From positions 1 to 33,676 of IMG/VR virus record IMGVR_UViG_3300021960_000280: a DNA stretch of 33,676 nt; one strand, 5' to 3'. Of this stretch, positions 1-33,676 are shown piece by piece. Source of the DNA: a virus. Positions within the stretch are counted from its first letter, which is position 1; each line of letters opens with the position of its first letter. The notes beneath the pieces were generated by a model. The model was given only the letters and a program-made list of their open reading frames with translations. It was not told the origin of the DNA and ran no database searches. The translations under genes were made by a program, and so were the position numbers.

Positions 1-1
1 G

Positions 2-97
2 ACAAAAACAACATCAGCAGTCAGAGTGGCATATGGTCATGCTAATACAGCAGGACTAGCACACATTGGATATTTAACTGTCGCAATATTTGGATAA
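2..97 (+). CDS. C-terminal end of a tail-region protein (partial)
   Basis: An open frame runs in from the left edge and stops at TAA 95-97. It gives about 31 residues ending in GYLTVAIFG. The gene is cut by the window, so its function cannot be read. It lies directly upstream of small tail-fibre assembly-type genes, so a tail or fibre protein is the natural inference. It is not in frame with the truncated gene at the right edge. Confidence 0.5.
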   Translation, partial: TKTTSAVRVAYGHANTAGLAHIGYLTVAIFG

Positions 98-106
98 GGA
101 ATAATT

Positions 107-292
107 ATGGATAAAAGAATAGTATACACACAAGATAACGGCATTATTGCTATCATTGTTCCAGCAGATTGTGGTTTAACAATAGAACAAATAGCAGCTA
201 AAGATGTACCATCTGGTAAAGAGTATCATATCGTAAACAAGTCAGAAATACCTTCTGACAGAACTTTTAGGAACGCATGGACATGGGAATAA
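107..292 (+). CDS. Small conserved phage protein, tail-fibre assembly neighbourhood
   Basis: This 61-residue protein starts at ATG 107 after AAGGAATAATT. It has alternating hydrophobic and charged residues, a central VPSGKEYHIV stretch and the ending SDRTFRNAWTWE. Similar short proteins with a 'PSDRTFRNAW' ending often sit beside tail-fibre assembly genes; that is recalled family knowledge, not a search. It overlaps the next gene, which suggests coupled translation. Molecular function is unknown. Confidence 0.65.
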   Translation: MDKRIVYTQDNGIIAIIVPADCGLTIEQIAAKDVPSGKEYHIVNKSEIPSDRTFRNAWTWE

Positions 293-516
293 AAATAGAC
301 ATAGCTAAAGCTAAAGACATTACTAAAGATAGACTTCGTGCAGAGCGTAAACCAAAGCTAGAAGCTCTTGATATAGAATTTATTAAATCACAAGAAATAG
401 GTGCAGATACATCTGCTATCGTTGCTGAAAAGCAAAGATTGCGTGATATTACAAATCAAGTAGACAGTATGACAACTGTTGAACAATTAAAAGGAGCAAC
501 TTGTGGCATCGATTAA
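283..516 (+). CDS. Putative tail-fibre assembly chaperone-like protein
   Basis: A small helical, charged protein (77 residues from ATG 283) contains AKAKDITKDRLRAERKPKLEALD and a KQRLRDITN motif, typical of DUF4376-like or tail-fibre-assembly proteins. An ATG at 277 is also possible; AGGA at 269-272 is better spaced for 283. It overlaps the preceding stop and the GTG of the next gene. It probably assists folding of a neighbouring fibre, which is inferred from position and composition. Confidence 0.65.
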   Translation: MGIKIDIAKAKDITKDRLRAERKPKLEALDIEFIKSQEIGADTSAIVAEKQRLRDITNQVDSMTTVEQLKGATCGID

Positions 517-1225
517 ACTAAAAGGCGATACAAGTGGTGAAATAACACTAACCACTCCATCTACATTAAGTAATGGAACATTAAACATTCCTGATACCAC
601 AGGCAATATTATTACATCTGGTGATACTGGTAGTATATCAACTGCAATGTTAGCAGATGATTCTGTTACAAATGCAAAAATTGGATCTGGTGCAGTAGGT
701 GCAACGGAATTAGCATCTACTCTTGATCTGTCTGGAAAAACTGTAACATTGCCTGCTGGAACAGGTGGAAAGATACTGCAAGTATTACAAGTTACTAAAA
801 CAAATACATTTAGTACAAGCTCACAGTCATTTGTAGATGTAACAGGATTATCAGTAAGTATTACTCCTAGCTCATCTAGCAGTAAAATATTAGTCATAGC
901 TAGTTTAGCTCTTGGAAACAATGGTACTCATTCTGATGCAAGATTAATGCGAAATACCACAGCTATTGCGATTGGTGATGCTTCTTCTAATAGAACTAGA
1001 TCAACATTTCATTTATCCTCAGTCAGCAATACTGATATTCCTACACCCAGCATAACTTGGTTAGATTCACCAGCTACTACTTCTGCTACTACATATAAAA
1101 TGCAAGTTGCTGTTCCTTATAGTAGCTCTTATGTTATTTATGTCAATAGAGGAGCTGATGATAGTGATGCTGGTTATGCAGGCAGACTAGCTTCTTCAAT
1201 TACAGTTATGGAGGTAGCGGGATAA
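503..1225 (+). CDS. Tail fibre-like protein, copy 1 of a duplicated cassette
   Basis: This 240-residue protein starts at GTG 503 behind AAGGAG (491-496). The N-terminal half is Ser/Thr/Gly-rich and contains SDGxI-like collar sequence and GATELASTLDLSGKTVTLP. The C-terminal half is a beta-rich domain ending SSITVMEVAG. The same layout, with a nearly identical middle segment, recurs at 1498-2169. The composition and the small partner gene that follows fit a tail fibre or receptor-binding protein. The adhesin role is inferred. Confidence 0.65.
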   Translation: MASIKLKGDTSGEITLTTPSTLSNGTLNIPDTTGNIITSGDTGSISTAMLADDSVTNAKIGSGAVGATELASTLDLSGKTVTLPAGTGGKILQVLQVTKTNTFSTSSQSFVDVTGLSVSITPSSSSSKILVIASLALGNNGTHSDARLMRNTTAIAIGDASSNRTRSTFHLSSVSNTDIPTPSITWLDSPATTSATTYKMQVAVPYSSSYVIYVNRGADDSDAGYAGRLASSITVMEVAG

Positions 1226-1494
1226 TGAATGATTTTCACAAAGCAGTTAGAGCGTTATATAATAATGTAGTTACAATAAATGAAAATACTGCATTTGATG
1301 CTAATGGTAATGAAATTAATGTTGATATGAATTTGATTAATGCTTGGGTTGACACTGATGCTTATAAATATCAACGAGCATTAGAATACCCAGCTATCGG
1401 TGACCAATTAGATGCACTATTTCATGCAGGTGTATTTCCTACTGACATGGCAGCACAAATTCAAGCAATTAAAGATAAATATCCAAAGGGGTAA
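1225..1494 (+). CDS. Small fibre partner/chaperone-like protein, copy 1
   Basis: This 89-residue protein overlaps the stop of the fibre gene (TAATG), so translation is likely coupled. It contains DANGNEINVD, then a helical YKYQRALEYPAIGDQLDALFH segment and ends DKYPKG. The YPAIGDQLDALFH motif is common in small phage tail proteins encoded after fibres (XkdW/DUF-like). It is homologous to the protein at 2169-2459. A chaperone role is inferred from pairing. Confidence 0.65.
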   Translation: MNDFHKAVRALYNNVVTINENTAFDANGNEINVDMNLINAWVDTDAYKYQRALEYPAIGDQLDALFHAGVFPTDMAAQIQAIKDKYPKG

Positions 1495-1497
1495 CAT

Positions 1498-2169
1498 ATG
1501 GCAATTAGTATAAGTGGCGATACAGGCATATCGGCAGTTCAAGACGGAACAATCGTTACAGCAGATTTAGCAAATGATGCAGTAACACAGGCAAAGATAG
1601 CATCTGGTGCTGTAGGATCAACAGAATTATCATCTGGTGCTGTAGGAGCTACACAATTAGCATCTACACTAGACTTATCTGGTAAGACGATAACACTACC
1701 AACTGGTGTTGGAGGTAAAATTTTACAAGTTGTTCAAACTGTTAAAACAAATGAATTTACAGGAGCAGGTACAGCATGGAGAGATGTAACAGGAATGACA
1801 GCAACAATTACTCCAGCATCATCTAGTAATAAAATAATAGTAATGTACTCTATAGGAATATCTGCTGCTGACCCAACAGGGTTAAGATTATATAGAGGAG
1901 CAACTCATATTGCTTTTGGTGATGCTGGTCCATCAGGCTCACAACAAGGTAATGTTGGTAACGAATCTTATTCAGGTGATGGTAATAGAGGATTTCAATA
2001 TAATATGACATATCTTGATTCTCCAGCTACAACATCAGCAACGACATACAAATTACAAACATTTACACATTCTTCGCCACATTATGTTAATAGAACAGTA
2101 AACAATACAAGCTCTAATTATAATATTAGAGGAATTTCTACAATTACATTAGTTGAGGTAGCTGGATAA
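1498..2169 (+). CDS. Tail fibre-like protein, copy 2 of a duplicated cassette
   Basis: This 223-residue paralogue of the 503-1225 product shares ATQLASTLDLSGKTITLP, GGKILQV, a SPATTSATTYK segment and the final VEVAG. The middle of the C-terminal half has diverged, as expected if the two copies recognise different receptors. A short internal repeat, SGAVGSTELSSGAVGATQLAS-like, lies near residues 39-58. It starts at ATG 1498, three bases after the preceding stop. Confidence 0.65.
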   Translation: MAISISGDTGISAVQDGTIVTADLANDAVTQAKIASGAVGSTELSSGAVGATQLASTLDLSGKTITLPTGVGGKILQVVQTVKTNEFTGAGTAWRDVTGMTATITPASSSNKIIVMYSIGISAADPTGLRLYRGATHIAFGDAGPSGSQQGNVGNESYSGDGNRGFQYNMTYLDSPATTSATTYKLQTFTHSSPHYVNRTVNNTSSNYNIRGISTITLVEVAG

Positions 2170-2459
2170 TGGTTGATTTACATAAAGCAATATTAAAATT
2201 GCATAATACAGCAGTGTCTGTTGATGGAAACACACAAGAGGATATTCAGGCATTAGATGAAAATGGTAATTCTGTAACTATAGACTGGAATCAAGTTAAT
2301 AATTGGACAGACCCAGAGCAATACAAATATGACAGACAACAGGCATACAAATCATTAGCAGAACAATTAGATATGCAATACTGGGATTCTGTCAACGGAA
2401 CAACTACATGGAAAGATCATATAGCATTTGTTAAAGCACAATATCCGAAAGGTGAATAA
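2169..2459 (+). CDS. Small fibre partner/chaperone-like protein, copy 2
   Basis: This 96-residue paralogue of 1225-1494 shares the N-terminal LHKAI/FHKAV helix, a DENGNSVTIDWNQVNNW segment, a YKYDRQQAYKSLAEQLD helix and the final QYPKG. It overlaps the upstream fibre stop (TAATG) and the next gene's start (TAATG), so four genes are translationally chained. A function as a fibre-specific assembly factor is inferred from the repeated pairing. Confidence 0.65.
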   Translation: MVDLHKAILKLHNTAVSVDGNTQEDIQALDENGNSVTIDWNQVNNWTDPEQYKYDRQQAYKSLAEQLDMQYWDSVNGTTTWKDHIAFVKAQYPKGE

Positions 2460-3082
2460 TGTTTGGCATAAGTGCATTTTCGCAGTCACCTTACTCGTCT
2501 TTAGGTGGTAGCACCAAATTAGGCGTAGGTGCTGTCGATGCAAACGCTACAGTTGCATCTAGTTCCACCAGAATAAGAACTTTATCTGGTGATATATCAT
2601 CTACTGCTACAATAGTATCTAATGCTACTCGTGCAAGAACATCTCCTGCAAGTATTAATGGAAGTGCAGATTTAATATCCACAGCAGTTAGAATCAGAAC
2701 ATCGTCTGGTGATATATCTGGATATGCACTTTTTGATGCAGATGGATATTCACTTGCAGTTGCTAGTGGTGCAATGTTTGCTAATGTTAGTGTTACTGCT
2801 ATACCAAACAGGATAAGGCTTTTTGATGGATCTATATCTGCTGATGCAGATGTTACAGCGTTAGGTGGCTTGGTTGCTAATGGTCATGGGTCTATTGCTT
2901 CAGAATCATTTGTAAATTGTTTAGGTAACGCAATATTTGATGCTCCTGCTGACATAGATGCAGGTGGATTTACATTGTCACTAGGTTATATAGTTGGTGA
3001 AGAATGGACAGATGTAGCAGCAACATCTAATGTGTGGACAACAATAACTCCCAATAGTGATATATGGTTAAGAAAAGGTTAA
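2459..3082 (+). CDS. Tail-region protein with 20-residue tandem repeats
   Basis: This 207-residue protein has a short N-terminal segment, then seven consecutive imperfect 20-residue units from residue 24 to about 163. Each begins with G/A-x-I/V, and several carry RxR near position 15-17. The C-terminus has EEWTDVAATSNVWTTI-type sequence often seen at the ends of small phage structural proteins. The regular 20-residue spacing suits a beta-solenoid. It sits between the fibre cassettes and the gp10-like gene, so it is probably structural; its exact role is unknown. Confidence 0.6.
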   Translation: MFGISAFSQSPYSSLGGSTKLGVGAVDANATVASSSTRIRTLSGDISSTATIVSNATRARTSPASINGSADLISTAVRIRTSSGDISGYALFDADGYSLAVASGAMFANVSVTAIPNRIRLFDGSISADADVTALGGLVANGHGSIASESFVNCLGNAIFDAPADIDAGGFTLSLGYIVGEEWTDVAATSNVWTTITPNSDIWLRKG

Positions 3083-3083
3083 T

Positions 3084-4505
3084 ATGACAACGCAAAGAAT
3101 TAATTTTGAAGAATGGTTACCTGACCAGCCATCAACATCAGGGGGTTTAGTAACTGCAAACAATACAGTTCCACTATTGCAAGGTTATGGAGTATTTCCA
3201 TCATCTTCTGACTACTCAAACAATGCTTCAGAAAACCTTAATAATGTATATGCAGGTAAGTTTTCAACAATTATTCAATTATTTGCAGGTGGAGCAACTA
3301 AGTTATTTAAATATAACTCTGGAACACAAAATTTAGATGATGTATCTAAAACTGGTGGTTACGGTAGCAATGACAAATGGCGTTTTACACAATTTGGTGA
3401 TGTATTATTAGCTACAAACAATGTAGAGAAAATTCAATCATGGACTGTTAATACTTCATCTACATTTGATGATGTTAGTGCAGATGCACCTTATGCTAAA
3501 TTTATATCTGTTGTTCGTGACTTTGTGGTTGTTGGCGATGTAGGTGGAGTATCTAACAAAGTTCAATGGTCTGACATTAATGATGAAACTAACTGGACAT
3601 CAGGAACTACATCTCAATCAGATTATCAGATTATTGCAGATGGCGGTGACATTACTGGAGTCACTGGTGGAGAGTTTGGTTTAATATTACTAGAGCGTTC
3701 TATAGTTAGAATGTCTTATGTTGGTTCGCCATTATTCTTCCAGTTTGATACCATCTCAAGAGGTCTAGGTTGCACAGTAGCAGGTTCTGTATCACAATAT
3801 GGGGCTGTTACATACTTCTTATCTGATGACGGATTCTATTCATGTGATGGAACACAAATTAAAGGTATTGGTGCAGAAAAGGTTGATAAATACTTTTTTT
3901 CACAATTAGACTTTGACAACATCAACACTATATCAAGTGCAGTTGACCCAGTTAAAAACTTAATTGTTTGGAATTATCCAGTAAATTCTGGAGGTCGTAA
4001 GTTAATAATGTATAACTTCCAAAATGGCAAATGGTCAACTGGAGATACTACTGCCGACTATGTTTCATCTGTAACAACAGCAGGTGTTACTTTAGAAGAC
4101 TTAGATGGATTTGGATTATTAGATGACCTAACAACATCTCTAGACTCAAGACTATGGACTGGTGGAAAATTATTGTTTGCAGGTGTAGAAGATGCAAAAA
4201 TAGTAACATTTACTGGTGCTAACACACAGGCAGAGTTTGTCACAGGTGATTTAGAGTTTGGATATAACTCTATGGTAACTCTAGCAAGACCTATTATTGA
4301 GAATGGATCAGCACAAGCAGCTATTGCATCTAGAAAAGAGTTAGATGACACCATCACATATGGATCATTAACTTCTTCAACATCTGAAGGCAGGATTGGT
4401 TTAAGAAGTAATGGTAGATGGCACAGAATTAAAGTTAGACCTAGTGGCAGTTGGTTACACGCTATTGGAATTGATTTAGATGTATCAGCAGCAGGATTAA
4501 GATAA
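3084..4505 (+). CDS. P22 gp10-like tail hub / packaged-DNA stabilisation protein
   Basis: This 473-residue beta-rich protein matches the usual length of P22 gp10 (about 472), the tail accessory factor that caps the head after packaging. Features include an N-terminal FEEWLPDQP, GYGVFPSSSDYSN, repeated blade-like segments (VRDFVVVGD, SYVGSPLFFQFDTI) and GAVTYFLSDDGFYSCDG. It lies upstream of the ejection-type genes as expected. Assignment is by size, composition and order, with no search run; a podoviral nozzle protein is the alternative. Confidence 0.6.
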   Translation: MTTQRINFEEWLPDQPSTSGGLVTANNTVPLLQGYGVFPSSSDYSNNASENLNNVYAGKFSTIIQLFAGGATKLFKYNSGTQNLDDVSKTGGYGSNDKWRFTQFGDVLLATNNVEKIQSWTVNTSSTFDDVSADAPYAKFISVVRDFVVVGDVGGVSNKVQWSDINDETNWTSGTTSQSDYQIIADGGDITGVTGGEFGLILLERSIVRMSYVGSPLFFQFDTISRGLGCTVAGSVSQYGAVTYFLSDDGFYSCDGTQIKGIGAEKVDKYFFSQLDFDNINTISSAVDPVKNLIVWNYPVNSGGRKLIMYNFQNGKWSTGDTTADYVSSVTTAGVTLEDLDGFGLLDDLTTSLDSRLWTGGKLLFAGVEDAKIVTFTGANTQAEFVTGDLEFGYNSMVTLARPIIENGSAQAAIASRKELDDTITYGSLTSSTSEGRIGLRSNGRWHRIKVRPSGSWLHAIGIDLDVSAAGLR

Positions 4506-5299
4506 TGTTTAGAGTCTTACCTTATCAAGGTGGAACACCTCGTGAAATATCAGAAGTCGTAAACAATGCGATGAATGGTAAAACAAACAATCATGGCACA
4601 GTTACTTTAAATACAGGTTGGGCAACGACAACTACATTGTATGATGAGCGTATAGGTTTTGATTCTGTTATTTTGCTTGCACCATTAAGTGATAGTGCAG
4701 AAACAGATACATTACCATATGGTGAGTTTAGTAAAAACACAGACCAGTTAGCACCAAGTTCAGGTAATACAGCAGTTGTTGAATGGACTACAGAACATGA
4801 AATAAATGGTATGTATTTAGATGGAGTCAATACATCAAGAATATATGTTAGAAACGATGGCATATATAAAGCATTATTTTCTTTACAACTAGCAAACGCT
4901 AATAACGATGCAGAATATGCAGATGTATGGTTTAGAGTGAATGGCAGTGATATTGCTGATTCTGGAAAAAGGTTTGGTTTGCCAGCAAGAAAATCTACTG
5001 GTGACCCATCTCATTTAACTGGAACTGCAAGTCATGTGTTAGATTTAAATGCAGGTGATTATATTGAAGTAGCAGGAGCAACATCTTCTACCGATGTTTC
5101 TTTAGAACATTTTGTTGCAACACCAACAACACCTTACACCAGACCTGCAATACCATCTGCACAAATTAACATTACATACATTGCACCGTTTAGTATGGAT
5201 AATGTATATGTATCAGCACAACAAAAAGGACAAGCTACAGTAAGTCACTTTGCTAACAATACATCGAATAAAACATATGGATATGTTATAATCGGATAG
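4505..5299 (+). CDS. Beta-sandwich-like tail protein, function unknown
   Basis: This 264-residue protein starts in an ATG that overlaps the previous stop (TAATG). The N-terminal helix REISEVVNNAMNGKTNN is followed by GTVTLNTGWATTTTLYDERI, a segment frequent in phage fibre or needle-like proteins. The C-terminal half (NDGIYKALFSLQLAN, DYIEVAGATSS) resembles a C1q/TNF-like jelly roll. A tail tip or receptor-contact role is plausible from these features and the position next to the gp10-like gene. Confidence 0.6.
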   Translation: MFRVLPYQGGTPREISEVVNNAMNGKTNNHGTVTLNTGWATTTTLYDERIGFDSVILLAPLSDSAETDTLPYGEFSKNTDQLAPSSGNTAVVEWTTEHEINGMYLDGVNTSRIYVRNDGIYKALFSLQLANANNDAEYADVWFRVNGSDIADSGKRFGLPARKSTGDPSHLTGTASHVLDLNAGDYIEVAGATSSTDVSLEHFVATPTTPYTRPAIPSAQINITYIAPFSMDNVYVSAQQKGQATVSHFANNTSNKTYGYVIIG

Positions 5300-5323
5300 T
5301 GTATATCTTACAAAGTTTTAACT

Positions 5324-5734
5324 ATGGAAACCAATCTTTTTGTAGTTCCTACAACACATATCCATCAATTCTGGCATCTTGCTGAAAAACATTTACAACG
5401 AGCTATAGACACTGGAAACGGTGAATTTACTATAGACCAATTAAGACAATTTGTAGCACAAGGTAATTCTGTATTACTGCTTGTTATGAATGGTGATAAA
5501 TGTGAATGTGCATTTACTGTCCAATGGATAAACTATCCTAATGACAGAGTAGCATATATTACATATATCGGTGGTATGACAAATCAAAAATGTTGGGAAC
5601 AATTCTTAACATGGGTAAAAAATAACGGTGGGACTAAAGTTCAAGGTTCTACTGCAAAAAAAGGCATCGTCAGATTATGGCGAAAGAAGTTTAAATTAGA
5701 ACCTCAATATACGTTAATGGAGTTAAAATTATGA
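5324..5734 (+). CDS. gp14/acetyltransferase-like phage protein
   Basis: This 136-residue protein has IHQFWHLAEKHLQRAI, GNSVLLLVMNGD and YITYIGGMTNQKCWEQFLTW, resembling the GNAT-like small proteins placed before ejection genes in podophages (P22 gp14 or T7 gp13 position). No acetyl-CoA loop (RxxGxG/A) is evident, so enzymatic activity is doubtful. The stop overlaps the next ATG. The likely role is virion assembly or DNA ejection, inferred from position. Confidence 0.55.
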   Translation: METNLFVVPTTHIHQFWHLAEKHLQRAIDTGNGEFTIDQLRQFVAQGNSVLLLVMNGDKCECAFTVQWINYPNDRVAYITYIGGMTNQKCWEQFLTWVKNNGGTKVQGSTAKKGIVRLWRKKFKLEPQYTLMELKL

Positions 5735-6546
5735 TACACGATTATTTCCCAGAGTTAGATGGTAATCAATCCATCGACAATGGCAAAATGGGTAGACAAC
5801 TATTTAAAGGTGGTGGTGGTGGAGGCGGTAGCTCACAAACTACACAAAACCAACTAGACCCAACAGTAAGGCCTTTCGTTGAATACGGCCTTCAAGAAGC
5901 AAAACAACTTTATCAAACAGACACTCCAAAGTATTACCCATATCAAACTTATGTAGACCCATCTGCACAAACTAAAGCTGCATTGCAGGCTGCACAAAAT
6001 AGAGCTCAGGCAGGTTCTCCATTACTGCCAGCTGCACAACAACAGATGCAGAATACGATACAAGGTCAAAATTTAGGTTTAAATCCATATTTTAGTCAAG
6101 CATTACAAGGAGCTGCAGGAGTTGCAACTACACAATTCCAAGACGCATTAAAAAATATTGCGTCACAAAGTTCACAAGCAGGTCGTTACGGATCAAGCGC
6201 TATGGCAGACTTACAATCTCGTGCATCTAAAAATCTTGCAGATTCTTTAATTAACAAAGCTGGAGAACTAGCTTATACTAATTACGCAAATGAAAGATCT
6301 GCACAAGAACGTGCAATTGCAAATGCTCCACAAATGGCAATGGCTGACTACGCAGATATACAGCAATTAATGAACGTAGGGCAAACTGCAGAAGATTATC
6401 AAAGACAAGCACTTGAAGCAGATATTGGTAGATATGAGTTTGAACAAAATAAACCATACACTAAACTACAATCTTATTTATCTGCAGCTTATGGTGCGCC
6501 TATGGGTCAAGTCTCTACGACTACATCATCAGGAGGAGGTAAGTAA
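5731..6546 (+). CDS. Putative ejection/internal virion protein (gp7-like position)
   Basis: This 271-residue protein has a Gly run (FKGGGGGGGSSQT) near residue 30, then a Gln/Ala-rich helical body (residues 50-240) with AGRYGSSAMADLQSRAS, and a C-terminal YGAPMGQVSTTTSSGGGK. Ala/Gln-rich helical proteins with this last motif are common in podophage ejection cassettes. It overlaps both neighbours by one to four bases. Its role in forming the DNA-ejection conduit is inferred. Confidence 0.6.
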   Translation: MIHDYFPELDGNQSIDNGKMGRQLFKGGGGGGGSSQTTQNQLDPTVRPFVEYGLQEAKQLYQTDTPKYYPYQTYVDPSAQTKAALQAAQNRAQAGSPLLPAAQQQMQNTIQGQNLGLNPYFSQALQGAAGVATTQFQDALKNIASQSSQAGRYGSSAMADLQSRASKNLADSLINKAGELAYTNYANERSAQERAIANAPQMAMADYADIQQLMNVGQTAEDYQRQALEADIGRYEFEQNKPYTKLQSYLSAAYGAPMGQVSTTTSSGGGK

Positions 6547-7208
6547 TGGCACATATATTAATAGGTGCAGGTATCGGTGCAGCTACATCTCTTGCAACTG
6601 GAGGTGATCCAATTAAAGGTGCATTATTAGGTGGTGTTACTGGAGGTGCATTTGGCGGTACAGAAGGTGGTTTATTAGAAGGTGCAACATCTGCAGTAAA
6701 TGCAACTACTCCACAATTAGGTGGACAGGTATTAAGTGGTGCAACGACTGGTGCAGTAGGTGGTGCAACTGCAGGAGGTGTCGCAGGTGCAACTGCAAGT
6801 CCATACGCATTTGGTAATAACGCATTAGAAGTTGCAGGAAGCACAATGAATCCTGCGCTTATAGGAGCATCTTCTGGTGGTCAAATACCTATGACTGGAT
6901 TTGATCGTGCAATTGATACCATTACACCTGCAGGTGGTTATGATGGCCCATCAATATTAGACAAAATATCAAAGAATACAGGATTTGATGATATGTCTAC
7001 TATGGATAAAGTTGGGTTAGGTCTTATGAGTGCAGACGCATTTACTCCACAAGAACAAGCGCAACAAGTGATGCAAGGTGGACAACAGAAAATCAACCCA
7101 GGCAAACCATTGAATACTACTCAAACAGGAACAGGTATGTTAGATGTAAATGTTCCTAGTGGTTTTATTGATGATCTAAGAAAACGTCAACTTTTTTATG
7201 GACAATAA
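6546..7208 (+). CDS. Gly/Ala-rich internal virion protein
   Basis: This 220-residue protein is dominated in residues 1-100 by small residues with GAGIGAATSLATGG, GALLGGVTGGAFGG and GAVGGATAGGVAGATA. The pattern resembles glycine-zipper membrane-inserting segments. The C-terminal half is polar. Its place between two helical ejection-type genes suggests it inserts into the host envelope during DNA entry, which is inference. It starts at the TAATG overlapping the previous stop. Confidence 0.6.
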   Translation: MAHILIGAGIGAATSLATGGDPIKGALLGGVTGGAFGGTEGGLLEGATSAVNATTPQLGGQVLSGATTGAVGGATAGGVAGATASPYAFGNNALEVAGSTMNPALIGASSGGQIPMTGFDRAIDTITPAGGYDGPSILDKISKNTGFDDMSTMDKVGLGLMSADAFTPQEQAQQVMQGGQQKINPGKPLNTTQTGTGMLDVNVPSGFIDDLRKRQLFYGQ

Positions 7209-7217
7209 GGACAAGTA

Positions 7218-8690
7218 ATGGGAATATTAGATAAATTAATTCCAAAGAACACTAACATCTTTGGTGCAACTACTCCAACATATCTATCAGGTATTGTTGA
7301 TAAAGACCAATTAGACCTTGCAAAAAAACAGTCCTTATTTCAAGGATTACTAGGAACTGCATTAGGTTATATTGCACAACCTAAAAATCAAGGTTATGGA
7401 AGTTCATTACCTTATCTTGCAAAAAGTTATATGCAAGGTATGTCTATGGCACAATCACCATATGATAGATTAGAGCGTGATGTTGTAATGAAAGAAAAGT
7501 TTGACCAGATCGCATTAGACAAGCAACGTGAAAAAGATCGTCAGAATTTAATTGCAAATATGTACATTCCTATTCCTGCAGAAACAATTACCCAATCTAC
7601 ATACCAACCAATAGATCAGGTAGGCCCTGGCGGTGAACGTGCAATTGCGCCTAGTTATGCACCATCTACCACAGAAGAAATAGTTTTAACTCCACAACAA
7701 AAAATTCTTGATAAACAAAAATTAGTTGACTTTGCATTAAAGTATCCAGATCAAGGTGGTAAGTTTGTTGATACTATTACTAAACTAGATGAATTAGGTA
7801 GACCACAAGGTACAAAACAATTATCTGTTGCAGAAAAATTACAACGAAGACTTCCATTAAGTATTGAATACCAAATTAACAAAGAAGGTACAGTATCTCC
7901 AATTGGAGGAACAGAGCAAAAACCTGTAGATTACGGTGTCGAAAGAAATGCAAGAGCTGCAATATTAGGATATGACACATTTAATCTTGCACCACCAGAT
8001 GTAAAAGCAAAAATTCAAAAAGATATAGACACTGCACAAGAAACAAACGCTCAGTTAATGGGAGGTATTCCTGTAGAGAAAAAAGGTAGTGATCTTGCAC
8101 AAACTAAATTATTTGAAAGTGGTGAAAGATTAATCAGTTTAAATAGAATTTCTAGTTTATACGACCCATCATTTTTAACATGGAAAGGCGATATTGACTA
8201 CACAGTATTGCAGAAAAAAGATAAACTAGGACAACTAGATCCTAACTCTCCAGAAGGTCAATGGTTTGTTCGTGCAACACAATTTAAACAACAAGCAGGT
8301 CAAGATCTTAACGCATATATTAATGAAGTTACTGGTGCGGCTATTGGTACTGGTGAAGAAGAAAGAAGGATTAGAAGAGGTACTCCAGATTCAGAAAAAG
8401 ACGGCCCTGTTCAATTCGAGTCTAAACTTAAAAATACATTAAAAGTATTAAGAATGACTGAAGCTCGTGCAAGATATATTGCAAAAAATAAACGATTTGA
8501 TATATCTGACATACCTGTTGTTGATGAGTTTGGCAATCCTACTAATGATATGCCTAAGATTATTAAAGAACGAGGTATGGAGTTAGAAAAAGAACTTTTA
8601 CCTAAAGGTGAAAAAATTGAAGATAGACCAGACATACAAAATGCAATTAAAAGACAAGTTGCACAAGAGTTTGGTTTAACACAATACTAA
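7218..8690 (+). CDS. Putative DNA ejection protein (gp20-like position)
   Basis: This 490-residue, mostly helical, charged protein is preceded by AAGGACAAGTA. It matches P22 gp20 in size (about 471) and order. Visible features are a hydrophobic stretch near residues 40-55 (LFQGLLGTALGYIA), a Pro-rich region around 115-150 and a conserved-looking QFKQQAGQDLNAYINEVTGAAIGTGEEERR near residue 360. No enzyme motif was recognised. A virion-internal role is inferred. Confidence 0.55.
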   Translation: MGILDKLIPKNTNIFGATTPTYLSGIVDKDQLDLAKKQSLFQGLLGTALGYIAQPKNQGYGSSLPYLAKSYMQGMSMAQSPYDRLERDVVMKEKFDQIALDKQREKDRQNLIANMYIPIPAETITQSTYQPIDQVGPGGERAIAPSYAPSTTEEIVLTPQQKILDKQKLVDFALKYPDQGGKFVDTITKLDELGRPQGTKQLSVAEKLQRRLPLSIEYQINKEGTVSPIGGTEQKPVDYGVERNARAAILGYDTFNLAPPDVKAKIQKDIDTAQETNAQLMGGIPVEKKGSDLAQTKLFESGERLISLNRISSLYDPSFLTWKGDIDYTVLQKKDKLGQLDPNSPEGQWFVRATQFKQQAGQDLNAYINEVTGAAIGTGEEERRIRRGTPDSEKDGPVQFESKLKNTLKVLRMTEARARYIAKNKRFDISDIPVVDEFGNPTNDMPKIIKERGMELEKELLPKGEKIEDRPDIQNAIKRQVAQEFGLTQY

Positions 8691-8701
8691 AAGGAAAATA
8701 A

Positions 8702-10783
8702 ATGGCACAAGATTATCTTGACGATTTAATCAACCCAAAACTAGGGAAAAAACAAAGTGCAACTTCTGGAAGAACAGAACAAGCACAATTTGGAGCAAGA
8801 GTATCAGAACCTACTATAGAGCAAGAATCAGGTGAATACACTCAAGGTGTAGGAGGGTCGTTTCTTGCAGGCGTGCCTATAAACAAGCAAGATGCAATTA
8901 GTTTTTTATCTAAAAGAACTGGGTTACCTAAAACTCGATTTGTAATTACATCAAAAGGTGATATTGCATATAAAGGTGATGACGATAAATATTATCCTGC
9001 AGTTAGTTCAACAGGTTATTATGCTCCAGATGTAATGCAAGGATTGTTAGAAGTTGGTGCAGGTGCTTACGGTTCTCGATTTGGGCCTTTTACATCACCA
9101 ATAGTAGGAGGAGGAACTTCTGGTGCTATAGAGTATGGTAGACAAAAGTGGGGACAAGAACTCTCAGGGTCAGATACAATAGATCCATTTAGAGTTGGTG
9201 TTGCTACATTCTTAGGAGGAGCAGGAGAAGCGTTACCTACTGCATACAAAATGTATAAAGGATCAAGGATAGCAGATGATATTGCAGACCTTAACAGAGC
9301 AGATTTGGAAAACATATTAAATTTATCTGAAAAATATGATGTTCCACTAACAACTGCAGAAGCAACTGATTTATCATCATTAAAAGCTAAACAATTTGTT
9401 GCGTCAAAATCTACACAAACTTCTAGAAAACTTGATGCTTTTTATAAACAAAGAGCAAGAAAAGTAGAAGATGCAGTAAATAATTATCTTGATAGTATCT
9501 CTTTACAAAAAGAAACTTATCTAGGTGGTAAAACAGGAATTGAAACTATTGCGGCTAGAAAAGCACAATTAAAACAATCTAGGAAACAAGCAACAGAACC
9601 ATTGTATAAAGAAGCACTTCAAGATGCAAAACCTGTAGACACTACAAACATCATTTATAAAATAGATGGATTTTTAGAAACTGCAAAAGGAGATTCTGTT
9701 GGAGTATTCAATAAAGTTAAAAATGATTTTTATAGAAGTACAGAAATTCCTGTAATTGATAAAGCAACTGGTAAACCAGTATTAGATAAATTTGGTCAAC
9801 CAAAAATGACTATTGTAAGAGACTTAGATACAAGACCAGAAGCATTGCATGAATTAAAAGAATCATTAGATGCAATGTATAGAGGTGAAGATGTTAAAGG
9901 TCTTGACGCAAAAGTACAAGCAAAACTTCAGGAAATTAAAAACGATTTAAACAATGCAATTCGCAAAGATAATAAATTGTATAAAGAAGCAGACGCAACA
10001 TATTCAGAACTATCTAAACCCATTGACGAATTAGATGATTCTAAAGTTGGAGATATTGTTAAGAGACTAAAAGACTTTGATAGAGATAAATTTATAGATA
10101 AGTTATTTAAAGACTCAGATCCAATGTCTATCAGATATGCAAAAGAACAAATGGAAAAAGTAAATCCAGAAGCATGGAATGAAGTAACTAGAGGTTGGTT
10201 ACAAAAGAATTGGGAACAAGCAAGTAAACAGTTTAGAGCGCAAAAAGATGCTCCAATTGATGCAGGGTTATCATGGAAGAATTTATTATTAGGTGATCAA
10301 AAGAGTCAAAGAACTTTAAAGGCTGCATTATCACCTGAACAGTATGACACGTTAGTAGAACTATCTACAGTATTAGAAGTTGCAGGAAGTGTTAAAAAAG
10401 TAGATTCTGGTACTGCGTTTAATACACAAATGATAGAAGAGTTTAAAAAATCTGGTTGGGATATAGTAGATATAGACTTTACTAAACCTGCAGGTACTGT
10501 AATTAAAGCATTAAGAGAAAAGAAATTTAGAGATAATATTGATCAATTTACAGACATTATTCTAGATCCTACTAAAATCAATGAATTAAAAGAATTGCAA
10601 AAGATACCACCAGGCCGACCAGAGTTTATTGGTGGTCTTGTAAACGTATTAACACAAACTGGCGCTAAACAATTCACAAAACCTTCTCTTGGAAGTGAAA
10701 TGTACTCCTTACAAGAAACACAAGAAAAAGAACTTGATAAGGAACAAGGTGCAAATTATCTTAATGATTTGTTAGGATTATGA
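8702..10783 (+). CDS. Large ejection/internal virion protein (gp16-like position)
   Basis: This 693-residue protein starts with ATG 8702 after AAAAGGAAAATAA. Residues 110-170 hold a Gly-rich segment (GAGAYGSRFGPFTSPIVGGG) that could insert in a membrane. Residues 200-520 are predominantly charged helices likely to form coiled coils. The C-terminus repeats the N-terminal style (YLNDLLGL against YLDDLINPKLG). It is the last and largest of the ejection set, comparable to P22 gp16. Function is inferred from position and composition. Confidence 0.55.
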   Translation: MAQDYLDDLINPKLGKKQSATSGRTEQAQFGARVSEPTIEQESGEYTQGVGGSFLAGVPINKQDAISFLSKRTGLPKTRFVITSKGDIAYKGDDDKYYPAVSSTGYYAPDVMQGLLEVGAGAYGSRFGPFTSPIVGGGTSGAIEYGRQKWGQELSGSDTIDPFRVGVATFLGGAGEALPTAYKMYKGSRIADDIADLNRADLENILNLSEKYDVPLTTAEATDLSSLKAKQFVASKSTQTSRKLDAFYKQRARKVEDAVNNYLDSISLQKETYLGGKTGIETIAARKAQLKQSRKQATEPLYKEALQDAKPVDTTNIIYKIDGFLETAKGDSVGVFNKVKNDFYRSTEIPVIDKATGKPVLDKFGQPKMTIVRDLDTRPEALHELKESLDAMYRGEDVKGLDAKVQAKLQEIKNDLNNAIRKDNKLYKEADATYSELSKPIDELDDSKVGDIVKRLKDFDRDKFIDKLFKDSDPMSIRYAKEQMEKVNPEAWNEVTRGWLQKNWEQASKQFRAQKDAPIDAGLSWKNLLLGDQKSQRTLKAALSPEQYDTLVELSTVLEVAGSVKKVDSGTAFNTQMIEEFKKSGWDIVDIDFTKPAGTVIKALREKKFRDNIDQFTDIILDPTKINELKELQKIPPGRPEFIGGLVNVLTQTGAKQFTKPSLGSEMYSLQETQEKELDKEQGANYLNDLLGL

Positions 10784-10784
10784 T

Positions 10785-10847
10785 ATGGCATACATTAAAA
10801 TTACCTCCCATCAACTTATACAACGCACCAAAAAGAAAGGACTCTAG
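10785..10847 (+). CDS. Possible 20-residue microprotein
   Basis: ATG 10785 opens a 20-codon frame (MAYIKITSHQLIQRTKKKGL) that ends at TAG 10845-10847, overlapping the GTG of the next gene (TAGTG). TTAGGA lies eight bases upstream. The overlaps at both ends argue for a translated, coupling cistron, but a frame from ATG 10780 (30 codons) competes. Function is unknown. Confidence 0.35.
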   Translation: MAYIKITSHQLIQRTKKKGL

Positions 10848-11071
10848 TGGAACAAGTACAAGAAAAAGTAGCAGTACATTCTGCTGAAATAAATCATATG
10901 AAAAAAGACATAGACCATATTATGAATAAGGTAGATAAAATGGACAAATCTATTGATGATATTAAAAGTACACTAGATGAATTTAGAGGTGGCAAAAGGG
11001 CTGCTATGTGGTTCTTTAGTGCAGTTGCAACCGTTATTGCATTTATTGTTGGTCATTGGATAGACAAGTGA
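10847..11071 (+). CDS. XhlA-like coiled-coil membrane protein (lysis accessory)
   Basis: This 74-residue protein starts at GTG 10847 with AAAGAAAGG upstream. Residues 1-48 form an amphipathic coiled coil (heptads such as INHMKKDIDHIMNKVDKMDK). Residues 52-70 are one transmembrane helix (AAMWFFSAVATVIAFIVGH). This is the architecture of XhlA-type haemolysin/lysis proteins. It is first in a cluster containing a holin and a peptidase, so a role in lysis is likely. Confidence 0.6.
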   Translation: MEQVQEKVAVHSAEINHMKKDIDHIMNKVDKMDKSIDDIKSTLDEFRGGKRAAMWFFSAVATVIAFIVGHWIDK

Positions 11072-11220
11072 GTATAATATATGATGTTATATTTATATTG
11101 TTTAAACTATTTGTTGTTCCAGTCTTGTTCTTCTTTTTCTATTTTCTTTTTGCAATTACCACGATCATAGAAAAGATATTAACAGGCATTGACAAACTAT
11201 TAGATAATATTATGGAATGA
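11068..11220 (+). CDS. 50-residue membrane microprotein in the lysis cassette
   Basis: GTG 11068 overlaps the stop of the preceding gene (GTGA) and the frame ends at TGA 11218-11220, overlapping the next ATG (ATGA). The product is a very hydrophobic helix, roughly residues 5-36 with FVVPVLFFFFYFLFAI, followed by an amphipathic tail IEKILTGIDKLLDNIME. Four-base overlaps on both sides support a real gene. A holin/antiholin- or spanin-like lysis role is inferred; no family recognised. Confidence 0.6.
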   Translation: MSIIYDVIFILFKLFVVPVLFFFFYFLFAITTIIEKILTGIDKLLDNIME

Positions 11221-11555
11221 AACTTGATATTAGAATATTAGAATCTATATACGATATGCTTATCTCAACTCATGTGTTAAGAGATATTAAATTACCTCCA
11301 TCGTATGAAATAGAATTTGAAATATTAGATATGTCTGATGATTGTATGGCATCTTATACACCTGACCCTCATACCATTGGTGTATGTCCTCAGCGACATC
11401 GTTTTCTCACCAGTGTTATTAAGTCTATATTACATGAAATTATACATATGATTAATCATATACATGGTAAATCATATTTAAGGCACGACAAACATTTTAA
11501 AGACATAAGAAAACATATAGCTAATGAACTTGGCTTTGATGAAAACGAAATATAA
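11217..11555 (+). CDS. SprT-like zinc metallopeptidase domain protein
   Basis: This 112-residue protein has the zinc-binding motif HEIIHMINH near residues 78-86 and a third candidate ligand in HDKHF about 15 residues later, the SprT-like (HExxH...H) arrangement. It keeps only the catalytic core, with no C-terminal zinc ribbon. It is translationally coupled to the membrane microprotein upstream and lies among lysis genes. Its substrate is unknown: envelope protein processing or DNA-protein crosslink proteolysis are both possible. Confidence 0.65.
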   Translation: MKLDIRILESIYDMLISTHVLRDIKLPPSYEIEFEILDMSDDCMASYTPDPHTIGVCPQRHRFLTSVIKSILHEIIHMINHIHGKSYLRHDKHFKDIRKHIANELGFDENEI

Positions 11556-11563
11556 GGATTAAT

Positions 11564-11959
11564 ATGTGGACAGCATTAATTGGCCCAGTAACATCATTAT
11601 TAGATAAATTTATAGAAGATAAAGACCAAAAGAACAAATTAGCTCATGAGATAGCTACAATGGCAGAAAAACAAGCGCATGAAGCTAATATGGTACAAGC
11701 AGAAACAAACCAAGCAGAAGCACAACATCGTAGTGTTTGGGTTGCAGGTTGGAGACCATTTATTGGTTGGGTTTGTGGAGTTGCATTAGCTTGGCATTTT
11801 GTACTTTCGCCTGTTATAATATTCTTAGCAGCTTGGTTTTCTGTAACACTTCCTGCATTACCTGTGTTTGACATGGGTTCATTAATGACTGTATTAATGG
11901 GTATGTTAGGTCTTGGTGGCTTAAGAACATTTGAAAAAACAAAAGGGTTGACTAAATGA
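11564..11959 (+). CDS. Holin, 3-TM GTA type
   Basis: This 131-residue protein has an N-terminal charged helix with KQAHEANMVQAETNQAEAQH, then RSVWVAGWRPFIGWVCGVALAWHF and two further hydrophobic segments, ending GLGGLRTFEKTKGL. The WRPFIGW motif and GxxGLRTFEK ending are hallmarks of the GTA_holin_3TM family (PF11351). It would form the inner-membrane hole that releases the M15 enzyme encoded next, whose start overlaps this stop. Confident by motif. Confidence 0.85.
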   Translation: MWTALIGPVTSLLDKFIEDKDQKNKLAHEIATMAEKQAHEANMVQAETNQAEAQHRSVWVAGWRPFIGWVCGVALAWHFVLSPVIIFLAAWFSVTLPALPVFDMGSLMTVLMGMLGLGGLRTFEKTKGLTK

Positions 11960-12384
11960 AGTTATCGCCACATTTTAGTTTGGAAGAGCTAGTCAACTCT
12001 GACACAGCCACAAGGCTTGGTATTGATAACACTCCTTCAGTTGAAGTCATTGATAACTTAACTTTTTTAGCAGGTGAATTAGAATATGTACGAGATATAC
12101 TTGGTAATCCTATGCTTATTAGTAGTGGTTACAGGAGTTATGTTCTTAATGATCATTTGGGAAGCAAGCGAACTTCTAGCCACTGCAAAGGTCTGGCGGT
12201 TGACTTTATCTGCCCTAGTTTTGGTGATCCCCATAGTGTTGTTGATGCTATAGTATTAGCAAATATAAACTATGATCAGGTAATACTTGAACATGGTCGC
12301 TGGGTACATTTGTCATTTGCAAAAGAAAACCCAAGAAAACAAGCACTTATTATTGACAAACAAGGGACAAGACCCTTCTCATAA
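11956..12384 (+). CDS. Peptidase M15 family endolysin
   Basis: This 142-residue protein begins LSPHFSLEELVNSDTA, typical of Peptidase_M15_3/M15A. It contains the zinc-site motif SSHCKGLAVDF (His and Asp ligands), SGYRS upstream and WVHLSF downstream with the third His. The family cleaves D-Ala or peptide crosslinks in peptidoglycan. Its position just behind the holin marks it as the phage lysin. It has no signal peptide, so it depends on the holin. Confidence 0.85.
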   Translation: MKLSPHFSLEELVNSDTATRLGIDNTPSVEVIDNLTFLAGELEYVRDILGNPMLISSGYRSYVLNDHLGSKRTSSHCKGLAVDFICPSFGDPHSVVDAIVLANINYDQVILEHGRWVHLSFAKENPRKQALIIDKQGTRPFS

Positions 12385-12386
12385 AT

Positions 12387-13088
12387 ATGAATAAATCAGT
12401 ATTGGTAATATCTGATCTACACATACCATACCATCACCAAGATGCGTTTGATTTTTTAAAAGCATTAAAAGATAAATATCAGCCAGATATGGTTGTAAAT
12501 ATAGGTGATGAGCTTGACCACCACGCAATCAGTATGCACGAACATAATCCAGATCTTATGTCTGCAGGAGATGAGTTAAGAAATGCAAGAGCGTATGTTA
12601 AAGAGTTAGAAAAGATATTCCCTAAAATGACTTTAGTACACTCCAACCATTCTTCATTAGTTTATAGACGTGCATTAAAGTTTGGACTACCTAAAGACTA
12701 CCTTAAATCATATAATGAGTTTCTAGGGGTTGGCAAGGGTTGGCAGTGGGTAGATGATCTTACTTTGACGTTATCAGATGGTCAAAGATGTTTCTTTACA
12801 CATGGTATGTCTGCTGATGTTTTAAAGGTTGCTCAACAATATGGCATGAGTACAGTACAAGGCCATTATCATACAAAATTTAGTATTGGATATTACTCTA
12901 ATCCAGACCGTTTATGTTTTGGTATGCAGGTAGGTTGTCTTATTAATCAGAAATCTATGGCATTTGATTATGCTAAAAACTTTAAATCTAGATTCATTGT
13001 AGGTTGTGGAATGATTACTGATGGTCAACCAAAACTTATGCCTATGGTATTAAATAAGGACGGTAGATGGAACAAGAAGATAGTTTAA
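12387..13088 (+). CDS. Calcineurin-like metallophosphoesterase
   Basis: This 233-residue protein has the metallophosphoesterase motif series: SDLHIPYHH (residue 8), NIGDELDHH (37), LVHSNHSS (about 85), FFTHGM (about 137) and VQGHYHTKF (about 157). The usual GNHD/E is altered to SNHSS, which may change activity. Phage members may act on nucleotides or nucleic-acid ends. No good ribosome binding site is visible before ATG 12387, three bases after the lysin stop. Confidence 0.8.
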   Translation: MNKSVLVISDLHIPYHHQDAFDFLKALKDKYQPDMVVNIGDELDHHAISMHEHNPDLMSAGDELRNARAYVKELEKIFPKMTLVHSNHSSLVYRRALKFGLPKDYLKSYNEFLGVGKGWQWVDDLTLTLSDGQRCFFTHGMSADVLKVAQQYGMSTVQGHYHTKFSIGYYSNPDRLCFGMQVGCLINQKSMAFDYAKNFKSRFIVGCGMITDGQPKLMPMVLNKDGRWNKKIV

Positions 13089-13252
13089 CATTACTTGAGT
13101 CATTTATTGGCGAAACTGTAGAAAACGTAGAATATATGTCAGATATAAATTCTGATCTAATAAAGATTACTTTTAAAAACAAAGAATCATTCGTTGTTAA
13201 TGGGGATTTTCAAATCTATATTGCAATACCAAAAGATACGGAGTTTCATTAA
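13067..13252 (+). CDS. Small hypothetical protein (61 aa)
   Basis: ATG 13067 lies 22 bases inside the phosphoesterase gene and follows AAGGACGG. The protein is acidic and beta-prone (NSDLIKITFKNKESFVVNGDFQIYIAI). It resembles the next small product in size and in the 'strand-turn-strand-acidic' pattern, so the two could be distant paralogues. Function is unknown. Confidence 0.55.
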   Translation: MEQEDSLTLLESFIGETVENVEYMSDINSDLIKITFKNKESFVVNGDFQIYIAIPKDTEFH

Positions 13253-13254
13253 TT

Positions 13255-13425
13255 ATGCAAATGGCAGATATAACAGAAATTGCTAAACATATGGAAGGCG
13301 CATACATCGAAGATGTGCAAGTGGTGTTTGGAGAAGATACCTTAATTATTACTATAAACCATAATGGTCAAGTATCGACTGTAGAGATGATTGTAGACAG
13401 CATTTACTTGGAGATAGATGAGTAA
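13255..13425 (+). CDS. Small hypothetical protein (56 aa)
   Basis: ATG 13255 to TAA 13423-13425 encodes 56 residues (MQMADITEIAKHMEGAYIED, then VQVVFGEDTLIITINHNG, ending LEIDE). It lies two bases after one gene and overlaps the start of the next, leaving no gap in the operon, which supports it as real. The pattern is an N-terminal helix and three strands. Function is unknown. Confidence 0.6.
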   Translation: MQMADITEIAKHMEGAYIEDVQVVFGEDTLIITINHNGQVSTVEMIVDSIYLEIDE

Positions 13426-13624
13426 ACAAAAGATAACTTTACCTAACGGTATTGAAACAGATAACTACTCTAGAGATTATATGTTATATTGCGAAGCATT
13501 AAACCTAAGCAAAAAACCCTTAGAAAAGAGACAGGAATGGTTAGAAAAATTAAAAGACAAGGAAAGAGTCAAATCATTAAAAGAATGGTTGACTTTTATA
13601 TGGAAGAATCCTTCCTCGTTTTAA
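13418..13624 (+). CDS. Small DUF7696-like phage protein
   Basis: This 68-residue protein has TLPNGIETDNYSRDYMLYCEA followed by a charged helix KKPLEKRQEWLEKLKDKERVKSLKEW. The 'LP-DG-x-x-D...CEAR' pattern is one I associate with small phage proteins of the DUF7696 type, recalled and not searched. ATG 13418 overlaps the previous stop and follows TTGGAGATAG. It is the last plus-strand gene before the convergent early operon. Function is unknown. Confidence 0.55.
   Translation: MSKQKITLPNGIETDNYSRDYMLYCEALNLSKKPLEKRQEWLEKLKDKERVKSLKEWLTFIWKNPSSF
13602..13624 (+). terminator. Weak hairpin at the convergent junction
   Basis: GGAAG-AATC-CTTCC followed by TCGTTTTAA lies at the 3' end of the last plus-strand gene. 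A five-pair stem with a short T run could terminate late transcription before it meets the leftward operon. It is weak and lies within coding sequence, so it is only a candidate. Confidence 0.25.
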
Positions 13625-13645
13625 TATGCAGTTACAGTGCGTATG

Positions 13646-13789
13646 TTATATGCAAACTGTTATACCATTCTTATCTGTCGTACACACTATAATTGTACCA
13701 TCTGGTGTAATTACAGTTTTTGAGTTTGCATTAAAACTTAAAAATAAACTAAACATCAAACATAATACTACATAATCTATTTTATTCAT
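13646..13789 (-). CDS. Small secreted/periplasmic protein with signal peptide (47 aa)
   Basis: On the minus strand ATG 13789 overlaps the upstream gene's stop (ATGAATAA) and the frame ends at TAA 13646-13648. The first 22 residues are a signal peptide or membrane anchor (MNKIDYVVLCLMFSLFLSFN, then AN). The mature part is TVITPDGTIIVCTTDKNGI plus TVCI, with two cysteines that could pair. Similar 'PDG...C...C' short secreted phage proteins exist in my memory. An envelope-directed role is inferred. Confidence 0.6.
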   Translation of the reverse strand: MNKIDYVVLCLMFSLFLSFNANSKTVITPDGTIIVCTTDKNGITVCI

Positions 13790-13946
13790 TATTACTCTCC
13801 TCAAGTTTAATGATGTTATTTGGAAACATTTTATAATGTTTTCCCTTCCAAGAATGACTAACTTCTACCCTACAAGTTCCATCATCTTGATTATAGAATA
13901 CCACATCAAAATGGTCTCCGTCAATTATTAATTTTCTTATTATCAT
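13782..13946 (-). CDS. Small hypothetical protein (54 aa)
   Basis: The minus-strand frame ends at 13782. The start I prefer is ATG 13946 (MIIRKLIIDGDHFDVVFY), overlapping the end of the zinc-ribbon gene; in-frame ATGs at 13961 and 13967 are alternatives. The sequence is beta-rich with DDGTCRVEVSHSWKGKHYKM and an acidic tail. No family recognised. Overlaps on both sides support it as part of the operon. Confidence 0.5.
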   Translation of the reverse strand: MIIRKLIIDGDHFDVVFYNQDDGTCRVEVSHSWKGKHYKMFPNNIIKLEESNNE

Positions 13947-14061
13947 TTTTACATATTCCATTTCCATATATATCTCGCCCACACCACCAAACCACATGGA
14001 ATGTATTGGCAGGTTTTTTACATTTATGACAAACCTGATTACCTAGTTTAATCTTCGTCAT
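13921..14061 (-). CDS. Zinc-ribbon microprotein (46 aa)
   Basis: ATG 14061 sits inside the 3' end of the DUF3310 gene in another frame, and the frame stops at TGA 13921-13923. The product is basic (MTKIKLGNQVCHKCKKPANT) and contains CHKC, then WWCGRDIYGNGIC. Four cysteines spaced C-x2-C...C-x9-C make a plausible zinc ribbon. Small zinc proteins of phages often bind nucleic acid or host RNA polymerase; the role here is unknown. Confidence 0.6.
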   Translation of the reverse strand: MTKIKLGNQVCHKCKKPANTFHVVWWCGRDIYGNGICKNDNKKINN

Positions 14062-14368
14062 GCAAAGAGTCGTCTATCCACACATCAGGCATGATAGGTG
14101 GTGACATCAGTCTTGACAACTTATCAGCATATATTTCTTCTTCTCTATCTAAGTACCATCTTTGTTTTTTGCACTCTTCAATCCTGTTCTTTAACTTTTC
14201 TACTTCAGTTAAATCTTTAGATTGTTTATGACCTCTTCTATCAAGATACTTTCTGTTATTACCCTTACAGTATCCGATAACTTCTTCTTCGGTCATTTTG
14301 GCTTTTATAATGTCAAATGTTTCTATACCACCAACCTTGTAATGGTCTGGATTAATAGGATCACTCAT
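14048..14368 (-). CDS. DUF3310 family protein
   Basis: This 106-residue protein starts at 14368 in an ATGA overlap with the preceding gene. It has the DUF3310 (PF11753) signature: DPINPDHYKVGGIETFDII, GNNRKYLDRRG and a C-terminal helix ending RWYLDRE. The family is widespread in phages and sometimes annotated as nucleotide kinase, but that activity is not evident from motifs here. The C-terminal 25 residues are acidic and family-atypical. Confidence 0.8.
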   Translation of the reverse strand: MSDPINPDHYKVGGIETFDIIKAKMTEEEVIGYCKGNNRKYLDRRGHKQSKDLTEVEKLKNRIEECKKQRWYLDREEEIYADKLSRLMSPPIMPDVWIDDSLHDED

Positions 14369-14595
14369 TTTAATACCTCGTTATCTACAATAATTAAATC
14401 TTCAAAAATTTCACATTGTGTATCTTTAACTTTTAGATAAATATTATTCAACTCCATTGACCTAATTAATTTACCTTTATAACACATGAACTCTTTTTTA
14501 TGGGGTTCTTTTATCAAATCATAATGAATATATATTCCAAATGCAAGGAATATTACTAGAAAACTAACAAAAATTTTAAGTATTTTCATGACCAT
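14365..14595 (-). CDS. Small membrane-anchored protein (76 aa)
   Basis: The start at 14595 follows GGAG with nine-base spacing; an in-frame ATG at 14589 is possible. Residues 3-24 are a transmembrane or signal-anchor helix (MKILKIFVSFLVIFLAFGIY). The rest is soluble, with two cysteines. It is the first leftward gene after the non-coding (on this strand) stretch 14596-14768 that holds pqqA. Function unknown. Confidence 0.55.
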   Translation of the reverse strand: MVMKILKIFVSFLVIFLAFGIYIHYDLIKEPHKKEFMCYKGKLIRSMELNNIYLKVKDTQCEIFEDLIIVDNEVLK

Positions 14596-14635
14596 AAACT
14601 AATTCTCCATTCATAAATTTTATTAATACCAAGAG

Positions 14636-14641
14636 TATAAT
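14636..14641 (+). promoter_or_regulatory. Candidate -10 box for pqqA
   Basis: A perfect TATAAT lies on the plus strand, predicting a start site near 14648 and a 42-base leader. No good -35 hexamer is found at 16-18 bases upstream (sequences such as ATAAAT), so the promoter may be weak or need an activator. Its relation to the palindrome starting at 14647 suggests regulated transcription. Confidence 0.4.
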
Positions 14642-14646
14642 TACAC

Positions 14647-14666
14647 TTGTAATACAAGTATTACAA
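14647..14666. promoter_or_regulatory. Perfect inverted repeat upstream of pqqA (operator-like)
   Basis: TTGTAATACAAGTATTACAA is a perfect inverted repeat with nine-base arms and a two-base centre. The centre is too small for an RNA hairpin loop, so a DNA site for a dimeric regulator is more likely. It covers the predicted transcription start of the pqqA cassette. The arms contain nested copies of CTTGTA/TACAAG. The binding protein is unknown. Confidence 0.6.
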
Positions 14667-14689
14667 ATTTAGAAGAAAGGGGAATGACT

Positions 14690-14761
14690 ATGTGGACAAC
14701 ACCATCAGCAACTGAAATGCGTTTTGGATTTGAAGTAACAATGTACGTTTGCAACAAGTAA
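14690..14761 (+). CDS. pqqA: PqqA, coenzyme PQQ precursor peptide
   Basis: ATG 14690 follows AAAGGGG with seven-base spacing; an ATG at 14684 is too close to it. The product is 23 residues, the same length as Klebsiella PqqA. It begins MWTTPSATEMRFGFE and continues VTMYVCNK. The E-V-T-x-Y core is intact, with Glu15 and Tyr19, the two residues that PqqE crosslinks and from which PQQ is built; Trp2, Pro5, Arg11 and Gly13 also agree with bacterial PqqA. No pqqB-E gene is present, so host enzymes would process it. It lies opposite in strand to the early operon around it. Confidence 0.9.
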   Translation: MWTTPSATEMRFGFEVTMYVCNK

Positions 14762-14768
14762 TTTTATT

Positions 14769-15296
14769 TTAGGGGCTGCTTTTAAAGGCCCCTAGTAATT
14801 TTGCAATATCTGTTAATTCGTTATCCAGAACAACATAGTTGTTTAAGTAACCAAGATTTTCTACTCTATTAATTTTAAGTATTTTCTCTTTAGTAATCCA
14901 ACCTAGTATATTCCCATTAAAAGTTTCTGGATATAACCTAACCGAAATATAAACATCTTTTGGGTTTTTGTTATATTGTTCTACCATTTCTAATGTTCTG
15001 GTATGAAACTTTTGCGTTCTTGTTTTTACATCAACTGTAATACCATTAACAATAAAATCATAATCATCAGGTTTAGTGTAATGAGTATTGTCCTCTTGAT
15101 ACATTATATTGTGATCAATTAACCATTGCTTAAATATCTTTTCACCTAGTTTACCTTCAAACATTTTTTGTTGCTTGTCATCTAATGTGCCATTATGAAA
15201 GTCATGTCTATTAGATGTATGTGATCTAGATAATAAAGCATAATCCTGCGCTTCATCGATAAGGTCTTGACCAATGTAAATCAATGGGGAACTCAT
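14769..15296 (-). CDS. PD-(D/E)XK nuclease-like protein
   Basis: This 175-residue protein starts at 15296 after GGGGAGATA. A FEGKLGEKIFKQWL helix supplies an acidic residue, and DDYDFIVNGITVDVKTRTQ gives the D...(D)xK pair characteristic of restriction-endonuclease-like folds. It belongs to the leftward recombination operon downstream of the YqaJ exonuclease and SSB-like genes. A DNA-end or branch nuclease role is inferred. Confidence 0.65.
   Translation of the reverse strand: MSSPLIYIGQDLIDEAQDYALLSRSHTSNRHDFHNGTLDDKQQKMFEGKLGEKIFKQWLIDHNIMYQEDNTHYTKPDDYDFIVNGITVDVKTRTQKFHTRTLEMVEQYNKNPKDVYISVRLYPETFNGNILGWITKEKILKINRVENLGYLNNYVVLDNELTDIAKLLGAFKSSP
14770..14802 (+). terminator. Terminator-like hairpin behind pqqA
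   Basis: TAGGGGC at 14770-14776 pairs perfectly with GCCCCTA at 14788-14794, followed on the plus strand by GTAATTTTG. It begins nine bases after the pqqA stop and would end a short pqqA-only transcript. It overlaps the 3' end of the minus-strand nuclease gene. On the minus strand no T run follows, so it is unlikely to stop the early operon. Confidence 0.6.
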
Positions 15297-15484
15297 TATC
15301 TCCCCATTAATCTATCATAACAAACAGTATTATTTCTTATCCAATTAAAATCTAACTCTACACTTACCATATGTTTTCTCCACTGTTTTTGTGGAGTTGC
15401 ATTGCCTGTAATCCTAGCATTTTTAGGTAAATATTTAAGATTATCTCTATGGACAAATCTAATTACTTTAGAACGGAATATCAT
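15296..15484 (-). CDS. Small hypothetical protein (62 aa)
   Basis: ATG 15484 overlaps the last 17 bases of the SSB-like gene in another frame and the stop overlaps the next start. The protein is basic (VIRFVHRDNLKYLPKNARIT, QKQWRKH). No family recognised. Basic character and position in a recombination operon suggest nucleic-acid contact, but nothing more can be said. Confidence 0.5.
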   Translation of the reverse strand: MIFRSKVIRFVHRDNLKYLPKNARITGNATPQKQWRKHMVSVELDFNWIRNNTVCYDRLMGR

Positions 15485-15791
15485 CTTCTAATTCATTTAA
15501 TTGATCAGATAATGATACTTGTTCATCTATTGATACTTGTAAAGGTGAATTTTTTGAACCGTTACCATCTTGATAAATTACTCTTACATTACCAAGAATA
15601 GGCGTTTGTACACCGCCTTCTCTTTCTTCTTTTGACACAGACTGACTAATAAATCCGTTATTCTCATACTGGTCTTTATTTTCAGTATCAATAAAAGTGG
15701 TGAGATCGAGATAAGTACCTTTTTCACCTTTGTATAATCTTTCTTTATCAATCTTAGTTACATCTATTCGTACGCTTAATCCTACACGCAT
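15468..15791 (-). CDS. Single-stranded DNA-binding-like protein with acidic tip
   Basis: This 107-residue protein starts at 15791 after AAGGAGAAATAAT. The N-terminus (VRIDVTKIDKERLYKGEKGT then YLDLTTFID) and the SQSVSKEEREGGVQTPILGN segment are typical of a widespread phage family that I regard as OB-fold SSB-like. It ends ELEDDIPF, matching the DDIPF tip with which bacterial SSB recruits partners. It sits between exonuclease and nuclease genes. Confidence 0.7.
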   Translation of the reverse strand: MRVGLSVRIDVTKIDKERLYKGEKGTYLDLTTFIDTENKDQYENNGFISQSVSKEEREGGVQTPILGNVRVIYQDGNGSKNSPLQVSIDEQVSLSDQLNELEDDIPF

Positions 15792-15792
15792 A

Positions 15793-16350
15793 TTATTTCT
15801 CCTTATTGTATTTTGGTTTTCTAGACCATCGTTTTGGTTCTTTATCGGTATTTAAACATTCCATAAACTCTAACGCATATGGAGTGTACCACTCGATAAA
15901 GTCTTTATCATAGTTTACCAGTTCAGTGTGTGTTTCATTCGGTGTCCATACGAAGAAATAACAAGCATCAGTTTTCGTACAGCACATTTGAAGTTGCATT
16001 TGAAACCAGTATCGTTCTGGTATACCATCATAAATCTGTTGTGTGAACGGGCATTTAATCTCCACAGGAATACCTCTAAGATACGCATCTGGAGATGCGC
16101 CAAAAGGTAAACTATCATGCACGACTAATTTATTACCTGATTCACATATTTCTGATTGTTCTAATTCAAAACGAGAGAGAGCAATATGTTCGTTTGCAGA
16201 ACCATAAGCTGTCATCTCATTTCCCTCAAATGGAGGTTCTCTAAATGTGAGTTGTCTCCATAACTTTTTACGATCATATATTGCACTCCATGCTCTAGAT
16301 GCAGTGATGATATTATGTCGTCTATTATCTTTAAGATGTTCTGAGTTCAT
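15793..16350 (-). CDS. YqaJ/lambda-exonuclease-type recombinase exonuclease
   Basis: This protein (185 residues from ATG 16350; a TTG at 16356 is an alternative) has the YqaJ motifs in order: ITASRAWSAI, GSANEHIALSRFE, LPFGASPDAYLRG, PVEIKCP and WFQMQLQMCCT. Asp of SPDAY with Glu and Lys of VEIKCP form the PD-(D/E)XK metal site. It degrades one strand of double-stranded ends to load the annealing protein encoded just upstream, whose gene it overlaps. Confidence 0.85.
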   Translation of the reverse strand: MNSEHLKDNRRHNIITASRAWSAIYDRKKLWRQLTFREPPFEGNEMTAYGSANEHIALSRFELEQSEICESGNKLVVHDSLPFGASPDAYLRGIPVEIKCPFTQQIYDGIPERYWFQMQLQMCCTKTDACYFFVWTPNETHTELVNYDKDFIEWYTPYALEFMECLNTDKEPKRWSRKPKYNKEK

Positions 16351-16834
16351 TTGCAAAGTCTCGTAATTGTTCTTTTTCAGATGGGTTCATTCTAAAGAAA
16401 AATTCTTTAAGGTTACCTTCTTGATGTGCTTTTACCATACCCTCTTTAAGTTCTTTTTCTTTTTCTTCAGATAACGGTTCTATCTTAACTTCTTTTTGTA
16501 CAATTGCATTACCAACTTCGTCTGCAGATGCAACAGATGTATCTATACCAACCCCAAAGATACCAAGCGCACGTCCAATTGCGCTTGTCTCACAGTTTTC
16601 GATATAAGAAGTCTTGTTAATAAATGTAGAACCTTCTTTCTCATACGCATGACCTACTGCAACAATTTGATTGTTTACTACGATCTGCGCTCTAAAGACA
16701 CAAGTACCCATTTCATTAGATAACATCTCTGTAAGAATAGACGCATCTTTATAGTTTTCTCTAAAGTATCTAATACGTTCATTAACCTCAACGTACTCTT
16801 TACCTTTAATATTTACTGATTTTAGTTTAGTCAT
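16331..16834 (-). CDS. ERF-type single-strand annealing recombinase
   Basis: ATG 16834 has AGGAG seven bases upstream, so I discard longer in-frame extensions. The 167-residue product has NERIRYFRENYKDASI, QIVVNNQIVAVGHAYEKEG, then SYIENCETSAIGRALGIFG and SADEVGNA. ETSAIGRAL is the hallmark of ERF-superfamily annealing proteins. It would pair complementary single strands made by the YqaJ exonuclease during recombination-dependent replication or circularisation. Confidence 0.8.
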   Translation of the reverse strand: MTKLKSVNIKGKEYVEVNERIRYFRENYKDASILTEMLSNEMGTCVFRAQIVVNNQIVAVGHAYEKEGSTFINKTSYIENCETSAIGRALGIFGVGIDTSVASADEVGNAIVQKEVKIEPLSEEKEKELKEGMVKAHQEGNLKEFFFRMNPSEKEQLRDFANELRTS

Positions 16835-16946
16835 TAGACTTCTCCTTCTGTTCTTGTTCTTGTTGTTGAATTTTTGCAAGGGCTGCATCATTATCTGCTT
16901 GAAACTCTGCGTTCCATTCTTGTAATAGTTCTATAAATTTATCCAT
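16827..16946 (-). CDS. Small acidic/Gln-rich helical protein (39 aa)
   Basis: ATG 16946 follows AGGAGTAGTGAT and the frame stops at TAA 16827-16829, overlapping the ERF gene start by eight bases. The product is a single charged helix: MDKFIELLQEWNAEFQADND then AALAKIQQQEQEQKEKSND. A good ribosome binding site and overlaps with both neighbours make it credible. Function unknown. Confidence 0.6.
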   Translation of the reverse strand: MDKFIELLQEWNAEFQADNDAALAKIQQQEQEQKEKSND

Positions 16947-17062
16947 ATCACTACTCCTAATCCTATGATTAATGTTAATAATATTAATTTATCTTGACGG
17001 TTCTTACGATGAATCTCTTGTTGATATTCTTGACGCTCTCTCCAGTGATTAAACTCTTTCAT
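16931..17062 (-). CDS. Small single-TM protein (43 aa)
   Basis: ATG 17062 follows AAGGAGAATAAGT; stop is TAG 16931-16933. The N-terminal half is basic and polar (HWRERQEYQQEIHRKNRQDK) and the C-terminal half is one transmembrane helix (LILLTLIIGLGVVIWINL). It overlaps the next gene by 16 bases. Early membrane microproteins of phages can act in superinfection exclusion or host takeover; here that is only a possibility. Confidence 0.6.
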   Translation of the reverse strand: MKEFNHWRERQEYQQEIHRKNRQDKLILLTLIIGLGVVIWINL

Positions 17063-17064
17063 AC

Positions 17065-17256
17065 TTATTCTCCTTGTAAGTATTTAATATATGTTTCTGC
17101 GTGATCTTCTGTATCAAACGATTCTAAGTATAGACCATTTTCAAAGACCATGTAAATTTTTTCTTCGTTATCGTATTTAATGTCGAATACTGCAGGTGGT
17201 TGTTTTTCCAACCACCCATCATAATCAGTCAACCAACTATCGTATGTTCGTGTCAT
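17065..17256 (-). CDS. Small hypothetical protein (63 aa)
   Basis: ATG 17256 has AGGAG six bases upstream; the GTG just before it is less well placed. The sequence has an aromatic-rich N-terminus (YDSWLTDYDGWLEKQPPAVF), then a strand pair (KIYMVFENGLYLESFD) and a helix DHAETYIKYLQ. No family recognised. It is in the leftward early operon with two bases to the next gene. Confidence 0.6.
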   Translation of the reverse strand: MTRTYDSWLTDYDGWLEKQPPAVFDIKYDNEEKIYMVFENGLYLESFDTEDHAETYIKYLQGE

Positions 17257-17266
17257 CACTCTCTCC

Positions 17267-17425
17267 TTATTTAAGTAATGCGTATTGAATTAAAATTTGT
17301 AAGTGCAGTTTATGTGGGTTATCTTTTTCTACTCTTTTAGACAACCTACGCATTGCGTTTACTGTTTCTTGATCTCTATCTTCGCAGATCTTGTTTACTA
17401 TTTCTTGTGCAGTTAAAGTTCTCAT
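17267..17425 (-). CDS. Small helical protein (52 aa)
   Basis: ATG 17425 overlaps the stop of the first early gene (TAATG). The frame ends at TAA 17267-17269. The product is helical and charged (LTAQEIVNKICEDRDQETVN, then RRLSKRVEKDNPHKL). AAGAGTAAG upstream is a modest ribosome binding site, but the one-base overlap supports coupling. Function unknown. Confidence 0.55.
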   Translation of the reverse strand: MRTLTAQEIVNKICEDRDQETVNAMRRLSKRVEKDNPHKLHLQILIQYALLK

Positions 17426-17613
17426 TATCTTACTCTTTTCTTAAATGCAATCCAGTATGCTTCATCTATCGGTAACTCGTATGAGGTTTTAAGACCTTTG
17501 AGTTTGAAGATAAGTGAATCACCTTGTAAGGTAACTATGATGTTACGGTTACCTCTTTCAAACTTAACTACGTCTGTTTCTCTTGTTATTGGTTTTGTTA
17601 ATTTTGTTGCCAT
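17425..17613 (-). CDS. First leftward early gene, small hypothetical protein (62 aa)
   Basis: ATG 17613 follows AAGGAGAGAAAA. The protein is basic and beta-rich (VKFERGNRNIIVTLQGDSLI, then FKLKGLKTSYELP) with a C-terminal helix EAYWIAFKKRV. It resembles small phage nucleic-acid-binding or host-takeover proteins in character only. It is the promoter-proximal gene of the leftward operon. Confidence 0.6.
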   Translation of the reverse strand: MATKLTKPITRETDVVKFERGNRNIIVTLQGDSLIFKLKGLKTSYELPIDEAYWIAFKKRVR

Positions 17614-17648
17614 TTTTCTCTCCTTATTTATTTAACCTACATACATAT

Positions 17649-17676
17649 ATTACCATAACTGGCTACAATTGCAAGT
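17649..17676 (-). promoter_or_regulatory. Leftward early promoter
   Basis: On the minus strand a TTGCAA (17676-17671) is separated by 16 bases from TAATAT (17654-17649), with TGG immediately before the -10, an extended -10 element. It would start transcription about 25-30 bases before the first leftward ribosome binding site. Match to consensus is moderate; placement between divergent operons is strong support. Confidence 0.55.
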
Positions 17677-17679
17677 CTT

Positions 17680-17710
17680 TTATAAAGTTTTTTTATAAAT
17701 ATTTTATAAA
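17680..17710. repeat. Three TTTTATAAA repeats between early promoters (operator candidates)
   Basis: TTTTATAAA occurs at 17680-17688, 17693-17701 and 17702-17710. Each contains the palindrome TTTATAAA. They lie between the two divergent early promoters, where lambdoid phages keep Cro/CI operators. The Cro-like gene at 18009 is a candidate binder. AT-richness means chance repetition is possible. Confidence 0.4.
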
Positions 17711-17717
17711 ATAGTTA

Positions 17718-17746
17718 TTGACTTATATAAAATAATACTTTATTCT
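17718..17746 (+). promoter_or_regulatory. Rightward early promoter
   Basis: TTGACT at 17718-17723, a 17-base spacer and TATTCT at 17741-17746 make a good sigma70-type promoter. The start site would be near 17753, with AAGGAG and ATG 17774 following. The string TATTGACTTAT around the -35 is identical to that at the late promoter (23795-23805). Confidence 0.7.
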
Positions 17747-17773
17747 TGTCATGTATTAACTAAGGAGAGTAAT

Positions 17774-18019
17774 ATGAAAACAGAATTTAAAGTAGTACAT
17801 CAAGTTCCAGAACTAGAAGAATTACAAAAGTTTGTAGGTGGTTATGTAGAAGCATTAACTTTAAGTAATGGTGATGTATTATATGTATGCGAAGATGGTA
17901 AACTATTAAATTTACCAGTAAATAAAATGGCAACTGCATTTTGGGTTGCTAGTTGGGGTTCGGAAGAAGAAATTCTTGGAAACACTTTATATCATTTAAG
18001 GAGAAGACATGAAGTATGA
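17774..18019 (+). CDS. DUF3846-like protein, first rightward early gene
   Basis: This 81-residue protein starts after AAGGAGAGTAAT. VGGYVEALTLSNGDVLYVCE then DGKLLNLPVN, with a later GNTL, matches the pattern of DUF3846, a small phage and plasmid family of unknown function. The end overlaps the HTH gene by 11 bases. Being promoter-proximal it is probably made very early. Confidence 0.6.
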   Translation: MKTEFKVVHQVPELEELQKFVGGYVEALTLSNGDVLYVCEDGKLLNLPVNKMATAFWVASWGSEEEILGNTLYHLRRRHEV

Positions 18020-18239
18020 AGACGCAATAAAATTATTTAATAACAGTGCAAGGGAAATGGGAGAGACTCTAGGTGTCTCCCAACCTGCAGTTCAATATTG
18101 GAAGAAGACTGGGGAAATTCCTAAAGTTCGTCAACAACAAATTGAGTTACTAAGGCAAAGTGCAAACAGTAAAAAAGAATATTATAGTGATGGCAAGAAA
18201 GTAAGTAAATCTGTATTTTACAAATTAATGAACTGGTAG
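18009..18239 (+). CDS. Cro/YdaS-like helix-turn-helix regulator
   Basis: This 76-residue protein has an HTH at about residues 13-34: SAREMGETLGVSQPAVQYWK, followed by KTGEIPKVRQQQIELL, the typical Cro/YdaS wing-helix arrangement. Cro-like proteins repress early promoters by binding palindromic operators. The TTTTATAAA repeats 300 bases upstream are candidate targets. No CI-type repressor partner is visible in the window. Confidence 0.75.
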   Translation: MKYEDAIKLFNNSAREMGETLGVSQPAVQYWKKTGEIPKVRQQQIELLRQSANSKKEYYSDGKKVSKSVFYKLMNW

Positions 18240-18243
18240 GTTT

Positions 18244-18405
18244 ATGAAGTGGTATGAATATATAGTTATCGATGATGACGGAGTTCCAATTCGTAAGTTT
18301 ACCAATATAAAACTTGCAAAGGAATATATTCGCATTAGACCTGAATTTAAAATATTAAAGGTTTCTCATGATTGGATTGAGGAAGTTGGGGAGTGTTTAT
18401 TTTGA
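18244..18405 (+). CDS. Small hypothetical protein (53 aa)
   Basis: ATG 18244 to TGA 18403-18405 encodes a protein beginning MKWYEYIVIDDDGVPIRKFT, followed by a helix LAKEYIRIRPEFKIL and an acidic end. It fills the gap between the HTH and initiator genes, with AACTGGTAGG upstream of the start and a TTGA overlap with the next gene. Function unknown. Confidence 0.6.
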   Translation: MKWYEYIVIDDDGVPIRKFTNIKLAKEYIRIRPEFKILKVSHDWIEEVGECLF

Positions 18406-18992
18406 GAATTAAAAATTGGGATAAGTTTCAACATTATAAGCCTATGAACGCAAAATATAAAAAACAAATGACGTGGTTAAAGTTATATGGTGGGGATATT
18501 TTAAACGATTTAGAATGGTTTGAATTATCAGATACACATAAAGCTATCTATATAGAACTACTTTGTCTTGCAAGTCAACATGAAGGTAATTTACCAGATA
18601 TGAAGAAGATTTGTTTTAGACTTAGAAGATCTGTAGATCAGGTAGAGACTGCGTTTAAAGCATTAGAACATTGGTTGGAAGACGGTGTATATACAGCGTA
18701 TATACCAGAGTATAGTAGAGAAGAGAAGAAAAGAGGTACTTCTATACGTTTTGAAGAGTTTTGGAAATCATTATTACCTAAGCGCAGAAACAACAGGGTT
18801 GGTTGTCTCGACAAATGGGAGATACATAACCTTGATGAAAAAGCAGATGATATTATCCGTTGGGTAAAAAAGATGAATATAACTAAAGAATGGAAAGACG
18901 GTTTTAATCCAAGTCCTGAAGTTATCATTAATCAGAGACGATGGGAAGATGGAGTCATAAACATTAATAGATTTAAAGGAAATATGCTATGA
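18402..18992 (+). CDS. Replication initiation protein (phage O/DnaD-like)
   Basis: I place the start at TTG 18402, nine bases after GGGGAG; a GTG at 18393 would sit on that site. The product (about 196 residues) then begins with RIKNWDKFQHYK, the usual start of phage winged-helix initiators. An N-terminal winged-helix region (DTHKAIYIELLCLASQHEGN then LPDMKKICFRL) is followed by RFEEFWKSLLPKRRNN, a segment seen in O-like proteins. It should bind the origin and recruit the helicase encoded next. Confidence 0.65.
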   Translation: MRIKNWDKFQHYKPMNAKYKKQMTWLKLYGGDILNDLEWFELSDTHKAIYIELLCLASQHEGNLPDMKKICFRLRRSVDQVETAFKALEHWLEDGVYTAYIPEYSREEKKRGTSIRFEEFWKSLLPKRRNNRVGCLDKWEIHNLDEKADDIIRWVKKMNITKEWKDGFNPSPEVIINQRRWEDGVININRFKGNML

Positions 18993-19888
18993 ATGTCGGA
19001 GAGATGATGGATCGTATTATAGTCACTAAAGAAATGGTAGATGAAACCAACGGAGAACACATTGTTACTGACTATAAAGTAAAATCAACAGATGGTTATT
19101 TAGAACAACTTAAAAAGTTTTATAAAGAGGAAAGAGGTTCAGGATATTCATTGCCTTGGATAAAACTAGAAAGTAATTTTGGTATTCGCAAGGGAGAGCT
19201 TACAGTTTTTACTGGTGTATCTGGTCATGGCAAAAGCATGATGTTATCACAAATCAGTTTATATTTAATGCACATGACTAAAGTGCTTATAGCCAGTATG
19301 GAGATGAAACCTGTACTTACTTTAAGTCGTATGGTTCAGCAAAGATTAGGTGATCCAAATCCTACAGAAAAATATTTAGAAGAGTTTTGTGAACATTACA
19401 GAGATAAACTTTATATCTATGATCAACAAGGAGTAACCCAGTCTGCTGATATGTTTGCAATGTTAGCTTATGGAAAGCTTGTTCTTGACATAGATGTATT
19501 TGTCATAGATAGCCTTATGAAAATTTCTGACGTGGCTGAAGATAATTACGAACAGCAAAAAGTTTTTATTGATCGACTTGCATCATATTGTAGAGACTTA
19601 GACATTCACGTCTTTTTAGTTTGCCATACCAGAAAAATGGGCGATGAAAGTCAAAGACCTGACGCAACAAATATTATGGGTTCATCTCATATTAGAAACC
19701 TTAGTGACAATATAGTTTTGTGCTTTAGAGATCGTAGTGTTGCTGAAAGGATTGCTGAGGGAGATGTAGAAGCAAAAGATTTACCAACTGCATATTTGTT
19801 TGTACAGAAACAACGAAATCATACATGGGAAGGTGGATTACCATTATGGTTTAATGAAAAATCATTAACATTTAAGGAGACGAGATGA
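18989..19888 (+). CDS. DnaB/Twinkle-type replicative helicase (RecA-like ATPase)
   Basis: This 299-residue single-domain protein has Walker A GVSGHGKSM near residue 74, KVLIASMEMKP (motif 1a), Walker B-like DVFVIDSLMKIS around residue 173 and HVFLVCHTRK (about 205) with GSSHIRNLSDNIVLCFRD after it. This order matches the C-terminal DnaB/gp4 helicase domain; no primase or DnaB N-terminal domain is present. It overlaps the initiator gene by four bases (ATGA), fitting a loader-helicase pair. Confidence 0.85.
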   Translation: MNVGEMMDRIIVTKEMVDETNGEHIVTDYKVKSTDGYLEQLKKFYKEERGSGYSLPWIKLESNFGIRKGELTVFTGVSGHGKSMMLSQISLYLMHMTKVLIASMEMKPVLTLSRMVQQRLGDPNPTEKYLEEFCEHYRDKLYIYDQQGVTQSADMFAMLAYGKLVLDIDVFVIDSLMKISDVAEDNYEQQKVFIDRLASYCRDLDIHVFLVCHTRKMGDESQRPDATNIMGSSHIRNLSDNIVLCFRDRSVAERIAEGDVEAKDLPTAYLFVQKQRNHTWEGGLPLWFNEKSLTFKETR

Positions 19889-20043
19889 CTATAAATGAAG
19901 TAGTAGAAAAACTTGCAAAAGAGTTTAACTCAACAACATATAGAATAAAAAATAAGAATGGAGTAGTATTAAAGTTTGTAAAAAATGGTGTGAATATGGA
20001 GGTGCAAAGTGAAATTAAAAAAAACACTTCATGTGACAGATAA
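19885..20043 (+). CDS. Small hypothetical protein (52 aa)
   Basis: ATG 19885 overlaps the helicase stop (ATGA) and follows AAGGAGACGAG. The frame ends at TAA 20041-20043, 35 bases inside the NinB gene. The sequence is basic with a helix NEVVEKLAKEF and strands YRIKNKNGVVLKFVKNG. Small proteins at this place may assist replication, but no family was recognised. Confidence 0.55.
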   Translation: MTINEVVEKLAKEFNSTTYRIKNKNGVVLKFVKNGVNMEVQSEIKKNTSCDR

Positions 20044-20362
20044 AAGTGACTATTTACAAGTCGCACTTGCAATGGTTACTTCTTTAGAAGAAGGAATCTA
20101 TGACATAATTATTATGGATAAAGACTTTGCAAGAAGTCATGACCAGAATAGTTTGTTATGGGGAGTAATTTATAAAGGACTTTCTGACACTACAGGCTAT
20201 TCACCAGAAGAATTACATGATTTATGCAGATCTAGATGGTTAGTTGATGAAGAAGGTGAGTTAATGTCTACTGCAAGTTTAACCAAGAAAGAGTTTAACG
20301 ATTACATTGACAAAATTATTAACTGGTCTAAATCGTTAGGAATTAAACTTGAAAAAGTCTGA
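20009..20362 (+). CDS. NinB-like recombination protein
   Basis: GTG 20009 has GGAGG six bases upstream. The 117-residue product contains DFARSHDQNSLLWGVIYKGL then DTTGYSPEELHDLCRSRWL, the core of the NinB/Orf family (RSxxQNxxxW and a helical 'TGYSxEELH'). Lambda NinB (Orf) binds single-stranded DNA and substitutes for RecFOR. It supports the phage recombination genes on the other strand. Confidence 0.75.
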   Translation: MKLKKTLHVTDKSDYLQVALAMVTSLEEGIYDIIIMDKDFARSHDQNSLLWGVIYKGLSDTTGYSPEELHDLCRSRWLVDEEGELMSTASLTKKEFNDYIDKIINWSKSLGIKLEKV

Positions 20363-20627
20363 AAAGGAATATCTTGAAAAACTTGTTGAATTTGGTTGTG
20401 TTGCTTGTAGAAAAGTTCATGGTGTTTATACTCAACCGTCTATTCATCATATACGAGCAGGTATGGGAATCGGACAACGGAACAGTACGAAGAATTGTTT
20501 GCCACTTTGCCCTTCACACCATCAGACTGGCGGTTATGGTGTTGCATTTCATGCCGGAAAAAAAGCATTTGAAGAAAAATATGGAACAGAACTAGAACTT
20601 TTAGATTGGTTGAAAGAGAGGTTGTGA
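20349..20627 (+). CDS. Ref-like HNH-type nuclease
   Basis: This 92-residue protein starts at TTG 20349, inside NinB, with TAGGA upstream. It has FGCVACRK, SIHHIRAG, LPLCPSHHQTGGYGVAFHAG and FEEKYG, the pattern of the RecA-dependent nuclease Ref family of phage P1 (PF16786), with paired cysteines and histidines for metal. It lies next to NinB, as recombination nucleases do in lambdoid nin regions. Confidence 0.75.
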   Translation: MKKSEKEYLEKLVEFGCVACRKVHGVYTQPSIHHIRAGMGIGQRNSTKNCLPLCPSHHQTGGYGVAFHAGKKAFEEKYGTELELLDWLKERL

Positions 20628-20824
20628 TGTTTGAATTTTGTTTAATTGTTTATTTAACAATGGAAGAACCAAAATATATAGGTAACTTTGAAAGTTGTGC
20701 AGTTGCTAATTTATATGTTGCAAAATATTATAAAGATGCTCCATATACAATATGTTTGCATGAAGATTATATTCATTTGCCAGACAACCTTATTAAAAGA
20801 GATGTTAATGTTTCAAGTGAATAA
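20627..20824 (+). CDS. Small conserved phage protein (65 aa)
   Basis: ATG 20627 overlaps the previous stop (TGATG) and follows GAGAGG. The protein begins MFEFCLIVYLTMEEPKYIGN and has FESCAVANLYVAKYY and CLHEDYIHLP. I recall similar 'LVVYLTM...F.SC..A..Y...CLHEDY' proteins in many phages, none with assigned function. Its end overlaps the start of the oxygenase gene. Confidence 0.65.
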   Translation: MFEFCLIVYLTMEEPKYIGNFESCAVANLYVAKYYKDAPYTICLHEDYIHLPDNLIKRDVNVSSE

Positions 20825-21413
20825 ATTATATCTTGATAACGATGAAATAGTTTCAAAATTATTTAAGTTAAAAAAATACTGGATAAAACGATTCAATGTG
20901 CCATTTTACACATTAGGACGTAATGCTTACCTTGATGGTAAAACAAATGATTATTATAAAAATATAAATGAAGTAAAACGTGAGTTATTGACTAATTTTC
21001 CTAGTGAGTATGTTCATATTATATTGCTGTTAGAACATTATTTAAATGAAAAGATATATATTCATCATGATTATGCTATACCATCGTTTCATATTTTTGA
21101 ATGTGATCCTGTGTTTTTAAATTTTCCAAGTAATTGGCACACAGACTATCCACATGAAACTTTAGGGTTAGGTAATAAGGATCATCATAGTTTTACTTAT
21201 GTGGTTAAAATTCCATCATCAGGAGCAGGACTAGAATATGAAGATAATGATGAAATTAAGTATTTAGAATATAGTCCATTTGATTTTATATTTCATAAAG
21301 GTAATTTTTTGCATAACATTGCACCATTAAAAAAATACAAACCAAATGAATACAGAATTACTTTACAAGGTCATATTATTAGACATAAAGACAAATTAAT
21401 AATGTTTTGGTAA
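20808..21413 (+). CDS. 2-oxoglutarate/Fe(II)-dependent oxygenase
   Basis: I place the start at ATG 20808 (201 residues); ATG 20802 is also possible. The earlier in-frame ATG at 20688 lies deep in the upstream gene. The 2OG-Fe(II) motifs are present: NWHTDYPHE (HxD) near residue 116, then FLHNIAPLKKYKPNEYRITL with the distal His and the Arg that binds 2-oxoglutarate. FYTLGRNAYLDG and PSFHIFECD precede it. It adjoins a TAGT-type glycosyltransferase, so a DNA-base hydroxylase is possible, but protein or small-molecule substrates are not excluded. Confidence 0.7.
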   Translation: MFQVNKLYLDNDEIVSKLFKLKKYWIKRFNVPFYTLGRNAYLDGKTNDYYKNINEVKRELLTNFPSEYVHIILLLEHYLNEKIYIHHDYAIPSFHIFECDPVFLNFPSNWHTDYPHETLGLGNKDHHSFTYVVKIPSSGAGLEYEDNDEIKYLEYSPFDFIFHKGNFLHNIAPLKKYKPNEYRITLQGHIIRHKDKLIMFW

Positions 21414-21442
21414 AATAAAACAATATAAAGTGGAGAGATAAA

Positions 21443-22687
21443 ATGAGTAATTATTTTAAAAATGAAGGACAAATTAATAAAGTAGAAAACCTAGATTTAT
21501 TTGGTGGGAATGAAACTTTTGATTCTAGTTTAACAAATACTAAAACTTACCTTACAAACCAAGCATATGAGTGGGAAGGTATGTTGGAATATAACAATAT
21601 ATTTCAAGAAGGCCCGGAATATTCAATAACTTTAAAGTTTAGAAATGAAAAAGATTTTCTAAAATGCAAAGAAGAAATAAGATCTAAACTATATAATGGA
21701 GAAGTGTTTCTTAATGGAACACAAGATAAAAAATTCAAACAAGCATGGTATCCACTTAGAGAACAACCAAGTGACCATGTGTATATATCAACTAATCCTA
21801 AAAATCCAAGATTTCCAATTTATATTGTTAGTAAAGGAAGATGGGAAACTAATCCAACAAGTCGTGCATTAATAGAAATGAATGTACCCTTTAAAGTCGT
21901 CATAGAAGAACCTGAGTTTGATAATTATGCAAAACTTGTAGGTGAAGAACGATTATTAATTCTTCCTGAAAAATACAAAAAAGAATACAACACATTTTGG
22001 GAAGATGATGATGGTCGAGTAGGGCCAGGAGCTGCAAGAAACTTTGCATGGGATCATTCTATACAAGAAGGTCATGATTGGCATTGGGTAATGGACGATA
22101 ACATAGGAAATTTTTACAGATTTAATAACAATGTTAGATCGCCTGTAAAAGACGGTACATTGTTTTATGCGTGTGAAGATTTTGTATTGCGTTATGAAAA
22201 CATTGCACAAGCAGGGCCTAACTACACAACATTTTGTCCTCCTGCAGAGGGTAGACCACCCATAATGATGAATACAAGGATATACAGTTGTCTTTTAATT
22301 AGGAACGATATGCCTTATAGATGGAGAGGTCGTTATAATGAAGATACTGATTTATCATTAAGAATGTTAAAAGATGGATATTGTACTGTACAGTTTAACT
22401 TTTTATTACAAGGCAAAATGGGTACTCAACAATTAAAAGGTGGTAACACTGAAGAGTTCTATGCAAACGAAGGTACAAAAAATAAGTCTCAGATGTTAGA
22501 AGATATGCACCCAGACGTTGCAAGTGTTGTATATAAATTTGGTAGATGGCATCATCATGTAGATTACACACCATTTAAAAATAACAAATTAAAAAGAAAA
22601 GAAGGTATAATCATTCCAGACAATAATGATAATTACAATATTATTAAAATAACTAAGGAAGAATATGGGAAAAGGAAGCTCACCTAG
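21443..22687 (+). CDS. TET/JBP-associated-type glycosyltransferase (TAGT-like)
   Basis: This 414-residue protein starts after TGGAGAGATAAA. A roughly 110-residue N-terminal region is followed by a GT-A-like domain: FPIYIVSKGRWETNPTSRAL at about 130, then GPGAARNFAWDHS, HWHWVMDDNIGNFYR (metal-binding DDN) near 215, RPPIMMNTRIYSCLLIRND and RYNEDTDLSLRMLKDGY (catalytic-type acidic cluster). These are the motifs I associate with TAGTs, which sugar-modify oxidised pyrimidines in phage DNA. The oxygenase gene just upstream fits that partnership. Confidence 0.75.
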   Translation: MSNYFKNEGQINKVENLDLFGGNETFDSSLTNTKTYLTNQAYEWEGMLEYNNIFQEGPEYSITLKFRNEKDFLKCKEEIRSKLYNGEVFLNGTQDKKFKQAWYPLREQPSDHVYISTNPKNPRFPIYIVSKGRWETNPTSRALIEMNVPFKVVIEEPEFDNYAKLVGEERLLILPEKYKKEYNTFWEDDDGRVGPGAARNFAWDHSIQEGHDWHWVMDDNIGNFYRFNNNVRSPVKDGTLFYACEDFVLRYENIAQAGPNYTTFCPPAEGRPPIMMNTRIYSCLLIRNDMPYRWRGRYNEDTDLSLRMLKDGYCTVQFNFLLQGKMGTQQLKGGNTEEFYANEGTKNKSQMLEDMHPDVASVVYKFGRWHHHVDYTPFKNNKLKRKEGIIIPDNNDNYNIIKITKEEYGKRKLT

Positions 22688-22787
22688 GCCAATCCCTGAT
22701 CCTAAAAAGTTCGAAGAGAACTGGGACAGGATATTTAAAAAAAACAATGAACAATCTAAATCAACAGACAAGAAAAAGATTAGTTGA
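22665..22787 (+). CDS. Small phage protein (40 aa)
   Basis: ATG 22665 lies inside the glycosyltransferase 3' end, after AAGGAAGAAT, and the frame ends at TGA 22785-22787. The product begins MGKGSSPRPIPDPKKFEENW and continues DRIFKKNNEQSKSTDKKKIS. 'GKGSxPRPI...KFxxNWDxIF' is a recognisable recurrent phage microprotein. It covers the gap to the next gene. Function unknown. Confidence 0.65.
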   Translation: MGKGSSPRPIPDPKKFEENWDRIFKKNNEQSKSTDKKKIS

Positions 22788-23061
22788 ACAAGGATACCTT
22801 GTTGAAAATGTAGAACAATACAATACATTTAGCAAAAGAAAAAACGATTTATGGGGCTTTATAGATTTTCTTGCAATAAAAAAAAATGAAGTTCTTGCAA
22901 TACAGGTTACATCTAAAAGTAATATGAGTAGTCGAAGACGTAAAATAACAGAGCATGAAAATTTAGCTATAGTTAGAGAGTCTGGAATAAGAATTGAATT
23001 ATGGGGGTTTTACAAAAAGGAGAATGGAAGATGGGAAGTGAAAATAGAAGACTTATCGTAA
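22747..23061 (+). CDS. Holliday-junction resolvase-like PD-(D/E)XK nuclease
   Basis: This 104-residue protein has LVEQGYLVENVEQYN, then KNDLWGFIDFLAIKKNEVLA and IQVTSKSNMSSRRRKI. The Asp of FIDF, the acidic residue following and QV-T in place of E-x-K form the altered PD-(D/E)XK core of a phage resolvase-like family ('DLWGFxDxxAI...xIQVTS'). The missing canonical Lys is family-typical, to my knowledge. It may process branched DNA before packaging. Confidence 0.65.
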   Translation: MNNLNQQTRKRLVEQGYLVENVEQYNTFSKRKNDLWGFIDFLAIKKNEVLAIQVTSKSNMSSRRRKITEHENLAIVRESGIRIELWGFYKKENGRWEVKIEDLS

Positions 23062-23471
23062 AAAGTAAACATGATTTTAAAAATTATGAATACGAAGTAA
23101 ATGGGAAGAGTTGTCAAAGACAAGAAGCAGTAGATATGATACTTGATTTAATGGCTGGAAAATCTATGACCATGCAAGAAATTGGTAAAGAATTAAAAAT
23201 TAATAAAAGATCAATGTTTAATCTTATCAAAGTTATGCGTGAAAACAATTTAATTACTAATACAAAATTAAGGCGTGATAGACACTATTTGTTTAAAACA
23301 AAAGATGATTGTCTTATAGCAACTTATTTGTATCCAAGCGCAAAAGAGATTGAAGATAGTTTTACAATAAAAGACAGAAAAACTTATAAAGCAGAAGATA
23401 CAAAAGTCGTAAGTTACAACACAAAAACAATAGTTAAATATGCTACAACTTCTCTTGATTTTGTCAGTTAA
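23031..23471 (+). CDS. HTH (winged-helix-like) regulator
   Basis: I start at ATG 23031, eight bases after AAGGAG, rather than upstream at 23001. The 146-residue product has an HTH at about residues 35-65: AGKSMTMQEIGKELKINKRS then MFNLIKVMRENNLI. The C-terminal half is polar and basic. It lies directly before the Q-like gene, so it may control the early-to-late switch; no specific family was recognised. Confidence 0.6.
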   Translation: MGSENRRLIVKSKHDFKNYEYEVNGKSCQRQEAVDMILDLMAGKSMTMQEIGKELKINKRSMFNLIKVMRENNLITNTKLRRDRHYLFKTKDDCLIATYLYPSAKEIEDSFTIKDRKTYKAEDTKVVSYNTKTIVKYATTSLDFVS

Positions 23472-23476
23472 ATATT

Positions 23477-23794
23477 ATGCAATATAAACTGTTAATGGAA
23501 TATATGGATATGTGGAAAAGATATATGAAACATGATAGCCATAAATTAGGTTTTCCATCACGAAGTATAGGTTTAAGCAATTCATCATCTACATCTTTTG
23601 ATGATATGGTAGAGGAATTAGATAATGATATTGTACGCACAATTAATGCAGTTGTAGATTCTTTGGACAGTGAACAAAGAAAAGCAGTGTGGGCAAAATG
23701 GTTAGGAACAAAAAAACCAATGTATTATGAATTAAAATTACAACTTGCAGTAGATAACTTATTAACGATTGTGGGAAGAAGATTAAACATATAG
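23477..23794 (+). CDS. Putative Q-like late antiterminator
   Basis: This 105-residue protein has a C-terminal sigma4-like helical region: IVRTINAVVDSLDSEQRKAV then WAKWLGTKKPMYYELKLQLA and VDNLLTIVGRRLNI. Phage late-regulator families (Q/ArpU-like) share a 'V..L....R..V...YL......Y..KL..A...L...V..RL' pattern. Its stop is two bases before the late promoter -35, exactly where lambda Q lies relative to pR'. The assignment rests on context plus this weak pattern. Confidence 0.5.
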   Translation: MQYKLLMEYMDMWKRYMKHDSHKLGFPSRSIGLSNSSSTSFDDMVEELDNDIVRTINAVVDSLDSEQRKAVWAKWLGTKKPMYYELKLQLAVDNLLTIVGRRLNI

Positions 23795-23796
23795 TA

Positions 23797-23825
23797 TTGA
23801 CTTATTTTAATAAGCCCTGTATAAT
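23797..23825 (+). promoter_or_regulatory. Late promoter, near-consensus sigma70
   Basis: TTGACT at 23797-23802, a 17-base spacer and TATAAT at 23820-23825 give the best promoter in the window (11 of 12 consensus positions). It precedes the whole late gene block and follows the Q-like gene. The predicted start is about 23832. Confidence 0.85.
23801..23814. promoter_or_regulatory. Palindrome between -35 and -10 of the late promoter
   Basis: CTTATTTTAATAAG is a perfect inverted repeat (CTTATT-TT-AATAAG) that overlaps the end of the -35 hexamer and fills most of the spacer. Lambda Q binds between -35 and -10 of pR', so this could be a Q-binding element; a repressor operator is the alternative. 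Confidence 0.45.
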
Positions 23826-23831
23826 TGAGTC

Positions 23832-23936
23832 TGGATAGGAGTACTCAGCTTATTGCTTTTAGACGAGAAGGTTACTCTCCCATCAATCCTACTCTCTCGT
23901 CTGTCTCAGTAGACCCACTTCGGTGGGTCTATCCTT
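23832..23936 (+). ncRNA. Putative late leader RNA (6S-like, about 100 nt)
   Basis: Transcription from the late promoter would reach a strong terminator about 100 bases on, with no ORF between. The leader contains AGACGAGA (23861-23868) pairing with TCTCGTCT (23895-23902), then the terminator hairpin. Lambda makes an analogous 6S RNA from pR' when Q is absent. Expression is inferred from the promoter-terminator pair. Confidence 0.5.
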
Positions 23937-23938
23937 TT
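23911..23938 (+). terminator. Late-leader terminator (tR'-like)
   Basis: AGACCCAC-TTCG-GTGGGTCT is a perfect eight-pair stem with a UUCG tetraloop, followed by ATCCTTTTG. It stands between the late promoter and all late genes, so late expression requires readthrough, as in Q-controlled phages. Confidence 0.8.
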
Positions 23939-23951
23939 GAGGAGAAATAAT

Positions 23952-24005
23952 ATGTATGGCAAAAAACCAATGAAAAAAACTAAAAAACCAATGAAGAAGA
24001 AATAA
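23952..24005 (+). CDS. 17-residue Lys-rich microprotein
   Basis: ATG 23952 follows GAGGAGAAATAAT, one of the best ribosome binding sites in the window. The product, MYGKKPMKKTKKPMKKK, is almost half lysine with a repeated KKPMKK unit. It is the first gene behind the late terminator. Similar tiny basic peptides occur in other phages in my recollection. DNA or RNA binding is a guess from charge. Confidence 0.6.
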   Translation: MYGKKPMKKTKKPMKKK

Positions 24006-24006
24006 C

Positions 24007-24486
24007 ATGACTTTAGAAGAAATAATTGGAATGTTAGGATCAGCTACTCCAACAAGCGCAGAAATGGCAAGAATGAATCAATCTGTTAATCCTGCAATGG
24101 GAAAAAGTGTATTAACAGATCTTGAAATAGCTAAAATGGGTAAACCATCACTTACAGAAGCTTCAAGAATCCAATCGTCCTTATCTCCTGTAGATCAATA
24201 TAGACAAATGATGGAATCTATACCTATGCCTGTATCTAATATGGAAGCTGACGCAATTGCAGGAGCAATGGCTGGAAGAAATGCAGGGTTATCTCTTCCT
24301 GCTAATGAAATGATGCCTAACTTTGCAGACGGTCAAATGCCTTTATATTCAGGTGGTTTGTTAGAAAATATGCAAGGCAATATGGTAGACCCACAAGAAC
24401 TTATGAATCGAGCATATGATATGTCAGCACCAAGAGAAATGCGTATTGATGCTATTAACAGGTTAAGACAACTGGGAGTTATGTAA
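24007..24486 (+). CDS. Late hypothetical protein (159 aa)
   Basis: ATG 24007 begins one base after the preceding stop, with AAGAAGAAATAAC upstream. The protein is Met-rich and helical (MGKPSLTEASRIQSSLSPVD, ADAIAGAMAGRNAGLSLP) and ends with RIDAINRLRQLGVM. Its N-terminal TLEEII recurs in the product at 25117. No family recognised; Met/Ala/Gly-rich composition is common in virion-associated phage proteins. Confidence 0.55.
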   Translation: MTLEEIIGMLGSATPTSAEMARMNQSVNPAMGKSVLTDLEIAKMGKPSLTEASRIQSSLSPVDQYRQMMESIPMPVSNMEADAIAGAMAGRNAGLSLPANEMMPNFADGQMPLYSGGLLENMQGNMVDPQELMNRAYDMSAPREMRIDAINRLRQLGVM

Positions 24487-24539
24487 TGGCTTGTAAAAAA
24501 CATACAGGAAAAAAAGGTTACGGTAAAAAAGGTAAATAA
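24486..24539 (+). CDS. 17-residue Lys/Gly-rich microprotein
   Basis: ATG 24486 overlaps the stop of the preceding gene (TAATG). The product is MACKKHTGKKGYGKKGK, with eight Lys or His and a GKKGYGKKGK repeat. It is the second tiny basic peptide at the head of the late operon, and a third basic protein follows one base after it. Function unknown. Confidence 0.55.
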   Translation: MACKKHTGKKGYGKKGK

Positions 24540-24540
24540 T

Positions 24541-24708
24541 ATGGCTAAGGGATTGTATGCAAACATTCACGCAAAGCGAAAAAGAATTAAGCAAGGATCA
24601 GGAGAAAGAATGCGGCCAGTTGGAGCAAAAGGAGCTCCAAGTGCAAAACAATTTAAAGAAGCCGCAAAAACTGCCAAACCTAACAGATCTACTAAAAAAC
24701 GTAAGTGA
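24541..24708 (+). CDS. Basic small phage protein (55 aa)
   Basis: ATG 24541 starts MAKGLYANIHAKRKRIKQGS, followed by GERMRPVGAKGAPSAKQFKE and a Lys-rich end. 'MAKGLYANIHAKRKRI..GSGE.MR..G.KGAP' is a strongly recurring phage sequence that I recognise, usually of unknown function and placed before terminase genes. It follows the Lys/Gly-rich peptide after a single base. Confidence 0.75.
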   Translation: MAKGLYANIHAKRKRIKQGSGERMRPVGAKGAPSAKQFKEAAKTAKPNRSTKKRK

Positions 24709-24714
24709 TTGTGT

Positions 24715-24972
24715 ATGAGCGATGCAAGATTAAAACGTGTAGGGGTATCAGGATATAATAAACCTAAAAGAACACCAAGTCACCCAACAAAATCTCATGT
24801 AGTGGTTGCAAAATCAGGAGATCAAGTAAAAACAATACGATTTGGTCAACAAGGAGTCTCTGGAGACAAAACAAACACAAAACGTGCAAAGTCATTTAAA
24901 GCACGTCATGGTGAAAACATTGCAAAAGGTAAAATGAGTGCAGCCTACTGGGCAAACAAAGTTAAATGGTAG
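24715..24972 (+). CDS. DUF6321-like conserved phage protein
   Basis: I start at ATG 24715; a TTG at 24709 is possible. The product has KRVGVSGYNKPKRTPSHPTK then SHVVVAKSGDQVKTIRFGQQ, and ends KARHGENIAKGKMSAAYWAN. This is a highly conserved basic protein I associate with DUF6321, found in many phages near terminase genes. It is probably nucleic-acid related given its charge, but function is unknown. Confidence 0.75.
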   Translation: MSDARLKRVGVSGYNKPKRTPSHPTKSHVVVAKSGDQVKTIRFGQQGVSGDKTNTKRAKSFKARHGENIAKGKMSAAYWANKVKW

Positions 24973-25130
24973 ATGATAGTCCATGTAATGGGGTATGTCG
25001 TATGAAAAATAACAGATGTATATCATGTAATAGAGACTACGAAGATTTAGCACAATGGTTATATATGTCTAGAGAAGCTAGACTAGAACGAATGGAACAA
25101 CTTAAACGAGAACGAAATGGCAACTCTTGA
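24966..25130 (+). CDS. DUF1289-like cysteine protein (54 aa)
   Basis: ATG 24966 overlaps the end of the preceding gene, and the frame stops at TGA 25128-25130. The product has SPCNGVCRM, then CISCNRDYEDLAQWLYMSRE and AR, matching DUF1289 (PF06945): C-x3-C...C-x2-C followed by W-x2-MS. DUF1289 proteins are suspected metal or Fe-S binders. It overlaps the next ATG by 14 bases. Confidence 0.75.
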   Translation: MVDDSPCNGVCRMKNNRCISCNRDYEDLAQWLYMSREARLERMEQLKRERNGNS

Positions 25131-25572
25131 AGAAATAATACAACAATCATTATTGCGTGATAAAGAGAAAATGACATTTGGAGCGTCTGGTTATTATGCA
25201 GACCAAACAGGTGAAGGTCAAACATCTCTAGGTAATAACGAATATAGTCAAGCAATGCAATACAGAAACATGGTTGATAACATGATAAATGCACAACCAC
25301 AAATTTTACAGTACAATGATATACCATTAGACCAAGACCCATTTCAAGAATATGGTGGTAGAATATCTACTGGAATACCATTAGGTGAACAACAACGACT
25401 ACAATTAGGACTATCTGCACAAGGATTTAATGATCCATATTTTAGTCAACCATTAAGACCTACAGGTGTAGATGCAAGTTATCAAACAGGTAATACTGGT
25501 TTCGGAGTAAGTTACGACCAATTATCTCCAGACCAAAAAAGATTATTATTTAGTATATTCAGAGACTTTTAA
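25117..25572 (+). CDS. Late hypothetical protein (151 aa)
   Basis: The protein begins MATLEEIIQQSLLRDKEKMT and contains GRISTGIPLGEQQRLQLGLS, AQGFNDPY and a C-terminal YDQLSPDQKRLLFSIF. Gln-rich and polar, it may be virion-associated, with the segment around residues 85-105 strand-like. It shares the TLEEII start with the 24007 product. No family recognised. Confidence 0.5.
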   Translation: MATLEEIIQQSLLRDKEKMTFGASGYYADQTGEGQTSLGNNEYSQAMQYRNMVDNMINAQPQILQYNDIPLDQDPFQEYGGRISTGIPLGEQQRLQLGLSAQGFNDPYFSQPLRPTGVDASYQTGNTGFGVSYDQLSPDQKRLLFSIFRDF

Positions 25573-25613
25573 TATATAATAAAGGAATGTAATGACCCAT
25601 TTGGAGTTACGAT

Positions 25614-25934
25614 ATGACAGACAGAACAGACGCACAAAAACAACAATTAGAAGACGCTAGAGAGAAGGCTCGAGAAGTCAACAAGGGAAATAATTATTCC
25701 AGTAAAAACAATAGGTTACTGAATAATACTCTGAAGCTCATAGTAACTCAAGATGATGCAAAACGTGCAAGAAGAATCATGGAAGCATTAGTTGCAAAAG
25801 CAGAAGATGGTGACACTAAAGCAATAGATATGGTATTGGATAGATTAGAAGGTAAAGTCGTCCAAGAGAATAAACTATCTGGAGACAGTGAACAACCATT
25901 AATCATTAATGTAGTTACTGGAATTGATGACTGA
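25614..25934 (+). CDS. terS: Putative terminase small subunit
   Basis: This 106-residue protein starts after TTGGAGTTACGAT. It is helical and basic at the N-terminus (KQQLEDAREKAREVNKGNNY) and has DGDTKAIDMVLDRLEGKV, common to DUF5681-like phage small terminase candidates. It directly precedes and overlaps the large terminase gene. DNA recognition for packaging is expected; the family match is moderate. Confidence 0.6.
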   Translation: MTDRTDAQKQQLEDAREKAREVNKGNNYSSKNNRLLNNTLKLIVTQDDAKRARRIMEALVAKAEDGDTKAIDMVLDRLEGKVVQENKLSGDSEQPLIINVVTGIDD

Positions 25935-27195
25935 GGAAAAGAAACATACTGGTTATCAACCAAGAGAACATCAAAAACTTATTCACAAGATGATTAAGGA
26001 ACATAGGTTTTCTGTCATAGTAGCTCATAGAAGATTTGGTAAAACAGTAAGTGCAATAAATCAATTAATACATAGTGCGTTAAAGTGTACTAAAAAGAAT
26101 CCAAGATTTGCATACATTGCACCAACTTATAGTCAGGCAAAAAGAATTGCGTTTGATTATTTAAGAGAATACACAAGACCACTTGACGCAGTGGTAAATG
26201 TTGCAGAATTAAGAGTAGACTTCATGAATGGTAGAAGAATATCATTATATGGAGCAGATAACATTGACAGTCTTCGTGGTATATATCTAGATGGTTGTTT
26301 TGTAGACGAATACGCTCAGTGTAATCCATCATTATTTAGTGAAGTAATTAGACCTGCACTTGCAGATCGACTTGGATATTGTGCATTTATTGGTACACCT
26401 AAAGGTGCAAATCACTTTAAATCTCTTAGGGATCGTGCAGAAAAAGGTGAAGACAACTGGAAATTGTTAGAATTTAAAGCATCAGAAACAGGAATACTAT
26501 CACAATCAGAATTAGACTCTGCATTTAAAGAAATGGGAGCTGATAAATACAATCAAGAGTTTGAGTGCAACTTTAGTGCAGCTGTAGAAGGTTCATACTA
26601 CGGTCAGATAATGAATGATCTTACTGAACAGAACAGAATAACAGATATACCTTATGATGGTCTTGCAAAGACATTTTGTGCATGGGATTTAGGTATGGGA
26701 GATTCTACTGCAATCTGGGTATGTCAGACAGTAGGTAAAGAAATTAGATTAATCGACTTTGAAGAAAATCATGGTGTTGGTCTTGATTACTATGTTAAGT
26801 GGTTGCAAGACAATGGTTATCATCATGCAGAACAACTATTACCTCATGATGTAGAGGTTAGAGAGTTAGGAACAGGAAGATCTCGTAAAGAGATGTTAAT
26901 GGAGTCTGGATTAAACATCAGAGTCATTCCTAGACTTGGTATAGACGATGGTATACAAGCAGTAAGAAGAATATTACCTCGTTGTTGGTTCGATGTAAAA
27001 ACAAAACAGGGTATAGATGCACTACGCAACTATAGACGTGAGTACGATGAGAAACGTGACGTATTCTACAATAAACCTGTACACGATTGGTGTTCTCACG
27101 CATCTGATTCATTTAGATATCTTGCATTAGGACTAGATGAAGGTAATGATGAGTGGAGTAAACCTTTAGAGATAAACAATTCATGGGTAGTTTAA
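25927..27195 (+). CDS. terL: Terminase large subunit
   Basis: This 422-residue protein starts at ATG 25927 (a TTG lies just before it). The ATPase domain has a terminase-type Walker A, VAHRRFGKT near residue 32, and Walker B YLDGCFVDEYAQ near 118. The nuclease domain has AWDLGMGDSTAIW near 252, a middle Asp region (LLPHDVEVRELG) and HDWCSHASDSFRYL near 395. It pumps and cuts concatemeric DNA into proheads through the portal encoded next. Confidence 0.92.
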   Translation: MTEEKKHTGYQPREHQKLIHKMIKEHRFSVIVAHRRFGKTVSAINQLIHSALKCTKKNPRFAYIAPTYSQAKRIAFDYLREYTRPLDAVVNVAELRVDFMNGRRISLYGADNIDSLRGIYLDGCFVDEYAQCNPSLFSEVIRPALADRLGYCAFIGTPKGANHFKSLRDRAEKGEDNWKLLEFKASETGILSQSELDSAFKEMGADKYNQEFECNFSAAVEGSYYGQIMNDLTEQNRITDIPYDGLAKTFCAWDLGMGDSTAIWVCQTVGKEIRLIDFEENHGVGLDYYVKWLQDNGYHHAEQLLPHDVEVRELGTGRSRKEMLMESGLNIRVIPRLGIDDGIQAVRRILPRCWFDVKTKQGIDALRNYRREYDEKRDVFYNKPVHDWCSHASDSFRYLALGLDEGNDEWSKPLEINNSWVV

Positions 27196-29301
27196 ATGGC
27201 AGATGACAATAAATTAAAGAGTATTCTAGATTCTGAGATAGATGACGCAATTGGTTATTTAGAGACAGAAACTACAGACGAAAGACAAAAAGCACTAGAA
27301 TATTATCTTCGTGAACCTTATGGAAATGAAGTAGAAGGCAAGTCTTCAATTGTTACTGGAGAAGTAGCAGAAGTAGTGGACGGCGCATTACCTCAGCTCA
27401 TGAGGGTATTTACCAGTTCTGACGATGCAGTTGTATTTGAACCAGTAAGTCAAGGTGATGAAGAGAAAGCAGAACAAGCAACACAATATGTAAACCATAT
27501 CTTCTATAAAGACAACAATGGTTTTGAAATCATGCACGATTGGTTTAAAGATGCTATCTTACAAAAAGTTGGTATCGTAAAAGCATACTGGGAAGATAAG
27601 ACTGATGTTACAACAGAAAAGTATTACGGTTTAAATGACGATGAACTTGCAATGGTTGTTCAAGACCCAGAAGTAGAAGTTGTAGAACAAGACACAACAA
27701 TAGTTCAAGAAGCACAATTTGATCCAATGACAGGTATGCAAATATCACCTGCAATGTCTGCACATGATATTAAAGTAAAAAGAACAGAAAATAATGGCAA
27801 GATAATTATAGAAAACGTACCTCCAGAAGAGTTCTTAATTTCTAAACGAGCAAGAACAATTGCAGACTCACCTTTTGTTGCACATCGTAAGATGGTAACT
27901 CGTGGTGAACTTATTGCGATGGGGTATGATGAAGACACAGTTTACTCTTTACCTACAGGTGATGCACTAGAGTTTAGTCCAGAAAGAATTGCTCGATACA
28001 CAAGAGGTGAACAACCTTCAGACATGGACTCAGATGATGAATCAATGCAGTTGGTTGAGTACTACGAGTGTTATATAAAAACAGATTACGATGATGATGG
28101 TATCCCAGAGCATAGACGAGTATGTTACGCAGGTACAGAAATATTACATAATGAGGAGTGTGACTATGTACCATTTCATTCTATTTGTCCTATACCTATT
28201 CCTCATAAATTTTATGGTCATTCTCTAGCAGATCGAGCAATGGACTTACAGTTAATTAAGTCTACAATTACTCGTCAAATGTTAGATAATTTATATCTAA
28301 CTAACAACTATCGAGTTGGTGCAGTAGAAGGACAGGTCAACTTAGACGACTTACTCACATCAACTGCAGGTGGTGTGGTTCGTATGAAGAACGCAAACGC
28401 AATTGTTCCAATGACAGTGCAAAGTAATGCAGCTCAATCATTTCCAATGTTGCAATACTTAGATGAAGTACAAGCAAAACGTAGTGGTGTCAGTGATGCA
28501 ATGAATGGTTTAAATCCAGATATTTTACAAAATGTGACTGCAACTGCAGTAAATGCAATGCAATCTGCATCTCAAGGTAAATTAGAGTTAATTGCTCGTA
28601 TCTTTGCAGACACAGGTATATCAAGTCTATTTAAAGGTATCCTACAATTAGTATGTAAATACCAACAAAAAGAACGTATCATTCGCATTAATAATAAGTA
28701 TGTACCATTTGACCCAAGAGAATGGTCACATGAATACAATATATCAGTCAATGTAGGTTTAGGTACAGGTTCTAAACAAGAGCAACTTGCAACAATGCAA
28801 ATGATATTGGAAAAACAAGAACAATTACTTACTACATACGGTCTTGGTAATCCATTAGTTAATCTTAAGCAGTACAGAGATACATTAGCTAAGTTTGTAC
28901 AAATGGCAGGATTCAAAGATGACAGTCAGTTCTTAATGGAAGTTACAGAAGAACAAGCACAACAACTAGCACAACAACAAGCGCAATCTCAACAATCTGA
29001 TCCTAATACACAGGCTGCACAAATACTTGCACAAGTAGAACGTGAAAAAGCACAATTAAGAGCGCAAACAGATCAAGCAAAATTACAGTTAGATCGTGAA
29101 ACAATGCAGTTAGAAAATGAACGCAAAGCGTTAGAATTACAACAAAAAGAAGTACAACAGACTGCAGATCTTGCGTTAAAAGAGTTAAAGATTAGACTCG
29201 ATGCAAACAATGACGACAACAAAACTAAAACAGATCAAACTAAAATGATCATGGACGCATTAGAAAAGATTAATAATATTGCAACAAGAGGTATGCAGTA
29301 A
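27196..29301 (+). CDS. Portal protein, P22-like
   Basis: This 701-residue protein starts on the base after the terminase stop. The N-terminus has SSIVTGEVAEVVDGALPQLM and RVFTSSDDAVVFEP, and the middle VEYYECYIKTDYDDDGIPE and ITRQMLDNLYLTNNY, all typical of P22-like portals. GVSDAMNGLNPDILQNVTAT marks the channel-helix region near 440. The last about 140 residues are a Gln/Glu-rich coiled coil like the P22 barrel. Twelve copies would form the packaging vertex. Confidence 0.88.
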   Translation: MADDNKLKSILDSEIDDAIGYLETETTDERQKALEYYLREPYGNEVEGKSSIVTGEVAEVVDGALPQLMRVFTSSDDAVVFEPVSQGDEEKAEQATQYVNHIFYKDNNGFEIMHDWFKDAILQKVGIVKAYWEDKTDVTTEKYYGLNDDELAMVVQDPEVEVVEQDTTIVQEAQFDPMTGMQISPAMSAHDIKVKRTENNGKIIIENVPPEEFLISKRARTIADSPFVAHRKMVTRGELIAMGYDEDTVYSLPTGDALEFSPERIARYTRGEQPSDMDSDDESMQLVEYYECYIKTDYDDDGIPEHRRVCYAGTEILHNEECDYVPFHSICPIPIPHKFYGHSLADRAMDLQLIKSTITRQMLDNLYLTNNYRVGAVEGQVNLDDLLTSTAGGVVRMKNANAIVPMTVQSNAAQSFPMLQYLDEVQAKRSGVSDAMNGLNPDILQNVTATAVNAMQSASQGKLELIARIFADTGISSLFKGILQLVCKYQQKERIIRINNKYVPFDPREWSHEYNISVNVGLGTGSKQEQLATMQMILEKQEQLLTTYGLGNPLVNLKQYRDTLAKFVQMAGFKDDSQFLMEVTEEQAQQLAQQQAQSQQSDPNTQAAQILAQVEREKAQLRAQTDQAKLQLDRETMQLENERKALELQQKEVQQTADLALKELKIRLDANNDDNKTKTDQTKMIMDALEKINNIATRGMQ

Positions 29302-29933
29302 TGTTACTTAATTTAGGTCTTAATCAATTAGCACCATCATTGCCTGCTAATTTAAGAAAAGCACCTAACATTGTTACTGCACCACAATCTAATATAGATA
29401 TTAATGCCATATTAGGATTAACTCCAAGCCAATATTCTGGATTACAATCTGTAGGTAATACAGGTTATTACTATGGTAATAATCGTATGTATGAACCATA
29501 TACTATTACAAGTTCTCCAAGTTATGGTATATATGGCCCATATAGCAATACTGGTTATAGTTATAGTCCGTATGGCGGTAATCCTTATAATCCATACGGA
29601 GGAGCATATCAAGGCAATTCTAATCGTGCAGAAGGAACAATCACTGTAGGAAGCCAAGCATTTAGACCTGTTGATGCAAACATTACAGGATTTAGTAAAA
29701 GCAAAGTTGGTGAAGAAGATAGTAAGATATACGAATACGCACCATCTATGGCTTATGTATATTCACAAGCACCTAAACCTGCACCATTACCAACACCGAA
29801 TGTAACATCATTTTTATCGACCCCAACTGCAAACACTTATGTAGGTAGTTATGGTGCAGATAGATTTACACAAGGAAATGGATTACTAGGACTTGACTTT
29901 GGTCTACCTAGTGGAAAATCTGCAAATGAATAA
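29301..29933 (+). CDS. Tyr/Gly/Pro-rich late protein, function unknown
   Basis: This 210-residue protein overlaps the portal stop (TAATG). Residues 50-105 are a low-complexity stretch rich in Tyr, Gly, Ser, Asn and Pro (for example SPYGGNPYNPYGGAYQG), followed by a more ordered region TITVGSQAFRPVDANITGFS. Such Y/G/P-rich sequence resembles disordered or phase-separating segments. Its position between portal and scaffold suggests a head-assembly link, which is inference. Confidence 0.6.
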   Translation: MLLNLGLNQLAPSLPANLRKAPNIVTAPQSNIDINAILGLTPSQYSGLQSVGNTGYYYGNNRMYEPYTITSSPSYGIYGPYSNTGYSYSPYGGNPYNPYGGAYQGNSNRAEGTITVGSQAFRPVDANITGFSKSKVGEEDSKIYEYAPSMAYVYSQAPKPAPLPTPNVTSFLSTPTANTYVGSYGADRFTQGNGLLGLDFGLPSGKSANE

Positions 29934-30156
29934 ACAAGACATAATAAAAGGCATTTTAGAAACACCAGAATTTCAAGACGTAATTAACGAGTTGAGAGAA
30001 AATCAACTCAACGGTATTAGGTACTCTACTCCATCTGATAAAGATGCTAGAGAAACCTTTTACATGAGATTACAAGTCTTAGACGAAATCATGAACTATC
30101 TTGAATCAATCACTAAAGACGGCGACATTAAAGATAAAGCATGGAAGATATTATAG
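29926..30156 (+). CDS. Small helical protein (76 aa)
   Basis: ATG 29926 overlaps the end of the preceding gene by eight bases. The product is MNKQDIIKGILETPEFQDVI, then NELRENQLNGIRYSTPSDKD and ETFYMRLQVLDEIMNYLESI. Small helical proteins of this kind ('DARE..Y.rl.vl.ei...L..') are frequent between portal and scaffold genes. Function unknown. Confidence 0.65.
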   Translation: MNKQDIIKGILETPEFQDVINELRENQLNGIRYSTPSDKDARETFYMRLQVLDEIMNYLESITKDGDIKDKAWKIL

Positions 30157-30189
30157 ACTTTTCTATAATGGCAACCCTTGCCAAAAGGG
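30151..30189 (+). promoter_or_regulatory. Two consecutive RNA hairpins before the scaffold gene
   Basis: TTATAGA-CTTT-TCTATAA (30151-30168) is a perfect stem-loop spanning the upstream stop codon. It is followed by GGCAACCCTTGCCAAAAGGG (30170-30189), which can fold in two exclusive ways: GGCAA with TTGCC, or CCCTT with AAGGG. No T run follows, so these are not terminators. They could be RNA processing or translation-control elements. Confidence 0.4.
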
Positions 30190-30206
30190 AACATTAAGGA
30201 AATACA

Positions 30207-31220
30207 ATGAGTGAAGAAACCATGACTCCTGAACAAGGAAGTGGAGAACTAACTGTACGAGATGCAGCTACTGCGTTTGAAGGCATCTTATCAGCAGGTG
30301 AGGACTCCAATGAGCAACCAGAAACTGTTGACCAAGAAGTTGAAGAAACAGTAGAGGAAGAAGTAGAGTATTCTGATGATGCAGAGGCTCCAGAAGACGA
30401 TACAGAACTCCAAGATGAAGGTGATGAAGAAACCGAAGACAATGAAGAGGAACTCGAAGAAGAAACTCAACGCTTTACAGTAAAAGCTGCAGGCGAAGAA
30501 AAAGAAGTGACCCTCGAAGAATTGATGCAAGGTTATCAACTTGGTGCAGACTATACTAAAAAGACTCAAGAAGTCGCAGAGCAACGCAAAGCTGTAGAAG
30601 CAGAACGTAATGCGATACTAGAGGCAAAACAAGTTAGAGATGCTTACGCTCAACGGTTAAATGCAATGGAACAATTCTTGATTTCAACTCAAGATAGACC
30701 AGAAAATTTAGCCGCAATGAAGGAAAACGACCCAATAGGATATGCAGTTAAAGTCGCAGAATTGACTGAGAAAAAAGAACAGTTGCAAAAAGTTCGTGTT
30801 GAACAACAACGCATTGCACAACAGCAACAAGCGGAGTATCAACATCAACTTCAACAACGCACTCAGGAAGAAGCGCAAAAACTTTCACAAGTCCTACCAG
30901 AGTTTTCAGACCCAACCAAAGGCGAACAACTCAGAAATGAGATTCGTAACTACGGTAAAAGTGTAGGTTTTAATGACCAAGAGTTATCACAAGTATACGA
31001 CTCTCGTCATGTATTAATGCTACACAAAGCGATGATGTACGACAAACTACAAAAATCTAAACCTGCAGTAAACAAAAAGGTTGCACAAGCACCAAAAATG
31101 GTTAAGTCAGGTACAAAGGTAACAGAAAGTAATCGTGATAATCGCAAAAAACAAATGAATAAGCTTAAGCAAACTGGCAAAGTCAGAGACGCTGCGGCTC
31201 TTTTTGAAAACTTTATATAA
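30207..31220 (+). CDS. Scaffolding protein
   Basis: This 337-residue protein follows AAGGAAATACA. The first about 90 residues are very acidic (DQEVEETVEEEVEYSDDAEA). Residues 90-250 form long charged helices, KKEQLQKVRVEQQRIAQQQQ among them, and the C-terminus is basic (NRKKQMNKLKQTGKVRDAAA). This acidic-coil-basic layout directly before the coat gene is typical of scaffolds, whose basic C-terminus docks on coat protein. Confidence 0.8.
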   Translation: MSEETMTPEQGSGELTVRDAATAFEGILSAGEDSNEQPETVDQEVEETVEEEVEYSDDAEAPEDDTELQDEGDEETEDNEEELEEETQRFTVKAAGEEKEVTLEELMQGYQLGADYTKKTQEVAEQRKAVEAERNAILEAKQVRDAYAQRLNAMEQFLISTQDRPENLAAMKENDPIGYAVKVAELTEKKEQLQKVRVEQQRIAQQQQAEYQHQLQQRTQEEAQKLSQVLPEFSDPTKGEQLRNEIRNYGKSVGFNDQELSQVYDSRHVLMLHKAMMYDKLQKSKPAVNKKVAQAPKMVKSGTKVTESNRDNRKKQMNKLKQTGKVRDAAALFENFI

Positions 31221-31238
31221 TAAGGAAGTGAATTAATC

Positions 31239-32195
31239 ATGGCAACATATAAACAGTATGACGCAGTAGGGTCTCGTGAAGATCTATCTGACGTTATTTA
31301 TAACATTTCTCCAACAGACACACCATTTATGTCTTCTGTGGCTAAGACTAAAGCTACTGCGGTACTTCATGAATGGCAAGTGGATAGCTTAGCATCAGCA
31401 AACGGTTCTAATGCAGCTGTTGAAGGTGCAGACGCAACTTCTGCAACATTATCTCCAACAACACGAGTTGGTAATAGAACTCAGATTTCACAAAAAACTA
31501 TCCAAATCTCTGGCACTTTAGAGTCAGTTGATAAGGCTGGTCGTAAGTCTGAAAAAGCATATCAATTAAGTAAAGCATCTGCTGAACTTAAACGAGATAT
31601 GGAAAAAATTCTATTATCTAACCAAGTTGCAGCTGCAGGTACAGGTGGCGGTTCACCAACTGCAAGAACTTTAGGTGGTTTACAAACTTGGTTAAACACT
31701 AACGTATCTTTAGGTGCATCAGGTGTTGCAGGTTCTTTAGGTACTACTGCAAAAGTTGACGGTACTAACCGTGCATTTGCTGAAGCACAACTTAAAGAAG
31801 TAGTTCGTGAAGCATACACAGCAGGTGGTAACCCATCAGTTGTTATGTTATCTCCTGCTAAGAAACAAGAGTTCTCTGCATTTGCAGGTATCGCAGAACA
31901 AAGATATATGGCTCCAGCAAACAAACAATCTACTATCGTAGGTGCGGCTGACATTTATCTAAGCGATTTCGGTACATTATCTGTTGTTCCTAACAGATTC
32001 ATGACTGCAGAAGCAGATTCAGGTGAAGTAGCATTTGTATTAGATCCAGAATATGCAGCTGTTGCATACTTACGTCCATTCCAAACAAACGAATTGGCAA
32101 AGGCTGGTGACTCAGAGAAGACACAACTTTTAGTTGAATACACACTAGAAGTTAAAAACGAAGCGGCTCATGGCTTAATCGGTGACTTAACATAA
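31239..32195 (+). CDS. Major capsid protein, SU10/DUF5309 type
   Basis: This 318-residue protein has the family start YKQYDAVGSREDLSDVIYNI then SPTDTPFMSS, the EWQVDSLA segment, RVGNRTQISQKTIQISGTLE and LGGLQTWLNTN. The late part has PSVVMLSPAKKQEFSAFAGI and VAYLRPFQTNELAKAGD. These are clear signatures of the HK97-fold SU10_MCP/DUF5309 family. It is followed by a terminator, fitting high capsid demand. Confidence 0.9.
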   Translation: MATYKQYDAVGSREDLSDVIYNISPTDTPFMSSVAKTKATAVLHEWQVDSLASANGSNAAVEGADATSATLSPTTRVGNRTQISQKTIQISGTLESVDKAGRKSEKAYQLSKASAELKRDMEKILLSNQVAAAGTGGGSPTARTLGGLQTWLNTNVSLGASGVAGSLGTTAKVDGTNRAFAEAQLKEVVREAYTAGGNPSVVMLSPAKKQEFSAFAGIAEQRYMAPANKQSTIVGAADIYLSDFGTLSVVPNRFMTAEADSGEVAFVLDPEYAAVAYLRPFQTNELAKAGDSEKTQLLVEYTLEVKNEAAHGLIGDLT

Positions 32196-32202
32196 GGATA
32201 TT

Positions 32203-32228
32203 GACCCTCTTCGGAGGGTCTCCTTTTT
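32203..32228 (+). terminator. Rho-independent terminator after the capsid gene
   Basis: GACCCTC-TTCG-GAGGGTC is a seven-pair stem with a UUCG loop followed by TCCTTTTT. It begins seven bases after the capsid stop. No promoter is evident before the next gene, so partial readthrough or antitermination must feed downstream genes. Its design matches the late-leader terminator. Confidence 0.85.
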
Positions 32229-32237
32229 AGGATTGTT

Positions 32238-32555
32238 ATGGCAAAACTATTAAACAAAGACGAATTTAAAACACAAGTTGCATACAACACAGATGACGGT
32301 GGAATTATTATTGCAACAGAACAAGACGTAACAGACATAATTGAACAAAACAAAATAGAATATAACGCAACAAATGGTCGATGGAAAGAAGACGTGTTAT
32401 CAAACAAGATTGCATCAATTCCTATGACTGTAATAGACACATTAAATAAAAAAGGAATCATGAAGGGTTTCGATGTAGTAGATCAAAAGAAATTCAGAGC
32501 ATGGTTAAACGATCCAGACAACAGATTCTTTAGGACACGACAAGGTAGAGTATAA
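32238..32555 (+). CDS. Head-region hypothetical protein (105 aa)
   Basis: This protein follows TTTTAGGATTGTT and begins AKLLNKDEFKTQVAYNTDDG. It then has EYNATNGRWKEDVLSNKIAS, and ends DQKKFRAWLNDPDNRFFRTR with a basic tail. 'FRAWLNDPDNRFFRTRPG' endings are common in small proteins between coat and adaptor genes. It is probably a head-completion or decoration accessory, inferred from order. It overlaps the next start (TAATG). Confidence 0.65.
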   Translation: MAKLLNKDEFKTQVAYNTDDGGIIIATEQDVTDIIEQNKIEYNATNGRWKEDVLSNKIASIPMTVIDTLNKKGIMKGFDVVDQKKFRAWLNDPDNRFFRTRQGRV

Positions 32556-33175
32556 TGGCATTTACTTCATACACAACATTAAAAAGCACGATTGCAGATT
32601 ATCTTGCTCGTAGTGACCTGACAACACAGATAACTGACTTTGTTCGTCTTGCAGAAGAAAGATTGCGTAGAGAGTTGAGAATAAGACCAATGTTAAAGGT
32701 TGCAACTGCAAATACAACTGCAAATGACTCTACTGTATCCTTACCGTCAGATTTTCTTGCAATGAAAGATTTGCATATTGATGGCAACCCTGTGAAAGTA
32801 TTGCAGTTTCAAAACACATCTAACTTTTTTAGAAACTCCAGATCATCAGACAAAGGTGTACCTACCATGTATACATTATTAGGTAGCGAGTTTCAATTTG
32901 CACCTTATCCAGATGCTGTATACACATTAAGAATGGTGTATTACCATAAACCAGATTTCTTATCTGATAGTAACGCATCTAACTTATTTCTAGCTAATTG
33001 CCCAGACTTGCTTTTATACGGTGCATTAGCAGAAGCTGAACCCTATCTTATGAACGATGAACGAATTCAAACTTGGGCATCTTTATATGATAGAGGTCTA
33101 GCATCATTAAGAGCAAGTGATGATGATAGCGAATATCCATCTTCTCCTATGTCAATAACATTATCAACGAGGTAA
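32555..33175 (+). CDS. Head-tail adaptor protein (SU10-adaptor-like)
   Basis: This 206-residue protein begins FTSYTTLKSTIADYLARSDL and has RLAEERLRRELRIRPM, then VSLPSDFLAMKDLHIDGNPV, FAPYPDAVYTLRMVYYHKP and FLANCPDLLLYGALAEAEPY. This helix-rich N-terminus and YPDAxYxLxxxYY motif mark the phage adaptor family that binds below the portal. It follows the capsid gene as expected. Confidence 0.8.
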   Translation: MAFTSYTTLKSTIADYLARSDLTTQITDFVRLAEERLRRELRIRPMLKVATANTTANDSTVSLPSDFLAMKDLHIDGNPVKVLQFQNTSNFFRNSRSSDKGVPTMYTLLGSEFQFAPYPDAVYTLRMVYYHKPDFLSDSNASNLFLANCPDLLLYGALAEAEPYLMNDERIQTWASLYDRGLASLRASDDDSEYPSSPMSITLSTR

Positions 33176-33181
33176 ATAACA

Positions 33182-33574
33182 ATGGCTGAATTTAGTAATT
33201 ATTTAGAGAACGCATTGATTAATGCAGTTCTTCGTAACACAACATACACATCACCTGCAACAGTGTATGTATCACTTTACACAACAGACCCAACAGATGC
33301 AGATTCTGGTACAGAAGTATCAACATCAGGCACAGGTTATGCAAGAACAGCAGTAACCTTTGGTGCGCCATCTGATGGTGTATCTACAAACTCTGCTGAT
33401 GTAACTTTTCCCACAAGCACTTCAAGCTGGGGTACTGTAACTCATATAGGTATACATGATGCAAGTACAGCTGGAAATTTATTGTTTCATAGCCCGCTTG
33501 ATACCGCCAAAACAATCGACTCTGGAGATATTTTCAAGATCACATCAGGTAACTTATCAGTTACATTAGCGTAA
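33182..33574 (+). CDS. Putative tail protein (fibre-annotated small family)
   Basis: This 130-residue protein contains YLENALINAVLRNTTYTSPA then TVYVSLYTTDPTDADSGTEV, and GYARTAVTFGAPSDG with a late THIGIHDA. This is a widespread phage family often called tail fibre or gp-like neck protein. The fold is beta-sandwich-like. It is in the head-to-tail region, so a neck or tail connection role is equally possible. Confidence 0.7.
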   Translation: MAEFSNYLENALINAVLRNTTYTSPATVYVSLYTTDPTDADSGTEVSTSGTGYARTAVTFGAPSDGVSTNSADVTFPTSTSSWGTVTHIGIHDASTAGNLLFHSPLDTAKTIDSGDIFKITSGNLSVTLA

Positions 33575-33583
33575 GGATAAATA

Positions 33584-33676
33584 ATGGCATTAGTCGTTAA
33601 AGATAGAGTACAAGAAACTACTACGACCACAGGCACAGGTACAGTCACGCTTGCAGGTGCAGTCACAGGTTTCCAA
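33584..33676 (+). CDS. N-terminal start of a tail gene (truncated by the window)
   Basis: ATG 33584, after AAGGATAAATA, opens a frame that runs to the last base: ALVVKDRVQETTTTTGTGTV then TLAGAVTGFQ. The 'VKDRV.ETTTTTGTGT.TL.GAV.GFQ' start is common in phage tail proteins with a small beta domain. It is incomplete, and it is not in frame with the gene end at 2-97. Confidence 0.7.
   Translation, partial: MALVVKDRVQETTTTTGTGTVTLAGAVTGFQ

Follow-up and report, generated by a model that had tools for sequence, protein, structure and literature searches.

Why would a phage carry the gene for a peptide that is consumed in making a cofactor, and none of the genes for the enzymes that consume it? 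PqqA is spent one for one in PQQ synthesis, while PqqB-E are catalysts and are reused; a phage gene for PqqA alone therefore raises the question of what such a gene is for. The locus considered here lies in the IMG/VR virus record IMGVR_UViG_3300021960_000280, the whole 33,676-nucleotide stretch of which was analysed and is referred to below as the window. The record carries an SU10-type portal and a major capsid gene, and it looks like a fragment of a lytic SU10-type podovirus. The nearest portals are those of ctXG6705 (68%) and then of the OM43 phage Venkman (67%), both of which carry pqqA, and the putative host is assigned from this portal similarity and from pqqA itself.

A PqqA precursor peptide encoded alone

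The gene is the only one on the plus strand at this place and is flanked on both sides by minus-strand genes:

14365..14595, minus strand: left neighbour, 76-aa protein of unknown function
14636..14641, plus strand: TATAAT, candidate -10 box, 54 nt 5' of the ATG, without a recognisable -35 box
14647..14666, no strand: inverted repeat TTGTAATAC-AA-GTATTACAA, which may act as an operator or a leader hairpin
14675..14681, plus strand: Shine-Dalgarno-like AAAGGGG, about 8 nt 5' of the ATG
14690..14761, plus strand: pqqA (ORF call, PqqA profiles), 23-aa PQQ precursor peptide MWTTPSATEMRFGFEVTMYVCNK and stop
14769..15296, minus strand: right neighbour, weak UPF0102/phrog_13389 similarity
14770..14794, plus strand: TAGGGGC...GCCCCTA stem-loop 3' of pqqA, terminator-like, with a weak T tail

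The ORF starts with ATG, ends with TAA and comprises 23 codons, exactly where the first-pass annotation, made from the DNA letters, had placed a 23-codon gene with a ribosome binding site. Its identification as PqqA is borne out by both curated PqqA models, which are matched over their full length and exceeded by a wide margin: TIGR02107 of NCBIfam gives 43.3 bits (E = 2.2e-11, profile positions 1-21 of 21) against a cut-off of 20 bits, and PF08042 of Pfam gives 41.3 bits (E = 1.4e-10) against a cut-off of 21.1 bits. Glu15 and Tyr19, the residues that the annotation had singled out for cross-linking, are both in place with the E-x-x-x-Y spacing, and cross-linking by PqqE with PqqD and conversion to PQQ are predicted for the phage peptide; work on the PqqE/PqqD cross-link is cited in PMC9851590. 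The reported absence of pqqB-E also holds, as no PqqE above cut-off was found in the window and no other PQQ-biosynthesis model matched any of the 50 window ORFs scanned. With pqqB-E absent, the window does not encode a complete pqqABCDE pathway.

Elsewhere in the window, a plus-strand gene at 21443-22687 encodes a TET-associated glycosyltransferase family protein (PF20691, 130 bits) with a PHROG match to beta-glucosyl-HMC-alpha-glucosyltransferase, and the adjoining plus-strand gene at 20688-21413 encodes an uncharacterised protein that may be an oxygenase. This pair suggests modified DNA bases in the window phage.

Distribution of pqqA among phages

A search of 50,697 phage records for PqqA recovered nine Methylophilales/Methylophilaceae isolate records, namely P19250A, Venkman, MEP301, MEP401, MEP402 and four Melnitz records, and also ctXG6705. 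The gene is present in all nine of the Methylophilales/Methylophilaceae phage records found (MEP431-434 and other listed methylotroph phages fall outside this count), and these span at least three portal families, the portal types among carriers being SU10-type, T7-type and T4-type. No gene is called over pqqA in P19250A, Venkman, MEP301, MEP401 and MEP402, and the annotation of Melnitz and ctXG6705 places a hypothetical ORF on the other strand there instead. The remaining matches in the collection were two contigs labelled Acinetobacter phage MD-2021a and one weak partial match in an unannotated record. The one MD-2021a contig of the two that was opened (CAKLQF020000010.1) carries pqqABCDE together with ppk and fur, and was rejected as a phage carrier because it is plainly chromosome. 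No genuine phage with pqqA was found in the collection for the PQQ-making Pseudomonas, Klebsiella and Acinetobacter, and Roseobacter relatives of MEP402 were not among the PqqA matches. Since phages of Pelagibacter, Vibrio and Pseudomonas that share the portal type were likewise missing from the matches, pqqA follows the host and not the phage lineage.

IMG/VR was scanned with degenerate DNA patterns. The first pattern gave at least 120 matches, and all 120 listed are full-length PqqA ORFs; the recurrence of the ATG-to-stop ORF in every one of them argues that the pqqA ORF is not a product of chance. The codon ACG at Thr17 is rare in this set (5 of the 120 listed), yet a sub-scan requiring it also returned at least 120 matches, 119 of the 120 listed being PqqA-like, and the IMG/VR total therefore probably reaches the low thousands at least, as an order-of-magnitude estimate. 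Conservation in related phages, on which the first-pass annotation had staked its assignment, is thus found in nine isolate records and at least 120 IMG/VR contigs, and the computational attempt to overturn that assignment through a missing profile match or missing conservation failed.

Whole records were checked in 42 cases, each with exactly one pqqA over the cut-off; a portal of the SU10, T7 or T4 family was matched at E < 0.001 in 27 of them, 23 scoring over the family cut-off. PqqE above cut-off was found in none of 50 other records. One pqqA is likewise present in a jumbo virus record of 356 kb whose portal is of the T4 type. At nine viral loci the PqqA is unlike the Methylophilaceae types, for example IRLGFEVTMYFKNR and IRLGMEITAYVMNR, and these variants possibly come from phages of other PQQ-making hosts.

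Conservation, selection and the host background

In a second degenerate pattern residues 15, 16, 17 and 19 were left free. Glu15, Thr17 and Tyr19 were unchanged in all 120 listed IMG/VR matches of this pattern, and the sole change at the free residues was Val16 to Ile in five of the 120. The free codons vary at silent positions, with a non-synonymous/synonymous codon-pair ratio of 0.054; overall pN/pS was 0.17 for viral copies versus 0.14 for host copies, both figures being lowered by the constraints of the search patterns themselves. Judged by these codon comparisons, viral pqqA is under strong purifying selection, and the invariance of Glu15, Thr17 and Tyr19 indicates a peptide maintained as a substrate that can be cross-linked and not as a decoy.

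All 100 Methylophilaceae genomes sampled contain pqqA, with a mean of 4.4 and a median of 4 copies; 3-12 copies, usually with a single pqqBCDE set, have been described for the family (PMC4109929). For Hyphomicrobium, a PQQ-producing methanol user, five copies are reported, two of which show much higher expression than the other three, with a peak that coincides with PQQ synthesis (PMC9851590). PqqA dosage is thus a trait that these bacteria already show. Host and phage PqqA share their length, the MW-x-x-P...MRFGFEVTMY core and DNA similarity over ribosome binding site and ORF, and host copies outnumber the pqqBCDE sets, some of these copies being solitary as in the phage. The phage gene differs in residing in a genome without pqqBCDE and in having a different upstream region, with TATAAT in about a third of cases.

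Control regions of phage pqqA

DNA similarity between host and phage at pqqA is generally limited to the ribosome site and the ORF, so that phage copies mostly have their own control regions; a match between L263 and P19250A was set aside as an instance of host-phage similarity, because the ORFs of L263 look like phage DNA. Of 148 viral copies, 138 have a Shine-Dalgarno-like motif 5' of the gene. A TATAAT hexamer is present between -65 and -25 in 51 of 156 phage copies, and in 138 host copies (among them L263, a 'genome' contig resembling phage DNA) it falls outside the 12 commonest upstream hexamers, with five or fewer occurrences. Upstream regions are more AT-rich in phages than in hosts (GC 30% versus 36%); AT-richness alone seems unlikely to explain the positional TATAAT peak. 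When scanned for two-box sigma-70 promoters, neither the window nor the viral upstream regions gave more matches than shuffled sequences; across the latter regions of the viruses, TATAAT alone, and no -35 box, is enriched. With no -35 box the pqqA promoter is only suggested, and the gene is probably transcribed from a promoter of its own.

The inverted repeat stands directly 3' of the TATAAT box and is near-identical in two related phages; as a phage-wide operator it was rejected, given its single occurrence in the window. Downstream, the GC-rich stem-loop overlaps the end of the convergent ORF. Terminator-like hairpins follow pqqA in 63 of 151 phage and 103 of 127 host copies, against 4 of 151 and 2 of 127 when the same criterion is applied to shuffles. 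An Rfam search returned no match.

Proposed role in infection

We propose, and consider highly probable, that phage pqqA is an auxiliary metabolic gene supplying the one consumed component of the PQQ pathway. It is a host-type metabolic gene within genuine phage genomes, as attested by portal, major capsid and isolates, and selection maintains it across phages of one host group. In the proposed sequence of events the phage would take over or curb host transcription, and PqqA would be the first pathway component to run short, ahead of the enzymes, because each PQQ made uses up one PqqA, whereas the enzymes act repeatedly. The lone phage gene, expressed in infection, would refill this limiting precursor: host PqqE and PqqD would cross-link the phage peptide at Glu15-Tyr19, and later host Pqq proteins would turn the product into PQQ. 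PQQ output would thus continue and PQQ stay available through infection, the XoxF-type methanol dehydrogenase, central to host energy supply, would go on oxidising methanol, and the phage would presumably benefit.

The first-pass annotation had named methanol or sugar dehydrogenases as the enzymes sustained. The former are the likelier and the latter less likely, because the carriers are phages of methylotrophs and, within the collection, pqqA was found in no genuine phage of PQQ-making Pseudomonas, Klebsiella or Acinetobacter. A 72-kb viral contig (G026) carries pqqA together with a PQQ-dependent alcohol dehydrogenase and a formate-dehydrogenase-like molybdopterin subunit, a gene content in line with sustaining methanol oxidation; it has several PHROG matches, and no portal belonging to any of the three families tested was found on it. 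The contig also encodes Hsp70, Cpn60, ribonucleotide reductase and an adenylate-cyclase-like protein. Counted against the auxiliary metabolic role are the several pqqA copies that hosts already carry, and the stability of PQQ and methanol dehydrogenase, which may be sufficient to outlast a lytic cycle. A bolder version, in which a lone and mostly unannotated pqqA is near-universal in Methylophilaceae phages, was acquired separately by unrelated lineages of phages, exists in thousands of viral contigs from the environment, and marks PqqA supply, as opposed to the PQQ enzymes, as the point where methanol oxidation fails in infection, is considered somewhat probable.

Alternative explanations

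A lone substrate-like peptide without pathway enzymes could also be a decoy or inhibitor that occupies PqqE/PqqD or another host protein and shuts down PQQ synthesis. Such a peptide is very unlikely given that Glu15 and Tyr19 never vary in the 120 listed copies, though left free in the search, and that many of the phage peptides do not differ from host PqqA at all and hence would simply be processed. The same conserved peptide would serve if, during infection, PQQ worked as an antioxidant or redox signal and not as a dehydrogenase cofactor, and its sequence is equally compatible with both uses; the restriction of annotated carriers to methylotroph phages and the contig with both a PQQ-dehydrogenase and pqqA point to methanol oxidation, which makes this second function unlikely.

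That pqqA was acquired by chance, or that the contigs are mislabelled host DNA, is suggested by the MD-2021a record, a chromosome labelled as phage, and by some phage copies that are almost identical to host copies over ribosome binding site and ORF. The nine isolate genomes already contradict this, and the portal matches in 27 of the 42 whole records, the absence of PqqE above cut-off from all 50 records and the strong purifying selection weigh against it as well, leaving it highly improbable. Confinement of host-phage similarity to ribosome binding site and ORF, in hosts with several pqqA copies, would also be expected if the phage copy were an attP site whose insertion leaves host pqqA intact. 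A search covering tyrosine, not serine, integrases found them in none of 42 pqqA-bearing records, many of which are fragments, versus 14 of 14 control genomes (none was found in the window either), and the integration target was rejected as having a negligible probability.

Relation to known systems and significance

Whether phage pqqA had been reported before was a question left by the first-pass annotation, and the answer is yes (PMC7678222; PMC13188868). The Lake Baikal Methylophilaceae virus VP_266 encodes PqqA and a methanol dehydrogenase (Coutinho et al. 2020, PMC7678222) and resembles the present case as a putative methylotroph phage with a viral PqqA of the same proposed role. VP_266 is T4-like and encodes methanol dehydrogenase, whereas the window represents a small SU10-type podovirus with pqqA alone, and the pattern described here is general across phage types. 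Viral pqqA, pqqD and pqqE from reservoir metagenomes are listed as phosphate-solubilising auxiliary metabolic genes (PMC13188868, 2026), and are interpreted there in terms of phosphate solubilisation; in the passages covered, neither phages of methylotrophs nor a lone-substrate pattern is brought into connection with them. The term 'pqq' is absent from the text of the OM43 phage papers PMC8024684 (MEP301), PMC10580990 and PMC8163748 (Venkman), and appears in the Melnitz paper (PMC9004378) solely as a medium component. In the literature covered, which was mostly open-access and did not include the original description of P19250A, pqqA, auxiliary metabolic genes and viruses are mentioned together in two papers only. 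Viral pqqA is thus already known; how widely it occurs, how it tracks the host and that it comes as a lone substrate appear to be undescribed in that literature.

As an auxiliary metabolic gene, phage pqqA recalls psbA of cyanophages, by which the phage supplies a fast-turnover part of the host energy machinery; psbA replaces a damaged protein, whereas phage pqqA would replace a consumed substrate peptide. Methylotrophs of the OM43/Methylopumilus type, which occur in large numbers in coastal and fresh waters, depend on PQQ for methanol oxidation. Routine supply of the PQQ precursor by their phages would mean that viruses influence methanol oxidation in aquatic habitats by way of a gene of just 23 residues, one overlooked by standard annotation. 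A testable question is also raised: does a consumed peptide substrate limit cofactor supply in infection?
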